Assembly (NCBI RefSeq): GCF_005843985.1
Contig: NZ_CP040463.1
Coordinates: 156,501 to 220,500, forward strand
Direction: 5' to 3'
DNA from: Caminibacter mediatlanticus TB-2
Lineage (GTDB): Bacteria; Campylobacterota; Campylobacteria; Campylobacterales; Nautiliaceae
Length of the DNA stretch: 64,000 nucleotides
Below, one piece after another: positions 1 to 64,000 of this stretch (the stretch's first letter is position 1; each line of letters starts with the position of its first letter). The notes under the pieces are model-generated. The model did not search any database, was not told the DNA's origin, and worked only from the letters and a program-made list of their open reading frames with translations. Position numbers and translations under genes: made by a program.

Positions 1-1015
1 GAAGTGGGTCACCTGTTAAAAATACTGAAAATCTCCTATCATTTGGCTCAATCTCTAAAAATTTACCCTCATTCGTAAAAAATAAGCAAGCTCCATATAA
101 ATTAACTTTTTTTCTAACTTTATTTTTTTCTTCTAATGTAATAGTTTTATTAGTAATTATTTGCTTAATGAGATTTTTTATTTTTTTATTACTTTTAACT
201 TCCCCCTGTCCTGTTTCTTCAAATACGATAAATAACTTATTCGCAAATAATGATAGTAAAAAATTGCTATTTAATGCTTTATCATCAATTGTTGATACCT
301 GTTCTTCTCCAAATAATTTTGAAATAATTAAATCAAATAAAATTCCTTTTCCTGCGCCTTGTAAGCCTTTTAAAACAATTGCTGTCTGTGGCTTTTGAAA
401 TGTTTGAAAAAAATAAGCAAGCCAATTAAGAAAATAGTTATATTTTTCATCATCGTAATTTACTAAATGCTTAATTAGTTTTAATATTGTAGTTGGCTCA
501 TTAGAATAACTTGTTATATTCATATATTTAGTTGGTCTAAATAGATTAAGCAGATATTTACCATTTCTTTTTATAAATACTTTATTTACTCTTGTGTTAA
601 ATTCTTTCCCAATAATAGATATTAAATCATAAGGCTTTATACTCTCTTCATTTTGCTTAAAAAATGATACACTTTTACCTAATTCACTACTGAATTTTAT
701 ATTTGGCTTTTCCACTTTTACTGGCTTATTTTCTAAATCTAAATATGATAAATTTCCTTTCTCATCAATAAAAAGAGTATAACCTTTCTTATTAAGCTCT
801 TGTAAAATTTCTTTATCACTAATAAGCCAATTATTTTCCCAATTAAGATAATTTCCTCTTTTATCTATATCAATTACCTCTAAATCTATTTGAGGTTTTA
901 TTTGAGTAACATTTTCGTTATTTTCATTATTTTTAGCTTCATTATTATCAATATTTTCATCTGTTTTCGATATAATTTCATTAGTAACTTGATTAACAAT
1001 ATCATTAAAGTTCAT
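1..1015 (-). CDS. P4-type SF3 helicase/replication protein (partial, runs off left edge)
   Basis: At least 338 codons are open on the minus strand and the stop lies outside the window. An Asn/Glu-rich region fills about residues 15-40. A Walker A motif (GLQGAGKG) lies near residues 217-224, a Walker B-like strand ending in FEE near 262-267, and a C-terminal TNEG...EPNDRRF segment near 315-329. This order is typical of superfamily 3 helicases in phage and plasmid primase-helicases (DUF5906/P4 alpha type). It should unwind element DNA as a hexamer during replication. The ATG overlaps the TAA stop of the upstream TOPRIM gene (TAATG), so the two are probably translationally coupled. The family is fairly sure; the exact subfamily is not. 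Confidence 0.8.
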   Translation of the reverse strand, partial: MNFNDIVNQVTNEIISKTDENIDNNEAKNNENNENVTQIKPQIDLEVIDIDKRGNYLNWENNWLISDKEILQELNKKGYTLFIDEKGNLSYLDLENKPVKVEKPNIKFSSELGKSVSFFKQNEESIKPYDLISIIGKEFNTRVNKVFIKRNGKYLLNLFRPTKYMNITSYSNEPTTILKLIKHLVNYDDEKYNYFLNWLAYFFQTFQKPQTAIVLKGLQGAGKGILFDLIISKLFGEEQVSTIDDKALNSNFLLSLFANKLFIVFEETGQGEVKSNKKIKNLIKQIITNKTITLEEKNKVRKKVNLYGACLFFTNEGKFLEIEPNDRRFSVFLTGDPL

Positions 1016-1839
1016 TAACTTTCTCCTTTCATTTTTTTAATGCATTCCATAATTAATTCAATTGCATACACTTTTGAATACTCATTAAAAAAATCTCTTA
1101 AATCATATCCCTTTGGTAGTTTTTCACCAGTAATTTTTTCTAATGGTAATATTAAGGTTGAAGCTGATGTGGTAATAGCTTCTTTTAGTTTTTGAGATGC
1201 CTTAAATGAGCTTTCATCATTATCTGGTATGATATAAACGGCTCTATTTTTTAGCTTCTCTTTTATAGGCTCAAAATATGGATTATTAGATATATTATCT
1301 GCAATACTATCGCTTTGTAATACAAAATAATCAACTTCAAGTAATTCAAATAATAGTATCTCCGCCATACCAAAAGCACAAAAGCAATAATTATTACCAT
1401 CTGTTAGCCTGTAAGGGATAAACCTTTTGCTTCCGTAAGTTTTCCATTTAATTACACTCTCTTTATTCCTTAAATATTTATCTTCCGCTATTTTTGTAAT
1501 CTTTTCATAATAGTGCCTAAAAATAAGGCTAATAAGCTCATTATTATCATAAAGTTCTATTACAATACTATCGTGTAGCATTGAATATAAAAGTCTTATA
1601 TTTCCACTTTCAAATTTTTCTTTATATAGCTTTAATCTTTCATACTCTTTTAAAGGCAGTAAATCATTAGTAAATAATTTATCAATAAGCCCAAATTTTG
1701 GATAAAATACTGAAAAATAATTTTCCCACACATACTCATTTTGTTTTAGCTTTTCAAAATCCCATTTCTTTTCTTGATACACTTTTGGCTTAACTTTTGG
1801 CTTGAATGTTTTGTATTTACTTGGGTCTGGTAATTTCAT
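1015..1839 (-). CDS. TOPRIM-domain primase-like protein of the element
   Basis: This 274-residue protein has the TOPRIM acidic signature in its C-terminal half: a Glu at 160 in FGMAE, the DND motif at 206-208 after a hydrophobic strand (VYIIP), and a later YDLRDFF motif near 245-251. TOPRIM domains bind the catalytic metals in DnaG-type primases. The N-terminal half is Lys-rich without a recognised motif. It lies between a primase-zinc-finger-like gene (ATGA overlap at 1836-1839) and the SF3 helicase gene. The three proteins probably replace the single primase-helicase polypeptide of P4-like elements. Priming is inferred from context; nicking by a TOPRIM nuclease is a less likely alternative. 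Confidence 0.75.
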   Translation of the reverse strand: MKLPDPSKYKTFKPKVKPKVYQEKKWDFEKLKQNEYVWENYFSVFYPKFGLIDKLFTNDLLPLKEYERLKLYKEKFESGNIRLLYSMLHDSIVIELYDNNELISLIFRHYYEKITKIAEDKYLRNKESVIKWKTYGSKRFIPYRLTDGNNYCFCAFGMAEILLFELLEVDYFVLQSDSIADNISNNPYFEPIKEKLKNRAVYIIPDNDESSFKASQKLKEAITTSASTLILPLEKITGEKLPKGYDLRDFFNEYSKVYAIELIMECIKKMKGES

Positions 1840-2123
1840 TGATTGACCTTTACCTCATATAATTTTTCAATATATTCAACTGCTTCCTTGAAACTCATTT
1901 GATGATATTGTTGGAGCAAGTCAAAAATATCTCCACCCCAGCCACTCTCAAAATCTTTAATTAATCCATCTTTTCTAACTCTAACGCTTGGAGTTCTCTC
2001 TGGTCTTATTGATGTAAAACCTCTTTTATCAAACTCATAACCTAAAAACTGCATAATTCTTATAACTTCCTCGCCTGTTAAAAAGGTAGCTTTTAAATAG
2101 TTAGCTCTATCTCCTAACTTCAT
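1836..2123 (-). CDS. Primase CHC2-like domain protein lacking cysteines
   Basis: This 95-residue protein resembles the N-terminal CHC2 zinc-ribbon domain of DnaG-type primases. It has a TPS motif (44-46), a Gly-rich stretch GWGGDIFDLL (61-70) and a helix MSFKEAVEYI (76-85), which match the ENTPSF, GxGGDxFDF and SFxEAVE blocks of that fold. It contains no cysteine, so the usual zinc site cannot form. It overlaps the TOPRIM gene by four bases and has a GGGG-type ribosome site seven bases upstream. The role is probably template recognition for the TOPRIM partner, possibly as a degenerate structural ribbon. Assignment is by motif order only. Confidence 0.6.
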   Translation of the reverse strand: MKLGDRANYLKATFLTGEEVIRIMQFLGYEFDKRGFTSIRPERTPSVRVRKDGLIKDFESGWGGDIFDLLQQYHQMSFKEAVEYIEKLYEVKVNQ

Positions 2124-2125
2124 TT

Positions 2126-2284
2126 TTAACCCCTTTTAGATACAATTTCATTACATCTAATACCTAAATACCTACAAGCCTTTTTAATCGCTTCTGCTTC
2201 GTTTTTAGCTTTTAATACGATAGCTTTAAATCCTGCTTCTATTTGATAAATTCCTGAATTTATTTTGATAACTTTAATTTCCAT
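2126..2284 (-). CDS. Small element protein, 52 residues
   Basis: ATG at 2284 opens a 52-codon frame ending in TAA two bases before the CHC2-like gene. It has a good ribosome site (TTTAAAGG, seven bases from ATG) that overlaps the stop of the preceding gene. The protein is basic with a likely beta hairpin (residues 1-25) followed by an amphipathic helix (NEAEAIKKACRYLG). I do not recognise the family. Tight packing between two genes of the same strand and the SD motif support translation. It could be a small DNA- or primase-binding accessory protein, but nothing in the sequence proves this. Confidence 0.6.
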   Translation of the reverse strand: MEIKVIKINSGIYQIEAGFKAIVLKAKNEAEAIKKACRYLGIRCNEIVSKRG

Positions 2285-2294
2285 AATAGAGCCT

Positions 2295-2711
2295 TTAAAA
2301 AGAAGTGGCTTTATTTATAAACTCAATATATTTGTAGACATCTTCTTTTTTAATGCTATCTCTAATAACATTTCCATCACTTAATGGGTCATAAAAATAA
2401 CTCCTATATACTCCACCTAAATGATTGTAATCCTCTCTTAATGTTTCTCTTAAACTAATTAAGTCATACCCGCTAAATAGATGATAATCATCACTAAAAC
2501 TTGCATATTCATCTTTCATTGAGATTAATGATAAAATCATTACTGCTTCAAGAAAGTATAAATCATTATCAATTAGTTTATATTCAAGGTCATATTCTTG
2601 TAGATGTATAATTCCACTTCTTCCATCTGCTTTTATAAGTTCTACTTCTGTATAGTTATTGATAATTTCAATTAAATTTGATAATTTTTCACTTAATCTA
2701 ATTGTTTTCAT
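2295..2711 (-). CDS. Hypothetical element protein, 138 residues
   Basis: The frame is open further upstream, but the start is placed at 2711 because AAGGAGAG lies seven bases before this ATG (protein begins MKTIRLSEKL) and because a longer form would overlap the neighbouring gene. The protein is acidic, rich in Tyr, Asp and Leu, with no signal peptide, membrane segment or motif I recognise. It sits in a compact minus-strand array with one-directional, nearly zero spacing, so it belongs to the element's early operon. Function unknown. Confidence 0.6.
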   Translation of the reverse strand: MKTIRLSEKLSNLIEIINNYTEVELIKADGRSGIIHLQEYDLEYKLIDNDLYFLEAVMILSLISMKDEYASFSDDYHLFSGYDLISLRETLREDYNHLGGVYRSYFYDPLSDGNVIRDSIKKEDVYKYIEFINKATSF

Positions 2712-2722
2712 TTTTTCTCTCC

Positions 2723-2911
2723 TTATAAACTTACTACGATTTGAATTTTTCCATTTATTAGCCAAATAGCAACTTCATCACTGCAACCTTTTTGGTGTGT
2801 AATCCACTCTTTACCTGTAAATTCAAGCACTGATATATCTTCAAACTTCACTTTGTGGTCTTTTATTACTGATGTAACTCTTAAATCTTTTTTTAGTTTA
2901 TCTAACTTCAT
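2723..2911 (-). CDS. Hypothetical element protein, 62 residues
   Basis: A 62-codon frame with ATG at 2911, overlapping the TGA of the upstream gene (ATGA) and preceded by the SD-like box TTTAAAGG seven bases upstream. The N-terminus is Lys-rich (KLDKLKKDLR) and the rest alternates hydrophobic and charged residues compatible with a small beta-rich domain. One Cys at about 43. No family recognised. Translational coupling to its upstream neighbour is likely. Confidence 0.55.
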   Translation of the reverse strand: MKLDKLKKDLRVTSVIKDHKVKFEDISVLEFTGKEWITHQKGCSDEVAIWLINGKIQIVVSL

Positions 2912-3138
2912 TTTTGAGCCTTTAAAAGAGAATAACTTGCTTCAATTAGTTCATTAGTTCTTGGTGCAATATCTCCAAGCAATTTATCAACTAATACCTG
3001 AATTGCTAAATAATCCCTTTTAGAAATATCTCCATTGCTGTATAACTCACTGCTAACCATTTGCAATAACATACCTACACCCTCAATATCTCTAACTATG
3101 TATTCACTATCTAAAATTATGCTTCTTGTGTTTTTCAT
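2908..3138 (-). CDS. Small helical element protein, first gene of the minus-strand early operon
   Basis: Start chosen at 3138 because AAGGAGC lies eight bases upstream; an upstream extension to 3213 would read through the operator region and has no ribosome site. The 76-residue product (beginning MKNTRSIIL) is predicted mostly helical, with a patterned region GVGMLLQMVSSELYS and a C-terminus ending LLKAQK. No family recognised. As the first gene facing the divergent regulatory region it probably starts the transcript that includes the replication genes. Confidence 0.6.
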   Translation of the reverse strand: MKNTRSIILDSEYIVRDIEGVGMLLQMVSSELYSNGDISKRDYLAIQVLVDKLLGDIAPRTNELIEASYSLLKAQK

Positions 3139-3280
3139 TGTTTTGCTCCTTGTTGTTCTATAATATAGAATTATTACTCTAAAATTATAGAATAAATAGA
3201 ATTGTAAAGTCAAATTAAAAATTTCTATTTATAGAATTTTTTTGATAAAATTTTCTATAAAACATATTAAAGGCACTTAA
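3139..3280. promoter_or_regulatory. Divergent operator region with TTCTAT/ATAGAA sites
   Basis: The 142 bases between the minus-strand early operon and a plus-strand HTH regulator gene carry a perfect 15-bp palindrome TTCTATAATATAGAA at 3156-3170, a second dyad TTCTATTTATAGAA at 3223-3236, and extra half-sites at 3187-3192 (ATAGAA), 3196-3201 (ATAGAA) and 3253-3258 (TTCTAT). Such spaced dyads between divergent promoters are typical of Cro/CI-type phage switches. The likely ligand is the HTH protein encoded immediately to the right. Binding is inferred. Confidence 0.6.
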
Positions 3281-3499
3281 ATGAATTATGATGAGTTCAA
3301 GCAAATGCTTAAAAAATGTGACCTCACTATTAAAGAGTTTGCTAATATTTGTGGTATTCATAACACAACTATTTCTACAACTTGGAAATCTAAAAATGAA
3401 GTTCCTAAATGGGTTGAAACTTGGCTTGATAACTACATAAAAGCTAAAACTCTTGATAATGTAAAAGATGTTATTTGTAAAGGTGTTAATGATGAATAA
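3281..3499 (+). CDS. Cro/CI-type HTH regulator
   Basis: This 72-residue protein carries a helix-turn-helix near residues 14-40 (LTIKEFANICGIHNTTISTT), followed by a Trp-rich segment (VPKWVETWLDNY) common in small XRE-like regulators of Campylobacterota. The ATG follows TTAAAGG by seven bases. It is divergent from the early operon and borders a cluster of TTCTAT/ATAGAA dyads, so it probably represses that operon and perhaps itself. Which side of a lysogeny-like switch it serves cannot be told from sequence. Confidence 0.7.
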   Translation: MNYDEFKQMLKKCDLTIKEFANICGIHNTTISTTWKSKNEVPKWVETWLDNYIKAKTLDNVKDVICKGVNDE

Positions 3500-3725
3500 A
3501 TTAGAGATATTAAAATTTGAATATTCAATTATAAAAGATAAGTTAATACTATGGTCTGCTGGGTTAAGTGGTAGTTTTTTCTCTTTTTTTAAACTTGATA
3601 ATAAAATAGCTGATACAATATTAATAATAACTTTCTCTATTTCTTTATATGGCTTCTTGTTTAATTTACATAAAGCTGGTAAAATACAAAAAGAAATTGA
3701 AAAATTAAAGGATAAAAATGGATAA
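3489..3725 (+). CDS. Small two-helix membrane protein
   Basis: The frame opens at 3468 but the start is put at 3489 (MMNKLEIL), behind AAAGG and overlapping the end of the HTH gene; 3492 is equally possible. The product of about 78 residues has two hydrophobic segments (around LILWSAGLSGSFFSFF and TILIITFSISLYGFLF) separated by a short charged loop, and a Lys/Glu-rich cytoplasmic-type tail. No family recognised. Co-transcribed with the regulator and a second tiny membrane protein. A role at the membrane (exclusion, toxin or holin-like) is possible but not shown. Confidence 0.55.
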   Translation: MMNKLEILKFEYSIIKDKLILWSAGLSGSFFSFFKLDNKIADTILIITFSISLYGFLFNLHKAGKIQKEIEKLKDKNG

Positions 3726-3828
3726 GATTTTATTAGTGATTTTTGTTGTGTCTGTTGGCTTATATTTAGCTGATATGATTTTTCATCTTGGTATCTTTGA
3801 TAAACTTGAAAAACTTCTTGAAAAATAG
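3718..3828 (+). CDS. 36-residue single-span membrane peptide
   Basis: ATG at 3718 lies five bases behind AAAGGA and overlaps the end of the preceding gene by eight bases. The 36-codon frame encodes one hydrophobic helix (ILLVIFVVSVGLYLADMIF) and a charged amphipathic tail (DKLEKLLEK). The ribosome site and overlap support translation. No family recognised. Its size and topology resemble small membrane toxins or regulatory peptides, but other roles are equally possible. Confidence 0.5.
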   Translation: MDKILLVIFVVSVGLYLADMIFHLGIFDKLEKLLEK

Positions 3829-3984
3829 TTTTATTTGCTTCTCTTTTAGCTTCTAATCGATTTTTTTAGTTTTTAGTATAATTACATTGCCTTTCATCTT
3901 TTAGCCTTTAAAGAGGAATTCTCAAAAGAATTTGAGTTAAAATATTTAGCCAGACTGATGGGGTTATAGCTGGTATTTTTAGCC
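3829..3984. other. Non-coding stretch with a copied gene-end fragment
   Basis: Between the small membrane peptide and the next minus-strand gene. On the minus strand, bases 3895-3920 repeat the 3' end of the AlpA gene (4323-4350): the same codons for NSSLKAKR followed by TGA and an overlapping ATG. Here they lie in a different context with no complete upstream gene. A 26-codon minus frame (3908-3988) and a 14-codon frame (3853-3897) are open, but neither looks like a protein. CTCAAA-AGAA-TTTGAG at 3921-3936 forms a short hairpin. Probably debris of a duplicated or deleted regulator gene. Confidence 0.45.
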
Positions 3985-4326
3985 TCATCTTTTCCCTTTT
4001 AATGGCTGATTTAGATATGCTGATATAATTGATTTTAGCTCTTGCATTTTTTTAATACTTTTTGGAGTTCTAACTAATTCATATAAATCACATCTTAATC
4101 CATCAACTCTAACATTAACAATATTTTCATAACCGATAAACTTTCTAATATGAGCTATTGCATTCGTAATTTTTGAAACTCCACAATTATTATTAACCTG
4201 ATTTACCATTTCGCCATTGAGTAATTTTTCAATTAAACATAAAACTTCTTTTGTTTTTAAATACTTCCAATCAAGCGGTGTGTCTGGGTATTTCGGTTTT
4301 GGTAAATATCTTTTAATGATTTTCAT
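3985..4326 (-). CDS. Hypothetical DNA-binding-like element protein
   Basis: A 113-residue basic protein. The central part (EVLCLIEKLLNGEMVNQVN... to ...YELVRTP) resembles a winged-helix layout in which a short-looped helix pair precedes a beta hairpin, as in several phage-encoded HTH proteins, but no signature is decisive. The ATG overlaps the TGA of the AlpA gene (AGATGA) and has AAAGG seven bases upstream, so both are translated from one message. Its position directly after an AlpA-type gene suggests a regulatory or excision-related role. That role is inference. Confidence 0.5.
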   Translation of the reverse strand: MKIIKRYLPKPKYPDTPLDWKYLKTKEVLCLIEKLLNGEMVNQVNNNCGVSKITNAIAHIRKFIGYENIVNVRVDGLRCDLYELVRTPKSIKKMQELKSIISAYLNQPLKGKR

Positions 4327-4538
4327 CTTTTAGCCTTTAAGGAAGAATTTTCAACTTCTTTTGTTTTTTTCTTAAAATACTCTTCAACTTCCCAGACATT
4401 CCATAAAGTTACTTTTTCACTCGGCTTCAATGGCTTTGGAAACTCTGGGTCTTCTGCATATTTATATAATGTAGCTCTACCAATGCTAAACATTTGAGCT
4501 ATTTCATTTGGTCTTTTATATAATGGCTCTTTTACCAT
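4323..4538 (-). CDS. AlpA-family regulator/excisionase-like HTH protein
   Basis: This 71-residue protein has the AlpA/MerR-type helix-turn-helix near residues 9-30 (PNEIAQMFSIGRATLYKYAE), followed by FPKPLKPSEKVTLW and a helix ending EVEEYF, the classic AlpA architecture. AlpA proteins activate integrase genes or act as excisionases in P4-like elements. The RBS is AGGAGG, close to the ATG. The C-terminal codons NSSLKAKR also form the SD box of the next gene. It probably controls integration or excision here. Confidence 0.8.
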   Translation of the reverse strand: MVKEPLYKRPNEIAQMFSIGRATLYKYAEDPEFPKPLKPSEKVTLWNVWEVEEYFKKKTKEVENSSLKAKR

Positions 4539-5124
4539 TTTTATCCTCCTTTTAGTTTTTTTAGAATGTTAGCCCAAAAATTAAACTACCCTCAATTTTG
4601 TTTATTATTATTAACATTTTTAAGCCTATCTGTGTTTGAAAGGCTTAAATGAAATGATGTTAAGCTAACTTAAACAACTTGATACAATGGAATTATGAGA
4701 AAAAAAAATTTTTTAAGGTAGTCGACTATAATTCCAAATCATTTATAAAAGTTTATAGATGTTCCGTAAAATAGGGAATTACACTTTTTTTTTAAATAAC
4801 AATATTGTAAGACACGAAGAATAAAAAAATATATTCTTGTAAATATTTTATGTAAAATTCTTATAATAAGTAATTAAAATTAGTATTAACTGACTTAATA
4901 GAATTGTTAAGAAAAAAAATAGAGTAAAAGAGCAAATTGCGTATTATAATCATCAATTATTTTATCTATCATATTTACAAAATTTCCTACATAATCTAAT
5001 CATTACAAACGGATATAAAAAGAAAATAAAAGCCGATAAATAGATGAAATGATTAATTGAATATGCAAAAAATATAAGCCAACTAAAAAAGATAAAAAGA
5101 GTTATAAATACATAAAAATAATTA
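4539..5124. other. Non-coding AT-rich gap with hairpins
   Basis: About 585 bases without a convincing gene on either strand. An inverted repeat TAAGCCT (4621-4627) / AGGCTTA (4641-4647) could form a seven-bp stem with a 13-base loop. TTAAGCTAACTTAA near 4659 is a second short dyad. A run of T residues lies near 4784. No tRNA, iteron set or long palindrome is seen. It separates the AlpA gene from the RelE-like locus and may hold the AlpA promoter or remains of lost genes. Confidence 0.4.
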
Positions 5125-5385
5125 TTAATGAGCCTCTTTTCTATGTCTAATTCTAACTATCAAAATAATCAATACATCTTCTTTAAGCTGATAAATTATC
5201 CTGTAATTACCAACCCTTAACCTGTATTTATTTTTGTATTTTCCTTTTAGTTGCTTAATATTGTTTTTTAATTTATTTAGGTCTTTTGCTAATAGCTCTA
5301 ATTTTTGCTTTATTAACTTTTGTATTGGCTTATCTAACTTTTTAAACTCTTTTACTGCTTCTTCGATAAATTCAATTTTAAACAC
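5125..5385 (-). CDS. RelE/ParE-superfamily toxin
   Basis: An 86-residue basic protein with the RelE/ParE layout: FIEEAVKEFKKLDKPIQKLI in the first helices, then a beta sheet with YRLRVGNYRIIYQLKED (53-69) and a basic C-terminal strand RIRHRKE (78-84). The RelE family cleaves mRNA in the ribosome; ParE-like members poison gyrase. The R-x-R-x-G-x-Y-R-I-x-Y signature favours the RelE branch. The start is GTG at 5385, directly after the antitoxin TAA, with AAGG upstream, so translation depends on coupling. The upstream antitoxin frame is interrupted by a stop codon. Confidence 0.8.
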   Translation of the reverse strand: MFKIEFIEEAVKEFKKLDKPIQKLIKQKLELLAKDLNKLKNNIKQLKGKYKNKYRLRVGNYRIIYQLKEDVLIILIVRIRHRKEAH

Positions 5386-5607
5386 TTATAAACCTTGAAA
5401 TACTTCATTAGCTGGTATAGTTTTACTTTCTCCTTTTTGGAGCTTATCAAGTCTCTTATCTGCAATTGTTTCATCTAAATAATCAAAATATAAACTTAAA
5501 GCCTTTTCTACGATATGAGATTTTTTTTCGTTTAATTCAATGGATACTTAGCTTAATTCTTCAACTATAAAATCTGATAATGTAAAGGTTGATTTGATTT
5601 TTTTCAT
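5386..5607 (-). pseudogene. Antitoxin of the RelE-like locus, interrupted by an in-frame stop
   Basis: Reading through one stop gives a 73-residue ribbon-helix-helix-type antitoxin: MKKIKSTFTLSDFIVEELS, then TAA at codon 20 (5548-5550), then VSIELNEKKSHIVEKALSLYF and a C-terminal toxin-binding tail. Everything after the stop stays in the same frame and ends exactly at the toxin GTG, so a single base change (for example AAA to TAA) explains the break. No ATG, GTG or TTG follows the stop in a position that would rescue the domain. The toxin is either silent, controlled otherwise, or the stop is read through. Confidence 0.7.
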
Positions 5608-5629
5608 TGTCTGCCTTTGTTTAGTTTTG

Positions 5630-5647
5630 TATGTATTATTATACATA
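5630..5647. promoter_or_regulatory. Palindrome upstream of the RelE-like locus
   Basis: TATGTATTATTATACATA is a dyad with seven-bp perfect arms, 23 bases upstream of the antitoxin ATG. Ribbon-helix-helix antitoxins usually repress their own operon from such a site. Autoregulation is inferred from position and symmetry. Confidence 0.5.
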
Positions 5648-5711
5648 ACACACCTGTAAAATAAAATAATTAACAACTACCCCAAATAAATATTAAGCCA
5701 ATAAAAAGGAA

Positions 5712-6119
5712 TTAATCACATAAGAGTTCTTTTTTAATTTTGGGAGATAATGTAATAGCTAATTTTATAGCATTTTCAATTCTTTTAGATATATGCTCTT
5801 CAAGTAATCCTAAATAAGTAATTTTTCCTTTTTCTACTGCTTCATATATTGCAACTGCTTCAAAATACTTAATATTTTTCAAATCAATTAAAGTCTGTTT
5901 TTTAAAATAACGACTTTCATTTGCTTTTATTATAATTGTATCAATAAGTCTATTTTTAAAATTTTGGTATTTTTCTATTTGAGAGATTGGAAGCACTAAC
6001 GCTATATCTACATCGTTTAAAGTGCAATTTAAAGTGATAAAATATTTATCTTTATTAGTATTATTTTCAAATGTAAACTTTTTCCAATGATACACTCCAA
6101 AGCGCTGAATAAAAAACAT
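5712..6119 (-). CDS. Probable toxin partner of the Panacea-domain antitoxin
   Basis: A 135-residue protein encoded immediately downstream of a Panacea-domain gene with no spacer. It begins with aromatic-rich strands (MFFIQRFGVYHWKKF), continues through DKYFITLNCTLNDVDIALVLPIS and IIIKANESRYFKKQTLIDLKNI, and ends in helices. The strand order loosely recalls the PemK/MazF SH3-like fold, but I see no diagnostic motif. Known Panacea systems pair one antitoxin domain with many unrelated toxins, so the position suggests toxin. The mode of action is unknown. Confidence 0.5.
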   Translation of the reverse strand: MFFIQRFGVYHWKKFTFENNTNKDKYFITLNCTLNDVDIALVLPISQIEKYQNFKNRLIDTIIIKANESRYFKKQTLIDLKNIKYFEAVAIYEAVEKGKITYLGLLEEHISKRIENAIKLAITLSPKIKKELLCD

Positions 6120-6680
6120 TTATCCTAAAATACTTTCAAGCTCTTTACTTTGTTGTTCTAAAAATTCAATATAATCTGCTTGATTATTAGCCATCTTTGA
6201 ATAATCAATAATTTCACTTAATTGGGTATTTTTATATTCTGGTAACAAATGAGAGAGTTCCGATATTTTATTAGCAGTAATATCCTTATATTTATTTGCA
6301 ATTAGTTTTAATACTTCTAATTCACTTTGGCTAAATACTTCATCATCAAAAGGCTTTTTAATTTTAAAGCCATTAAAGAAAAATCCATTTTGATTAACTT
6401 GATTAATTTCGATATGTTCTTTTAAAATATTTGCATATTCCATTAAATCATAATTTTCCACTTCATTTAAACTATCAATTATATTTAAAGTCAAACTCGG
6501 CACTGGTCCATGAGGCAATTTGAAATATTTATCATAAAAAATAGGAATACCAAATCGTTGTAAATGCTCTTTATCTGCAAAAAAGAATAATTTCATTAGT
6601 TTAGTTTTACCTAAATGCTTAACATCATTAAGAATAAAAAACTTAATAGCATTTGCTATTTTCTCAATATCATATTTCAT
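6120..6680 (-). CDS. Panacea (SocA-like, DUF4065) antitoxin
   Basis: This 186-residue protein shows the Panacea/SocA pattern: an N-terminal helix IEKIANAIKFFI, then LGKTKLMKLFFFADKEHLQRFG (23-44), the conserved KLPHGPVPS (54-62), and a C-terminal part with ITANKISELSHLLPEY. Proteins of this family neutralise diverse toxins. The gene is first in a two-gene operon with the 135-residue protein. Its promoter is likely the minus-strand TGATATAAT at about 6722-6730. A short C5AC6 tract lies just upstream. Confidence 0.8.
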   Translation of the reverse strand: MKYDIEKIANAIKFFILNDVKHLGKTKLMKLFFFADKEHLQRFGIPIFYDKYFKLPHGPVPSLTLNIIDSLNEVENYDLMEYANILKEHIEINQVNQNGFFFNGFKIKKPFDDEVFSQSELEVLKLIANKYKDITANKISELSHLLPEYKNTQLSEIIDYSKMANNQADYIEFLEQQSKELESILG

Positions 6681-6828
6681 ATTTTTTGTATCCTTTTGTA
6701 TTATATTGTTTTGTTGAAATTATTATATCAAATATACCCCCACCCCCCTAAAATTAGTTTTTGTTTTTGTGAAGTTGAGCGGACGATGTTCCTTTTAAAG
6801 GCAGATAATTTTGAGATAGCCCCTGTGG

Positions 6829-6834
6829 TATAAT
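6829..6834 (+). promoter_or_regulatory. -10 box suggesting a leaderless transcript
   Basis: TATAAT preceded by TGG (extended -10, TGN-TATAAT) ends six bases before the ATG at 6841. Transcription would start at or next to the ATG, leaving no room for a Shine-Dalgarno. The same layout recurs at 7565. Confidence 0.5.
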
Positions 6835-6840
6835 AAAAGT

Positions 6841-7032
6841 ATGAAAGATTTATTTACAGCTTTTAAAATAGTAAGGTTTTTTATAGCTCTTGTTGTTTCG
6901 TTAATTGCTTGGGTGATTTTAAGCATTATTCTAACTTTAATTATAAACAATGATGTCACAGCTTTAATCATCTCTACTTCTTTTATTTTAATCACTCTGT
7001 TTCTCTACACAAAAGAGTTGATTAAAGAGTAA
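6841..7032 (+). CDS. 63-residue two-span membrane protein
   Basis: Two hydrophobic helices (around residues 10-33 and 40-57) joined by a short INNDV loop, with Lys residues at both ends. No Shine-Dalgarno is visible, but an extended -10 box lies six bases before the ATG, suggesting a leaderless mRNA. It converges with and overlaps a tiny minus-strand HTH gene by 11 bases. No family recognised. Its size and topology resemble small phage-element membrane proteins of unknown role. Confidence 0.5.
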   Translation: MKDLFTAFKIVRFFIALVVSLIAWVILSIILTLIINNDVTALIISTSFILITLFLYTKELIKE

Positions 7033-7141
7033 TTTCCCCATCAAAGCAGTTATCAAAAACTCCTTTTTTAACTAATTTGTTAATATAAGGTTTGCTTACT
7101 TTTAAATGTTTTGCAAGTTCTGCTTGTGTAACTAACTTCAT
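7022..7141 (-). CDS. 39-residue HTH protein
   Basis: ATG at 7141 follows AAAAGGAG by five bases, one of the best ribosome sites in the element. The protein (MKLVTQAELAKHLKVSKPYI then NKLVKKGVFDNCFDGEITL) is little more than one helix-turn-helix, like the N-terminus of phage regulators whose genes are normally longer. It ends early at TAA, so it may be a truncated remnant that still encodes a DNA-binding unit. A GTTAAC array lies directly upstream (7159-7267), which may be its operator. Confidence 0.55.
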   Translation of the reverse strand: MKLVTQAELAKHLKVSKPYINKLVKKGVFDNCFDGEITL

Positions 7142-7158
7142 TTAACTCCTTTTGAAAA

Positions 7159-7267
7159 GTTAACCAAAAAGTTAACCAGTTAACCAGTAGTTAACTTTTA
7201 GTTAACTCCTTTAAAATACCGATAGTATCGATGTTTTCTAATAAAAAGTTAACCAAAAAAGTTAACC
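7159..7267. repeat. Array of seven GTTAAC repeats (iteron/operator-like)
   Basis: GTTAACC or GTTAACT occurs at 7159, 7171, 7179, 7190, 7201, 7248 and 7261. The first five are spaced 8-12 bases apart; the last two are 13 apart. A perfect dyad CGATA-G-TATCG (7220-7230) sits in the gap between the two groups. GTTAAC is itself palindromic. The array lies upstream of a tiny HTH gene and beside a GC-rich hairpin module, so it could be a regulator-binding cluster or an origin with iterons. Confidence 0.7.
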
Positions 7268-7405
7268 ACTTTTTTTTAAACTCTGTGTGTGTGGAAACTG
7301 GGGTTGGCGACCACCGCATACGATTTTTGTGATAAAAGGACCCTGCATTACTGAAACCAAAATATCATTATCATCTGCTAAGTCTAATGTAATTTTTCCA
7401 GCCAT
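7262..7405 (-). CDS. Possible 47-residue element protein
   Basis: ATG at 7405 with AAAGGG upstream opens a 47-codon frame. The first 28 residues (MAGKITLDLADDNDILVSVM and on) look like an ordinary beta-rich protein start. The last 18 (GGRQPQFPHTQ...) are translated from a GC-rich hairpin module and look unnatural, and the stop falls inside the GTTAAC array. The gene may be the stump of a longer phage gene fused to a non-coding module. No family recognised. Confidence 0.35.
   Translation of the reverse strand: MAGKITLDLADDNDILVSVMQGPFITKIVCGGRQPQFPHTQSLKKSG
7284..7343. other. GC-rich structured module, copy b
   Basis: A 60-base module starting TGTGTGTGTGG, with a GC-rich core that can fold as GGT(T)GG-CGA-CCACC, and ending AGGACCC. 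It shares its ends, the internal GGT and CCGCA blocks and its overall length with a second module at 7498-7558. Both stand out from the surrounding AT-rich DNA. Function unknown; an origin, nick site or structured RNA are candidates. Confidence 0.45.
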
Positions 7406-7497
7406 TTTATCCCTTTATGTTAAAAAATGATTTATAATTACAACCATAAATAGTCAATTTAGCATTTTTTAATTTTTTAACTCTAAAAAAATCATTT

Positions 7498-7558
7498 TGT
7501 GTGTATAAAATTTGCGGTCGCGAGTGCCCGCAAGAAAAGTTTTATTTATACAGGACCC
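7498..7558. other. GC-rich structured module, copy a
   Basis: A 61-base module starting TGTGTGTAT, containing a hairpin TTGCGG (7512-7517) / CCGCAA (7528-7533) with a GC-rich loop, and ending AGGACCC seven bases before the -10 box of the next gene. See the matching module at 7284-7343. It is too short for a tRNA and has no terminator T-run. Confidence 0.45.
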
Positions 7559-7564
7559 ATTTGA

Positions 7565-7570
7565 TATAAT
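7565..7570 (+). promoter_or_regulatory. -10 box suggesting a second leaderless transcript
   Basis: TATAAT preceded by TGA (extended -10) ends five bases before ATG 7576, with no Shine-Dalgarno. Same arrangement as at 6829. Confidence 0.5.
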
Positions 7571-7575
7571 AAATT

Positions 7576-7941
7576 ATGAAGTTTCTAATTATATTTACAA
7601 TAAATATTTTATTGACCTTATTGTTATTTTATAATTCATCTTTTTTGAATGATTTAAATGATGATTTAGAAATTATAATAGTAGTAGCTATCATAAATAT
7701 GATTTTCATTTTACCACTAAGTAAAATATTAGGCTTTTGTTTACATTATAAGCTATTTAAAACTTCTAATAATTTATTAAAAGAGTTAAAGGAAAATTAT
7801 GAAGTTTCTTTTGCTTATACTATTGGTATAGCTATATTAATAATTGCTAATTTATTTTTTAATTTTTTACCAACTGACCCAATTGAATTTTTAATTATTA
7901 GTTCTATTCCAGCTTTATTTATTGGAATGATTTTTATTTAG
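7576..7941 (+). CDS. 121-residue multi-span membrane protein
   Basis: Hydrophobic segments near residues 2-20, 33-53, 82-98 and 104-121 predict four membrane helices; the last reaches the C-terminus. The loop at 56-78 is Lys-rich. No family recognised. Transcription appears to start at the ATG itself (extended -10 five bases upstream). It stands alone on the plus strand between element modules, which suggests an independently expressed accessory gene. Confidence 0.5.
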   Translation: MKFLIIFTINILLTLLLFYNSSFLNDLNDDLEIIIVVAIINMIFILPLSKILGFCLHYKLFKTSNNLLKELKENYEVSFAYTIGIAILIIANLFFNFLPTDPIEFLIISSIPALFIGMIFI

Positions 7942-7990
7942 TAAATTTCATCGTGTGAGCTTTATATACCTTTTAATTTTAGATTATAAA

Positions 7991-8371
7991 TTATTTCAAA
8001 CATTTTTTAATATCTTTATCAAAACTCTTAACCTCTAATGATAATATTTTAGATTTAGCACACAATAAGCAATCTATAAAGTCTATATTATGCTGTTTTA
8101 ATAGCTCTAATGCAGTGATAATTATCTCTTTTTCATCATTAATAATATTTTTCATACTCATAATTTTTATTAAAATATCTGCTGTATCTTCCTTTGAATA
8201 CTCATAAAGTTTATGCAATACAAAAAAGCACTCCATTACAATACCTTCACTTATATGAGCTTTAATTTCTCTTTTTGCTATTTTTTCAAATAGCTCTTTT
8301 GCTTCTTGGTATTGATTATCTGGTGTTTTAGTAAAAAGTCTTATTATATAATTTGCATCAATTAAGCCCAT
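7991..8371 (-). CDS. PIN-domain toxin (VapC-like)
   Basis: A 126-residue PIN-domain protein with the expected acidic residues: D5 in GLIDANYII, E42 in the third helix, D100 in NIDFIDCLL and D118 in SFDKD. PIN toxins are Mg-dependent ribonucleases that often cut tRNA or rRNA loops. The ATG lies inside the antitoxin gene (14-base overlap), behind the TTTAAAGG box, so synthesis is coupled to the antitoxin. All catalytic positions look intact. Confidence 0.85.
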   Translation of the reverse strand: MGLIDANYIIRLFTKTPDNQYQEAKELFEKIAKREIKAHISEGIVMECFFVLHKLYEYSKEDTADILIKIMSMKNIINDEKEIIITALELLKQHNIDFIDCLLCAKSKILSLEVKSFDKDIKKCLK

Positions 8372-8603
8372 ATTTAGCCTTTAAATGAGAAGAGTAAATT
8401 TTTTCAAAATCTTTTCTTGAATACTCTCTATCAATTTTTTTTTCAAAACTCATAAGTTCTTCAAATAAATCTAAATCATTATCCTTTATTGGCTCAATAA
8501 CTGCAATCCTTTTTTTGCTTTTCTTATCAATAACAATAATAGGCTCTTTTGCATTTTTAATTATTGAAATATTTTTTTGAAGTTCTCCAATTGATATAGT
8601 CAT
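8358..8603 (-). CDS. Phd/YefM-type antitoxin
   Basis: An 81-residue protein with the Phd-like N-terminal domain (ISIGELQKNISIIKNAKEPI then VIDKKSKKRIAVIEP) that dimerises and binds the operator, and an acidic C-terminal helix likely to wrap the PIN toxin. It precedes and overlaps the toxin gene, the standard antitoxin-first order. Its last codons (HLKAKYGLN) carry the ribosome site for the toxin. Confidence 0.8.
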   Translation of the reverse strand: MTISIGELQKNISIIKNAKEPIIVIDKKSKKRIAVIEPIKDNDLDLFEELMSFEKKIDREYSRKDFEKIYSSHLKAKYGLN

Positions 8604-8671
8604 TGATAAACCCTTTTATTTTTATATAAATTATAACACAAAATATATATATTTAGCCAATAAATAGAAAA

Positions 8672-8798
8672 AGGGTGCATATTAGGGTGCAAGAGGGTGC
8701 AAGTATAAAGTGAGTTTTGCACCCCAATACAATTTTTAAAAGTCCCATAAATAGGGGATTTTATAAGTATTAGGGTGTAAAGGGTGCAAAAGGTGTAA
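8672..8798. repeat. Array of AGGGTGCAA repeats between the TA locus and int
   Basis: AGGGTGCAW or AGGGTGTAA occurs at 8672, 8684, 8694, 8772 and 8781, with a shortened copy (AGGTGTAA) at 8791 and an inverted copy TTGCACCC at 8717-8724. Spacings of 12, 10, 9 and 10 bases put neighbouring copies roughly on one face of the helix. TCCC and GGGGA around 8743-8758 form a small dyad. The array lies between the 3' end of the integrase and the start of the Phd/PIN operon. Iterons, integrase/excisionase arm sites or an antitoxin operator are possible. Confidence 0.7.
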
Positions 8799-8871
8799 GT
8801 TTTTTTATTGAGACGAAAAAAAAATGTAATAAAAAAATATTTCTCTTTTATTGGCTGAAAAAAAAGAAGAA

Positions 8872-9723
8872 TTAAGAAGTTAAAAAGTTTTCCCACTTGA
8901 TTAAAAGTTCTCTTCTCTCTTCAAGTAAATCATCTCTCATATATGCTTCAATTACTTTATTACCCAATGAGTGATTAAGTTGCATTTCAATAGTATCATT
9001 ATCTGCTAATCTTAGCTTCCTTGCAAGGCTTTTAAATGAGCTACGCCATCCGTGAGGTGAATGATTTGTTATTTTAAGTGTAGAATAATATTTTTTAAGT
9101 CTATTACTAAAACTATCTTCTTTTATTGGCTTATTAATAAAAACAAACTCAGATGAATAATTAATTGTTTTAAAGTAATTAAGTATTTCAATTAAAGTAT
9201 TTGTAAGAGGTAATCTAAAAACTTCCTTATTAGCTTTATAGGTATTTGGTGGATAAATGATAATCTTTTTATCCCAATCAATATATTCCCACTTTAAACG
9301 ATACAAACCTACATTTCTTAATGCTGTAAGTGCTTGAAACTGCATAATATAACGACCCGCTTTATATTCATAAGAAGAGATTTTTTTATATAATTCTTTT
9401 ACCCCATCTTCATCGATAACGGCTTTCATTTTGCTTTTTTGCTCTTTTGGTAATATGTGAGCTACATCAATACCATAAGCTGGATTAACTTCAATGTATC
9501 CCATATTTAAAGCATAATCTAAACATCTTTTTACATAATTAAAAACTTCCTTAGCTGTTGCAGTTTTGTTTTGTGTTCGTGTTGCATTTGGTAGCTTTAT
9601 TTTTGGTATCTTTTTTATTAATTCAATCAAATCATATCTTGTAACTTCATCGACTTTTTTATAGCCAATAAGAGGAATAGCATACTTTTTAAAAGCTCTT
9701 AAATCTTTTTTCTCCAACTTCAT
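8872..9723 (-). pseudogene. int: Tyrosine integrase, C-terminal part (split by frameshift)
   Basis: Core-binding and catalytic domains of a P4-family tyrosine recombinase. All catalytic residues are visible: Arg in TALRNVGLYRLKW, a Lys in the hairpin NTYKANKE, HGWR, the later His in LNHSLG, and Tyr in EAYMRDD. The C-terminal LLEERRELLIKWENFL is typical of this family. The reading frame is offset by one base from the N-terminal part at 9689-10075. A one-base difference in the A8 run (about 9722-9729) or the A6 run (about 9706-9711) would rejoin them. An ATG in this frame (9723) could start a truncated protein lacking the arm-binding domain. Confidence 0.8.
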
Positions 9724-10075
9724 TTTTTTTAAGCTCTAAAAACTCATAAGCTACCATTTTAAAAGTTTTCTTTTCTTGCTCTCTTTTAATAGCTTCTTCT
9801 TTTTCTCTTTTATAATCGTTTGGGTCAATCCCTCTTGCTAATAGCTCTTTATATTCCCTTGCAATTTCTCTGGCTGTCTTTAAGCTAATATCTGGGTAGT
9901 TACCAATTTTAATATTTGTATCTTTTTGAGTTCCAACCTTTTTATATCTAAATTCCCAAATTATACTTTTTGATTTTTTTACTAACCTTAAACCTGTAAC
10001 CATTCCATCGCTTATCTTTTTTCTATCGCTTTTTAAAAATGAATTAATTGCTGTTTGAGTTAAATTATTAGCCAT
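9689..10075 (-). pseudogene. int: Tyrosine integrase, N-terminal arm-binding part (split by frameshift)
   Basis: 128 residues with the DUF4102-like N-terminus of P4-type integrases: ISDGMVTGLRLVKKSKSIIW, FRYKKVGTQKDTNIKIGNYP and LKTAREIAREYKELLARGID. The frame then stops shortly after ELKKNEVGEK, where the C-terminal part continues one base out of frame. The start has AAAGGG upstream. Because both halves are otherwise undamaged, the shift is recent, a sequencing artefact in an A-run, or bypassed by slippage. Confidence 0.8.
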
Positions 10076-10115
10076 ATTATCCCTTTTGTTTTTTGAAGTA
10101 TGACGCGATTATAAA

Positions 10116-10139
10116 ACCGACCCCACTACCGACCCCACT
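10116..10139. repeat. 12-bp tandem repeat upstream of int
   Basis: ACCGACCCCACT is repeated twice without a gap, 40 bases upstream of the integrase ATG. The composition contrasts with the AT-rich surroundings. A looser direct repeat, AGACAMACTGAAACAWTAA, follows near 10169 and 10222. Integrase or excisionase binding sites next to the attachment site would look like this; this is inferred from position. Confidence 0.5.
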
Positions 10140-10255
10140 ATTTTAATCGATAATATAATACTACATAAGACACACTGAAACAATAAAGTTACGATTTTAT
10201 GGCAATATTCTAATTCAAGTGAGACAAACTGAAACATTAAGAAACAATAAAATAA

Positions 10256-10276
10256 CGCCTCTCTCCCACACCACTT
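10256..10276 (+). other. Candidate right attachment site (tRNA 3'-end-like fragment)
   Basis: CCTCTCTCCCACACCA looks like the last bases of a tRNA acceptor arm followed by CCA, on the plus strand, between the integrase control region and the first core gene. P4-type elements usually insert in tRNA 3' ends and leave such a fragment at the far boundary. The intact tRNA would lie left of this window. Weak evidence: only about 16 bases and no T-loop. Confidence 0.25.
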
Positions 10277-10298
10277 GTAAACTATTGCACAATAAAAA

Positions 10299-12602
10299 CT
10301 AAAAATCTACTCTCCATAAAACTGAGATTTCTTTAATATCTATACTACTTTTTTTAGGTTTTATAAAACTCTCTATAATAGGATAATTATCAAGATTAAA
10401 TCTTTCATAGAGTTTATCTATTTTATCTTCAAGTTCTAACTCAATATCTTGCAATTTTTGTTTAAGTAACTCTAATCTTTCAGTAGCTCTTTGTACATCA
10501 CCTCTTTCTTTTAAAACTCTTGTACTTTTAGAAACAGTTCTTCCTACTTTACTTACACTTTTTCTGCCAAAAAGAGCACTTATTAGTGATATACCAATAT
10601 CGATTATAGAACTTGTTTGGTCAGCTTTTTCTTTTTGAATTTGCTGTTGAGCTTTTAGAATTTGAGTATTAATCCTATCTATTTTATTTTTATATCTTTC
10701 TTTTAATTTTTCTATTTCTTCTTCCAATTTTTCTTTTAAGATATCTTCTACTTTTATTTTAAAATCATTGTAATTTTCATTAATATTTGATTGAATTCTA
10801 AGCTTTGGACACTTATAAAGTTCAAGTTTAAAATTATTATAAACAAATTCTTTTAATTCTCTTTTAGCTTTTTTAAAATTTTTATCTTCTAATACAAACT
10901 CAGAAAGTGGTTTTAATTTTGCATTATTTGGTTTTTTTATTGAAAATGTATCAAGAGAAGCATCAAGTTCTTCATATTCTTCCCATACATAATCATTCAT
11001 ATCTTCTATATTAATAAAAACATTGTATTCATCTTTTTTATCAATACCTCTTCTTGAATCTGAATAATTAACTTCAAATTTTGCTGCAATTGTAGGATAA
11101 AATCTATTTTCTCTTGTTGGGTCAATTTCAAACCGTTGTAATCCATCAAAAATAATATTAGTTATATAATTATTGTTTTTTTGAATTGATGTAGTCTTAG
11201 TATTTTTTTTATTTTTTTTCATTAATTTTGAAATATCATCTTTTTTTAAAGGTCCTTTTAAATAACTAAGTACCCATCTTGTTTGAAATAAAACTGGTTC
11301 ATCAATATGTGCAGATTTTAAGAAAAAAGTTCGTTTTTTAAGATTTGAAATTATATCTTTTATTTTTGATTTTGGAATATTGCTTTTGCCACTAAGTCCA
11401 TCAATAACTTTTTGAATATCTTGTTTAGTCTGCAATCTTCCTATAAACCAAGTACCGATATTTGAAAGTCCTTTATAATCTAAATCTACTGGATTTTGTG
11501 TGCTTAAAATTACTCCAAGCCCAAATGCTCTTGCCTGTTTTAATAATATCATCATAGGTTCTTTTGATGGTGGATTTTTACTTGGTGGAAAATATCCATA
11601 AATCTCATCCATATATAAAATTGCCCTTAATCTATTTGAACCACTTTGTCTTCTCATCCATTCAATTATTTTATTTAATAGCAATGTTACAAAAAACATT
11701 CTTTGCTCATCACTTAAATGAGCTAAATAAAAAATAGAAATTTTAGCTCTTCCATTTTCATCATAAAATAGTTTATCTATATTTAATTCTTCTCCATAAA
11801 GCCAATTCATAAATGCTGGACTTGCAATAAGTGCATTAAATTTATTTGCAAGTTTAAGTCTTTCATTTTCTTCTATAAAATTATCAAGAGGAAGGACTCC
11901 GATTTTTTTGAAAGGAGGGTTTAAAATTTTGCTAACTAAGTTTTCTATTGTCAAATTTTCATTATTTTGCCATGCTTTTGTAATAAGTTGAGATAAAAAC
12001 ACAAACTCTTTTGAGTTTGAATTACTTTTTACTCCAATTAAAGAAAGCAATGATGATACTGTAGAGTTAATATAAGAAACAAAGTTATCAATATCATTCA
12101 TAATTTCATCAGATGGTTTAAATAATGCACTTAATATATTTACACTAATACCACTATTTGAACCAGGTGTATAAATAACTTTCTTTACATTGTGTAATTT
12201 TTCTACTCTTTTTTCATCTTGATGCCAAGAATATATGCCTTCTTTCCAAATTTTTGTTATTTCTTTTGCATATTCTAAGGGATCTTTATTTTTTGCTATT
12301 GCATCATTTTCTACCCACTCTTTAAACTTTTCAGGTGAAAAAGAGGGGTCAGTTAATAGTAAATTACCCATATCTCCTTTTGGGTCAATAACAATAGCTG
12401 GAATATTATCAATAGCTGCTTCTTCAATAAGACCTATTCCAAGCCCTGTTTTACCACTACCTGTCATACCAATTATTGCAGCATGAGTAGTAAAATTCTT
12501 GTTTTTATATAAAGTAAGATTATCAGTTAAATTTTGATTTTCATCTACATTCCTACCAAGATAAAATAACCCTGCTTTTTCATATATTTCTTTAAAATTC
12601 AT
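10299..12602 (-). CDS. HerA-like/DUF853-type helicase ATPase
   Basis: A 767-residue P-loop ATPase. Walker A is GMTGSGKT (45-52), followed by VIDPKGDMGNLL (71-82). Walker B is AILYMDEIYGYFPP (327-340), with a STQNPVDLDYKGL motif near 367-379. This is the pattern of HerA/FtsK-type DNA-pumping ATPases in the DUF853 group. Residues of about 600-740 are Lys/Glu-rich coiled coil, a long tail compared with many relatives. It likely works on DNA as a hexamer; the exact role is unknown. The RBS is AGGAGAGAGG. It is the first core gene beyond the element. Confidence 0.75.
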   Translation of the reverse strand: MNFKEIYEKAGLFYLGRNVDENQNLTDNLTLYKNKNFTTHAAIIGMTGSGKTGLGIGLIEEAAIDNIPAIVIDPKGDMGNLLLTDPSFSPEKFKEWVENDAIAKNKDPLEYAKEITKIWKEGIYSWHQDEKRVEKLHNVKKVIYTPGSNSGISVNILSALFKPSDEIMNDIDNFVSYINSTVSSLLSLIGVKSNSNSKEFVFLSQLITKAWQNNENLTIENLVSKILNPPFKKIGVLPLDNFIEENERLKLANKFNALIASPAFMNWLYGEELNIDKLFYDENGRAKISIFYLAHLSDEQRMFFVTLLLNKIIEWMRRQSGSNRLRAILYMDEIYGYFPPSKNPPSKEPMMILLKQARAFGLGVILSTQNPVDLDYKGLSNIGTWFIGRLQTKQDIQKVIDGLSGKSNIPKSKIKDIISNLKKRTFFLKSAHIDEPVLFQTRWVLSYLKGPLKKDDISKLMKKNKKNTKTTSIQKNNNYITNIIFDGLQRFEIDPTRENRFYPTIAAKFEVNYSDSRRGIDKKDEYNVFINIEDMNDYVWEEYEELDASLDTFSIKKPNNAKLKPLSEFVLEDKNFKKAKRELKEFVYNNFKLELYKCPKLRIQSNINENYNDFKIKVEDILKEKLEEEIEKLKERYKNKIDRINTQILKAQQQIQKEKADQTSSIIDIGISLISALFGRKSVSKVGRTVSKSTRVLKERGDVQRATERLELLKQKLQDIELELEDKIDKLYERFNLDNYPIIESFIKPKKSSIDIKEISVLWRVDF

Positions 12603-12648
12603 CCTCTCTCCTAATCTTTTTTACTATTATAAAATTAAAAAATGACAT

Positions 12649-13308
12649 TTAAAAATCATTTCTTAGAACTACTATCTCAAATTCTAAATAATTAAAAGGA
12701 AATTCTTTTATAAATCTTTTAAGTTTTGAAATATTACAAACTTCTCCCCCTCCAACACCTGAATATTTTATATATTCAAGCATTTTTTTAGCAGAATCAA
12801 ATTCAAGTTTATAATTTAAGATTTCTATTTTTGTTGGATTTAGTATTTTAGAATAATTTATTATTTTTTCTTTTGAATAAATTGGTGAAGAATAGTCTAA
12901 ATAATTATGAAGAGTTTTGAAAGTATTAGAAGTAAAAATTGCTAATAGATATTCTTTATTTAAACTTTTGATTTCTTTAAATACAAACTCTAAATCTTTT
13001 GCCCATTGAAGAGCAGAAAAAGAAACTACTTGGTCAAAATTATATTGTTTAATTAACTCATAACACTCTTTTGTATTGAAATCAGCTTTTAAAGTATTAC
13101 AAGGATTTAAAGAAAGCATTTTTTCAGAAATATCAATTCCTAAATAAAAATCAAACTTTTTATATTTACAAAGACCTATACTTCCACACCCTAAATCAAT
13201 TATTCGGGATTTAACAAAAGGTAGATATTTATTAATAATTTTTTTTTGAATTAAATTATACTTTTGATAATGATTTGCAAATTTATCAAAATTACTAAAT
13301 TTTCTCAT
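12649..13308 (-). CDS. bioC: SAM-dependent methyltransferase, BioC-like
   Basis: Start set at 13308 (MRKFSNFDKF) because AAAGGA lies four bases before this ATG, rather than at an upstream in-frame ATG (13329). Motif I is IIDLGCGSIG, and FSALQWAKDLE matches the BioC post-I region. YIKYSGVGGG near the C-terminus resembles the conserved BioC segment. BioC methylates malonyl-ACP at the first step of pimeloyl synthesis for biotin. The N-terminal FANHYQKYNLIQ is also typical. Biotin is needed by the accB product further on. Another small-molecule methyltransferase is possible. Confidence 0.65.
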   Translation of the reverse strand: MRKFSNFDKFANHYQKYNLIQKKIINKYLPFVKSRIIDLGCGSIGLCKYKKFDFYLGIDISEKMLSLNPCNTLKADFNTKECYELIKQYNFDQVVSFSALQWAKDLEFVFKEIKSLNKEYLLAIFTSNTFKTLHNYLDYSSPIYSKEKIINYSKILNPTKIEILNYKLEFDSAKKMLEYIKYSGVGGGEVCNISKLKRFIKEFPFNYLEFEIVVLRNDF

Positions 13309-13330
13309 TTTATCCTTTATTAATTTCATA

Positions 13331-13339
13331 TGTTATAAT
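13331..13339 (+). promoter_or_regulatory. Promoter -10 of the secG operon
   Basis: TGTTATAAT (extended -10) lies 22 bases before the secG ATG and precedes a Shine-Dalgarno (AAAAAGG). No -35 is apparent, as usual for Campylobacterota sigma-70 promoters. Confidence 0.5.
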
Positions 13340-13360
13340 TCTATCAAAAAAAGGTTATTT

Positions 13361-13684
13361 ATGACTGGTATTTTAATGATTATACAAATTGTTTTAGTAA
13401 TTGCAATAACAATCTTAGTTTTACTTCAACGTTCAGAATCAATGGGTCTTGGTGCTTATAGTAGCTCTAATAATTCAGTATTTGGTGCAGGTGGGCCTAT
13501 GAATTTTTTAACAAAAGCAACAATGACTCTTGGATTACTTTTTGTATTAAATACATTAACTCTTGTATATTTATATAACAAACAAGCAAACACATCCGCA
13601 CTTGATAATGTAAACATTAAAAAAATTGAAAAAACAACTCCTACACCGCAAGTACCAACTGTTCCACAAACACCTACAAAATAA
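13361..13684 (+). CDS. secG: Preprotein translocase subunit SecG
   Basis: A 107-residue protein with two membrane helices (about 3-20 and 52-72), separated by the conserved SecG loop with LLQRSES, MGLGAYSSSNNSVFGAGG and FLTKAT. SecG joins SecYE and eases SecA-driven export. The Pro/Thr-rich C-terminal tail (about 88-107) is variable in the family. First gene of a plus-strand operon; its stop overlaps the next ATG (TAATG). Confidence 0.95.
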   Translation: MTGILMIIQIVLVIAITILVLLQRSESMGLGAYSSSNNSVFGAGGPMNFLTKATMTLGLLFVLNTLTLVYLYNKQANTSALDNVNIKKIEKTTPTPQVPTVPQTPTK

Positions 13685-14613
13685 TGAAAAAATTTCTATT
13701 TTTTTTATTTCCATTATTTTTGTTTGCAGGGGCTCATATATTCGTACTTCATAGAATTGATGACTTTAGATATCCATCTACTAATACTTCAAGTAAAGAA
13801 TTAAAAAAGTATTTTGATTATTTAAAAGAAAACAAATATAAAGTAGTAAAACTCTCTACTTTAATAAAAATGATAAAAAATAAAGAAGATATAAATAAAA
13901 TTGTAGTTTTTACAATTGATGATAATTATAAAAGTTTTTATAAAAATGGTCTACCTCTTTTTAAAAAATATAATTTCCCATTTACTTTATTTGTATATAC
14001 AAAAGCAACTACCCAAAAATGGGGTGATTTTATGAGATGGAATGAAGTAAAAGAGTGTGCAAAATATGGCGAACTTGGAGTACATAGTTATGCCCATCCT
14101 CACTTAGCTAAACTATCAAATGAAGAGATTACAAATGATACAAAAAAAGCAATAAGTGAGTTTAAAAAATATATAGGATTTGTGCCTAATATCTATTCTT
14201 ACCCTTATGGAGAATATAATGAAAGAGTAAAAAAAATTATAAAAAAATTTTTCTCTTACATTGTAAATCAAAATCCAGGGGCAATTGATTTAACAACTCC
14301 TCTTGATGATATAGATAGAATAGCTCTAACAGGCAAAGTTAATATAGAAAAAAAACTTAAACTAAAAAGACTTCATTTAAAAAAATTAGTAATTAAAAGA
14401 GATAAAAATAGAATTATTGAAATATCAGGTGAATTAAAAGAAAGTTTACCATATGTAAACATCTACATAACAAAACATGGATGGAAGGGTATAAGAGTAA
14501 AAAATAAAAAGTTTATTTACTATCCTAACTTTGAGTTAAAAAAATATAGAAATAGAGTTATCATAAGATATAATTATAAAATAATTTCGAAATTAATTTT
14601 AAAGGAGGAATAA
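13684..14613 (+). CDS. Polysaccharide deacetylase family protein, exported
   Basis: A 309-residue protein with a signal peptide (about 1-17). The NodB fold is shown by TIDD (catalytic Asp79-Asp80), the metal-binding HSYAH (134-138) followed by PHL, and YSYPYGEY (about 171-178). Such enzymes remove acetyl groups from peptidoglycan or polysaccharides in the periplasm. The C-terminal third is Lys-rich and lacks a recognised domain. It is translationally coupled to secG and followed by frr with a one-base overlap. The substrate is not predictable. Confidence 0.8.
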   Translation: MKKFLFFLFPLFLFAGAHIFVLHRIDDFRYPSTNTSSKELKKYFDYLKENKYKVVKLSTLIKMIKNKEDINKIVVFTIDDNYKSFYKNGLPLFKKYNFPFTLFVYTKATTQKWGDFMRWNEVKECAKYGELGVHSYAHPHLAKLSNEEITNDTKKAISEFKKYIGFVPNIYSYPYGEYNERVKKIIKKFFSYIVNQNPGAIDLTTPLDDIDRIALTGKVNIEKKLKLKRLHLKKLVIKRDKNRIIEISGELKESLPYVNIYITKHGWKGIRVKNKKFIYYPNFELKKYRNRVIIRYNYKIISKLILKEE

Positions 14614-15167
14614 TGGAAGAAGTATTTGAGTTTGCAAAAGAGCATATGCAAAAAAGTATTGAGGTATTAAAAAAGGATTTAAACACTTTAAGGACTGGTA
14701 AGGTTTCTATTCATGTTTTAGATGGTGTAAAAGTAGAATATTATGGAGCTCCGACTCCTTTAAATCAAGTTGCTAATATCAATGCTGTTGATGCTACAAC
14801 TATTGTAATCTCTCCTTGGGATAAATCAATTATTAATGATATTGAAAAAGCCATTCAAGAAGCAAATGTTGGGGCTAATCCAAATAATGATGGAGATACT
14901 ATAAAACTATATTTCCCTCCAATGACAGAGGAAGAGAGAAAAAAACAAGCAAAAAAAGCAAAAGAATTTGGTGAAAAAGCAAAAATTGCTATTAGAAATA
15001 TAAGAAGAGAAGCAAATGATGAAATAAAAAAAATGTTTAAAAACAAAGAAATAACAGAAGATGACCAAAAAAGAGGTCTTGATAAAGTCCAAGAAATTAC
15101 TGATGAATTCATTAAAAAAGTAGACGAAATTGTTAATAAAAAAATAGATGATGTTATGAAAGTTTAA
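14613..15167 (+). CDS. frr: Ribosome recycling factor
   Basis: 184 residues, the normal RRF length. [20 protein letters not shown], the Asn-Pro-Asn-Asn-Asp-Gly loop and [10 protein letters not shown] are diagnostic. RRF with EF-G splits the 70S complex after termination. AAAGGAGGA lies just upstream of the ATG, inside the 3' end of the deacetylase gene. The domain order (triple helix and beta/alpha/beta insert) is intact. Confidence 0.97.
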
Positions 15168-15171
15168 TATA

Positions 15172-15206
15172 ATGGAAAATGGACAATTAAAAATGGAAAA
15201 TATTAA
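15172..15206 (+). repeat. Heptad repeat at the pyrE start
   Basis: Five 7-bp units: ATGGAAA, ATGGACA, ATTAAAA, ATGGAAA, ATATTAA. They supply the pyrE start codon. Same family as repeats at 18298, 24470, 27782 and 31327. Confidence 0.8.
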
Positions 15207-15813
15207 TGTAAGAGAAATATATGAAAAATATGGAGCTTTACTTAAAGGGCATTTTTTACTAAGCAGTGGAAAACATAGTGAATATTATTTACAAAGTGCA
15301 AGAGTATTAGAATACCCAGAAGTTGCTGAAAAATTAGCAAAAGAATTAGCAAAAGAGATTAAAAAAGCAGGTGTTGAAGTTGATACAATATGCTCTCCTG
15401 CTATTGGAGGACTTCTTGCTGGGTATGAACTTGCAAGAGCCCTTGGAGTTAGATTTATTTTTACTGAAAGAGTAAAAGGTGAAATGACACTAAGAAGAGG
15501 GTTTGAAGTAAAAGAAGGTGAAAAAGTACTTATTTGTGAAGATATAATTACAACTGGTGGGTCTGCAATGGAAGCTGCAAGAGAAATTGAAAAAAGAGGC
15601 GGTGAAATTGTTGGATTTGCAGCAATTGCAAATAGAGGAGTTTGTAAAAGAGTAAATGGAAAAACAAATAGGAAAAATGAGTGTAAATTACCTGAGAATA
15701 AACCTTTCTTTGCATTAGAAGATTTTGAATTTGAAGTATATAATCCAGAAGAATGTCCAATGTGTAAAATGGGGGCTTGTGGTCCTATTAAGCCAGGGAG
15801 TAGAGGTAATTAA
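15172..15813 (+). CDS. pyrE: Orotate phosphoribosyltransferase
   Basis: 213 residues. The PRPP-binding loop is [17 protein letters not shown], and [17 protein letters not shown] is the flexible catalytic loop. PyrE converts orotate and PRPP to OMP in pyrimidine synthesis; pyrF lies about 9 kb on. The first residues [10 protein letters not shown] are encoded by four copies of a 7-bp repeat (ATGGAAA, ATGGACA, ATTAAAA, ATGGAAA), so either the first or the fourth copy may supply the start. No clear SD precedes either; coupling to frr, four bases upstream, is likely. Confidence 0.95.
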
Positions 15814-16205
15814 TGACTTGTCCTCTTTGTATTTCTCGAAATGAAAATATTATTTACAAAGACTCTTTTTTAAGAGTCATTTTAGTTGATGAGATTCCAG
15901 GATATATAAGAATTATCACTCAAAGACATATCAAAGAACTTAGTGATTTGAATGATGAAGAGGCTATCAAAATAACTTTGATTATTAAAAAAATTGAAAA
16001 AGTTATGATTGAAGTTTTAAATCCTGATAAAATAAATATTGCAAGTTTAGGTAACATAGTACCTCACCTTCACTTTCATCTAATTCCAAGATACAAAAAT
16101 GACCCTTGGTGGCCAGAAGCTACTTTTTGTGAGAAAAAAAGAGAATTTAATTATCCTACTTCAAATTTAGAAGAGTTAAAACAAAGGATAAAAGATATCT
16201 TCTAA
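15813..16205 (+). CDS. HIT-family hydrolase
   Basis: 130 residues with the histidine triad PHLHFHLIPR (His85, 87, 89). An N-terminal CPLC could form half of a zinc site. HIT proteins hydrolyse nucleotide phosphoramidates or dinucleoside polyphosphates; the specific substrate is unknown. The ATG overlaps the pyrE stop (TAATG). AAAGGA near its 3' end appears to serve the next gene. Confidence 0.9.
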   Translation: MTCPLCISRNENIIYKDSFLRVILVDEIPGYIRIITQRHIKELSDLNDEEAIKITLIIKKIEKVMIEVLNPDKINIASLGNIVPHLHFHLIPRYKNDPWWPEATFCEKKREFNYPTSNLEELKQRIKDIF

Positions 16206-17244
16206 AAAGTTTTTTATTCTTTTATCTCTATATTACTTTTTATTTTTTACCTTAATTGGTGATTATGTAATTTTTCTACCAAAATATTTTACTCAAATTG
16301 GATTTTCTCCAACTCAAATTGGAATTATTTTTTCAATTATGCCAATTGCAAGATTTATAACACCTTTTTTATATTTAAAAAAGCCTATTACAAAAAAAAA
16401 TTATATTCTCTCACTTATAATTTCTACTTTTGCTTCTTTTTTACTACTTAGCAACAACTTTTATTTAATTTTAATTGCATTTTTTTTAATAGGGAGTAGT
16501 TTTGCTATTGTTTTTCCATATATAGAAGCAATTGCAATTGAGAAACTAAAAGAAAAGTATGGTCTTGCAAGAGTATATGGAAGTATTGGTTTTATGTTAT
16601 TTGGAATTATTTTTTCATATATAAGTGGAAATTTAATTTATCTTTTTATTATTTTAATGATTTTAACTAATTTAATAGCCCTATTTCTAAAAGAAGATAA
16701 AAAAATCTCAAAAAAAGTCTCTTCTATTAATTTTAAAAAAGAATGGAAATTTTGGATTGCTGTAATCTTACTTCAAATTAGTTTTGGAGGATTTTATAAC
16801 TTTTTTACAATCTATAATCTACAACATGGAATAAGTAAAGAGTATATTGGGTGGCTTTGGGCTATTGGTGTAATAGCTGAAATTGTTATTTTTATAATAG
16901 GCCATAAATTTTTACAAAAACTATCTTCAAAAACTTGGATAAAAATTGCTATTTTTCTTACATCAATAAGATGGCTGATGGTATATTTATTTGCAGGAAA
17001 TTTGCTCTTAATTGCTATATCTCAAATTATTCACGCTTTTTCATTTGCAATTTTTCACACCTCAGCTCTTTTATATCTATCAAATAGATATGAAAATAAA
17101 ACTCTTGCTCAACAATTCTACTCAGGCATAGCATATGGTCTTGCTGCATTTTTGGGAAGCTTAATATCAGGTTATTTATACGGAGAAAAACTGTTTTTAT
17201 ATGAAAGCTTTATAGCCTTGATTGGATTTTTGGTTATGTTATAA
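16195..17244 (+). CDS. MFS-type transporter with an ATA in place of a start codon
   Basis: The conserved protein starts well before its first ATG (16339): the frame is open from 16192 and encodes SSKKFFILLSLYYFLFFTLI, the expected first membrane helix, then GDYVIFLPKYF. No ATG, GTG or TTG exists in this stretch. AAAGGA at 16183-16188 lies six bases before ATA at 16195, the best start. The 349-residue product has about 10-12 membrane helices and resembles the MFS_1_like/LacY-type permeases. The substrate is unknown. It overlaps the end of the HIT gene by 11 bases. A mutated ATG is the main alternative. Confidence 0.65.
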   Translation: MSSKKFFILLSLYYFLFFTLIGDYVIFLPKYFTQIGFSPTQIGIIFSIMPIARFITPFLYLKKPITKKNYILSLIISTFASFLLLSNNFYLILIAFFLIGSSFAIVFPYIEAIAIEKLKEKYGLARVYGSIGFMLFGIIFSYISGNLIYLFIILMILTNLIALFLKEDKKISKKVSSINFKKEWKFWIAVILLQISFGGFYNFFTIYNLQHGISKEYIGWLWAIGVIAEIVIFIIGHKFLQKLSSKTWIKIAIFLTSIRWLMVYLFAGNLLLIAISQIIHAFSFAIFHTSALLYLSNRYENKTLAQQFYSGIAYGLAAFLGSLISGYLYGEKLFLYESFIALIGFLVML

Positions 17245-17272
17245 TACATTAATTTAAAATTAAAGGATTTAT

Positions 17273-18238
17273 TTGACACTTCCAAAAAAAATTTTTGATA
17301 GAAAAACTAATCTTCAATTCAAAAATACATTAATAACAGGACCAAAAAGAGTTGGAAAAACTTTTTTAGTGTTTAATTTTTTAAAAAATTTTAAAGGAAA
17401 ATATAAATATATTGATTTTTCAGATTATAAAGAAAAAAACTTTGATTTTAGTGATGTTGACTTAGTTATATTTGATAATTTTGATTTTTCAGCTCCAATT
17501 CCTCCTATTACAACATTCATAATAACAAATGAAAATATTAATATTGAAGGTTTTGAAAAAATAGAGCTAAATGGACTGGATTTTGAAGAATTTTTTGCAT
17601 TTGAAAATGGTGCTAATATAAATCAAATTTTTGATAAATTTTTAAGGCTTGGAAATTTTCCAAGAATTTTTAATGAAGAATACTTTAAAGACGAATACTT
17701 AAAAGAGACATTTGAATTGCTTCCTTATAATAAAAAAATATTAGCATTTTTCTTTTCACATATAGGAGAGAAATTTACTCTTTATCAGATCTATCAAATT
17801 CTAAAAAAAGAGATGAAAATAAGTAAAGATAGTTTTTATAAAGAAGTAAATAACTTAATAAAAAATAGAGTCATTTTTGAACTTAATAAATTCAATTCCC
17901 CTAAATCTCCTAAAAAGTTTTACTCATACAATTTTGCTTTTAAAAACATCTTAACTAATAAAAAAAATATTCAATATACATTTGAGAATATAATTTTTTT
18001 AGAGATGAATAAAAAAAATATTTTTTATAAAGATACTTTAACTTTTTACTTACCAGAAGAAGAAAGAGGAATATTAGTTTTACCTTTTGCAAATGAAGAA
18101 GTTGTAGAAGAGAAATTAAAAAAAGTAACTGATGTAAAAAAGATAGATGTAATTACAATATCAAATGAATTTGAAGTTGATAATAAAAATTTTGAAGTGG
18201 AGGTGATACCATTTGCAAGATGGACATTTGCGGAATAG
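17273..18238 (+). CDS. P-loop ATPase of unknown role
   Basis: 321 residues starting at TTG (17273), chosen because AAAGGA is four bases upstream. Walker A is TGPKRVGKTF (about 22-31); a short DLVIFDNFDF (about 63-72) is the likely Walker B strand. FEEFFAFENGA and LRLGNFPRI resemble the AAA/DUF4143-type ATPases, which also carry a C-terminal winged helix and nuclease-like part. The role is unknown in this family. Its 3' end overlaps rnhB by 19 bases. Confidence 0.6.
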   Translation: MTLPKKIFDRKTNLQFKNTLITGPKRVGKTFLVFNFLKNFKGKYKYIDFSDYKEKNFDFSDVDLVIFDNFDFSAPIPPITTFIITNENINIEGFEKIELNGLDFEEFFAFENGANINQIFDKFLRLGNFPRIFNEEYFKDEYLKETFELLPYNKKILAFFFSHIGEKFTLYQIYQILKKEMKISKDSFYKEVNNLIKNRVIFELNKFNSPKSPKKFYSYNFAFKNILTNKKNIQYTFENIIFLEMNKKNIFYKDTLTFYLPEEERGILVLPFANEEVVEEKLKKVTDVKKIDVITISNEFEVDNKNFEVEVIPFARWTFAE

Positions 18239-18798
18239 ATGAAGCAGGAAGAGGGCCAATTGCAGGACCATTAGTAATGGCAGGAGTTATGTTTTTAATG
18301 GAAAATGGAAAATGGAAAATGAGTAATGAATATTTTGAAAAACTAACAGATTCGAAAAAATTAAGTCCAAAAAAAAGAGAAGAACTTTTTGAAGTTATTA
18401 AAGAAAACTCTATATATCACATTGTTTTTATTGATAATGAAACAATTGATAAAAAAGGATTATCTTTTGCAATTAAATTTGGATTAAATGAGATTATCTC
18501 AAAAATAAATGCAAAAGAATATCTATTTGATGGAAATACAAATTTTGGTATAAAAAAGATAAAACCTATAATAAAAGGTGATTTAAAAATAAAAGAAATT
18601 AGTGCAGCAAGTATTTTAGCAAAAGTTAGCAGAGATAGATATATGATTGAAATTGATAAAATTTATCCTGAGTATAATTTTAAAAAACACAAAGGATATA
18701 TAACAAAAGAGCATATCAATCTTATAAAAAAATATGGTTTTTCAGATATACACAGAAAAAGTTATAAATTAAAGGCATTAGAACCTACTTTATTTTAA
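18220..18798 (+). CDS. rnhB: Ribonuclease HII
   Basis: 192 residues with GIDEAGRGPIAGP (catalytic Asp7 and Glu8), LTDSKKLSPKKR, the Asp in LFDGN, and ISAASILAKVSRDRYM. RNase HII removes ribonucleotides misincorporated in DNA. Between strands 1 and 2 it carries an unusual insert, MENGKWKMSNE, encoded by a 7-bp repeat array (18298-18332). The insert lies at a loop before the conserved DSKKL, so activity is probably kept. Confidence 0.95.
   Translation: MDICGIDEAGRGPIAGPLVMAGVMFLMENGKWKMSNEYFEKLTDSKKLSPKKREELFEVIKENSIYHIVFIDNETIDKKGLSFAIKFGLNEIISKINAKEYLFDGNTNFGIKKIKPIIKGDLKIKEISAASILAKVSRDRYMIEIDKIYPEYNFKKHKGYITKEHINLIKKYGFSDIHRKSYKLKALEPTLF
18298..18332 (+). repeat. Heptad repeat inside rnhB
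   Basis: ATGGAAA three times, then ATGAGTA and ATGAATA, in register. It encodes MENGKWKMSNE, which is not part of the conserved RNase HII core. The three perfect units add 21 bases, keeping the frame. Confidence 0.8.
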
Positions 18799-18806
18799 GG
18801 ATTAAT

Positions 18807-19514
18807 ATGAAAAAGAAATTTATTAGCTTTTTGATAGCTTTAAATTTATATGGAGCTTTTCCTTCATGGTATTACAATATAAAAAACACTCAAAAACAAA
18901 AAAAAGCCTTTGTTGAGATTATGCTTCCTCTAATAGAAAGAGAAAATCAAAAAATAAAAAAACTAAGAGAAAAAATAATTCAAATTTTTAATGACCCTTA
19001 TTTTTTAACAAACAAAAAAAACCTATCATTTTTAGCAACTATTGCAAAAAAATATAAAATAAAAAACTTAACTAATAAAGAAGAGTATCTAAAAAAAATT
19101 GACATTATTCCACCATCCCTTGCATTAGCCCAAGCTGCTCTTGAGAGTGGATGGGGGAAAAGTAGATTTGTAAAACAAGCAAATAATATTTTTGGTCATT
19201 GGGAATATTCTAATAAAGGATTAAAACCAAAAAGTAAATATGAATATATAAAAATAGACTATTCAATTAAAATATTCCCTTCTCTTGAAAACTCTATCGC
19301 AGCATATATGCTAAATCTAAATAGAAATCCCGCATATAAAAATTTTAGAAATCTAAGATATAAATATAAAAAAACAAATAAACTATTTACAGGAATTATA
19401 GCTGCAAATACTATGATAAATTACTCTCAACTTCACGAAAAATATGTTACTTTATTGAAACAAATGATTAAAAAAAATCATTGGGAAAAATATGATAAAG
19501 CTTTGTCAGAGTAA
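18807..19514 (+). CDS. Bax-like glucosaminidase, exported
   Basis: 235 residues with a short signal sequence (1-17). The glucosaminidase signature PSLALAQAALESGWGKSRFV (about 108-127, catalytic Glu in ALESGWG) and NNIFGHWEY follow, then the late FPSLENSIAAYMLNLNRNPAY. This matches the Bax group (GH73-like). It should cut peptidoglycan glycan strands in the periplasm. It follows rnhB by eight bases with an AAGGA site. Confidence 0.85.
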   Translation: MKKKFISFLIALNLYGAFPSWYYNIKNTQKQKKAFVEIMLPLIERENQKIKKLREKIIQIFNDPYFLTNKKNLSFLATIAKKYKIKNLTNKEEYLKKIDIIPPSLALAQAALESGWGKSRFVKQANNIFGHWEYSNKGLKPKSKYEYIKIDYSIKIFPSLENSIAAYMLNLNRNPAYKNFRNLRYKYKKTNKLFTGIIAANTMINYSQLHEKYVTLLKQMIKKNHWEKYDKALSE

Positions 19515-19557
19515 TGTAATTTTATTAAAGTAAAATTAATAAAAAAAAGGAGATAGG

Positions 19558-20367
19558 ATGGAAAAATATCAAGGATATATTGATATTGCAATTTCTTATG
19601 GAATTAAGATAGTTGGAGCAATATTAATATTTATTATTGGAAAATGGATAACAAAACTTCTAACAAATCTATTTAGAAAAGCTCTTCAAAAATCAAATAC
19701 TGATGAAACATTAATTAAATTTCTTGGAGATTTAATCTACTTTGCTTTATTAGTATTAGTAATTATTGCAGCTCTTGGAACACTTGGTGTTAATACAACT
19801 TCATTTGCAGCAATAATAGGTGCTGCTGGTTTAGCGGTTGGTTTAGCTCTACAAGCTAATTTCTCAAATTTTGGTGCAGGCATTGTAATTTTATTTTTAA
19901 GACCTTTTAAAGTTGGTGATTTTGTTGAAGCAGGTGGTGCTACTGGTGTTGTTGAATCAATTGGAATTTTTAATACAACTATTAAAACAGGTGATAATAG
20001 AGTTATTATTGTTCCAAACTCAAATATAATTGGTGGAAATATTGTAAACTATTCAAAAGAGCCAATTAGAAGAATTGATTTAGTAATTGGAGTTGGATAT
20101 GAAGATGATTTAAAACTTGTTAAACATACTCTTGAAGAAATTTTAAAAAGCGATGAAAGAATATTAAAAGACCCTGCTCCAAGTGTAGCTTTAGCAGAAC
20201 TTGCAGATAGCAGTGTTAATTTTAATGTAAGACCTTGGGTAAAAAGTGGTGATTACTGGGCAGTTAGAAGTGACTTACTTGAAAAAATTAAAGTAATTTT
20301 TGATGAAAAAGGAATCAATATTCCATATCCTCAAATGGATGTACATATTGACCAAAAAGCAGCTTAA
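19558..20367 (+). CDS. mscS: Small-conductance mechanosensitive channel
   Basis: 269 residues. Three membrane helices (about 12-30, 55-75 and 80-108); the third has the small-residue pattern AAIIGAAGLAVGLALQANFS of the MscS pore, followed by GIVILFLRPFKVGDFVE and the cytoplasmic beta and alpha/beta domains. It releases solutes on osmotic downshock. AAAAGGAGATAGG lies just before the ATG. It ends in a strong hairpin shared with the convergent dehydrogenase gene. Confidence 0.93.
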   Translation: MEKYQGYIDIAISYGIKIVGAILIFIIGKWITKLLTNLFRKALQKSNTDETLIKFLGDLIYFALLVLVIIAALGTLGVNTTSFAAIIGAAGLAVGLALQANFSNFGAGIVILFLRPFKVGDFVEAGGATGVVESIGIFNTTIKTGDNRVIIVPNSNIIGGNIVNYSKEPIRRIDLVIGVGYEDDLKLVKHTLEEILKSDERILKDPAPSVALAELADSSVNFNVRPWVKSGDYWAVRSDLLEKIKVIFDEKGINIPYPQMDVHIDQKAA

Positions 20368-20379
20368 TTGCTGCTTTTT
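20354..20379. terminator. Bidirectional terminator between mscS and a dehydrogenase gene
   Basis: AAAAAGCAGC (20354-20363) and GCTGCTTTTT (20370-20379) form a perfect 10-bp stem with loop TTAATT, giving a T-run in both directions. The stop codons of both convergent genes lie within or next to the loop. Confidence 0.85.
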
Positions 20380-21287
20380 ATAAATTCTTCAATATTCATA
20401 TAAATTCCTTGCATTAATTTATTTCTTGCTTCAATACTTGTCCAAGCTACATGTGGAGTTAAAAGTGTTTTTTCGTTAAATTTTAAAAGTGGATTATCTT
20501 TATTTATTGGTTCATTTTCAAAAACATCAAGCCCTATAAAAATATCTTTTTTTTCTAAAATATTTGCTAAATCTTTTTCATTAATAATTCCCCCTCTTCC
20601 AACATTTACTAAAATAGAAAAATCTTCAATTAAATTTAATTTTTCATAATTTAAAAGATTTTTTGTATTTTCATTTAAAGGTGCATGAATAGTAATAATT
20701 TTACTTGTTTTCAATAACTCATCTAAATCTACCCTCTTATATTCATTTGAATTATTTTTTCCACTTGTTGAATAATAAATAACTTCAGCCCCAAAACTAC
20801 TTGCTACTTTTGCAACTTCTCTTCCTATACTACCAAGACCAATAATTCCCCATCTTTTTCCTTTAATCTCAAACCAATTTTGAATATGCGTAAAAATAGG
20901 TGAATAAGGATATTTTTCTCTTGCATATTTATCAAAATAACAAATCTTATTTAATAAAGATAATACCAAAGCAAATGTATGTTGAACCACAGCATTAGTA
21001 GAATATCCTGCAACATTTTTAACAATTATCCCTTTTTTATTTGCATATTCTAAATCTACATTATTCATACCCGTTGCAGCAATTTGAATAAATTTAAGAT
21101 TTTTTGCATTATCTATTACATTTTTATCAATAACAACTTTATTAGTTACGATAATATCTGCATTTTTAACTCTATCAATTAGCTCATCTTTATTGGTAAT
21201 TTGATAAATTTCAACTTCTCCTAAATTCTTAAATTTCTCAAAATCTACATTCCCAAGAGTTAAAGCATCTAAAAAAACAATTTTCAT
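20364..21287 (-). CDS. D-2-hydroxyacid dehydrogenase, NAD-dependent
   Basis: 307 residues. The NAD-binding GIIGLGSIGREVAKVA, the catalytic Arg in LVNVGRGGIINE, Glu in FENEP and His in LTPHVAW are all present. Substrates in this family include glycerate/hydroxypyruvate, lactate and 3-phosphoglycerate; the length and lack of an ACT domain fit a glycerate or hydroxypyruvate reductase. Monocistronic, sharing its terminator with mscS. Confidence 0.85.
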   Translation of the reverse strand: MKIVFLDALTLGNVDFEKFKNLGEVEIYQITNKDELIDRVKNADIIVTNKVVIDKNVIDNAKNLKFIQIAATGMNNVDLEYANKKGIIVKNVAGYSTNAVVQHTFALVLSLLNKICYFDKYAREKYPYSPIFTHIQNWFEIKGKRWGIIGLGSIGREVAKVASSFGAEVIYYSTSGKNNSNEYKRVDLDELLKTSKIITIHAPLNENTKNLLNYEKLNLIEDFSILVNVGRGGIINEKDLANILEKKDIFIGLDVFENEPINKDNPLLKFNEKTLLTPHVAWTSIEARNKLMQGIYMNIEEFIKSSN

Positions 21288-21299
21288 TTTATCTCCTTG

Positions 21300-21308
21300 T
21301 GCTATAAT
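21300..21308 (+). promoter_or_regulatory. Promoter -10 of the DUF3108 gene
   Basis: TGCTATAAT (extended -10), 18 bases upstream of the ATG at 21327 and followed by AAAAAAAGG. Confidence 0.5.
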
Positions 21309-21326
21309 TAGAAAAAAAGGTATTTT

Positions 21327-22046
21327 ATGAGAATAATTTTACTATTATTTTGTATAGTTTTTTTAAATGCAACTAAAATTGAAGCAACATACTCAGCAAA
21401 ATATGGATGGTTTGGAACTATTGCAACAGCAAAAGGTATTTTTGAAAGAAATAATACTAATTATCAAATCACTACAACAGTCAATGCAAAAGGAATTGCA
21501 GCTGCACTTTCTGGTAATTTAATGCAGACATATAAAAGTATAGGAATAATAAAAAATGGCTTATTAATACCTCAAAAATATATTGTAGATATTAAAAGAA
21601 ATGGAAATGACTATTATAGAGTACATATTTTTAACCACAAAAAAAAAGAAATTATTAAAATAAGATATAAAAATGGAAAACTAACAAAAAAGTATAAAAT
21701 ACCTTATGCCCCATATGATGTTCTATCTCTTTATTGGAACTTACCAAAACTTATAAAAGAGAAAAAACATTACACATTTTATGCAATAGGTGGTAGAAAA
21801 AAAGATGGAAGAATTGATATAACTTTTCCAAATAAAGAAGAAATTAATCAATTAAAAAAATCTCTCAAAAAAAGTGGTTTATACATAAAAGCAAATTTAT
21901 ATAATAAAGTATTTGTAGGAGATAAAGGAGTCTTATATTTAGTAATTAATCCTAAAAATTGGGTCACTCTTGCTGGTATGGTAAAAAATGTATTAAAAAT
22001 TGGAGATTTAAAAGGAGAGATTAAGAGTCTAAAAAAATTAAACTAA
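21327..22046 (+). CDS. DUF3108-family periplasmic protein
   Basis: 239 residues with a signal peptide (about 1-15). The beta-rich body starts IEATYSAKYGWFGTIATAKG and contains TTTVNAKGIAAALSG, YAPYDVLSLYWNLP and a C-terminal basic region, the DUF3108 pattern. The function is unknown; members lie in the envelope and may bind lipids. Its 3' end overlaps accC on the other strand by nine bases. GTC-containing half-sites around 22027 and 22056 may form a weak terminator. Confidence 0.75.
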   Translation: MRIILLLFCIVFLNATKIEATYSAKYGWFGTIATAKGIFERNNTNYQITTTVNAKGIAAALSGNLMQTYKSIGIIKNGLLIPQKYIVDIKRNGNDYYRVHIFNHKKKEIIKIRYKNGKLTKKYKIPYAPYDVLSLYWNLPKLIKEKKHYTFYAIGGRKKDGRIDITFPNKEEINQLKKSLKKSGLYIKANLYNKVFVGDKGVLYLVINPKNWVTLAGMVKNVLKIGDLKGEIKSLKKLN

Positions 22047-23384
22047 TCCTTTTGACTCTAAATATTTAGTATCATAGTTATTATTTAAAAAGTCCTCATT
22101 TTCAAGCATTTTTAAATGAAAAGGAATTGAAGTTTTAATTCCACTAATTTTAAACTCTTTTAATGCTTCTTTCATAACTTTTATTGCTTCTTCTCTATCT
22201 TTCCCCCAAGTAATAATTTTTGCAATTAAGCTATCATAATATGGAGGGATAATATATCCTGCATAAATATGAGTATCTACTCTTACATCTTTACCGCCAG
22301 GGATATAAAGTTTTTGAATTTTTCCAGGTGAAGGAATAAATTTCTCAGGGTCCTCAGCTAAAATTCTACACTCTATTGCATGACCTTTTATTTCTATTTT
22401 CTCTTGTGAAGGTATTTTCTCTCCTTCTTCTACTCTTATCATCCACTCTACTAAATCTAAACCTGTTACCATTTCACTTACTGGATGTTCAACTTGAAGT
22501 CTTGTATTCATTTCCATAAAATAAAAATTCAAATCTTTATCAACTAAAAATTCTATTGTTCCAGCACTATAATATCCTATTGCTTTTGCAGCTTTAACAG
22601 CAGTTTCGTGAAGTTTTTTTCTTGTTTCTTCATCTAAAATAGTAGCTGGAGATTCTTCAATTAATTTTTGATGTCTTCTTTGTAAACTACAATCTCTCTC
22701 TCCAAGATGAATAACATTTCCATGTTTATCCCCTAAAATTTGAACTTCAACATGTCTTGGCTTTTCAATATATTTTTCCATATAAATAGTAGCATCACCA
22801 AATGCACTCTCAGCTTCACTACTTGCAGCTAAAAATGCATTTTCTAAATAACTTTCATCTTCTACAACTCTCATACCTCTTCCGCCACCACCACTTGCAG
22901 CTTTAAGTATTACAGGATATCCAATCTCACGAGCAACTTTTTTAGCTTCTTCAATATCTTTAATTGCACCTTCACTTCCAGGAATTACAGGAACTCCCGC
23001 ACTTTTCATAACTTCCTTTGCTTTACTTTTATCTGCCATAAGCTCCATTACTTCTAAACTAGGCCCTATAAAAGAAATATTATGAGCCTTACAAACTTCC
23101 ACAAATGTCTGATTTTCACTTAAAAATCCATATCCTGGAAAGATTGCATCACACTCTGTCATTTCAGCAGCTGTAATAATTGCTGGAATATTTAAATAAC
23201 TCTCACTACTTTTTGCAGGTCCTACACAAACAGCACCATCAGCAAACCCTAAATATATTGCATCTTTATCTGCTTTTGAATAGATACAAACAGCTTCTTT
23301 ATCTAATTTATGAATAGCTCTTATAGCTCTTAGAGCAATCTCCCCTCTATTTGCTATAAGAATTCTATTTAGCTTTTTCATCAA
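22038..23384 (-). CDS. accC: Biotin carboxylase subunit of acetyl-CoA carboxylase
   Basis: 448 residues, full length. [17 protein letters not shown] begins the N-domain; [14 protein letters not shown] is the ATP-grasp Gly-rich loop; [20 protein letters not shown] is the catalytic signature. The enzyme carboxylates biotin on AccB with ATP and bicarbonate, the first half of malonyl-CoA formation. It overlaps accB by four bases (ATGA). accD lies 3.2 kb on and accA is not in the window. Confidence 0.96.
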
Positions 23385-23830
23385 CTTAGCCTTTTTACTC
23401 TAAAAAGTGGCGTATCAAATTCAACTGGCTGACCATCTTCTATTAAAACTTCTAAAATCTCGCAATCAAATTCTGCTTCAAGTTCGTTCATAATTTTCAT
23501 AGCTTCAATAATACATAAAGTTTGGCCCTTTTTAACTTTATCTCCAACTTTTACATAAGGTGGTGAATCAGGAGATGGTGCTTGATAAAAAGTACCTACC
23601 ATTGGAGATGTTATTAATTCTCCTTCTACTTCACACTCAGGTTTTGCTTCTACTTTTTGTACTACAGGTGTAGAAGTTTCTACTACTGTTTGATTTACTT
23701 CTTGCTGAGGTGTTATATGTGTAGCACTTTTATCAAGATAAATTCTAAATTCATCAGTTTCAAATTCTAAAATATTCGTTTTTGATTTATCAAATGCTTC
23801 AAGTAATCTCTTTAAATCTTTTAATTCCAT
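23381..23830 (-). CDS. accB: Biotin carboxyl carrier protein
   Basis: Start set at 23830 ([10 protein letters not shown]) because AAGGGGAC lies before this ATG; upstream codons to 23857 have no ribosome site. 149 residues. The C-terminal biotinyl domain carries EAMKIMNE with the biotin-accepting Lys112; a Thr/Val/Gln-rich linker spans about 40-65. It carries the carboxyl group between AccC and AccAD. Confidence 0.95.
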
Positions 23831-23909
23831 AAGTCCCCTTTTTAGTCTATTTATCAAAATAATAACATATTTTTGTTACAATTTTAATAAAAACTCTTTA
23901 AGGAATAAA

Positions 23910-24470
23910 ATGGGTGTGAAATCTGATAAATGGATTAGATGTATGGCAAAAGAGTTTGGTATGATAACTCCTTTTGAAGAAAAACAAGTTAGAAGTGGTA
24001 TAATAAGCTATGGTGTTAGTAGTTATGGATATGATATAAGAGTTAGTGATGAGTTTATGGTGTTTACTAATATAAATTCAACTATTGTTGACCCAAAAAA
24101 CTTTGATGAAAGAAATGTTGTAAAAATAAAAGGTGATTGTATTATTCCCCCAAACTCTTTTGCTTTATGTAGAAGTGTAGAATATTTCAAAATGCCAAGA
24201 GATGTATTAGCAATTTGTGTTGGAAAAAGTACATATGCAAGATGTGGTATTATTGTAAATGTAACTCCAATAGAACCAGAATGGGAAGGACATATTACAA
24301 TAGAAATAAGTAACACAACCCCTCTTCCAGCAAAAATATATGCAAATGAAGGAATAGCCCAGCTTATATTTTTAGGGGCTGATGATGGAATATGTGAAAT
24401 TAGTTACAAAGATAAAAGTGGAAAATATCATGGACAAAAAGGCATAACGCTACCTAAGGTAGATAAATAA
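23910..24470 (+). CDS. dcd: dCTP deaminase
   Basis: 186 residues. The signature [17 protein letters not shown] and [22 protein letters not shown] belong to the dCTP deaminase/dUTPase fold, with [10 protein letters not shown] near the N-terminus. It converts dCTP to dUTP for dTMP synthesis, which here ends at ThyX. AAGGA precedes the ATG. It begins a long plus-strand operon and overlaps pyrF by one base. Confidence 0.96.
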
Positions 24471-24497
24471 TGAAAAATGGAAAAAATAAAATGGAAA
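24470..24497 (+). repeat. Heptad repeat at the pyrF start
   Basis: ATGAAAA, ATGGAAA, AAATAAA, ATGGAAA in register. Units 1 and 4 each offer an in-frame ATG. Confidence 0.75.
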
Positions 24498-25186
24498 ATA
24501 AGCCAAAGTTATGTATAGCATTTGATAATCCTGATAAAGAGAGTAATTTTAAATTAGCAAAAGAGTTAAGAGAATATGCTAATGACTTATGGTTAAAAAT
24601 TGGATTTAGAAGTTATATAAGAGATGGGAATGATTTTATAAAAAATCTAAAAGAGTTAGGATATAATATATTTTTAGACTTAAAACTATATGACATTCCA
24701 AATACAATGGCTGATGCAAGCGAAGAAATTGCAAAACTTGGTGTTGATATGTTTAATATCCATGCAAGTGCTGGTAAAAGAGCAATGAGAGAAGTTATGA
24801 ATAGATTACAAAACCTAAAAAAAAGACCTCTTGTTTTGGCTGTAACAGCTTTAACAAGCTTTGATAATGAAGAGTTTAAAAAAATTTATGGTAAAAATAT
24901 AGAAGAAAAGACACAAGAGTTTGCACTTGATGCTTATGAGAGTGGTCTTGATGGAGTTGTATGTAGTGTATATGAGAGTAAAAAAATAAAAGAAGTTACT
25001 AATGATAAATTCATTACATTAACTCCTGGGATTAGACCATTTGGTGAAGAGAGTGGAGACCAAAAAAGAGTTGCTGATATAAAAATGGCTAAAAGTAATT
25101 TAGTTGATTTTATAGTCGTTGGAAGACCAATTTATAAATCAAAAAATCCAAAAGAGATAGTTGAAAAAATTTTAAAGGAGATATAA
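24470..25186 (+). CDS. pyrF: Orotidine 5'-phosphate decarboxylase
   Basis: 238 residues. The active-site cluster FLDLKLYDIPNTM, CIAFDNPD at the N-terminus, and LTPGIRPFG and VGRPIYKSKNP for phosphate binding are present. It makes UMP. The first eight residues (MKNGKNKM) come from a 7-bp repeat array. The ATG at 24491 (MENKPKLCIAFD) fits the usual family start better, whereas the first ATG (24470) overlaps the dcd stop. Either may be used. Confidence 0.95.
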   Translation: MKNGKNKMENKPKLCIAFDNPDKESNFKLAKELREYANDLWLKIGFRSYIRDGNDFIKNLKELGYNIFLDLKLYDIPNTMADASEEIAKLGVDMFNIHASAGKRAMREVMNRLQNLKKRPLVLAVTALTSFDNEEFKKIYGKNIEEKTQEFALDAYESGLDGVVCSVYESKKIKEVTNDKFITLTPGIRPFGEESGDQKRVADIKMAKSNLVDFIVVGRPIYKSKNPKEIVEKILKEI

Positions 25187-25917
25187 TGAAAAAATTTTTA
25201 TTACCATTATTAATAGCAGGGACATTATTTGGAGCAGATAAACTTTTAACTAATCAAGAGTTAAATAATATTTTAAAAGCAACACCTGTTTATCCTCAAC
25301 TTGAAAATGCTATAAAAAAAGGCGAAGCAAAAATAAAGGGCACAAAAAAAGATGGTTTTTATTTAATTGAAGTTTCCACTCCAAGAGGAAAAGCATTATT
25401 ATATGTAACTGCAGATAAAAAATATACTATTCTTGGACAAGTAATTGACAATAAGACAAAAAAACCTTTACTTCCAAATTTTCCAAAAAATGCAGAAATT
25501 ATCAATAAAGGTGTAATGTTTACATTTGGAAAAGGCGATAAAGATATCTATCTTGTAACGGACCCTGAGTGTCCTTATTGTAGATTAATGGAAAAAGAAA
25601 AAAAAGAAGTATTAAAAAATAATTATAGAGTACATGTAATTTTAATGCCACTTTCATTTCATAAAAATGCAAAAGCTATGAGTTATTATATTTTAGCTGG
25701 AAAAAACAATGAAGAAAGAGCAAAAAGGCTTCAAGAAGTATTAAGTGGAAGCAATAAATGGAAAAATTACACTCCTACAAAAGAGGAAAAAGCAAAATTT
25801 GATAAAGAACTTCAAAATGCAAAAAAAGCAGCAATAGAACTTGGAGCACAAGGTACACCAAGTGTATATGACAAAAACTTTAATTCAATTTCTTGGCCAA
25901 ATTTAGGAGGTAAATAA
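25186..25917 (+). CDS. DsbC/DsbG-like periplasmic thiol-disulfide protein
   Basis: 243 residues with a signal peptide (about 1-16), an N-terminal dimerisation-like domain (20-110) and a thioredoxin fold with active site CPYC (129-132) after YLVTDPE, and a cis-Pro loop GTPSVYD near 217. DsbC/G proteins isomerise or reduce wrong disulfides. KGEAKIKGTKKDGFYLIEV matches the family's first domain. Gene-end overlap with both neighbours shows the operon. Confidence 0.85.
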   Translation: MKKFLLPLLIAGTLFGADKLLTNQELNNILKATPVYPQLENAIKKGEAKIKGTKKDGFYLIEVSTPRGKALLYVTADKKYTILGQVIDNKTKKPLLPNFPKNAEIINKGVMFTFGKGDKDIYLVTDPECPYCRLMEKEKKEVLKNNYRVHVILMPLSFHKNAKAMSYYILAGKNNEERAKRLQEVLSGSNKWKNYTPTKEEKAKFDKELQNAKKAAIELGAQGTPSVYDKNFNSISWPNLGGK

Positions 25918-26621
25918 TGAATAATTTATCAACACACTTCGTTGATGCTGCTTTATGCAGTAGTTTGAAAATAATAAGAGCACTTTATGAAGAACTTAAT
26001 CTTTTTGAAGAAAAAGGAGTCGGTTTTGGTGGAGATAGAAGTTTGAATATAGATTTAATTGCTGAGAGAATTTTAGTAGAAAAATTAAGCGAATTTGGAA
26101 ATATTTTAAGTGAAGAAGCTGGATTTATAGATAATGGAAAAGATAAAACTATAATTATTGACCCAATTGATGGTAGCTATAATGTCGCAAATAATATTCC
26201 TTATTTTGGAACGAGCATTTATCTTGAAGATACAGCATCTGTTGTAGTTAATTTAAGTAATGGAGATTACTTTATTAGAGATGAAAATGGCAAAAAATTT
26301 GATAATTTATTTAGAAAACCTTTTCATGCTACATTCAAACATGATGTAATTTTATTCGAAAAAGCATATCAAAACCCTGAGATTGTAAAAAAATTAAATG
26401 ATAATGGATTAAAATTTAGAGCACCAGGGGCACTGAGTCTATCACTTTCATATGGCGAATCAAGTAAAGCTGTTATTTATAAAGGTGAAATTAGAGAATT
26501 TGATATAGCAGCTGCAAAATTTTATAATAAAGATTGTTTTTGGCATTTTGAAGATGATTTAATTGTAATGAGCCCAAAATATGAATACCTTGAAAAAGTT
26601 GTAAATATTATTAAGGAATAA
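25917..26621 (+). CDS. Inositol-monophosphatase-family phosphatase
   Basis: 234 residues. The metal-binding EEAGFID, IDPIDGSYN and the late EFDIAAAKF are the family motifs, though the last has Glu-Phe in place of the usual Trp-Asp order. Members hydrolyse inositol phosphates, fructose-1,6-bisphosphate or 3'-phosphoadenosine phosphate; the substrate is open. Shorter than SuhB-type enzymes (about 265 residues). Co-transcribed with the Dsb-like gene and accD. Confidence 0.8.
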   Translation: MNNLSTHFVDAALCSSLKIIRALYEELNLFEEKGVGFGGDRSLNIDLIAERILVEKLSEFGNILSEEAGFIDNGKDKTIIIDPIDGSYNVANNIPYFGTSIYLEDTASVVVNLSNGDYFIRDENGKKFDNLFRKPFHATFKHDVILFEKAYQNPEIVKKLNDNGLKFRAPGALSLSLSYGESSKAVIYKGEIREFDIAAAKFYNKDCFWHFEDDLIVMSPKYEYLEKVVNIIKE

Positions 26622-26623
26622 TA

Positions 26624-27472
26624 ATGGGATTTGGAGACTTCTTAAAAAAATTTAAAAAAACTCAGCCAAGTAAAGATGAAAAACCAACTACTTGGATAAA
26701 ATGCCCCGCTTGTGGGGCTATTAGTTTTTATAAAGAAATACAAAAAGAACATAATACTTGTCCAAAGTGTGGATATCATTTTAGAATGAATGCAGAGGAT
26801 AGAATAAAACTACTTGCAGATGAAAATACTTTTGTTGAATATGATAAAAACCTCGAACCAACAGACCCTCTAAATTTTGTAGATAAAAAAAGCTATAAAA
26901 AAAGAATTGAAGAAGGGTATAAAAAAACAAAAAGAAAAAGCTCTGTAATATCAGGTGAATGTGAAATAAATGGAATTCCTACTCAACTTGTTGTATTTGA
27001 TTTTAATTTTATGGGTGGAAGTTTAGGAAGTGTTGAAGGAGAAAAAATAGCAAGAGCAGTTAAAAGAGCTATTACAAAAGAACAAGGCTTAGTTATTGTA
27101 TCTACAAGTGGTGGGGCAAGAATGCAAGAAAGTACATTTTCACTTATGCAAATGGCAAAAACATCAGCAGCACTTGCAAGTTTAGCAGAAAAAAAATTAC
27201 CATATATTTCAGTATTAACAGACCCAACATTTGGAGGAGTTAGTGCAAGTTTTGCATTTTTAGGAGATTTCATAATAGCAGAACCTGGTGCAATGATAGG
27301 CTTTGCTGGACCAAGAGTTATTAAACAAACAATAGGAGAAGACTTACCAGAAGGTTTTCAAAGAGCTGAATTTTTACTTGAACATGGACTTATTGATATG
27401 GTAGTAAAAAGAGATGAACTTAAAAAAACTATTAGTAATTTATTAAAATATTCTCTTAAAAAAGTTAGCTAA
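26624..27472 (+). CDS. accD: Acetyl-CoA carboxylase carboxyltransferase subunit beta
   Basis: 282 residues. The N-terminal zinc ribbon uses Cys27, 30, 46 and 49 (CPAC and CPKC). The crotonase-like domain has STSGGARMQESTFSLMQMAK and LTDPTFGGVSASFA. With AccA it moves the carboxyl group from biotin to acetyl-CoA. TAAT-ATG spacing from the phosphatase and an overlap with thiE place it in the same operon. Confidence 0.96.
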   Translation: MGFGDFLKKFKKTQPSKDEKPTTWIKCPACGAISFYKEIQKEHNTCPKCGYHFRMNAEDRIKLLADENTFVEYDKNLEPTDPLNFVDKKSYKKRIEEGYKKTKRKSSVISGECEINGIPTQLVVFDFNFMGGSLGSVEGEKIARAVKRAITKEQGLVIVSTSGGARMQESTFSLMQMAKTSAALASLAEKKLPYISVLTDPTFGGVSASFAFLGDFIIAEPGAMIGFAGPRVIKQTIGEDLPEGFQRAEFLLEHGLIDMVVKRDELKKTISNLLKYSLKKVS

Positions 27473-28161
27473 TGGCTCTTTATGCTCTACTTGATTTTGA
27501 TACTTTAAAAAAATATGATATTTCAATTGAAGAGTTTATTAAAACTGCAAAAGGCTTAAAAGCTAAAATTTTGCAATATAGAGATAAAAATTCATCATTT
27601 GAAGAAAAATTAAAAAGAATAAAAAAAATTCGAAAACTTTGGAAAAAAACTCTTATCATAAATGATGAAATAGACCTTTTACCTTTTGCAGATGGAATAC
27701 ATATTGGACAAGAAGACCTTGTATATTTATGTGAAGAGTTTCAAATAAATAAAATAGAAATGATCGAATTATTAAAAAATAGTGAAAAGTTAAAAATAAA
27801 AAGTGAAAAATTAAATATAAATCTTTTTAATTTAGATTTGGTAAACACAACTTCTAAAAAAATAGTAGGTTTATCAACCCATAATAAAGAAGAAATAATT
27901 GAGGCTAATAAACTACCTCTTGATTATATAGGCCTTGGTGCTTATCGTCCTACAACTACAAAAGACACGAATAATATTTTAGGAAAAAAAGTTATAGATT
28001 TAATTAAATATTCTTATCATCCGGTTGCAATTATAGGAGGAGTAAAAATTTATGATAAAATTCCAGCAAATTTTAAAGTTGTAGGAAGTGATATATGCAA
28101 ATTAATGTCTTCTCGATTGAGAAAAAAAGAGATTTTCAAAAAGAAATTGAAGAGTTTATAA
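27472..28161 (+). CDS. thiE: Thiamine-phosphate synthase-like protein
   Basis: 229 residues. ILQYRDKN, LIINDEIDLL, GIHIGQEDL, VGLSTHNKEE, YIGLGAYRPTTTKDT and IIGGV follow the ThiE/TenI order of phosphate and substrate loops. ThiE joins HMP-PP and thiazole phosphate. Between the HIGQ and the GLSTH strands lies an extra charged segment, SEKLKIKSEKLNIN, encoded by a 7-bp repeat. The sequence is divergent, so TenI-like regulation is an alternative. It overlaps rlmH by 67 bases. Confidence 0.8.
   Translation: MALYALLDFDTLKKYDISIEEFIKTAKGLKAKILQYRDKNSSFEEKLKRIKKIRKLWKKTLIINDEIDLLPFADGIHIGQEDLVYLCEEFQINKIEMIELLKNSEKLKIKSEKLNINLFNLDLVNTTSKKIVGLSTHNKEEIIEANKLPLDYIGLGAYRPTTTKDTNNILGKKVIDLIKYSYHPVAIIGGVKIYDKIPANFKVVGSDICKLMSSRLRKKEIFKKKLKSL
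27782..27816 (+). repeat. Heptad repeat inside thiE
   Basis: GTGAAAA, GTTAAAA, ATAAAAA, GTGAAAA, ATTAAAT in register, a variant family (RTNAAAA). It encodes SEKLKIKSEKLNI between conserved blocks. Confidence 0.7.
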
Positions 28162-28526
28162 AAAAATCTAAACCTTTTGCTAATGTAAAAGATATTACTC
28201 TTTATTCAAATAAACTCTCAAAAACTAAAAACCCTCAAAAAGAATATACTAATATTTTTGAAAAATACACTAATTCTGGCAAAAACATTATCTTAACTCC
28301 TGATGGTAAATTAATTGATAGTTATGAATTTGCTAAGCTTTTAAATGAAAATCAAATCAATTTTTTCATTGGTGGAGCGTATGGATTTGAAGAAGTATTT
28401 AAAAAAAAGGGGATAAATATTTCTTTAAGTCTACTTACAATGAGTCATAAGGTGGCAAAATTAGTCTTATTTGAGCAAATCTATAGAGCATTAACTATAA
28501 AAAACAATCATCCATATCATAAATAA
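28095..28526 (+). CDS. rlmH: 23S rRNA pseudouridine-1915 N3-methyltransferase
   Basis: 143 residues, usual for the family after allowing for a shortened core. ILTPDGKLIDS, FFIGGAYGFEE (SAM-binding knot) and SLLTMSHKVAKLVLFEQIYRA then NHPYHK (C-terminal signature) identify it. The SPOUT enzyme modifies helix 69 of 23S rRNA. The start lies 67 bases inside thiE, an unusually long overlap; an internal start would remove the first strand. Confidence 0.92.
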   Translation: MQINVFSIEKKRDFQKEIEEFIKKSKPFANVKDITLYSNKLSKTKNPQKEYTNIFEKYTNSGKNIILTPDGKLIDSYEFAKLLNENQINFFIGGAYGFEEVFKKKGINISLSLLTMSHKVAKLVLFEQIYRALTIKNNHPYHK

Positions 28527-28538
28527 AAAGGAGAAAGT

Positions 28539-28889
28539 ATGAGCATAAATATAGAGCATTTTAAAGAGATTTTATTAATGAGAAAAGCTGAACTTGAAAA
28601 GATACTTTTTAACATTTCTAACGAAATAGATGAAATTAGTAGATGTGACATAAAAGATGAGGGGGATTTTGCAGCAGCAAGTATGGATAGTGGAAGAGAT
28701 TATCAAATCTATTTAAAGCAAAAACAAGAACTAAAAGAAATAGAAGAAGCATTAAAAAGAATTGAAGAAGGAAATTATGGTATTTGTGAGATGTGTGATG
28801 AACCAATTCAAGAAGAAAGACTTAAAATAAAACCATACGCAAAATATTGTATAATATGCAGAGAAATTATTGAAAAAGAGGAGAAATGA
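28539..28889 (+). CDS. DksA/TraR-family zinc-finger protein
   Basis: 116 residues. A coiled-coil N-terminus (about 5-75) and a C-terminal four-Cys zinc finger (CEMC at about 86-89, CIIC at about 107-110), with YGICEMCDEPIQEERL typical of DksA/TraR proteins. They enter the RNA polymerase secondary channel and modulate initiation with ppGpp. GDFAAASMD lies at the coiled-coil tip where the acidic residues sit. AAAAGGAG precedes the ATG. Confidence 0.85.
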   Translation: MSINIEHFKEILLMRKAELEKILFNISNEIDEISRCDIKDEGDFAAASMDSGRDYQIYLKQKQELKEIEEALKRIEEGNYGICEMCDEPIQEERLKIKPYAKYCIICREIIEKEEK

Positions 28890-29809
28890 AAAAATATTTT
28901 ATTATAAGTTTAATTTTTATTGGTTTAGTAGCTCTTTTAGTTTATACACAAGATAATTCTTTTACAACATTTAATATTTTTGGGATTAATCTTTCTTTAC
29001 CAAATGCAGTATGGATTGCTCTATTTTTAGGATTATTCTGTATTTTTTCAATTATTTATTTTTTTGTTGCCAATTTAAAAAATACTTTTTATCAAAAAAA
29101 TGTAAATAAAGATATTAAAACAATTATTGAAAATATAAAAAACAAAATTTTATATATAAACAATACAAAAAAAACAAAAATTTTAAATGAGATTAATAAT
29201 TTTGCAACTAATAATATTGAAGGTTTAAATATTCTTCCAAAAGAGAGTAAAAATTTTGAATTTTTTGCAGATATACAAAAATTAAAAAATGGTGAAGTTA
29301 TAGAAATTGGCAAATATAAACTTGATGAAAACAATCCTTGGTTTATTTTAAATATAAAAAATAGACTTAAAAAAGAACCTAACTATGCAAAAGAAGTTTT
29401 AAAAAAATTTAAAAATAAAGAATTAAAAAAAGAAGCATTTTATATCTTTGCAAAAACTGCCAATATAAGAGATATACTAAAATATGATTATGATATTAAC
29501 TTAGATATTTTACTATCACATATAAATGATAAAGACTTAGGACTTTTAATAAACAAAGCAAAATTAACACCAAAAGAAGAAATTGAATTTGCAAGAAAAT
29601 TATATATGACTCGTACTCCCGATGAAGAATTAAACTTAGTAGATAAAATGCCTTACGCAAAAAGCTATTTAGCATTAAAATATGAACATTTAGATTTAGC
29701 AAAAGATATAATAGAAGCAAATGATATTAAATTTTTTGAATTTTTCTTAAAACTAAGACTTGCAGGAATAAAGGCTGATATTGACGAATATATCGATTCT
29801 AAAATCTAA
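28886..29809 (+). CDS. Two-span membrane protein with long cytoplasmic domain
   Basis: 307 residues. Membrane helices at about 4-20 and 40-63; the rest is Lys/Glu/Asn-rich and probably cytoplasmic helical repeats. No family name recognised, though the arrangement is familiar from Campylobacterota. It overlaps the DksA-like gene by four bases, and dus starts inside its 3' end, so it is part of the same operon. Confidence 0.65.
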   Translation: MKKYFIISLIFIGLVALLVYTQDNSFTTFNIFGINLSLPNAVWIALFLGLFCIFSIIYFFVANLKNTFYQKNVNKDIKTIIENIKNKILYINNTKKTKILNEINNFATNNIEGLNILPKESKNFEFFADIQKLKNGEVIEIGKYKLDENNPWFILNIKNRLKKEPNYAKEVLKKFKNKELKKEAFYIFAKTANIRDILKYDYDINLDILLSHINDKDLGLLINKAKLTPKEEIEFARKLYMTRTPDEELNLVDKMPYAKSYLALKYEHLDLAKDIIEANDIKFFEFFLKLRLAGIKADIDEYIDSKI

Positions 29810-30716
29810 ACCACTCTTTTTTTTAGCCCCTCTTGCAGGATATACTGATTTACCTTTTAGAAGCGTTGTTAAAGAGTTTGGATGTGATATGACTTTTAGT
29901 GAAATGATAAATGCTAATGCAATTGCATTTAATAATGAAAAAACTAAAAAAATGATGCAAAAATCAAGTAAAGAGACTCCATACTTTATTCAAATTGCCG
30001 CAAATAATGTAGAAAATGCAATTAAAGCAGTAGAAATTATTAACGAAATACCATGGATTGATGGAATTGATATTAATTTAGGATGTCCTGTAAATAAGGC
30101 CAGAAGAAGTGGATATGGAGGAGTTTTACTTAAAGATGAAAATAAAGAAAAATTAAAAGAAATAGTTAGTGCTATTATAAAAACTTCTAAAAAAATAGTT
30201 AGTGCAAAAATGAGACTTGGATATGATGAAATAATTGCAGTTGATAGAGCAAAAATGCTTGAAGATTTAGGAATTAAGTTTTTAACAGTCCATGGAAGGA
30301 CAGTTAAACAGATGTATAAAGGAAATGCAAATTATGAAGAAATTAAAAAAATAGTAAAAGAAGTTAATATTCCTGTAATTGCAAATGGAGATATAACAGA
30401 TTATAAAAAAGCAAAAGAAGTATTAGAATATACTGAGGCAAATGGAGTTGCAATTGGTAGAGGAGTAATAGGAAAACCTTGGATATTTTTAGAAATGAAA
30501 CAACAAGGAGAAATAGCTCCATCTCAAAAAAAAGAGGTGATATTAACTCATTTTAAAGCAATGATTGAGTGGTATGGAGATTATGGTGTAATTTTATTTA
30601 GAAAGCATCTACATCAATACTCAAAAGGAATAAAAAACGCAAGTGAATTTAGAAGTAAAATAAATTCAACTGAAAATAAAGATGAGGTATTTAATTTAAT
30701 TGAGGAGTATTTTTAG
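29781..30716 (+). CDS. dus: tRNA-dihydrouridine synthase
   Basis: 311 residues, starting at TTG 29781 within the preceding gene. APLAGYTDLPFRSVVKEFG, the catalytic Cys in NLGCPVNKARRSGYGG, and VHGRTVKQMYKG then VIANGDI identify a Dus enzyme, which reduces uridines in tRNA D-loops with FMN. No better start with a ribosome site is seen; coupling is likely. DusB-like by length. Confidence 0.9.
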   Translation: MTNISILKSKPLFFLAPLAGYTDLPFRSVVKEFGCDMTFSEMINANAIAFNNEKTKKMMQKSSKETPYFIQIAANNVENAIKAVEIINEIPWIDGIDINLGCPVNKARRSGYGGVLLKDENKEKLKEIVSAIIKTSKKIVSAKMRLGYDEIIAVDRAKMLEDLGIKFLTVHGRTVKQMYKGNANYEEIKKIVKEVNIPVIANGDITDYKKAKEVLEYTEANGVAIGRGVIGKPWIFLEMKQQGEIAPSQKKEVILTHFKAMIEWYGDYGVILFRKHLHQYSKGIKNASEFRSKINSTENKDEVFNLIEEYF

Positions 30717-31321
30717 TGTTTAACGGTCTAATTCGTGAAATTGGAAAAATAAAAAACTTTTCTAATAATAAATTAAGTGTTTTATCAAAATATAAACCTC
30801 AAATTGGTGACTCTATTGCAATAAATGGAGTATGTTTAACTGTTACTAATATATTTTCTGATGGATTTGAAGTAGAATTATCACCTGAAACTCAAAAAAT
30901 TATTCCTCTTGAAAATTACTCTCCAAATAAATTTGTACATATCGAACCAGCCCTTAGATTTGGTGATAGAATAGATGGACATTTAATTCAAGGGCATATT
31001 GATGCAATTGGAGAAATACTTGAAATTAAAAAAAATAAAAATTCATATAATGTAATTATTAAAACTTCTCCTAATATAATGAAATATATCGCACCAAAAG
31101 GAAGTATTGCAATAGATGGCGTAAGCCTTACAATAAACGAAGTATTTAGTGATAGATTTAGATTAACTATTATTCCCCACACATTTGAAAATACTCTTTT
31201 TAAATACTATAAAATTCATCAAAAAGTAAATATAGAAACAGATATGTTTGCAAGATATATTTATCATATGTTTAAAAATAAAGATAATGATATAAATGAA
31301 AAAATACTTGCTTGGTGGTAA
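30716..31321 (+). CDS. ribE: Riboflavin synthase alpha subunit
   Basis: 201 residues with GTG start overlapping the dus stop (TAGTG). Two lumazine-binding repeats: SIAINGVCLTVTNIF (about 35-49) and SIAIDGVSLTINEVF (about 130-144), with GHIDAIG. It converts two lumazines to riboflavin. ribH is in a separate operon near 50.4 kb. Last gene of the long operon begun by dcd. Confidence 0.94.
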   Translation: MFNGLIREIGKIKNFSNNKLSVLSKYKPQIGDSIAINGVCLTVTNIFSDGFEVELSPETQKIIPLENYSPNKFVHIEPALRFGDRIDGHLIQGHIDAIGEILEIKKNKNSYNVIIKTSPNIMKYIAPKGSIAIDGVSLTINEVFSDRFRLTIIPHTFENTLFKYYKIHQKVNIETDMFARYIYHMFKNKDNDINEKILAWW

Positions 31322-31568
31322 TACTAATTGAAAATTGAAAATGGACAATGGAAAATAATAAAAAATATTGAAATAACGGGAGTTTTAAACAATTTAAAGT
31401 AACTAACTTATTTGGAATTGGTACAAAAATTTAGTTTTATCTCTACATACTAAACTTTTTATACTTTCATCAATTAATATTATTGTCTTAATTAAGCAAA
31501 CTTTAAGTTTTTAACATTAAGTTAATTGCAAAGTATTATACTTATTAAAATACTTTTAAGGAGTGGAA
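31322..31568 (+). promoter_or_regulatory. Non-coding region upstream of degP
   Basis: No gene is seen. It begins with a heptad repeat (31327-31361), then AT-rich DNA, a perfect 5-bp-arm dyad TTAACATTAAGTTAA (31511-31525), and a likely -10 TATACT (31537-31542). AAGGAG stands just before the degP ATG. The dyad overlaps the -35 region and may be a regulator site. Confidence 0.5.
31327..31361 (+). repeat. Heptad repeat, intergenic
   Basis: ATTGAAA twice, ATGGACA, ATGGAAA, ATAATAA in register. The only one of the five arrays outside a coding region, just after the ribE stop. Confidence 0.8.
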
Positions 31569-32954
31569 ATGAAAAAATTATTAATTGCAAGTAGTTTAGC
31601 ATTAGTGTTATTTGGAGCAAATATTAATTTAAATATTGATAATTCAAATTTAAATAGAGTTACACCAACTGTAAATGGAGGTGTTATATCTTTTGCACCA
31701 ATTGTACAAAAAGTAATACCAAGTGTTGTAAATATCTCTACTGAAAAAATAGTTGAGACAAAAATACCTGAACAATTTAGAAGATTTTTTGAAGACCCAT
31801 TTTTTAAAAGATTTTTTGGACCATTTGGAGAAATTCCACATAAACCTCAAAAAAGAAAAGAAAAAGCACTTGGTAGTGGAGTTATTTTAAGTAAAGATGG
31901 ATATATAGTAACTAATTATCATGTTGTAAGTGGTGCTACAAAAATTATTGTAAAACTTCACGATGGTAGAAAATTTACTGCAAAACTAATAGGAACTGAC
32001 CCAAAAACTGATTTAGCAGTAATAAAAATTGATGCTAAAAATCTAAAACCAATTACTATTGCTGATTCAAGCAAAGTAAAAGTTGGTGATATAGTTTTAG
32101 CAGTTGGAAATCCATTTGGACTTGGTGAGACTGTAACACAAGGAATTGTAAGTGCAAAAAACAGAACTTCTATTGGGCTTAATGCATATGAAAACTTTAT
32201 TCAAACTGATGCAGCGATAAATCCTGGAAATAGTGGCGGAGCATTAGTAGATATAAAAGGAAGATTAATTGGAATAAACTCTGCAATTATAAGTAGAAGT
32301 GGAGGAAATAATGGTATTGGATTTGCAATTCCAAGCAATATGATGAAATTTGTTGTTACTTCTCTTGTAACAAAAGGAAAAGTTGTTAGAGGATATTTAG
32401 GAGTTGTAATTAGTAATATTGATTCAAGTAAAGCAAAACTTTATGGTATTGACAAAGGTGTGTTAATTATTAAAGTTGAACCAAAAAGTGCAGCAGCAAA
32501 AGCTGGACTTAAACCAGGAGATATTATTGTAGCAGTTGATGGAGAAGAAGTTAAAAATGCAGGGCAACTTAGAAATAAAATAGCTTTTAAAGGTGCTGGA
32601 AGCGAAGTAAAACTTAGAGTATATAGAGATGGAAGATATATTACACTTACAGCAAAATTACAACCACTTAAAACAAAAAAAGAAAAAGTTGAAGATATTG
32701 AGCTATTAAAAGGTGTAACTTTATCACAAGAAAAAAACAGAGTTGTTATATCAAATATTGACCCTAATTCATATGCTGCAATGGTAGGATTAGAAAAAGG
32801 AGATAAAATTCTTAGAGTAAAAACTATCAAAACAGGCAAATGGGTAAATGTACATACTATTGATGAACTTAAAAAATTGCTTAAAGATATGAAAAAAGGT
32901 GATGTTTTACTCGAAGTAGAAAAAAATGGAGAGATAAGTATTATTCCTCTTTAA
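31569..32954 (+). CDS. degP: Periplasmic serine protease DegP/HtrA
   Basis: Start at ATG 31569, with AAGGAGTGG upstream, rather than the in-frame GTG six bases earlier. 461 residues with a signal peptide (about 1-18). The trypsin-like domain has His in TNYHVVSG, Asp in DLAVIKI and Ser in NPGNSGGALV. Two PDZ domains follow (about 265-355 and 375-460). It degrades or refolds misfolded periplasmic proteins. Confidence 0.94.
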   Translation: MKKLLIASSLALVLFGANINLNIDNSNLNRVTPTVNGGVISFAPIVQKVIPSVVNISTEKIVETKIPEQFRRFFEDPFFKRFFGPFGEIPHKPQKRKEKALGSGVILSKDGYIVTNYHVVSGATKIIVKLHDGRKFTAKLIGTDPKTDLAVIKIDAKNLKPITIADSSKVKVGDIVLAVGNPFGLGETVTQGIVSAKNRTSIGLNAYENFIQTDAAINPGNSGGALVDIKGRLIGINSAIISRSGGNNGIGFAIPSNMMKFVVTSLVTKGKVVRGYLGVVISNIDSSKAKLYGIDKGVLIIKVEPKSAAAKAGLKPGDIIVAVDGEEVKNAGQLRNKIAFKGAGSEVKLRVYRDGRYITLTAKLQPLKTKKEKVEDIELLKGVTLSQEKNRVVISNIDPNSYAAMVGLEKGDKILRVKTIKTGKWVNVHTIDELKKLLKDMKKGDVLLEVEKNGEISIIPL

Positions 32955-32961
32955 TCTCTCC
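32928..32961. terminator. Possible terminator after degP
   Basis: GGAGAGAT (32928-32935) and ATCTCTCC (32954-32961) form an 8-bp stem with an 18-base loop that spans the degP stop; the convergent gene ends at the far arm. No long T-run, so efficiency is uncertain. Confidence 0.4.
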
Positions 32962-33500
32962 TAAACTTCATCAAATCCACTATCAAAATCAAAATCATCA
33001 AATCCACTATCAATACCTTCATCAAAACTATCAAATTCTGTATTCATAACATCACTATCATTATCTAAATTAGCAATTTTTTCATCAAGTTCATCTAATT
33101 TAGAATCAATCTCTTCAAGCTTTGAATCAATTTCATCAAAGTTTTCTTCTAACGCTTTTGAAATTTCATCTTCACTCATACCTATATCTTTTCCAAACTC
33201 AGTTGGTGATACTGAATGATTAAAAAGTAAGTTATAAAGCCCCATTCCAGCCATAGCACCAGCCATTGAACCTAAGAAACTACTTCCAAAGCCTCCTAAT
33301 CCACTCGAAGAAGCTGTTTGTTGAGTTTGTTGAATTGTTGGTGGAGTTTTCAAATCCGCTGATGAAAACTTTTTTTCACCTTCTCCTAATTTTTCTTCTA
33401 TTTTAGCTACCCTTTTATCAATTTCATCTACTTTTTGAACTAATTTCTCTAAAACCATCCCCATTTTTTTTAAAGTACTTTCAATTTGTGTTGAGTCCAT
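32961..33500 (-). CDS. Coiled-coil, acidic-tailed protein of unknown function
   Basis: 179 residues. A coiled-coil helix spans about 8-40 (VLEKLVQKVDEIDKRVAKIE). A Gly/Ala/Ser-rich middle (about 63-92) resembles the membrane-binding or flexible region of some periplasmic proteins. A heptad-like acidic part, DEIDSKLEEIDSKLDELDEK (about 122-141), precedes a repetitive DFDSGFDE-type tail. No family recognised. It shares 20 bases with mreC, so it is co-expressed with the cell-shape operon and may be a scaffold. Confidence 0.6.
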   Translation of the reverse strand: MDSTQIESTLKKMGMVLEKLVQKVDEIDKRVAKIEEKLGEGEKKFSSADLKTPPTIQQTQQTASSSGLGGFGSSFLGSMAGAMAGMGLYNLLFNHSVSPTEFGKDIGMSEDEISKALEENFDEIDSKLEEIDSKLDELDEKIANLDNDSDVMNTEFDSFDEGIDSGFDDFDFDSGFDEV

Positions 33501-34254
33501 TTTTACCTCCTATTTTTTTTATTGTATCATTTTTTTCAACAACATAAAAATAATCAGGTGTTAATTTATTATAAAAAGGCTTAATTATTGCTTCTTGATA
33601 TAATTTTTTTTGATTAATTTTTATTACTTTTCCAACTAATGCTCCTTTGTAAAAAACTCCATCAAGACCACTTGTTTTTACGATATCTCCTATTTTTATA
33701 GGTAAAAACTTTTTAATATATTCAACTTTAAAACTACCACCCTTAAAAATACCCGGTATTTCTCTATTACCTATAATCACCGTGTATGTTACTCTTTTGT
33801 TTGAGTTTAAAAGTCCAAGAGAATAATTTCCAAAATTCTTAACAACAATTCCTGCTGCTACATTGTTATATACAAGACCTCTTGGTATAGAAATAGGCTT
33901 ATTATAATTAATATAAATTTGAGTAAAATCAGGAAGAGCTGCATAAGAAATTGTTTTTACAAAAGTTAAATTTGAATCATTTATAATTTTAAAACCTTTT
34001 AAATCTTTGCAAGGTTCGATAAACTGATTTAAAATAGCAACTTCTTTTTTTAATTTTATATTTTCTTTTTTTAAATCATTTATCAGTTGCTGCTGATTAG
34101 AAAAATAGTTTATTTTTTCTTTAATAAAAGTTTTAAAAGTTGATAATTCGATTTTAATATTATTTGCAATATCTACTATTTTAGTTTTAACAACAGGAAT
34201 TTGTAAAAAAATTAACAATAAAAAAGAAAAAAAGAGGATATATAATTTATTCAT
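33481..34254 (-). CDS. mreC: Rod shape-determining protein MreC
   Basis: 257 residues. One membrane helix near 3-19, a coiled coil (about 55-75), and the beta-rich MreC periplasmic domain with VKTSGLDGVFYKGALVGKV. MreC bridges MreB to the elongation synthases. It overlaps mreB by eight bases. MreD is not seen nearby, as in other Campylobacterota. Confidence 0.9.
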   Translation of the reverse strand: MNKLYILFFSFLLLIFLQIPVVKTKIVDIANNIKIELSTFKTFIKEKINYFSNQQQLINDLKKENIKLKKEVAILNQFIEPCKDLKGFKIINDSNLTFVKTISYAALPDFTQIYINYNKPISIPRGLVYNNVAAGIVVKNFGNYSLGLLNSNKRVTYTVIIGNREIPGIFKGGSFKVEYIKKFLPIKIGDIVKTSGLDGVFYKGALVGKVIKINQKKLYQEAIIKPFYNKLTPDYFYVVEKNDTIKKIGGKNGLNTN

Positions 34255-35272
34255 CTATCGTTGAGAGTAAATCTATTTGGTCAAGTGCTTTGCCAGTTCC
34301 TTTTGCTACTGCAAGTAACGGCTCTTCTGCAATATAAACTGGAAGAGATACTAATTCACTTAAATATTTATCAAGTCCTCTAAGTAATGCCCCTCCGCCT
34401 GTTAAAACTATTCCATTTTCAACAATATCTCCTGCTAAATCTGCTGGTGTTGCTTCAAGTATTTCTTTTAAAGCTTCTCCTATCTCTTTAACAGGCTCTT
34501 TTAAAGCCTCCCTTACATCTTCACTTGTAACTGTTATAGTTTCAAGAAGACCTGAAATTCTATTTTTACCTTTTACAAGCATTTTTAATTCTTTATCAAG
34601 TTTTATTGCACTTCCTATTTCTATTTTTATCTCTTCAGCTGTTCTCTCACCAATAACAAGATTATATTTTTTATTTATATAATCAACAATTGATTTATCA
34701 CACTTATCTCCTGCTACTCTTATTGATTTAGAAACAACTAAACCTCCCAGAGAAATAACCCCAATTTCAGTAGTTCCACCTCCAATATCAATTACCATAC
34801 TTCCTTGTGGGTCTCTTACAGGAAGACCAGCTCCAATTGCAGCAGCCATTGGTTCTTCAATTAAGTAAACTTCTCTTGCACCAGCACTTAGGGCTGATTC
34901 TTTAACAGCTTTTCTTTCAACCTGTGTTAATCCATATGGAACACATATAACAATTCTTGGTCTAATTAAACTTTTTCTATTGTGTACTTTTCTAATAAAA
35001 TATCTAATCATCTCTTCTGTAATATGAAAATCAGCAATAACACCATTTCTCATAGGCCTAATAGCAACAATATCTTTTGGAGTTTTTCCAATCATATCTT
35101 TTGCTTCTTTTCCAACTGCTAAAACTTGTTTTTTATGTCTTCCTTCTTTTATTGCTACAACACTTGGTTCATTTATTACAATTCCTTTACCTTTTACACT
35201 CACTAATGTATTTGCAGTCCCAAGGTCAATTGCTAAATCGCTGCTAAAAATTCCAAGAAGTTTACTAAGCAT
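34247..35272 (-). CDS. mreB: Rod shape-determining actin homologue MreB
   Basis: 341 residues. [20 protein letters not shown] (phosphate 1), [20 protein letters not shown] (phosphate 2) and [14 protein letters not shown] (adenosine loop) are all intact. It polymerises on the membrane and guides cell-wall elongation. It overlaps clpX and mreC in a minus-strand operon fabZ-lpxA-clpX-mreB-mreC. Confidence 0.96.
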
Positions 35273-36479
35273 TTTTTTCCTTTTTAATCAAAATAGGCTC
35301 TGAATGATTTTCCACAACATCTTTTGTTATAACAACCTTATATCCTTTATAATCAGGTAAATTAAACATAATATCTACCATTATCTCTTCTAAAATAGCT
35401 CTAAGTCCTCTTGCACCAGTACCTCTTTTAATAGCTTTTTCTGCAATCGCTTCAAGTGCATCTTTTTCAAATTCAAGCTCAACCCCATCAATTGCAAAAA
35501 GAGCTTTATATTGTTTAATTAAAGCATCTTTTGGCTCAACTAAAACTCTTATTAAATCCTCTTTATCAAGCTCTTTTAAAGTAGCAATAACAGGAAGTCT
35601 TCCTACTATTTCTGGAATAAGACCATACTTAACTAAATCTTCTGGTTCAACAAGTGAGAGTATATCATCTTTACTAAGTTTCTCTTTTGTTTTACCTAAA
35701 AATCCAACTGTTGCACCCTCTAATCTTCTTTGAATAATTTCTTCAAGACCTTCAAAAGCACCACCACAAATAAATAAAATATTTGATGTATCTATTTGAA
35801 TAAACTCTTGATGAGGATGTTTTCTTCCACCTTGTGGAGGTACATTTACAATACTTCCTTCAATAATTTTAAGAAGTGCTTGTTGAACTCCTTCACCACT
35901 AACATCTCTTGTAATAGAAGGATTTTCACTTTTTCTTGCAATCTTATCAATTTCATCAATAAATACAATACCTCTCTCAGCTTTTTTAATATCTCCATCA
36001 GCTGCTTGAATTAATTTAAGTAATACATTTTCTACATCTTCACCAACATATCCAGCCTCAGTTAAAGAAGTAGCATCTGCAATTGCAAGAGGAACATCAA
36101 GTAATTTTGCAAGAGTTCTTGCAATTAATGTTTTACCACTTCCTGTTGGTCCTATCATTAAAATATTTGATTTTTGTATCTCTACATCTTGTGTATCACC
36201 ATAAAGAATTCTTTTATAGTGATTATAAACTGCAACTGAAATAATCTTTTTTGCTCTTTCTTGACCAATTACATATTCATCTAAATGAGCTTTTATCTCT
36301 TTTGGTGTTAATAATTTAATCTCACTTGATACTTTATCTTTTTTCTTTTCAGCCCCCATTATAATTTCATATGCATGTATTACACAATTTTTACAAATAA
36401 ATGCTTTATCATCAGGTGCTGCAAGAAGTGGATTTTCTTCAGTTTCTACGCTTCCACAAAAACTACACTTTTCTATCAT
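35265..36479 (-). CDS. clpX: ATP-dependent Clp protease ATP-binding subunit ClpX
   Basis: 404 residues. The N-terminal zinc-binding domain uses Cys5, 8, 29 and 32. Walker A is GPTGSGKT, Walker [12 protein letters not shown], followed by [19 protein letters not shown]-type core (here [15 protein letters not shown]) and [11 protein letters not shown]. It unfolds substrates for ClpP. It overlaps lpxA by 17 bases and mreB by eight. Confidence 0.96.
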
Positions 36480-37221
36480 ATGGAATTCCCCTTTTTGAAT
36501 TTAATACAAACTCTGCTAAATGTTTAACGTATTGATTTTCACTATCTAAAAGTTTCTTTGCAACTTCTTTTAATGGTTTCCCACTCTCAAATAATTCTTT
36601 ATATGCTTTTTTAATTTCATCTATTATTTTTCTATCACTAAATCTTCTTCTAAGTCCTGTTAAATTAAGACCTCTAAGTTTTGCTCTATTACCCTCAGCT
36701 AAACAATAAGGAGGAATATCTTGTGCTACTGCACTTGCTCCTCCTATCATTGCATGCTCACCTATTTTTACAAATTGATGAATTGGAGTCATACCTCCAA
36801 TTACAACATAATCTTCTAAAATTACATGTCCAGCAAGTGTTGCAGCATTTGCCAAAATACAATTATTTCCAATAATAACATCATGGGCAATATGAACATA
36901 TCCCATTAAAAGATTATTATCTCCAATTTTTGTAACTCCTCCTCCACCTTCAGTCCCAGGATTAATAAGAGTAAATTCTCTAATTTTATTATTATTTCCA
37001 ATAATTAGTTTTGTTTTTTCACCTTTATATTTCAAATCTTGGGGAATTGAACCCACTACTGCATGAGAAAATATATGATTATTATCTCCAATTTCTGTAT
37101 GACCTGTAATTACAGCGTATGGTTCGATAATACAATTATCTCCTATTACAACATTTTCATCAATTATAACACCTTCACCTATTTTACAATTTTTTCCTAT
37201 TTTGCCTTTTATTGTTTTCAT
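36463..37221 (-). CDS. lpxA: UDP-N-acetylglucosamine acyltransferase
   Basis: 252 residues. Left-handed parallel beta-helix hexapeptides begin at residue 4 ([20 protein letters not shown]) and the active-site His lies in [14 protein letters not shown]. The helical C-terminus ([20 protein letters not shown]) is diagnostic. It makes the first lipid A intermediate. It follows fabZ by nine bases. Confidence 0.95.
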
Positions 37222-37230
37222 ATTTAATCT

Positions 37231-37671
37231 TTATTTATCCATAATCATTGCTTTAAGTTCAGCTTCTGCTACTAAATCTCCATCAACAAAAGCTTCACCT
37301 TTTAAATGCCAAATTTTTCCTCTATGCTTAATAGTAGAAACTTTATATGTAAGCTTATCACCAGGTTTTACTGGTTTTCTAAATTTAGCCTTATCTATAC
37401 TCATAAAATAGACAACTTTTTCTTTTAATTCACTTTTATCCATAATTGTAAAAGGAAGTATCGCCCCTGTTTGAGCCATACCTTCAATAATTAAAACTCC
37501 TGGATAAATAGGATGACCTGGGAAATGACCTTGAAAAACACTATTCGTTATTGAAATATTTAAATATCCCTCTACAAACTCTCCATCTTTAACATCAGTA
37601 ATTCTATCAACTAATAAAAATGGATATCTATGTGGTAACATCTCTTGAATTTGATTTATATCAAATACCAT
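37231..37671 (-). CDS. fabZ: 3-hydroxyacyl-ACP dehydratase FabZ
   Basis: 146 residues. The hot-dog fold signature is [20 protein letters not shown] with the catalytic His and Glu. [13 protein letters not shown] starts the protein as in relatives. It dehydrates 3-hydroxyacyl-ACP, the same pool LpxA draws from, and sits in one operon with lpxA. AAAAAAGG precedes the ATG. Confidence 0.95.
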
Positions 37672-37686
37672 TATTTGCCTTTTTTA

Positions 37687-38760
37687 CTAAAATTTTATCA
37701 AAATTTCCTTATTATCAGGGTAAATTTTAGAATCTATTAAAATATCATATCTATTTTCACTAAATTCTTCTAAAATAATTATTGGTGATAAATTATACTT
37801 TGTTTTTGTTATTTTTTCTCTAAAAACTAACTCTTCTTTAATTAAAAGTGGATTTTTATACATTTCTTTAATATTTTTGTAATTTTTATCTAAAACTTCA
37901 TTTAATTTTTCTAATAAAACAAAAATAATTTGAGCCCTATTTGTATAAGCCACTTTATCTTTTATAAATTCAATTTTTACTCTTTGAAGCCTATCTAAAT
38001 GAGAATAAAAAAGTGTATAATGAGAAATATTGTTTTTTTTAATCTCTACTTTTGAATTAAGTAATCTATAATTTAAAAAATTTTCTTTAATTATTTTATA
38101 CTTTCTTCCTTTTTCTTCTAAATCTAATCGATTTTGATAAAAATTTAGCTTTTCTTCTATGCTTGAAGGAAATATTTGGAATGGATAAGGCGAGATTAAT
38201 TCATCAATTATTTCTTGATTAGCTTTTTGCTGAAAAATTCCATATAAACATCCACAATAATCTTGTCTATACATTTGATTTTGTTTAGCATATTCTTGTT
38301 GGGCCTGAGTACCTCCTTTTTTTCTATAATCAACATCTACAAACTCAACTCCATATTTTCTTTTTATAACTTTTCCTACTTTATTTAATTGTTCGTGAGA
38401 TTTCATAGGAGACATAAGAAGAGATGTTGTTACTTTCTTTGCATTAATTTTTTTTGCAAATCTTGCAGCTTCTTCAAGTGAAAAGTCAAAACAAACATTA
38501 CATCTACTTCCTTTTTCTGGTTCATTTTCAAGCCCCTTAACAGCCATTAGCCAATCTTCATAATTATAATCTCCCTCCACATACTCCACTCCAAGTTTTT
38601 TACAAATTCTTTTTGTATCAAGACTTCTTAATTTAAACTCTGAGTATGGATGAATATTTGGGTCATAAAAAAAACCAATTATTTTTTCATTAGGAAAATC
38701 CTCTTTTAATCTTTGTAAAAAATATCCAGCATCCACACTACAACATAAATGAGCAACCAT
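37687..38760 (-). CDS. queH: Epoxyqueuosine reductase QueH
   Basis: 357 residues. The diagnostic Cys sets are present: HLCCSVD near the N-terminus, CNVCFDFS and DYCGCLYG. QueH reduces epoxyqueuosine to queuosine in tRNA using an iron-sulfur cluster. The C-terminal third (after about 185) is an extra Lys/Glu-rich domain common in Campylobacterota versions. queF is elsewhere in the window. Start at GGTCATTT-ATG with a weak ribosome site. Confidence 0.9.
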   Translation of the reverse strand: MVAHLCCSVDAGYFLQRLKEDFPNEKIIGFFYDPNIHPYSEFKLRSLDTKRICKKLGVEYVEGDYNYEDWLMAVKGLENEPEKGSRCNVCFDFSLEEAARFAKKINAKKVTTSLLMSPMKSHEQLNKVGKVIKRKYGVEFVDVDYRKKGGTQAQQEYAKQNQMYRQDYCGCLYGIFQQKANQEIIDELISPYPFQIFPSSIEEKLNFYQNRLDLEEKGRKYKIIKENFLNYRLLNSKVEIKKNNISHYTLFYSHLDRLQRVKIEFIKDKVAYTNRAQIIFVLLEKLNEVLDKNYKNIKEMYKNPLLIKEELVFREKITKTKYNLSPIIILEEFSENRYDILIDSKIYPDNKEILIKF

Positions 38761-38805
38761 AAATGACCTTTTTATTTTAAGTATAGCAGAAAAAAAGAAG
38801 AAAAA

Positions 38806-39024
38806 TTAGCTAACGCTTGGACAAGAAAGTTCTACATAAATTTTAAAAGTATTTCCTTCTTCATTTACAAAAAATCTATGTTTTTTACAAAAATTTGCAT
38901 TCATAAAGTTTGCTAATTTTAATGCTTCAAACTCTGCTTCTTTTTTATCTTCAAAAGTTTTAGGAAATTCTAAATCACTTTTTTTAACACATCCACATTT
39001 TTTTTCAATATCTACTGTATACAT
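38806..39024 (-). CDS. Small Cys-containing protein, 72 residues
   Basis: A compact protein with CGC at 10-12, Cys46 and Cys68, and a KKHRFFVNEEGNTFKIYVELS C-terminus. The spacing suggests metal or disulfide use. No family recognised; similar short genes occur next to coaE in Campylobacterota. TTAAAGGAG precedes the ATG. Confidence 0.6.
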   Translation of the reverse strand: MYTVDIEKKCGCVKKSDLEFPKTFEDKKEAEFEALKLANFMNANFCKKHRFFVNEEGNTFKIYVELSCPSVS

Positions 39025-39117
39025 TTTGTCTCCTTTAAGATAATTTTTATCCGAAATATATCAAAATTTTTTGAAAAATCAAATTTTTTTGCTATATTAA
39101 GCCAAAAAAGGAATTCA

Positions 39118-39609
39118 ATGCAAGCAAAAAACGAAATGATGGCACTTGTTGGTGGATGTGTAAGTGAGGGGACTAATATTTTAGTACCAGATAGTTTAAA
39201 AGATGAGTTTAAAAAAATTACTATTACAAAGTTTAATTTCTCACCAAAAGAGAATGGTAAATATGATTTAATTATTGAAGAAAATCCAAGCGATTTAATA
39301 AAAATTTATGAAAATTTAGATGAAGAAGGAATTTATATAACTACTCCAAAATCACTAACTGATAAAGAACTCTTTGCTAATCTTAGCAAACTATTTTGGA
39401 TAGTTTTACCTTATTACTATTTAGATGAAAACTTACTTGCAAAACCACTTGTTTTTGCAAGTAAAAAATTCCATCCAACAGCTGATATTATAAGACATAG
39501 AAGTGATTTTGTAGAAAATACTCATTACTATACAACAGATGTACATATTGCAGGTTTTACACTACCAAAATATATTTTTGAAGAAATCAAAGATGTAATT
39601 AAACTATGA
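39118..39609 (+). CDS. Short spermidine synthase-like protein
   Basis: 163 residues. The C-terminal half, with FASKKFHPTADIIRHRSDF and TDVHIAGFTLPKYI, resembles the end of SpeE-type aminopropyltransferases. The usual N-terminal beta domain and most of the SAM-binding Rossmann part are missing, and I do not see the catalytic Asp motif. It may have lost polyamine synthase activity. It overlaps coaE by four bases. Classed by C-terminal resemblance only. Confidence 0.5.
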   Translation: MQAKNEMMALVGGCVSEGTNILVPDSLKDEFKKITITKFNFSPKENGKYDLIIEENPSDLIKIYENLDEEGIYITTPKSLTDKELFANLSKLFWIVLPYYYLDENLLAKPLVFASKKFHPTADIIRHRSDFVENTHYYTTDVHIAGFTLPKYIFEEIKDVIKL

Positions 39610-40169
39610 AATTTAAAAACGCAATCGTTTTAACAGGAGGAATTGGAACAGGTAAAAGTACTGTCTCCTCTTTTCTTAAAATGTTTGGATATAAAATTAT
39701 TGATGCTGATGAGATAAGCAAAAAAATTTTTGAAAAGAAAAAAGATAAAATAAAAGAAATTTTTGGGACAAATGATAGAAAAGAATTAAGAAAAATTGTT
39801 TTTAACAACAAAGAAAAACTAAAAATTTTAGAAGATTTAATACTTCCTGATGTTAAAAAAGAAGTTTTAAAATTAGCTAAAAAATATGAAAAAGATAACA
39901 CTCCTTATTTTGTAGATTTACCTCTTTTTTTTGAAAAACAAAATTATAATGAATTTGATAAAGTTTTAGTAGTTTATGCTCCAAAAGAGTTACAAATTCA
40001 AAGAGTAATGAAAAGAGACAATGTAAAAAAAGAAGATGCCATATTAATTATTAACAATCAAATAGATATCGAAGAGAAAAAAAAATTAGCAAACTTTGTA
40101 ATAGATAACTCAAAAGATTTAAGATATCTTCAAAAAGAGATTGAAAAGTTTTTAAGTAAATTAAAATGA
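39606..40169 (+). CDS. coaE: Dephospho-CoA kinase
   Basis: 187 residues. Walker A is GGIGTGKS (12-19), then KIIDADEISKK with the substrate Asp, VDLPLFFE, and RVMKRDNVKKEDA for the lid. It makes the last step of CoA synthesis. ATGA overlap with the preceding gene. Confidence 0.94.
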   Translation: MKFKNAIVLTGGIGTGKSTVSSFLKMFGYKIIDADEISKKIFEKKKDKIKEIFGTNDRKELRKIVFNNKEKLKILEDLILPDVKKEVLKLAKKYEKDNTPYFVDLPLFFEKQNYNEFDKVLVVYAPKELQIQRVMKRDNVKKEDAILIINNQIDIEEKKKLANFVIDNSKDLRYLQKEIEKFLSKLK

Positions 40170-40203
40170 AATTTGATATAATAAATAAAAAAGGAGGGGA
40201 ATA

Positions 40204-40437
40204 ATGAAAAAAACTAAACTATTAAAAACAATTCCACTTGCAAATACAAAAGAAGGAATTATTACAATTTCTCACATTGACGAACCATATGGAGAAGGTA
40301 GCAAACCAGTTGTAAGTATTGGAATTTCTCTTGATGGAGATGAAAACAACCCTGATTGGAAAGCTCATATCCCATATGAAAATATAGATGATGTAATAGA
40401 AGCCTTAAAAGAAGCTAAAGAAAAATTTAACTTTTAA
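40204..40437 (+). CDS. Conserved small protein, 77 residues
   Basis: Beta-rich with a last helix: TKEGIITISHIDEPYGEGSK, VVSIGISLDGDENNPDWKAH and NIDDVIEALKEAKEKF. The size and layout resemble single-stranded-nucleic-acid binding small domains, but no motif is decisive. GGAGGGG is just upstream. It converges with the RsmB-like gene, overlapping by 11 bases. A stem AAAAGAAG / CTTCTTTT flanks the stop. Confidence 0.6.
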   Translation: MKKTKLLKTIPLANTKEGIITISHIDEPYGEGSKPVVSIGISLDGDENNPDWKAHIPYENIDDVIEALKEAKEKFNF

Positions 40438-41323
40438 CTTCTTTTTTTATTTTAGCAAAGAAAAATCCAGAAAATGCTCCATCTGGTAAAATTCTAATTG
40501 CTTTTTTAACTTCTTTATTATATTCTTTATCATCCCACTTAGTTATACCTTCTTGAATATTTTTAATTGGTAAATTAATCTCTTGAATTTTTGCATTTGG
40601 ATATTTTTTTAATAAAAAATCAAGTGTCTCTTCATTCTCTTCTGGGGAAAAAGTACAAGTTGCATATATCATTTCTCCTCCACTTTTTAAACACTCAAAA
40701 GCTGAAATTATAAGCTCTTTTTGAAGTTTTGAAAATCTTTTTACTCTTTTTAAATTCCACCAAGTAACTTCTCCATCAATATGTGCTTCACTGCTACAAG
40801 GAGCATCTAAAAATACTTTATCAAACATCTCTCCTGTTGCTTTATATACGAATCTTCCATCTTTATTATAAGTTTGAATATTTTTTGCTCCGTGTTCTTT
40901 AAAATTTCTCTTCATTCTAAAAAATCTTTTTTTATCTGGTTCTACTGCACTAACTTTTTTTGCAACCTCACTAAATATTAAACTCTTCCCTCCTGGTGCA
41001 GCTGCTAAATCTAAAACCCAGTCTTCTTCTTTTACATTTAAATTTAAAGCTGATATTATTGATGAGAGATTTTGAATATAGATTTTATTTTGAGTATAGG
41101 TATTGGATTTAGTTATCTTTTTTCTATCTTCAATAGGAAGAGTATATACATATTTACTCCACTCTACTCTTTTAGGATTAAAACCTTCTTTTTTAAGTTC
41201 ATCTATTACCTCTAAATCAGCTTTATGCTTATTTATTCTAAATGAAAACTCTTTTTTTTCTTTTAAAGTATCTAAAATTTTAGGATTTATTTTTTTTATT
41301 CTCTCTTCAAAAAGCTCTTGCAT
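40427..41323 (-). CDS. RsmB/NOL1-type rRNA cytosine-C5 methyltransferase
   Basis: Start at 41323 (MQELFEERIK) with AAGG six bases upstream. 298 residues. The SAM loop is VLDLAAAPGGKSLIFSEVA; FLDAPCSSEAHIDGE carries the catalytic DAPCS motif, and MIYATCTFSPEENEE the second Cys. Length and missing NusB domain suggest an RsmF- or YebU-like enzyme. The rRNA target is not known. Confidence 0.85.
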   Translation of the reverse strand: MQELFEERIKKINPKILDTLKEKKEFSFRINKHKADLEVIDELKKEGFNPKRVEWSKYVYTLPIEDRKKITKSNTYTQNKIYIQNLSSIISALNLNVKEEDWVLDLAAAPGGKSLIFSEVAKKVSAVEPDKKRFFRMKRNFKEHGAKNIQTYNKDGRFVYKATGEMFDKVFLDAPCSSEAHIDGEVTWWNLKRVKRFSKLQKELIISAFECLKSGGEMIYATCTFSPEENEETLDFLLKKYPNAKIQEINLPIKNIQEGITKWDDKEYNKEVKKAIRILPDGAFSGFFFAKIKKEVKS

Positions 41324-41331
41324 TATCAACC

Positions 41332-42681
41332 TTAAATTATTCTTTTGTATTCTTCAAAATCAAGTTTCCAAACCTTAATACCACAAAACCTCTCACCCTC
41401 AGGACAATATGGCTTAATATTCTCTTTTAACCTAACCGCACAAGGAGGCAAGAAGTTTTTAGCAGCACTAACACCTGCTTCTCTTAACTGTTTAACTTGG
41501 TCATATACAATATCAAAAATCTCTTCTTGGGCATTATAACAAAGTCTCATTTGAGATTTATGAGCAAAGGCATTAAAATCATTATGTTCAACTATCTCAA
41601 TATTGTGAGCATTTAAAAGTGCATAACAAGCTTCACTTCCTAATTTTTCTTTCTCTTCTTCAAAAAAATCATACGAATGATTTAGTGCATTTATATATAT
41701 TTCTCTTACCTCATTATTTTTTTCAATGATAGGAGGAATATAAAAATCTCTTTTATAAATATCAAGCAGTTTTAGTCTAATAGCCATTGAGCGACGATGT
41801 CTTTGATTTTGAGCATCAGCTGAGAGTGACAATTTAATATAAGAGTTAAAACTTCCTAAAATACTTTCATCTAAATAGATATTACTACTTCTTAAAACTC
41901 CTGCATAGTTTTCATTTAATTCAAAGTCATAATCTACTATATCAAACACTTTTACTTTTTCAACTTTTATATTATGTCTTTTTTTAATCTTTTCAATCTC
42001 AATATTTGGAAAAACTACCTTTTCATTTTCTGCAAATTCTATCAAAGGAGATAAATTTTCATCAATTTTTAACATCTCTTCTTTTAATTTATTAGCAAGT
42101 TCTAATGCTTCATCTTTTGCTTCTGGAATCACTTTTGCAGCATTAATATATCTTAGGGCTGTAATTACATTTATTGTATGATACATATGTGCATTCATTC
42201 CTATTGGAAGAAGATATCTTGCAAACTCTTGGGCTCTTTTTTTAGCTTCTTTTTTTTTGAATTTTGGAAGTACTTTTTCAATTATTGGAGTTAATTTTTC
42301 TATTAAGTTTTCATATTTTTTAAACATCTCTTCATAATAATTTTGCCACTTCTCTTTATTAGCTTTTTTAGGATAAGTAAAATTATCTATTTTCATTTTT
42401 GCATAGCGTTGAGAGACTTGTTCAGAGTTATAATAAGGATGAGAGTGAAGAAGTCTCCAAATTAAAAGCCTGCTTATTCCTTCAATTAAAAAAGTAAAAT
42501 GATAATGCATTAATGTTGTATGATGCCCTGCTTTAAATATTGAATTCAATAAATCATTTTTCTTTTCCCACCTACTTGCATCCTCAGGAGTTACAATATG
42601 TTTTCCAAAATAACAACTCCTTGCACTCCCTACTGCAATATCTGTTGGTTTATAAAAAGATTTTAGGACTTTAACTTTCAT
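41332..42681 (-). CDS. thyX: FAD-dependent thymidylate synthase, tandem ThyX-domain protein
   Basis: 449 residues, about twice ThyX. The N-terminal half has a degenerate ThyX motif, SRLLIWRLLHSHPYYNSEQ then VSQRY (near 69-92); its expected RHR is WRLLH. The C-terminal half has NQRHRRSMAIRLKLLDIY (near 298-316). ThyX methylates dUMP using flavin and folate. dcd in this window supplies dUTP. Two domains may share one active site. It overlaps queF by 11 bases. Confidence 0.8.
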   Translation of the reverse strand: MKVKVLKSFYKPTDIAVGSARSCYFGKHIVTPEDASRWEKKNDLLNSIFKAGHHTTLMHYHFTFLIEGISRLLIWRLLHSHPYYNSEQVSQRYAKMKIDNFTYPKKANKEKWQNYYEEMFKKYENLIEKLTPIIEKVLPKFKKKEAKKRAQEFARYLLPIGMNAHMYHTINVITALRYINAAKVIPEAKDEALELANKLKEEMLKIDENLSPLIEFAENEKVVFPNIEIEKIKKRHNIKVEKVKVFDIVDYDFELNENYAGVLRSSNIYLDESILGSFNSYIKLSLSADAQNQRHRRSMAIRLKLLDIYKRDFYIPPIIEKNNEVREIYINALNHSYDFFEEEKEKLGSEACYALLNAHNIEIVEHNDFNAFAHKSQMRLCYNAQEEIFDIVYDQVKQLREAGVSAAKNFLPPCAVRLKENIKPYCPEGERFCGIKVWKLDFEEYKRII

Positions 42682-43069
42682 TTTCTATTTTCTCACTATC
42701 GATTTCAATAACTGTATGAACGTTTCCTCTTGGATTAAAATCCATTGTAAGTTTCATTTTTTTAGGCTTTAATTTATTGTACAAAGTATCAAAAATTTCA
42801 TTTGCACTATCTTCGTGAGAGATATATCTATTCATAAATGAGTTTATATAAAGTTTTAGAGCTTTAAGCTCTACTACCCATTCGTTTGGAATATACTCTA
42901 AATAAATTGTTGCAAAATCAGGATATCCACTTCTTGGACATTTACACATAAATTCAGGCAAAGTAATTTTAATTACATAGTTTTTTTTATTTTTATTTGG
43001 CCATATCTCTAAATCTTTTTCAGGGTTAAATTCTACTATTTCTTTCTCACCATATTTTAACTCATTCAT
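42671..43069 (-). CDS. queF: NADPH-dependent preQ0 reductase
   Basis: 132 residues. The catalytic Cys sits in CPRSGYPDFATIYLEYIP and the second-half signature is NPRGNVHTVI. This is the unimodal QueF form (T-fold). It reduces preQ0 to preQ1 on the way to queuosine, the pathway QueH completes. It lies nine bases after gyrB. Confidence 0.94.
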   Translation of the reverse strand: MNELKYGEKEIVEFNPEKDLEIWPNKNKKNYVIKITLPEFMCKCPRSGYPDFATIYLEYIPNEWVVELKALKLYINSFMNRYISHEDSANEIFDTLYNKLKPKKMKLTMDFNPRGNVHTVIEIDSEKIENES

Positions 43070-43077
43070 TTTTATCC

Positions 43078-45357
<2,280 letters not shown>

Positions 45358-45385
45358 CTACCTTTGCTACTTTTTACTAATTATA

Positions 45386-46438
45386 TCAAATATTAAGAGG
45401 CATTATTATTGTTATAAATTTTCCATCTTTAAGCATAAATGGAATATTTGGGTCATTTAAACATAATTCAAATTCATCTGAATTTATTATATTTAGAAAA
45501 TCAAATAAGTATCTACTATTTACTGCAAATTCAAATTCTTCTATGTTTGAATTAAAATTAAAGCTTGTTTTTGCTTTTGTAGTTTCGTCACTAATACTTT
45601 CAAATTCTATTTTATCATTTGTTATTTTTATTCTAACCTCATTTGAGATAATACTTACTTGTTTTAAATAAGAAGTGAATTCATCTTTTGGAATTTTAAG
45701 TGTATATTTAAATGAATTTGGTATTATTTTTTCGTATGTAGGAAATTTTCCATTAATTAGCTTAGTAAAAAATAGTGTATTTTCATCTTTAAGTATTAAA
45801 TAAATATCATCATAAAAAATTTTCATATCATCTTTAAATATTCTTTTTATTTCACTAATACTTCTTTTAGGAACAATTATTTGTTTAGCATTTCCTTTTG
45901 CATTGCTATAATAAACTGCAAGTCTTCTTGTATCGGTTGAAACGAAGTTAGTTTTTTCTTTTATATCAAATAATGCCCCATTTAATTCATATTTTGGGTT
46001 ATTGTTATCAATTGATGGGAATATTTTTTTAATTGCATCAAAAAATTCATTATTATCTACTTCTAATTTTTCTAAGTCGTTAGGATTAGGAAATTCTGGA
46101 AATTCATTAGCATTAAAACTTGTGAGATTATATATTGAAGTATCTTGTTTTATTGTAATTTTATCATTTTCACTTTTAATTTCTATTTCTTTGTTTTTTA
46201 GTGTTTTTATTATGTCAAATAGTTTTTTTCCGTTTATTGTTATTTTTCCAGGATTTATAATTTCAGCATCTGTTGTTAGTTTTATACCTATTTCTTTATC
46301 AGTTGCTTTTATTGTTAGATTTTCATTTGCATCAATTAGTATATGAGAAGTAATTTGAGTATTATCTTTTTTTTCTGTAAAAGGCATTGCTTGATTTATT
46401 AGACTTTCAATTACTGGTTTTTGAATTTTTATATACAT
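45386..46438 (-). CDS. dnaN: DNA polymerase III beta sliding clamp
   Basis: 350 residues with three clamp-like repeats of about 115 residues; LINGKFPTYEKIIPN is the typical linker, and the end LKDGKFITIIMPLNI matches the beta-clamp C-terminus. AAGGAG precedes the ATG. It lies between dnaA and gyrB, and its start borders the downstream half of the origin. Confidence 0.95.
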   Translation of the reverse strand: MYIKIQKPVIESLINQAMPFTEKKDNTQITSHILIDANENLTIKATDKEIGIKLTTDAEIINPGKITINGKKLFDIIKTLKNKEIEIKSENDKITIKQDTSIYNLTSFNANEFPEFPNPNDLEKLEVDNNEFFDAIKKIFPSIDNNNPKYELNGALFDIKEKTNFVSTDTRRLAVYYSNAKGNAKQIIVPKRSISEIKRIFKDDMKIFYDDIYLILKDENTLFFTKLINGKFPTYEKIIPNSFKYTLKIPKDEFTSYLKQVSIISNEVRIKITNDKIEFESISDETTKAKTSFNFNSNIEEFEFAVNSRYLFDFLNIINSDEFELCLNDPNIPFMLKDGKFITIIMPLNI

Positions 46439-46563
46439 TTTATTCTCCTTTATTTAAATTTTTATAGTGGTAGTAGTAGATTGTTGTGAATTGTTGAATT
46501 TTGTTGTATATGTCCATATTTCTAAGTTTTTGTGAGTGAATGTGAATAATAAAGTTTTTCACA
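46439..46563. other. Origin of replication, dnaA-dnaN side (unwinding region)
   Basis: DnaA boxes (TTATTCACA or relatives) are seen at 46541-46549 (TGTGAATAA), 46555-46563 (TTTTTCACA) and a weaker TTGTGAATT at 46484-46492. Three TAG triplets (46471-46479) next to the last box look like a DnaA-trio, followed toward dnaN by AT-rich TATTTAAATTTTTA (46451-46464), a likely unwinding element. Bipartite origins around dnaA are known in Helicobacter and its relatives. Confidence 0.7.
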
Positions 46564-47877
46564 CTATTCACCTTTTCTTGTTTGAATTTTATTTTTAAGC
46601 TCTTCAATTTTTATTCTAAAATCATTATCTTCTTTTAGCTTTTTATTAAAACTTTTTATTGCATGACTTACTGCACTATGGTCTTTAAGACCAAAGTATT
46701 TTGCAATTGCAGGAGTTGATTCTTTGGTAAATTCTCTGGCTAAATAAATAGCAGTTCTTCTTGCGGCTACTATATTTTTATTTCTACTTTTAGAGATAAT
46801 TTCACTTGGTTTTATATTAAACTCTTTTGCTATTAATTCTATGATATCTTGAAGTGTAATATTTTCTTTTTTATCTTTGATATGTTCTTTTAAAGTTTGT
46901 TTTGCAAAATCAAGTGTAATATCACTAACACCAAGAAGTTTTGCCATTGCATTTAATTTAACAATCATACCTTCAATTTCTCTTATATTATCGTCAAGTT
47001 TTGTTGCAATAAACTCAATTACATCATCCGGAAGATATATTCCATTTAATTCGCATTTTTTCTTAATAATTTCGATTTTTGTTTCAAGTTCTGGTGGTTG
47101 TATATCTGCAATTAATCCAGCTTCAAATCTGCTTCTTAGTCTATCTACTAAATCTTGAAGTTTTTTTGGAGGTCTATCTGCTGTTAGGCATATTTGTTTT
47201 TTTTGATTATAAAGTTCATTAAATGTGTGGAAAAATTCTTCTTGGGTTTGTTCTTTTCCTGCAAAAAATTGTACATCGTCTATTAATAATACATCACAAC
47301 TTCTATATTTTTCATGAAATCTATCCATTGTTTGATTTCTTACATTTTCTCTAAATTCATTCATAAACTGTTCGCTTGTAACATAAATTACATTAAGCCT
47401 ATTTTTTAAGTAATTTCCGATAGCCTGTATTAAATGGGTTTTTCCAAGTCCAACTCCTCCATAAATAAATAAAGGATTATAGTTTTTTCCTGGATTTTCA
47501 GCTACACTTTTAGCAGCACTATATGCAAACTGATTTGAAGGTCCAACGATAAAACTCTCAAATGTATATTCTGGAATTAATATAGAAGGAGATGTATTTG
47601 TTGAGATATTTTCACTTTCATAATTTATGTGTTTTATATCTTTTGTAATTATTTCTATATTTGCTTCGATTCCTGTTTCTTCTTTATAAATTTCTGCTAT
47701 TTTTTTTGAGTAATTTCTTTTAACATAATTAGCTATAAAAATATTTGGAGCTTTAATAACAAGATGATTACTATTGCTTGAATCTTCGTCAAATTCCAAT
47801 TTTTTTATAAATTTATTATAATTCACTTGATTTTCACTTTTTAATTTTTGTTTTATTTTATCAAATATCAATAACAA
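46564..47877 (-). CDS. dnaA: Chromosomal replication initiator DnaA
   Basis: 437 residues. Walker A GGVGLGKTHLI, Walker B LLIDDVQFF, AAA+ lid, and the C-terminal box-binding LKDHSAVSHAIKSF. The N-terminal domain I is short. It overlaps box sequences at both ends, so it lies in the middle of the origin. Confidence 0.97.
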   Translation of the reverse strand: MLLIFDKIKQKLKSENQVNYNKFIKKLEFDEDSSNSNHLVIKAPNIFIANYVKRNYSKKIAEIYKEETGIEANIEIITKDIKHINYESENISTNTSPSILIPEYTFESFIVGPSNQFAYSAAKSVAENPGKNYNPLFIYGGVGLGKTHLIQAIGNYLKNRLNVIYVTSEQFMNEFRENVRNQTMDRFHEKYRSCDVLLIDDVQFFAGKEQTQEEFFHTFNELYNQKKQICLTADRPPKKLQDLVDRLRSRFEAGLIADIQPPELETKIEIIKKKCELNGIYLPDDVIEFIATKLDDNIREIEGMIVKLNAMAKLLGVSDITLDFAKQTLKEHIKDKKENITLQDIIELIAKEFNIKPSEIISKSRNKNIVAARRTAIYLAREFTKESTPAIAKYFGLKDHSAVSHAIKSFNKKLKEDNDFRIKIEELKNKIQTRKGE

Positions 47878-48023
47878 ACTCCTTTGTGAATAAAAATTTT
47901 TTCACATTGTGAAATAATAGTGAAATATTATGTGAATTAAATTTTATCATATTGAAAAATAAAAGTCTATTAAAGTTATTCACATTGTGAATAATATGTG
48001 AAAATAAAATGAAAGAAGTGTGA
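47878..48023. other. Origin of replication, dnaA-upstream box cluster
   Basis: DnaA boxes: TGTGAATAA at 47885 and 47986, TTATTCACA at 47976, TTTTTCACA at 47898, and variants TGTGAAATA (47908), TGTGAATTA (47931), TGTGAAAAT (47997) and TGTGAATGA (48019). Two face each other at 47976-47994. This dense cluster just upstream of dnaA resembles oriC1 of Helicobacter-type origins. It also holds the dnaA promoter. Confidence 0.75.
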
Positions 48024-48488
48024 ATGAGAATACTCGGAATTGACCCAGGAACAATAAGATGTGGCTATGCAATAATTGAGAGTTTTCCAAAACTTAAATT
48101 AATAGATGCGGGATTTATAAAAATAACTGAAAAAGAGTTACAATATCAACTTTCACAATTAATTGAAGGACTTGATTTAATTTTAGAAAATCAAATAGAT
48201 GAGGTTGCAATTGAAGATATATTTTATGCTTATAATCCAAAAACTGTTTTAAAACTTGCTCAATTTAGAGGAGCTTTATCTCTTAGAATATTACAAAAAC
48301 ATGGTTTCTTTGCTGAATATACTCCTCTTCAAGTAAAAAAAGCTGTTACAGGTAATGGAAAAGCAAAAAAAGAGCAAGTTGCATTTATGGTAAAAAGAAT
48401 TTTAGGTATAAAAGGAGATATAAAGCCTCTTGATATTACAGATGCGATTGCAGTTGCTATAACTCACTCTCAAAGAATAAAATGTTAG
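48024..48488 (+). CDS. ruvC: Holliday-junction resolvase RuvC
   Basis: 154 residues. Catalytic residues: Asp7 in [12 protein letters not shown], Glu in VAIEDIFY, and Asp in [13 protein letters not shown]. It cuts Holliday junctions with RuvAB. The start ATG lies within the last DnaA box of the origin. Confidence 0.94.
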
Positions 48489-49063
48489 AGATAACAGATA
48501 TTATAGGAATAATTGCATTTGCAATAAGTGGCTTTGTTGTTGGTGTTAGACATAAGTTAGATTTACTTGGAGTATTAATTAGTACATTTTTAACAGCTCT
48601 TGGGGGAGGAATATTAAGAGATGTAATTGCAAATATTCCTATTTATTCTTTTACAAATATTTTTCCAGGTCTTGTTGTTTTTTGTGTTTTTTTAATTGGT
48701 ATAGTTTTTAAATTATATAAATTTGATTTTAATAATAAATTTTTTTTAATTTTTGATTCAATAGGTCTTGTTTCTTTTTCTATTTCAGGGAGTATTGTAG
48801 CTATAAATTCTGAATTTAATATATTTGGTGTAATATTTTTATCTTTTATTACTGCTGTTGGTGGAGGAATGCTTAGAGATATTTTAATAAATCAAGTACC
48901 ATTTATTCTAAAAGAAGAGTTTTATGGGAGTATTAGTATACTAATAGCATTTTTATTGTTTATATTTGGTATTAATGATATAGTAATTATTTCTATTTTT
49001 ATTTTAGGACTTATTTTAAGATTGATTGCGTATATAAAAGGCTGGAAATTACCAATAATTTAA
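48482..49063 (+). CDS. TRIC/YicG-family membrane protein
   Basis: 193 residues with six or seven membrane helices and two matching halves containing [10 protein letters not shown] and [10 protein letters not shown], the diagnostic GGGxxRD loops. This family has been described as trimeric cation channels, though the bacterial role is unclear. It overlaps ruvC by seven bases. Confidence 0.88.
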
Positions 49064-49089
49064 TGTATAATTAATAAAAAGGAGTAGAT

Positions 49090-49560
49090 ATGAGAGTAGG
49101 TGATATTGTAATTGTTGCAAGTTTAGGAGAAATTAAAGTATATAAAGCAAATCCAAGAACATTAGAAGCAGAGGCTGGACTTAAACCAAATGAAATAAAA
49201 CTTGATTTTTTAACAGGATTAGATATTATAGAAGCTCATAAAAAATTGCAAGATTTAATAACAGGTATTGAAGGTAGTTTTAAACCAGGATTTTTAAATA
49301 AAGCAGTAAATGGGGAAAAACACAATTTAAAACAAGAAATATATAAAGAAGCAGTAAAATTTGTAGCAGAAGATATTGATATGATAATAGATGAATATGG
49401 AGAAAAAAAAGTATTTTTATCACTTCCAAAAATAATAGCAAATGATGTTTTATCAAATATGAAAAACAAAGATAAAATTTTTAGATTAGTAGAAAAAGAT
49501 TTATTAAAAACAGATAAAAATAAACTAATAGATGAGTTTAAACCTGAAATATTAAAATGA
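49090..49560 (+). CDS. Host-attachment-family protein (baeRF/AtsE-like)
   Basis: 156 residues. IVIVASLGEIKVYKAN at the start and VFLSLPKIIANDVLSNM with VEKDLLKTDKNKLIDEF at the end recall the host-attachment protein family, related to archaeal release factor 1-like domains. The function is unresolved. AAAGGAG precedes the ATG. Convergent to nusB. Confidence 0.55.
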   Translation: MRVGDIVIVASLGEIKVYKANPRTLEAEAGLKPNEIKLDFLTGLDIIEAHKKLQDLITGIEGSFKPGFLNKAVNGEKHNLKQEIYKEAVKFVAEDIDMIIDEYGEKKVFLSLPKIIANDVLSNMKNKDKIFRLVEKDLLKTDKNKLIDEFKPEILK

Positions 49561-49566
49561 GGGAGA

Positions 49567-49977
49567 TTATTTATTTTCCCTTACTTCTTTTGCAACTTTA
49601 TCTAATATACCATTAATAAAATTTTTTGATTTATCTTCTGAGAAATTTTTAGCTATTTTTACTGCTTCATCTATTACTATTTGATATGGTGTATCAGTAT
49701 ATTTAATTTCATAAATTCCTGTTCTTAGTATTTGTTTATCAACTTTATCAAGTCTATCAAAACTCCAATCAATTAAATGATTTTTAATAATTTCATCAAT
49801 TTCATTAATATGTTCTAATATACCATTCAAAAGTTTTTTTGCAAATTCTGCTTTTTGACCTTTTATTTTTCTTTCTTTAAGCAGTTCATCAAATTGATTT
49901 ATTGCATCATCATTTCCTAGTTCTTTTGCATAAAGTGTTTGAATTACTGCTTCTCTTGCATGTGTTATTGTTGCCAT
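49567..49977 (-). CDS. nusB: Transcription antitermination factor NusB
   Basis: 136 residues. REAVIQTLYAKELGN at the start, then VDKQILRTGIYEIKYTDTPY and VIDEAVKIAKNFSEDKSKNF, the NusB core. It binds boxA RNA with S10 in rRNA operons. In the kdsA-ribH-nusB operon. Confidence 0.94.
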   Translation of the reverse strand: MATITHAREAVIQTLYAKELGNDDAINQFDELLKERKIKGQKAEFAKKLLNGILEHINEIDEIIKNHLIDWSFDRLDKVDKQILRTGIYEIKYTDTPYQIVIDEAVKIAKNFSEDKSKNFINGILDKVAKEVRENK

Positions 49978-50178
49978 TTATTGCCTCCAAATTTTATATA
50001 AAAATAATGTTGCTAAAATTATAAATTCTATTATTAAAAGATAACTTAATGTTTCTAATGTTTCTGGTTTAAATAAATATTTAAAAAATCTCAAAAATGC
50101 ACCTGTAAACACCCAAAGTAGGGCAGTTAATAATATTAATAAGTCAAGTTTATTTTTTAAATTAAAATCTATCTTCAT
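49978..50178 (-). CDS. Small membrane protein between ribH and nusB
   Basis: 66 residues with two membrane helices (about 12-28 and 45-61) and a short amphipathic loop with FKYLFKPETLET. The gene abuts nusB and overlaps ribH by one base, so it is translated in the operon. No family recognised; similar small genes sit here in other Campylobacterota. Confidence 0.6.
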   Translation of the reverse strand: MKIDFNLKNKLDLLILLTALLWVFTGAFLRFFKYLFKPETLETLSYLLIIEFIILATLFLYKIWRQ

Positions 50179-50642
50179 TAAAACTTTTTATATAAGTTTA
50201 TCATTTCAATAAGACCAAGCATTGCTTCAAAACCTTTGTTTCCTGCCTTGGTTCCAGCTCTTTCAATGGCTTGTTCGATTGTATCAGTTGTTAATAATCC
50301 AAAAGTAACAGGTGTATCATAATTTAGAGTAGTATTTGCTATTCCTTTTGTAGCTTCTGCTGCTACATAATCAAAATGAGGAGTTGCACCTCTAATTACA
50401 GCCCCAATACATACTATACCATCATAAAAATCTTTTTTTAACGCTCTTTTTAGAGCAAATGGAATTTCAAATGCTCCTGGGACTAAGATAAGGTCTAAAT
50501 TTTCTTCTTTTCCACCATTTCTTAAAAATGCATCTTTTGCACCTTCAATTAATCTATCTGTAATTAAATGATTAAATCTACTTGCAATTATTGCTACTTT
50601 TTCATTTCCTTCAAGTTGTAAAGTGCCTTCTATAACTTTCAT
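50178..50642 (-). CDS. ribH: 6,7-dimethyl-8-ribityllumazine synthase
   Basis: 154 residues. [36 protein letters not shown] (with the catalytic His) and [24 protein letters not shown]. The product is the substrate of RibE, which is encoded about 19 kb away. One-base overlap with kdsA. Confidence 0.95.
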
Positions 50643-51436
50643 TATTTCTCCTTACAATTATTAATACAATCTATATCTTTTAAAATATCTTTAAGTATTT
50701 CAGGTGTAATCATATTAGGACCATCGCTTAGAGCGTTATCAGGATTATAATGTGTTTCAAAGAAAAATCCATCAACTCCAACAGCAGCAGCAGCTTTACT
50801 TAAATATGGAACAAACTCTCTTTTACCACTACTTTTTCCACCAGCTCCACCTGGCATTTGAACACTATGAGTAGCATCAAAAATAGTAGGGGCAAACTCT
50901 CTCATAATAACTAAACTTCTCATATCAACTACTAAGTTTCCATATCCAAAAGTAGTGCCTCTTTCTGTTAGCCATACGCCATATTTTTTTGAATTTTCAT
51001 AGCTAACTTCATTACAACCTCTTGTTTTTAATACTTTTAAAACAGAATATTTCATATCAGCTGGGTTCATAAATTGACCTTTTTTAATATTAACAATTTT
51101 ATTAGTTTTAGCAGCTTCTACTAAAAGGTCTGTTTGACGACACAAAAAAGCTGGTATTTGTAAAACATCTACTACCTCAGCTGCTTTTTTAACTTGCCAA
51201 GTTTCGTGTATATCTGTTAATAATTTATAGCCAAATTTTTCTTTTACTTCATTTAATATTTCAAGTCCTTTATCGATACCTGGGCCTCTATATGAATCAA
51301 GGCTTGTTCTATTTGCTTTATCAAAACTTGCTTTAAAATAAAAATCATATTTTTCATTATATGGTTTTAAATATTCAGCTATTTTAAATATTTGTTCTTT
51401 ACTTTCAATAACACAAGGTCCTGCTATTAAAATCAT
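50642..51436 (-). CDS. kdsA: 3-deoxy-D-manno-octulosonate-8-phosphate synthase
   Basis: 264 residues. [42 protein letters not shown] and [11 protein letters not shown] identify KdsA, which makes Kdo-8-phosphate for lipopolysaccharide. It starts the kdsA-ribH-nusB operon found in many Campylobacterota. AAAAAAGGC is upstream. Confidence 0.95.
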
Positions 51437-51479
51437 TATTTGCCTTTTTTATTATAATTATAACTAAAAAAGGAATTTT

Positions 51480-52205
51480 ATGTTTGTTTGTAAATATTCT
51501 GCAAGTGGAAATGATTTTGTAATTTTTCATACATTTAAAAAAAAAGATAGAAGTAATTTAGCAAAAAAACTTTGTGATAGATTTAATGGAATAGGGGCTG
51601 ATGGTTTAATAGTTTTACTTCCACATAAAACTTATGATTTTGAGTGGCAATTTTATAATGCAGATGGTAGTGAAGCGAGTATGTGTGGAAATGGAAGTAG
51701 GGCTGCTGCACTTTATGCATATAAATATGATTTAGCAAGTAGTAAAATGAAATTTTTAACAGGAGCTGGTGTTATTGAAGCTGAGGTTGATGGAGATATT
51801 GTTGAGACTCAACTAACACCATACAAAGAACTTGGAAAGTTTGATGAGTGGGAGCTTTTTGATACAGGAGTTCCTCATCTTGTGAAACTTGATAAGTTAG
51901 AAAATTTTAATATTAATGAATGTAGAGAGCTAAGATATAAACATAATGCGAATGTAAATATAGCAGAAGTTAAAGATAATAAACTTTTTGTTAGGACGTA
52001 TGAAAGAGGAGTAGAAGATGAAACACTTGCTTGTGGGACAGGTATGTGTGCAAGTTTTTTAAAAGCAAGAAAAGAAGGACTTATAGGAGATAGTATTAAA
52101 GTTTATCCAAAAAGCAAAGAAGAGCTTGAAATTAGTTTAAAAAAAAATAGACTTTATTTTAAAGGAAGAGTAAAAGAGACTTTTAAAGCATTATGTGAAG
52201 TTTAG
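51480..52205 (+). CDS. dapF: Diaminopimelate epimerase
   Basis: 241 residues. The two catalytic Cys lie in SMCGNGSRAAA and LACGTGMCASF. ASGNDFVIF at the start is also conserved. It makes meso-diaminopimelate for peptidoglycan and lysine. Slightly shorter than the usual 275 residues. Confidence 0.94.
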   Translation: MFVCKYSASGNDFVIFHTFKKKDRSNLAKKLCDRFNGIGADGLIVLLPHKTYDFEWQFYNADGSEASMCGNGSRAAALYAYKYDLASSKMKFLTGAGVIEAEVDGDIVETQLTPYKELGKFDEWELFDTGVPHLVKLDKLENFNINECRELRYKHNANVNIAEVKDNKLFVRTYERGVEDETLACGTGMCASFLKARKEGLIGDSIKVYPKSKEELEISLKKNRLYFKGRVKETFKALCEV

Positions 52206-52255
52206 TAACATTTTGTATTAATTAGGATTAAAAGAGTCTTATTTTATAAAAAATT

Positions 52256-52264
52256 TGTTATACT
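52256..52264 (+). promoter_or_regulatory. Promoter -10 of tpx
   Basis: TGTTATACT (extended -10) lies 21 bases before the tpx ATG and precedes AAAGGAGG. Confidence 0.5.
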
Positions 52265-52285
52265 GCAATAAAAAAAGGAGGCAAT

Positions 52286-52804
52286 ATGCCAGTAACAACT
52301 AAATTAAAAGGTAATGAAGTAGCTTTATATGGAGACCAAGTAAATGTTGGAGACAACGCACCAGTTGTAACTTTACCAAATAGTGCACTGGAAAATGTAA
52401 CTATTGGTGGTCCAAGCGATAAAGCTCAATTAATTATTGCAGTTCCAAGTCTTGATACACCAGTTTGTGCGATGGAGACTACAAAATTTAATAATGAAGC
52501 AGCATCGGTAGAGGGAGCGACAGTTTGTGTTGTATCAATGGATTTACCATTTGCAGCAAAAAGATTTTGTTCAACTGAAGGAATTGAAAACCTTCAAGTA
52601 TTGAGTGATTTTAAAGATAAAGCATTTGCTACAAATTATGGGGTGTTAATTGCAGAAGGTCCACTTAGAGGACTTTGCGCAAGAGCTATTTTTGTAGTAG
52701 GAAAAGATGGAAAAGTAACATATAAAGAATTAGTTCCAGAAATTACAGAAGAACCAAATTATGAAGCAGCACTTGCTGCATTAAAAGAAGCAGCTTCTAA
52801 ATAA
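52286..52804 (+). CDS. tpx: Thiol peroxidase
   Basis: 172 residues. The peroxidatic Cys sits in VPSLDTPVCAMETTKFN, the second in AKRFCSTEGIENLQVLSDF; GLCARAIFVV follows. It removes lipid and hydrogen peroxide using thioredoxin. AAAGGAGG is six bases from ATG. It precedes a marR gene on the same strand, so oxidative control is possible. Confidence 0.94.
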   Translation: MPVTTKLKGNEVALYGDQVNVGDNAPVVTLPNSALENVTIGGPSDKAQLIIAVPSLDTPVCAMETTKFNNEAASVEGATVCVVSMDLPFAAKRFCSTEGIENLQVLSDFKDKAFATNYGVLIAEGPLRGLCARAIFVVGKDGKVTYKELVPEITEEPNYEAALAALKEAASK

Positions 52805-52861
52805 TTTCTTCTTTTCTTCTTTTTTTGTATAATTCTTTAAAATTAGTTGTTAAGGAATTAT

Positions 52862-53275
52862 ATGCATTTAACACAAGATAATTCATTAGGGTTTGCTCTA
52901 ACTACAACTTTAAATGTTTTAAGAAAAAAATTCAATAGCGAAATAAAAAAATTTGATTTAAGTTCTGAACAATTTGCTGTTTTAAAATTAATAGAAAAAG
53001 AGGCTTTAACTCCTACTGAATTGTCTAATATCTTAAAAAGAGATAAAGCAAATATTACACGAATAGTAAATTCTCTTGAAAAAAAAGAGTTTATTCAAAA
53101 AAAGAAGATAAATGAAAAATCTTTTGAAGTTGTAATTACTAAAAAAGGATTATCTAATCTTCAAAAAGCTGAAAAAATTGCAGTTGATTTAAACAAGAAG
53201 ATAAGAACTATCTTAGATGATAAAGAGTTTGAGTGTTTAATAAAAACATTAAATAAAATAAAAAACAATTTTTAA
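52862..53275 (+). CDS. MarR-family transcription regulator
   Basis: Start at ATG 52862 (MHLTQDNSLG), with AAGGA upstream, not the in-frame TTG 15 bases earlier. 137 residues. The winged helix has LTPTELSNILKRDKANITRI and a wing at about 82-92. No Cys is visible in the sensor part except near the C-terminus. Its own promoter TATAAT is at 52828-52833. It may control tpx or the gene downstream. Confidence 0.85.
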   Translation: MHLTQDNSLGFALTTTLNVLRKKFNSEIKKFDLSSEQFAVLKLIEKEALTPTELSNILKRDKANITRIVNSLEKKEFIQKKKINEKSFEVVITKKGLSNLQKAEKIAVDLNKKIRTILDDKEFECLIKTLNKIKNNF

Positions 53276-53284
53276 AGGTGATAC

Positions 53285-54100
53285 ATGAAAAAGTTTATAT
53301 TAATTTTAATATTTCTTAATTTTGTGAATGCAAAAATAGTTGATAGGGTAGTTGCAGTTGTTAATGGAGAACCTATAACTTCATATGATATTACTAAAAC
53401 ATTTAAGTCTTTAAATATTTCCCCAAGAGAAGCATTAAATATCTTGATTGACCAAAAAATTATTGAAAATGAAATTAAAAGAAGAGGTATAGAGGTTGAT
53501 GATTTCGATATAGAAAATGCAATTGAAAAAATTGCAAAACAAAATGGAATGAGTGTTTTTGAATTTAAAAATTATCTTAAAGAAAGAGGAGAATATAATA
53601 ATTTTCTTAAAAATTTAAAAAAAGATATTCAAAAGCAAAAATTATTTGCTCAAATTGTTAATTCTAAATTAAAAGTATCCAATAAAGAATTAAAAAATTT
53701 TTATGACCAAAACAAAGAAAAATTTACTACATTTAAACAGATAGAAGTTATTGAATATATCTCACAAAATCCAGATGAATTAAAACATATTAAAAAAAAT
53801 CCTTTATATAATTCTTCAAATATTAAAATAGAAAATAGAGTATTTAAATATAATCAAATTCCTTTAAATTTGATGTTTTTATTTAACTCTACAAAAGAGG
53901 GTGAATTTATGCCTATTATTAATAATGGAAATAGCTATGTAATGTTTTATATTAATAAAAAAGAGGGAAAAGTAATATTACCATTTGAACAAATAAAAAA
54001 TATTATTGCAAATCAATTAATGCAACAAAAAAGAAATGCAATTTTAAAAGAATATTTTAATACTTTAAAAAATCAAGCAGATATTGAGATTTTCAAATAA
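53285..54100 (+). CDS. SurA-like periplasmic foldase
   Basis: 271 residues with a signal peptide (about 1-17). AVVNGEPITSYDITKTFKSL and LIDQKIIENEIKRRG are SurA_N features. A short parvulin-like region may follow (about 125-230), but it is divergent. It should chaperone outer-membrane proteins such as the nearby TonB-type receptor. Its stop overlaps that of the convergent GGDEF-EAL gene. Confidence 0.8.
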   Translation: MKKFILILIFLNFVNAKIVDRVVAVVNGEPITSYDITKTFKSLNISPREALNILIDQKIIENEIKRRGIEVDDFDIENAIEKIAKQNGMSVFEFKNYLKERGEYNNFLKNLKKDIQKQKLFAQIVNSKLKVSNKELKNFYDQNKEKFTTFKQIEVIEYISQNPDELKHIKKNPLYNSSNIKIENRVFKYNQIPLNLMFLFNSTKEGEFMPIINNGNSYVMFYINKKEGKVILPFEQIKNIIANQLMQQKRNAILKEYFNTLKNQADIEIFK

Positions 54101-55925
54101 TTTTTTCTATTTCTTCTATTGGTAGAGGAAGGGAAATATAATAACCTTGAATATAATCAACATTTAATGATTTTAAGATTTTAAATGAATCTTTATCTTC
54201 AACAAATTCTGCAATAGTTTTTGCATTAAATTCTTTTGCAAGTATTACAATTGTTTTAATGATTTTTTGTGCATTAATATTTGATCTTACTTCTTTTACT
54301 ATACTACTATCTATTTTTATATAATCAGGTGTGATATATGTTAAATAACTTAAATTACTATAATCACTTCCAAAATCATCAATAGATATTTTAATTCCTT
54401 TTTCTTTTAAAATTTTTAACTGATTTTGTAATTTTTGAATATTTTCTATTTGTTCGTTTTCTAAGATTTCAATAGATAAAAATGATAGTAAGTCTTTATA
54501 TTTTTTTTCTTTTTCATCAAAAAGTGTAATAAACTTTTCATCAAAAAAATCTTTTGCAAAAAAGTTAACACTAATTTCAACTTTATATTTACTTATTGTT
54601 TTAAAAACTTTATCTAAAATAATAGAAGTAAAATCACGATATGTATTTGTATTTTTAATATTTTCTAAAAAAGTATTTGGTGAAAATATTTCATCCTTAT
54701 ATTTTATTCTTGCTAATGCTTCAAATTTTTCAATCTTATTTGTTTTTATATTTAGGATAGGTTGTAAATAAACTAAAATTGAATTACTTTCTATAAAGTC
54801 AGTTATTTCATTTATAGCAAATATTTTTTCACTATTTTCTGAATAAATGCAGTATTTATTTTTTCCAGTTCTTTTTGCTTTATATAACTCTTGGTCCGCT
54901 TTTTTTATAGCTTCAAAAATATTTTTTTCTTTTTCTGGTTCCAAATGAACTCCTCCTGATATTGTAATAAATAGTTTTTTATTTCCAATGTTTATTGGAG
55001 TGTTTCTTATCGTGTTAAATATTTTTTCTATTTTTTTTAAAGCATCTTTTTGTTCTATATTATTTAAAATAAGTAAAAATTCTTCTCCACCATATCTAAT
55101 TAAATAATCATTACTTCTAATTTGTGATTTAATAGTTTGAGTTAAATTTTTTAAAACTATATCTCCAATATTATGTCCATAAGTATCATTAATCTTTTTA
55201 AAATTGTCAATATCAAATATTAATAATGCTGTTTTTTTTATATTTTCATTTTCTATTCTATTTATTATTTTTCTATTATATGTATTAGTTAAAGGGTCAA
55301 TAAGTGATTGGAATTTTTCTTTATAGAATTTAAAAATAAAAAAATTCATATAAAAAATAAGTAATAATATAAATGTTACTACAATTATAAATATATTTTT
55401 AAAAATTTTTAATAAGTCATTAAATTTATTATATGCATTTAAAGAGATATCCATAGCGATAATATAATTTATCTTGTTTTGTTTTATTATTGGGTATAAG
55501 AAAGTTAGCCAAACATTATCAATTTTTTTATTTATTTCATATACTGGTGTTTTTTGAGTATAAACTTTTTCCCAAATTTTTTTATTAAGTGGTTCAAATG
55601 GTTGATATTTAATTGCTCTTTCATTTATAGGGGAACCATCATAGATATATTTATATTTTCCATTAATTTTTTTTATGATAAAAACATATTTGATGTCTTT
55701 ATTTAATAAAAGATTTAAAATATCATTTTTATTTTTATAATGAGAATTTAAAATTTTTTCTACTTTATAAGCAGTATTAAAAGCGTTTTGAATTTCGATA
55801 TTCATAATAGCATTATTAAATTCTTTTTCAAAGTATTTCATTAATATATATATAAGAAAAAAAGTAAATAATATTATTATAATAAATCTAATAGCTAATT
55901 TTAAAAGATAATTTCCGATTGTCAT
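54093..55925 (-). CDS. Membrane GGDEF-EAL c-di-GMP enzyme
   Basis: 610 residues. Two membrane helices (about 10-28 and 175-198) bracket a periplasmic sensor of about 145 residues. GGEEF (279-283) is the intact cyclase motif. The EAL domain begins at EAL (402-404) and keeps SIDDFGSDYSNLSYL, KIDSSIV and QGYYIS, the metal and base residues. Both making and breaking c-di-GMP are possible. The two genes upstream encode an outer-membrane receptor-like protein and a small periplasmic protein, suggesting that the sensor listens to them. Confidence 0.85.
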   Translation of the reverse strand: MTIGNYLLKLAIRFIIIILFTFFLIYILMKYFEKEFNNAIMNIEIQNAFNTAYKVEKILNSHYKNKNDILNLLLNKDIKYVFIIKKINGKYKYIYDGSPINERAIKYQPFEPLNKKIWEKVYTQKTPVYEINKKIDNVWLTFLYPIIKQNKINYIIAMDISLNAYNKFNDLLKIFKNIFIIVVTFILLLIFYMNFFIFKFYKEKFQSLIDPLTNTYNRKIINRIENENIKKTALLIFDIDNFKKINDTYGHNIGDIVLKNLTQTIKSQIRSNDYLIRYGGEEFLLILNNIEQKDALKKIEKIFNTIRNTPINIGNKKLFITISGGVHLEPEKEKNIFEAIKKADQELYKAKRTGKNKYCIYSENSEKIFAINEITDFIESNSILVYLQPILNIKTNKIEKFEALARIKYKDEIFSPNTFLENIKNTNTYRDFTSIILDKVFKTISKYKVEISVNFFAKDFFDEKFITLFDEKEKKYKDLLSFLSIEILENEQIENIQKLQNQLKILKEKGIKISIDDFGSDYSNLSYLTYITPDYIKIDSSIVKEVRSNINAQKIIKTIVILAKEFNAKTIAEFVEDKDSFKILKSLNVDYIQGYYISLPLPIEEIEKII

Positions 55926-56338
55926 TCTATAAAACTTTGGTATTTATTAGGTATTTTAATATTGTATTTATTTATATATTCTTTGTTAAAAATAATTGTA
56001 GGTCTGCCTTTTTGCCAAAAAAAAGCACCTGCAATATACTTTTTATGTTTTATATATTCAATATAAGATGTTACAAAAATTATTTTATTTTTATAATGTT
56101 TTGAAAAATTTTCAACAAAACAAATATTAGCATATTCACATTTATTTATTATGACAAAAGGAAAATCTAAATACGATTTAGCATCATTAAAATACTTTGA
56201 ATTAATGTAAATTTTATATGGCGTTTTTTTTACAAAAATTATTGTTATTTGTTTAATTAATTCTGCTTTTAATTTATTAACATCTGCACTGAATAAATGA
56301 GTAATAAAAACAAGTAGTAAAATATATCTTTTAATCAT
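55922..56338 (-). CDS. Small periplasmic protein of the c-di-GMP cluster
   Basis: 138 residues with a signal peptide (about 1-18, ending LFSADV). The layout (helix, three or four strands, KKYIAGAFFWQKGRPTIIFN and a last helix) loosely resembles the YfiR/DUF4154 fold, which inhibits a membrane cyclase in other bacteria, but no diagnostic motif is sure. It overlaps the GGDEF-EAL gene by four bases and follows the receptor gene by 15. The role as a link between receptor and enzyme is inferred from position. Confidence 0.55.
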   Translation of the reverse strand: MIKRYILLLVFITHLFSADVNKLKAELIKQITIIFVKKTPYKIYINSKYFNDAKSYLDFPFVIINKCEYANICFVENFSKHYKNKIIFVTSYIEYIKHKKYIAGAFFWQKGRPTIIFNKEYINKYNIKIPNKYQSFIE

Positions 56339-56353
56339 TCAAAACTCTATTTA

Positions 56354-58177
56354 TTAAAATTTCCATTCAATACCTCCAACAAATACTCTTTCAATAGGTT
56401 CTGCTTTAAAAGTTTGAAGGGAATTAGTCAACGGATTATAAGAGATATATTCTGTTTTTAAGGTTTTATTTAAAATATTTATACCTTTAAAATAAACTTC
56501 AAAATTTTTGAATTTTTTTGAAATAGTTGTATTTAAATTAATATTTTCTTGATTAAGATTATTTTTATAATAAATTAATGATGTATAAAAACTCCAAACA
56601 TCTTTATTAAAGAAAAAATTATTTGTAAAACCATTAGAAATTATCATTTTTTTATGAGGGATTTGAATATATGCTCTCCATACTCTTATATTGTTTTTTA
56701 TTTTATTTTTTATGTAAGTGTATGATATTAAATAATTATTATATTTATGATAGTTAGAATCATTTATTAATCCTATTTTAGGAATATTAACAATTACATT
56801 CTTCATTTTTGTATTTGTATATAAGAAGTAAAATTTGTTATATTTAGCTTTAAATGAATATGATTTTGTGTCTATTTTTGAAAGATTTTTGTTAATAAAA
56901 ATCATTTCAGGTGTTGGTATAAAACTACCTTGATAATAAAAAGTTTTAAAGGTAAATTTTTTATCATTATAAATGTAGCCAACTTTTTTTGAAATATTTT
57001 TAAATTTTTTTATATTAATGTAATTATCAATTTTATAATTGTAAGATAAAGTAAAAAGATTGTTTTGATTTAATAAATATGTATATTCACATCCTATACT
57101 TTTTTTATAAATTTTATTGAAATTTTGTAATTTATATTCGATACCATCATAATAGTTTTGAATATTAAATAAATCTTTTCCTAAATTTCCTTGCAAAAAT
57201 AAAGAAGAATTATTTAAAGTAAATTTATTAGATATTTTTATACTATATGTACTTTGTTTTAAATTATTTTTTGATTCATAATAAATTTTATTATTATAAT
57301 ATCCTAATATATCATCATTTTTCTGATAAGACTTTGAATCTACATATTGAAACAAAGTTAATATTTTAAAATTATTTTTTTTGTAATTAATATTAAATAG
57401 ATAATAAGAAGGTTTTATATAATTATTAATAGGAGATATAGTAAAACTATTTCCTATAAATGAATTTTTTTTAAATTTAGTAATTAACGAAAAAAGTTCA
57501 AAATTATTAAAATCAAAACTGCCTACAAAAGTTTTTCCAAAAATATTTCTATTTAGATTATATTTGTTAAATGTATAGTTTTTTCTGTAAATATTATCAT
57601 TAGCAAAAAAAAGGTAATATGATTTATTTTCATTTCCAAATCCAGAAGAAATATACTCTTCATTTAATTTTCTACTTCCAATTAAACCTCCTAATATGTT
57701 TGAATTTTCTCTGTAACCTTTTTTAGTATAAATTTTAATTATACTCCAAGCGGGAGATTGTGAAATTTCAAATGATGGCATACCAATATATATTTCAATA
57801 TGGTCTATATATTTAGTTGTTATTTGACCTATGATTTGTAATACATCTCCTCCAATTGGCAATGTTACTTCATTATCATTAATAATTAATTTAATCATAT
57901 AAGGATTTTTAGGTTGAAATGGTAGATATAATAGGTCAATTAATGCGTTACTGTCTTCATTATACTTAAAAAAAGGAATTTGTTCTAATATTTCTTTTAG
58001 ACTTAAAATTTTCATATTATCTAAATCTTCTCTTGTATAGACAATTACGTATCCCGCATTTTCTTTTTTAGTTTTTTGTGATAAATCATCACTAACGCAA
58101 AGTTCATTTAATAAATTATTTAAATCAGCTGAAAAAACTATAATTGTAGTTAAAATTAAAAGAATGATTTTTTTCAT
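56354..58177 (-). CDS. TonB-dependent receptor-like outer-membrane protein
   Basis: 607 residues with a signal peptide (about 1-16). The plug domain (about 42-155) is recognisable: VIVYTREDLDNMKILSLKEI, YLPFQPKNPYMIKLIINDNE, HIEIYIGMPSFEISQSPAWS. The rest is Asn/Tyr/Lys-rich beta strands ending EWKF, as in outer-membrane barrels. The TonB box is not clear. It shares an operon with a periplasmic protein and a c-di-GMP enzyme, so it may act in sensing rather than in iron uptake alone. The ligand is unknown. Confidence 0.75.
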   Translation of the reverse strand: MKKIILLILTTIIVFSADLNNLLNELCVSDDLSQKTKKENAGYVIVYTREDLDNMKILSLKEILEQIPFFKYNEDSNALIDLLYLPFQPKNPYMIKLIINDNEVTLPIGGDVLQIIGQITTKYIDHIEIYIGMPSFEISQSPAWSIIKIYTKKGYRENSNILGGLIGSRKLNEEYISSGFGNENKSYYLFFANDNIYRKNYTFNKYNLNRNIFGKTFVGSFDFNNFELFSLITKFKKNSFIGNSFTISPINNYIKPSYYLFNINYKKNNFKILTLFQYVDSKSYQKNDDILGYYNNKIYYESKNNLKQSTYSIKISNKFTLNNSSLFLQGNLGKDLFNIQNYYDGIEYKLQNFNKIYKKSIGCEYTYLLNQNNLFTLSYNYKIDNYINIKKFKNISKKVGYIYNDKKFTFKTFYYQGSFIPTPEMIFINKNLSKIDTKSYSFKAKYNKFYFLYTNTKMKNVIVNIPKIGLINDSNYHKYNNYLISYTYIKNKIKNNIRVWRAYIQIPHKKMIISNGFTNNFFFNKDVWSFYTSLIYYKNNLNQENINLNTTISKKFKNFEVYFKGINILNKTLKTEYISYNPLTNSLQTFKAEPIERVFVGGIEWKF

Positions 58178-58200
58178 ATGATTGCCTTTAAGCTATTAAA

Positions 58201-58545
58201 TTAGTCCTTTATATTACACATTAAGATATCGACATTTCCTTCTATTTTTTTAAATTTATTTTCTTCTTTTTTCCAAATTTCGTAATTTATATCATTTTTT
58301 TGTAATATTTTTTTTATTTTTTCTTTTTCTTTTGTAAGAATAGTTACTCCACATTCTTTAAAAATTTCATTTGGTGTAGGAATAGATTTTATATTTTCTT
58401 TTTTTAATAGATGTTCTACTTTTAGGCCTGTTGGAATATCTTCAAATACAAAGTAATAATAATCATCTAACTTATCTGTTATTTTAAAAATAATTTCTTG
58501 AATATGTAGCCTAATACCTGCTGGTAAATATTTAAGCTCAGCCAT
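58201..58545 (-). CDS. DUF3343 (Se/S-carrier-like) protein
   Basis: 114 residues. YYYFVFEDIPTGLKVEHLLK, IPTPNEIFKECGVTILT and the C-terminal part match DUF3343, thought to carry sulfur or selenium on the conserved Cys (here in ECGVTI). Often near selenium or RNA-modification genes; here it overlaps rlmN by eight bases. Confidence 0.7.
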   Translation of the reverse strand: MAELKYLPAGIRLHIQEIIFKITDKLDDYYYFVFEDIPTGLKVEHLLKKENIKSIPTPNEIFKECGVTILTKEKEKIKKILQKNDINYEIWKKEENKFKKIEGNVDILMCNIKD

Positions 58546-59605
58546 TATTTTCCTTTAATTCTTTTTCTCTTAATTGTCCACAAGCTGCTGAAATGTCTAT
58601 TCCTTTGCTTTGTCTTATTGTGCATGTTATTCCTCTATCAAGCAGATATCTTTGAAATTTTTTCATTGTTTCTTCATCAGGTCTTTTAAATGGACTTCCA
58701 GGATATGGATTAAAATATATTAAGTTCACTTTACTTGGAATTCCATTTAATAGTTTTACTAATTTTTTTGCAGAATCTAAATTATCATTAACATCTTTTA
58801 TTACTAAATATTCAAACATTACTTTTTTTCTTTTATCAATTGGAAATTCTCTTATAGCTTCTATTACACTTTGGATATTATAAGCTTTATTGAGAGGTAT
58901 TAGTTGTTCTCTTAATTTATCATCTACTGCATGAAGAGAAATTGCTAAATTCACTCCTAAGTTTTCTTCTCCAAGTTTTTTTATTTTTGGTGCTATTCCA
59001 GAAGTTGAAACTGTTTGTCTTCTAGGGGCTATATTTAATCCATTAGTATGAGCAATTATTTTAATAGCTTTTACTAAATTATTATAATTATCAAGAGGTT
59101 CACCCATTCCCATAAAAACTACATTTAAAGCTTTGTTTTCATCAAAATTTTTGAATTTTTTCATAAACCATACTTGTGCGACAATTTCCCCAGCACTTAA
59201 ATTTCTTACAAATCCTCCTTTTGCAGTTAGACAAAATGCACATCCAACTTTACATCCAACTTGTGTTGAAACACAAACAGTATATTTTGCTTCCTTTTTT
59301 TTACCATTTTCAACTCTGTCATCTTTCATTTTAATTAATACTGTTTCAATTGTATGATTATCATTAAGTTTAAAAAGAAATTTTTCAGTTCCATCACTTG
59401 CTATTTCATGATTAATAAGTTCAAGTGGATTTATATAAAATTCTTTTTTTAATTTTTTTCTTAAATCTTTTGGTATATTACTCATTTTTTCAAAATCATC
59501 AACATATTTTCTATATACCCAATTATAAAGTTGTTTTATTCTAAATTTAGGCTGAATGCCCAATTCTAATAGTTTTTCTGGTAAATATTCCATAAAACAT
59601 TTCAT
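58538..59605 (-). CDS. rlmN: 23S rRNA/tRNA adenine-C2 methyltransferase
   Basis: 355 residues. Radical-SAM CxxxCxxC sits in GCKVGCAFCLTAKGG. VFMGMGEPLDN, VSTSGIAPKI and the C-terminal Cys in ISAACGQL complete the RlmN pattern. It methylates A2503 of 23S rRNA and some tRNAs. In an operon with the DUF3343 protein and the nucleosidase gene. Confidence 0.94.
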   Translation of the reverse strand: MKCFMEYLPEKLLELGIQPKFRIKQLYNWVYRKYVDDFEKMSNIPKDLRKKLKKEFYINPLELINHEIASDGTEKFLFKLNDNHTIETVLIKMKDDRVENGKKKEAKYTVCVSTQVGCKVGCAFCLTAKGGFVRNLSAGEIVAQVWFMKKFKNFDENKALNVVFMGMGEPLDNYNNLVKAIKIIAHTNGLNIAPRRQTVSTSGIAPKIKKLGEENLGVNLAISLHAVDDKLREQLIPLNKAYNIQSVIEAIREFPIDKRKKVMFEYLVIKDVNDNLDSAKKLVKLLNGIPSKVNLIYFNPYPGSPFKRPDEETMKKFQRYLLDRGITCTIRQSKGIDISAACGQLREKELKENNG

Positions 59606-59606
59606 T

Positions 59607-60140
59607 TTATTCCTTTATATATTTTTTCATAATTAAATAATCTTTTAATTTTTCTTTTGCTTTATCAATATTTTTTAAATATTCATTATGTGCATTTTCA
59701 TAACAATAATTAGTAATAATAAAAATTCCTTTTATTGGTATTTCAAATTCCTTTGCAACTTTCAATACTGAATAAAATTCCATATTTTCAGCATCTATTC
59801 CCAGATGTAAATATGCTTTTGAGAGTAAGGTAGATGTTGTTATATAATTTGATGAATTAACTATTGTTTCACGTGAAACATTTTCATTTTTTATTAGATT
59901 ATCTATTGGAGTATAGCACTCTTTTTTTAAAAAGCAATGTTCAATATTAGAAGCACTACTTGTTTCAAAAATATCAAATATTCTTAATTTTCCATAACTA
60001 CCTGCACTTCCAATAAAAATTAAATAATATGGTTTATTAAAAAGGCATAGTCTTGTTAAGTTAATAGCACTTTCAATCATTCCAATTCCAATTGGATAAG
60101 CAAAATCAAAAATTTCCTTATTACCTGCACTTATTATCAT
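59607..60140 (-). CDS. Nucleoside phosphorylase-family protein
   Basis: 177 residues, shorter than MTA/SAH nucleosidases (about 230). FIGSAGSYGKL is the phosphate/ribose Gly loop, and DAENMEFYSVLKVAKEF has the ribose-binding ME pair. IITNYCYENAHNEY closes the active site with Asn instead of the usual Asp. MTAN, futalosine hydrolase (mqnB) or a related hydrolase are all possible. A parS site is encoded inside it (NVSRET). Confidence 0.65.
   Translation of the reverse strand: MIISAGNKEIFDFAYPIGIGMIESAINLTRLCLFNKPYYLIFIGSAGSYGKLRIFDIFETSSASNIEHCFLKKECYTPIDNLIKNENVSRETIVNSSNYITTSTLLSKAYLHLGIDAENMEFYSVLKVAKEFEIPIKGIFIITNYCYENAHNEYLKNIDKAKEKLKDYLIMKKYIKE
59865..59880. other. parS site inside the nucleosidase gene
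   Basis: TGTTTCACGTGAAACA, a perfect 16-bp match to the bacterial parS consensus, bound by ParB. It encodes NVSRET in the nucleosidase. The site is about 12 kb from dnaA, as expected near the origin. Confidence 0.9.
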
Positions 60141-60149
60141 ATTTCTCCT

Positions 60150-60165
60150 TGTTTCACGTGAAACA
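60150..60165. other. parS site between the nucleosidase and a hypothetical gene
   Basis: A second perfect TGTTTCACGTGAAACA, 285 bases from the first, in the 25-bp gap between two minus-strand genes. ParB loading is the known role. Confidence 0.9.
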
Positions 60166-60597
60166 TTATTTACAATCTAAAATTATTTTGTATTTTGTTT
60201 TAAGATAAGTTGGTTTAAGAATTATTTTTTCTTCATCGGGTGTTAAAAAAATTATCTTTTTTATATTACATTTTTTGTATATTTGCTTTATTTTTTGGAT
60301 TACTTTATATTGAATTTTATCCATATTAACGACTGCAATTTTAATATTTTTAAATTTTGCATCATCTGGGGCATAGAAATTATCATTTAACCACATATTA
60401 ATCTCATCAATATCACCAATTAAAATATAACCATTTTTTATTTTAATATATTTAAAAGGAAAAGTAAGATTTTTATCTTTTGTAATGATTTCAATTGCAT
60501 CTTTATTTGGAATGACATATTTTTTATATACTTTTGTAAATTCAACTTCAAATGCAAAAAGTTTTAAAAAAATAAAAATTATAAATATTTTTTTCAT
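60166..60597 (-). CDS. Exported hypothetical protein, 143 residues
   Basis: Signal peptide about 1-16 (ending LFAFEV). The rest alternates strands and Lys-rich helices: [40 protein letters not shown] and a last [14 protein letters not shown]. No family recognised. The conserved-looking VIPNKDA block suggests a periplasmic beta-rich domain. It overlaps hisF by four bases. Confidence 0.6.
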
Positions 60598-61355
60598 AGC
60601 CTTACACTTATGCCTTCATTTTTTAAATATTTTTTTAGGTCCATTATATCTATTTCTCTAAAATGAAAAATACTTGCTGCAAGTGCAGCATCTGCTTTAT
60701 GTAAAAAAGCCTCTTTAAAATGCTCCACCTCTCCAGCCCCACCACTTGCTATTACAGGTACAGGAACAAGAGAAGAAATAATTTCGGTTATTTCAATATC
60801 AAATCCATTCTTAGTCCCATCTGTATCCATTGAAGTTAGAAGTATTTCTCCTGCTCCTCTATCAACAACTTCTTTTGCCCATTTAATAGCATCAAGTCCT
60901 GTATCTTCACGACCACCTTTTATAAAAACATTCCATTTATTTGGTGCTATTTTTTTTACATCAATTGCAACTACAATAGTTGAACTTCCAAATCTTTTAC
61001 TTGCTTCATTTATAAATTCTGGTCTTTTTACAGCTGCTGAATTTATTGATACTTTATCACATCCTACATTTAATAAATCATATATATTTTTAAGCGAATG
61101 AATCCCCCCTCCAACTGTTAAAGGAATAAATACTTCTTTTGCTACTTCTTTAACTATATCAACAATTGGTTTTCTCTCTTCATAACTTGCAGTAATATCT
61201 AAAAAAGTAAGCTCATCCGCTCCTTCTTCATTATATCTTATTGCAGCTTCGATTGGGTCTCCTGCATCTTTAAGTCCTACAAAATTAACTCCTTTTACTA
61301 CTCTTCCATCTTTAACATCAAGACAGGGGATAATTCTTTTTGCAAAATAATCCAT
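60594..61355 (-). CDS. hisF: Imidazole glycerol-phosphate synthase cyclase subunit
   Basis: 253 residues. [20 protein letters not shown] has the first catalytic Asp; [39 protein letters not shown] and [11 protein letters not shown] (second Asp) are all present. It makes imidazole glycerol phosphate and AICAR with HisH. Divergent from ksgA. Confidence 0.96.
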
Positions 61356-61368
61356 AAAAGGCCTTTTT

Positions 61369-61377
61369 TGTTATAAT
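61369..61377 (+). promoter_or_regulatory. Promoter -10 of ksgA
   Basis: TGTTATAAT (extended -10). Transcription would begin near 61384, leaving a leader of about 33 bases before the ATA at 61417. This excludes starts further upstream. Confidence 0.5.
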
Positions 61378-61416
61378 TTTATCAAAATATTAATACTTTT
61401 TTTAAAAGGATATGCT

Positions 61417-62193
61417 ATAATCAAAGCAAAGAAAAAATATGGTCAAAATTTTTTAAAAGATAAGCACTATTTAGAAAAAATCGTCGAAGCGATGCCCAAG
61501 TCAGATAATTTAGTTATAGAAATTGGGCCTGGCTTAGGCGATTTAACAGAAAAGTTGCTGGAAAAAAGGCAAGTTTTAGCATATGAAATTGATAGGGAAC
61601 TTTGTGAAATTCTAAAAAAAAAGTTTCCTAATTTAAATTTGAAATGTGGTGATGTATTAGAGTATTGGCAAGAGAGTTTAGCAAATACAAAATATGATTT
61701 GATTGCAAATTTACCATATTATATTGCAACAAATATTATTTTAAGAGCATTAAAAGATAAAAATGCTCAAAATATTTTAGTTTTGATTCAAAAAGAAGTA
61801 GCAGATAAGTTTAGTGCAAAAGTTGGCGATAAGATTTATGGGTCTTTAAGTATTTTGGCAAGTCAGGTAGCAAATGTTAAAAAACTATTTGATATACCAC
61901 CAGGTGCATTCGTACCTGCGCCAAAAGTTATGAGTAGTGTAATTTTGTTTGAAAAATTTAAAGATTCATACAATGAGGATTTTGCAAAATTTTTAAAAAT
62001 TGCTTTTGCAAATCCAAGAAAAACATTAAATAAAAACTTATCTGTAAAATATAATTTTAATCCAAGTGAATTTGGACTTGCCGATACTATAAGACCTCAT
62101 CAAGTAGATGCTGATACCTTTTTCCAGCTCTTTTCTGCGCTAAAAGAAAGGAGTAAGAATGGAAAAAACAACAAATCTTCAAGAAGCGATTAA
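61417..62193 (+). CDS. ksgA: 16S rRNA dimethyladenosine transferase, with ATA start
   Basis: 258 residues if started at ATA 61417, giving (M)IKAKKKYGQNFLKDKHYLEK, the conserved KsgA beginning; the first ATG (61492) would delete it. No ATG, GTG or TTG exists in frame between the stop at 61348 and 61492. AAAAGGA (61404-61410) is six bases before the ATA. Motifs: VIEIGPGLGDLTEKL, and NLPYYIATNI. KsgA dimethylates A1518/A1519 of 16S rRNA. It overlaps the RNase J gene by 35 bases. Confidence 0.85.
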   Translation: MIKAKKKYGQNFLKDKHYLEKIVEAMPKSDNLVIEIGPGLGDLTEKLLEKRQVLAYEIDRELCEILKKKFPNLNLKCGDVLEYWQESLANTKYDLIANLPYYIATNIILRALKDKNAQNILVLIQKEVADKFSAKVGDKIYGSLSILASQVANVKKLFDIPPGAFVPAPKVMSSVILFEKFKDSYNEDFAKFLKIAFANPRKTLNKNLSVKYNFNPSEFGLADTIRPHQVDADTFFQLFSALKERSKNGKNNKSSRSD

Positions 62194-64000
62194 AAATACA
62201 GTTGAAGAAACACTAAAAAATGAAAATAATCAAAATCACGAAAAACAAACTCAAAAAATAATTAAAAAACCTCAAAATAATCAAAAAAAATTAGACCCAA
62301 AAAATTTTGTTTGGTTTAAAGATTTAAACAAAGCTTGTGTGGAAAATGAGAAAATTCATAAATATAGATTAAACTCTCATATGAAAATTGATTCTAATAC
62401 AAAAGGATGGGTTAGATTTACTCCACTTGGTGGTCTTGATGAAATTGGAGGAAATTGTGCAGTTTTAGAGACTGAAAATAGTGCAATAATTATTGATTGC
62501 GGTATGAGTTTTCCAAATGAAGATATGCATGGAGTTGATATTTTAATTCCAGATTTTACATATCTTAGAGAAATAAGACATAAAATTAAAGGTCTTATAA
62601 TAACTCATGGTCATGAAGACCATATTGGAGCTGTCCCATATCTTTTTAAAGAGATGCAATTTCCAATTTATGGGACAAGTCTTCCTCTTGCAATGATTGA
62701 AAATAAATTTAAAGAACATAAAATTCATCAATATAAGAGTTATTTTAGAAGCGTAAAAAAAAGACATCCAATTCAAATAGGTGATTTTAAAATAGAGTGG
62801 ATTCATATGACTCACTCTATTATTGATAGTTCATCTCTTGCAATTCAAACACCAGTTGGAACAATTATTCATACAGGTGATTTTAAAATAGACCATACTC
62901 CAATTGATGGTTTTCCACCTGATTTACATAGATTAGCTTATTATGGAGAGAAAGGAGTTTTAGCACTATTTAGTGATTCTACAAATTCATATAAACCAGG
63001 AGTTACACCAAGTGAGAGTGTTGTTGGTAAAACATTTGAAGATTTATTTATGAAAACAAAAGGCAGAGTTATAATGTCTACTTTCTCTTCAAACATTCAT
63101 AGAGTATATCAAGCAATAGAAAAAGGTATTAAGTTTGGTAGAAAAGTATGTATTATTGGTAGAAGTATGGAACAAAACTTAAATGTTGCAATTGATTTAG
63201 GTTATATTAAACTTCCAAGAGATATATTTATCGACCCATATGAAATTGGAAAATATCAAGATAATGAAATATTAATTATTACAACAGGAAGCCAGGGAGA
63301 GAGTATGTCTGCTTTATATAGAATGGCGATTGATGAGCACAGACATGTAAAAATTAAAGAAGGCGACCAAATTATTATCTCAGCAAAAGCAATTCCAGGA
63401 AATGAGCCAACAGTATCTCAGCTTATTAACTTTTTAATGAAAAAAGGTGCAAAAGTTGCATATCATGATTTTAGTGAAATTCATGTAAGTGGGCATGCAA
63501 GCCAAGAAGAACAAAAATTAATGCTAAGACTTGTAAAACCAAAATACTTTTTCCCAGTTCATGGTGAATATAATCATTTAATGAAACATAGAGAAACGGC
63601 TTTAAGTACTGGTATGAAAGAAGAAAATATTTTTGTTATGGAAGATGGAGAGCAATGGGAAATTACTCCAAAAAGAGTTAGAAAAGTAAAAAATGTTAAA
63701 ACAGGGAAAATTTATATTGATAATCAAATAAATGAACAAATAGAAAATGATGTTGTAATTGATAGACAAAAATTAGCAAATGAGGGTATTATAATGGTAG
63801 TTGCCCAAGTAGATAAACAAAATAAAAAACTAATAGGTCGTCCAAGAGTTACAACATATGGAATAATTGCTGATAAAGATGATAAAACATTTGCAAAAGA
63901 GATGGAAGATTTACTTGTAAATTACATTGGCCATGCAAAAGATTATGTATATGAAAAAAATAGGATTTTTGAAAATGAACTTAGAAATGTAATAAGAAAG
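62159..64000 (+). CDS. rnj: Ribonuclease J (partial, runs off right edge)
   Basis: At least 614 codons. A Lys/Gln/Asn-rich N-terminal extension (about 1-80), like that of Helicobacter RNase J, precedes the metallo-beta-lactamase domain: TPLGGLDEIGGNC, THGHEDHIGA, the beta-CASP part with IMSTFSSNIHRV, and a late HVSGHAS. It does 5' exonuclease and endonuclease RNA decay and maturation. GAAAGGAG precedes the ATG, inside ksgA. The C-terminus is outside the window. Confidence 0.93.
   Translation, partial: MEKTTNLQEAIKNTVEETLKNENNQNHEKQTQKIIKKPQNNQKKLDPKNFVWFKDLNKACVENEKIHKYRLNSHMKIDSNTKGWVRFTPLGGLDEIGGNCAVLETENSAIIIDCGMSFPNEDMHGVDILIPDFTYLREIRHKIKGLIITHGHEDHIGAVPYLFKEMQFPIYGTSLPLAMIENKFKEHKIHQYKSYFRSVKKRHPIQIGDFKIEWIHMTHSIIDSSSLAIQTPVGTIIHTGDFKIDHTPIDGFPPDLHRLAYYGEKGVLALFSDSTNSYKPGVTPSESVVGKTFEDLFMKTKGRVIMSTFSSNIHRVYQAIEKGIKFGRKVCIIGRSMEQNLNVAIDLGYIKLPRDIFIDPYEIGKYQDNEILIITTGSQGESMSALYRMAIDEHRHVKIKEGDQIIISAKAIPGNEPTVSQLINFLMKKGAKVAYHDFSEIHVSGHASQEEQKLMLRLVKPKYFFPVHGEYNHLMKHRETALSTGMKEENIFVMEDGEQWEITPKRVRKVKNVKTGKIYIDNQINEQIENDVVIDRQKLANEGIIMVVAQVDKQNKKLIGRPRVTTYGIIADKDDKTFAKEMEDLLVNYIGHAKDYVYEKNRIFENELRNVIRK

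Follow-up and report, generated by a model that had tools for sequence, protein, structure and literature searches.

A TonB-receptor-like barrel, a YfiR-like relay and a GGDEF-EAL sensor as a probable trans-envelope signalling unit of Caminibacter mediatlanticus

Three adjacent genes of Caminibacter mediatlanticus TB-2 probably form one trans-envelope signalling unit, in which a receptor would act through a YfiR-like relay on a PAS/Cache sensor and thereby change c-di-GMP, a reading to which we assign a probability of about 0.62. The genes lie in the window, the whole stretch of 64,000 nucleotides that was analysed, whose host genome is closed at 1.69 Mb; among named relatives, a Nautiliales MAG is the nearest. 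In the ORF calls the trio spans positions 54093-58177, with a gap of 15 bases between barrel and relay and an overlap of 4 bases between relay and sensor, bearing out the position, order and spacing given in an earlier sequence-only reading (Table 1). The N-termini of barrel and relay are signal-peptide-like segments by eye.

Table 1. Features of the trio, with positions counted from the first letter of the window
Feature	Position	Strand	Basis
TonB-receptor-like barrel with plug, outer membrane, 607 aa	56354..58177	-	ORF; family Plug matches; BtuB profile alignment
Conserved N-terminal barrel motif DDLSQKTKKENAG, site where a TonB box is expected	58052..58090	-	L32, S33, T36, K37, G42 conserved in at least 92% of 60 sequences
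Small exported relay, predicted YfiR-like fold, 138 aa	55922..56338	-	hhalign to DUF4154, AlphaFold, Foldseek
Conserved relay hairpin GAFFWQKGRP, probable binding surface	56000..56029	-	Between last two strands of model; G104, K110, R112, P113 invariant
Inner-membrane sensor with GGDEF and EAL, 610 aa	54093..55925	-	Pfam GGDEF and EAL; catalytic motifs intact
Membrane helices and periplasmic PAS/Cache-like sensor region, common to all output variants	55326..55925	-	AlphaFold, Foldseek, conservation
GGEEF catalytic motif, RxxD I-site five residues before	55077..55091	-	Sequence inspection
EAL catalytic motif	54714..54722	-	Sequence inspection

The trio arrangement is conserved far beyond chance. 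Relatives of the relay occur in 20 of 60 related genomes, and a family profile search of 397 genomes sampled from Campylobacterota found them in 87. Scanning named genome contigs with the relay motif gave 80 loci, and 81 relay copies were examined; as retrieval used the relay motif alone, the neighbours were not selected for. Of the 81 copies, 78 have a barrel relative as immediate upstream neighbour, and in 74 the next gene downstream encodes a protein that shares the N-terminal sensor region. At each of the two junctions a 4-base overlap is the most frequent spacing. The flanking genes vary from locus to locus. Missing co-occurrence in other genomes had been named beforehand as the observation that would speak against a common function; the order is conserved phylum-wide, which settles that test in favour of a functional unit. 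An adjacent sensor-domain gene is absent in 7 of the 81 copies, and among copies without a partner one lies near a contig end and another belongs to the leading unit of a receptor-relay tandem pair. Broken receptors occur in a few trios. Paralogue-controlled co-variation between relay and sensor gave a mixed outcome (0.68, falling below half in two genomes), and the distance-matrix correlations of 0.81-0.87, in which shared ancestry is uncontrolled, are no evidence of contact. One relay match, L020 (G030), was discarded for its in-frame stops and E value of 0.001, and a plasmid search found no relatives of the relay on plasmids.

Upstream of the trio, a DUF3343-like (PF11823) gene and an overlapping rlmN occupy window positions 58201-59605 on the same strand. 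The trio starts 23 bases downstream and so may be co-transcribed with these housekeeping genes, and a promoter scan was uninformative in the AT-rich DNA, with 73 found against 70.6 expected.

The barrel, called TonB-receptor-like in the sequence-only reading, is best recognized through its family. Its own sequence gave no significant Pfam match, while Pfam Plug is matched by 53 of 60 members of the family, whose profile gives a nearly full-length alignment with BtuB at 1.2e-9. TonB-dependent receptors have a plug domain within a 22-strand barrel; by these sequence comparisons the earlier assignment stands, and the protein is classed as a divergent TonB-receptor homologue. The mature N-terminus begins with the hydrophilic, conserved segment SDLSxxTKxExAG, followed by the plug start YTRxDLxxM, and no TonB box is evident there by eye. 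The STN domain is absent among the Pfam matches of the barrel and its family, and the host genome yielded no other plug-type receptor or barrel paralogue.

TonB-type receptors normally need the TonB motor, and this motor is not detected in the host. Pfam TonB_C is present in 383 of 397 Campylobacterota genomes, and the 14 genomes lacking it include 9 that make up all sampled members of the host family, the host among them. TonB_2 is likewise absent in 16 of 16 host-family genomes searched and present in all 10 other genomes of that search. Each host-family genome holds exactly one ExbD-family gene, which in the host sits in a tolQ-tolR-(TolA position)-tolB-pal cluster, and no ExbB was found in the host beyond TolQ, the only other MotA/ExbB match being a 259-aa protein of MotA length. 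An intact barrel kept in a cell without a detectable motor points to sensing, not transport; together with the lack of an evident TonB box, the lack of detected TonB, ExbB and ExbD components suggests that the barrel probably acts as a TonB-independent sensor in this host.

The TolA position itself, between tolR and tolB, is taken by a 233-aa protein (L226:4273-4974; C1, about 1422772-1423473) with no Pfam match, a candidate for a very divergent TolA or for a TolA/TonB stand-in. Since it is thus a candidate divergent TonB, the case for the absence of TonB in the host is strong but not closed.

The relay gave nothing useful in single-sequence searches against Pfam, NCBIfam and the PDB, and its profile produced chance-level matches when compared with the PDB by sequence alone. 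The Pfam DUF4154 (PF13689) model matched none of the 79 relay family members and nothing in the host genome, and profile-profile and fold comparisons were therefore used. In hhalign, the 79-sequence family aligned over 136 columns with same-phylum DUF4154 proteins at a probability of 92.6%, and a control comparison of the relay family with the sensor domain gave 0.5%; a smaller first relay alignment reached 60% against DUF4154, and comparison with a weak DUF4154 branch 18%. The AlphaFold model has a mean pLDDT of 94, and its 14 best PDB matches in Foldseek comprise 3LKV, 3LFT, three entries of a Rhodothermus substrate-binding protein and nine YfiR or YfiB-YfiR chains. Both 3LKV and 3LFT are reported as structural neighbours of YfiR as well (PMC4655355). 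The YfiR chains match with probabilities of 0.87-0.99, and E values of about 0.01 with TM scores of about 0.5 make the kinship remote. On profile and model evidence, the relay is thus assigned as a remote YfiR-fold protein; the loose YfiR-like layout suspected from the sequence is upheld by these comparisons, while membership of Pfam DUF4154 is not.

A hairpin stands out on the relay model. Invariance of its F-W-KGRP pattern in the 79-sequence set arises partly by construction, because the motif was also the retrieval pattern; G104, K110, R112 and P113 are nevertheless invariant in a 21-sequence set not chosen by the hairpin motif. In YfiR, a conserved surface including the last strand binds YfiB and overlaps residues implicated in YfiN binding (PMC4655355), and by analogy the hairpin surface of the relay is probably used for partner binding.

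The strongest competing account couples import to sensing. Binding proteins deliver ligands to some sensor kinases, and the barrel could import a nutrient or metal that the relay, as a half-size binding protein, carries to the PAS/Cache domain, so that uptake rather than receptor occupancy would be signalled. The relay model does match the substrate-binding proteins 3LKV, 3LFT and that of Rhodothermus, and TonB is present in most other phylum members with the trio; however, YfiR has the same structural neighbours and is not part of a transporter (PMC4655355), and the relay, being one small domain, has no counterpart to the second lobe of these binding proteins. Since host and family have no detectable TonB-ExbBD and yet keep the receptor intact, we regard this account as unlikely. 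A monitor of envelope stress is less probable still: the barrel would be a folding or integrity reporter whose misassembly or loss frees the relay, much as YfiB and redox state free the relay counterpart in YfiBNR. The relay family has only two common cysteine columns, 67 (48/79) and 82 (45/79), and their partial conservation is consistent with such a monitor, but the window relay carries just one of the two, and the barrel family keeps plug features needless for an integrity reporter. That three unrelated, co-transcribed genes are neighbours by chance is hardly credible, as the co-occurrence already contradicts it and order and spacing are kept across the phylum while flanks change, even though the unrelated same-strand rlmN and DUF3343-like genes are also close, with their 23-base gap.

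The preferred reading, a receptor signalling through the relay, places the 610-aa protein at the inner membrane as the output. Pfam matches to EAL (8e-56) and GGDEF (5e-38) cover its enzymatic part. The motifs that had been described as intact are in place, as are the I-site and the remaining active-site residues of EAL (N, E, DD, K, E, Q), and both activities are therefore possible. AlphaFold models residues 1-200 at a pLDDT of 94 as a PAS/Cache-like domain flanked by two long helices; the best PDB matches in Foldseek are extracytoplasmic domains, those of WalK and KinD. Weak Pfam dCache matches occur in 8 of 71 sensor-family members, and Pfam gave no HAMP match in the 610-aa sensor.

The enzymatic part varies among relatives. 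The 74 downstream proteins divide into 46 with GGDEF-EAL, 17 with GGDEF only, seven histidine kinases and four truncated or unassigned. Two kinase-type outputs were confirmed as HisKA/HATPase; the gene after one of them encodes a response regulator that contains PAS and EAL, and a gene similar to this regulator occurs in several further kinase loci. A tree built from the sensor region shows five changes of output, one of which (L115) may be a contig-end effect. Because outputs change while the sensor region stays, the receptor, relay and sensor domain are the conserved part and the enzyme is exchangeable.

Similar combinations exist around genuine DUF4154 genes. Twenty Campylobacterota loci with DUF4154 matches were examined (L188-L207); the barrels adjoining these genes are TonB receptors by Pfam in all 15 cases tested, and a GGDEF, GGDEF-EAL or kinase gene is present in most of the 20 loci as well. 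One locus, L189, combines DUF4154 and a TonB receptor with a kinase bearing the sensor domain of the trio (3e-21). Beyond the phylum, the Sphingobium plasmid pSRL1 carries overlapping genes for a TonB-dependent receptor, a YfiR-family protein and an ATP-binding protein, in this order, and on a Pseudoalteromonas plasmid a receptor annotated in two pieces adjoins a YfiR-family gene. No paper on a receptor-DUF4154/YfiR-enzyme arrangement was found in the open literature. The pSRL1 locus and L188-L207 share the three-part logic and tight gene order of the trio, but their receptors match Pfam fully, their relay is a standard DUF4154 protein and their sensor domains are mostly others.

Tentatively, and at slightly less than even odds, we propose a widespread class of Campylobacterota cassettes that would use a TonB-receptor fold as a pure sensor, a YfiR-fold relay and a PAS/Cache sensor, with outputs swapped between lineages (c-di-GMP synthesis, turnover or phosphorelay) and operation free of TonB in the host family. 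Interchangeable outputs, receptor-DUF4154-enzyme trios elsewhere in the phylum and a host without detectable TonB are points that go beyond the sequence-only reading.

For the physical contacts, the ligand, the direction of control and the TonB independence of the barrel, we infer the following course of events. An extracellular ligand would bind the outer-membrane barrel, probably without use of TonB, and the periplasmic face of the barrel, formed by the plug and the SDLSxxTKxE segment, would capture or release the YfiR-fold relay on binding. The relay would contact the PAS/Cache-like periplasmic domain of the sensor, probably with the surface of its KGRP hairpin, and the state of this domain would set the balance of GGDEF and EAL activities and hence the local c-di-GMP level. 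In YfiBNR the periplasmic regulator keeps the cyclase repressed and is itself sequestered at the outer membrane; repression, as by YfiR, and activation by the relay are both compatible with the present scheme. In related cassettes the same receptor, relay and sensor domain would act on GGDEF alone or on a histidine kinase, with a PAS-EAL response regulator at several loci.

The closest described system is YfiBNR of Pseudomonas aeruginosa (PMC2837407, PMC4655355), which likewise combines, in one operon, an outer-membrane part, a small periplasmic regulator of the same fold and an inner-membrane protein with PAS-like and GGDEF domains, the PAS-like domain of YfiN being periplasmic (PMC2837407). 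The differences begin at the outer membrane, where the OmpA-like lipoprotein YfiB stands in place of the TonB-receptor barrel found here. YfiR has two conserved cysteine pairs (PMC4655355), a pattern that the relay lacks, and the relay also fails the DUF4154 model. The inner-membrane protein of YfiBNR has two helices and a HAMP domain besides its PAS-like and GGDEF domains; the sensor has predicted helices but no HAMP match, and its output carries an added EAL, or in relatives a kinase. The trio would work like YfiBNR and is not a member of it, because its partner at the outer membrane is a different one and its relay conforms neither to the family model nor to the cysteine pattern. This agrees with the suggestion, made from the sequence, of YfiBNR-like logic with a barrel replacing YfiB and a dual-domain enzyme, given the TonB-receptor barrel as partner and the presence of GGDEF and EAL. 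FecA-FecR-FecI resembles the trio in using a TonB-type receptor whose report of an extracellular ligand passes through a step in the periplasm, but here STN, anti-sigma and sigma factors are missing, the output is c-di-GMP or a kinase and TonB is probably absent. FecIR-type signalling was rejected, as there is no STN domain and the neighbours are a relay and a sensor instead of FecR and FecI.

To our knowledge, few inputs of c-di-GMP networks have been defined. If the proposed reading is true, environmental Campylobacterota, many from hydrothermal vents, have a receptor at the outer membrane linked directly to c-di-GMP or a phosphorelay, and the YfiBNR logic is extended to ligand-type receptors. 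The trio also provides a case, open to testing, of a TonB-receptor fold retained in a lineage without detectable TonB, and the pairing of a common sensor domain with swapped outputs amounts to a natural experiment on routing an outer-membrane signal to different cytoplasmic outputs. The host genome itself holds 23 GGDEF matches in 1.69 Mb, a dense c-di-GMP network for its size.

Several individual loci depart from the simple trio. The receptor gene is split by an apparent transposon insertion in L044:7197-11213 and lies in two ORFs in L048:7037-8913 and L030:4812-6961; in all three the relay and sensor genes stay open. Two trios carry taxonomic labels that call for caution: L154 comes from a MAG labelled Hydrogenothermaceae (Aquificota), which may reflect transfer beyond the phylum or mistaken binning, and L179 from a MAG labelled Helicobacter pylori, a label that is probably wrong. 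Two receptor-relay units precede one sensor in L177:1-4948, and two receptors precede one relay in L124:2136-8180, which suggests that several receptors converge on one output. A PF01161 (phosphatidylethanolamine-binding-protein family) gene overlaps the start of the receptor gene in two genomes of the same genus (L043:9380-9928 and L048:8904-9446), possibly as a lineage-specific fourth member of the trio.
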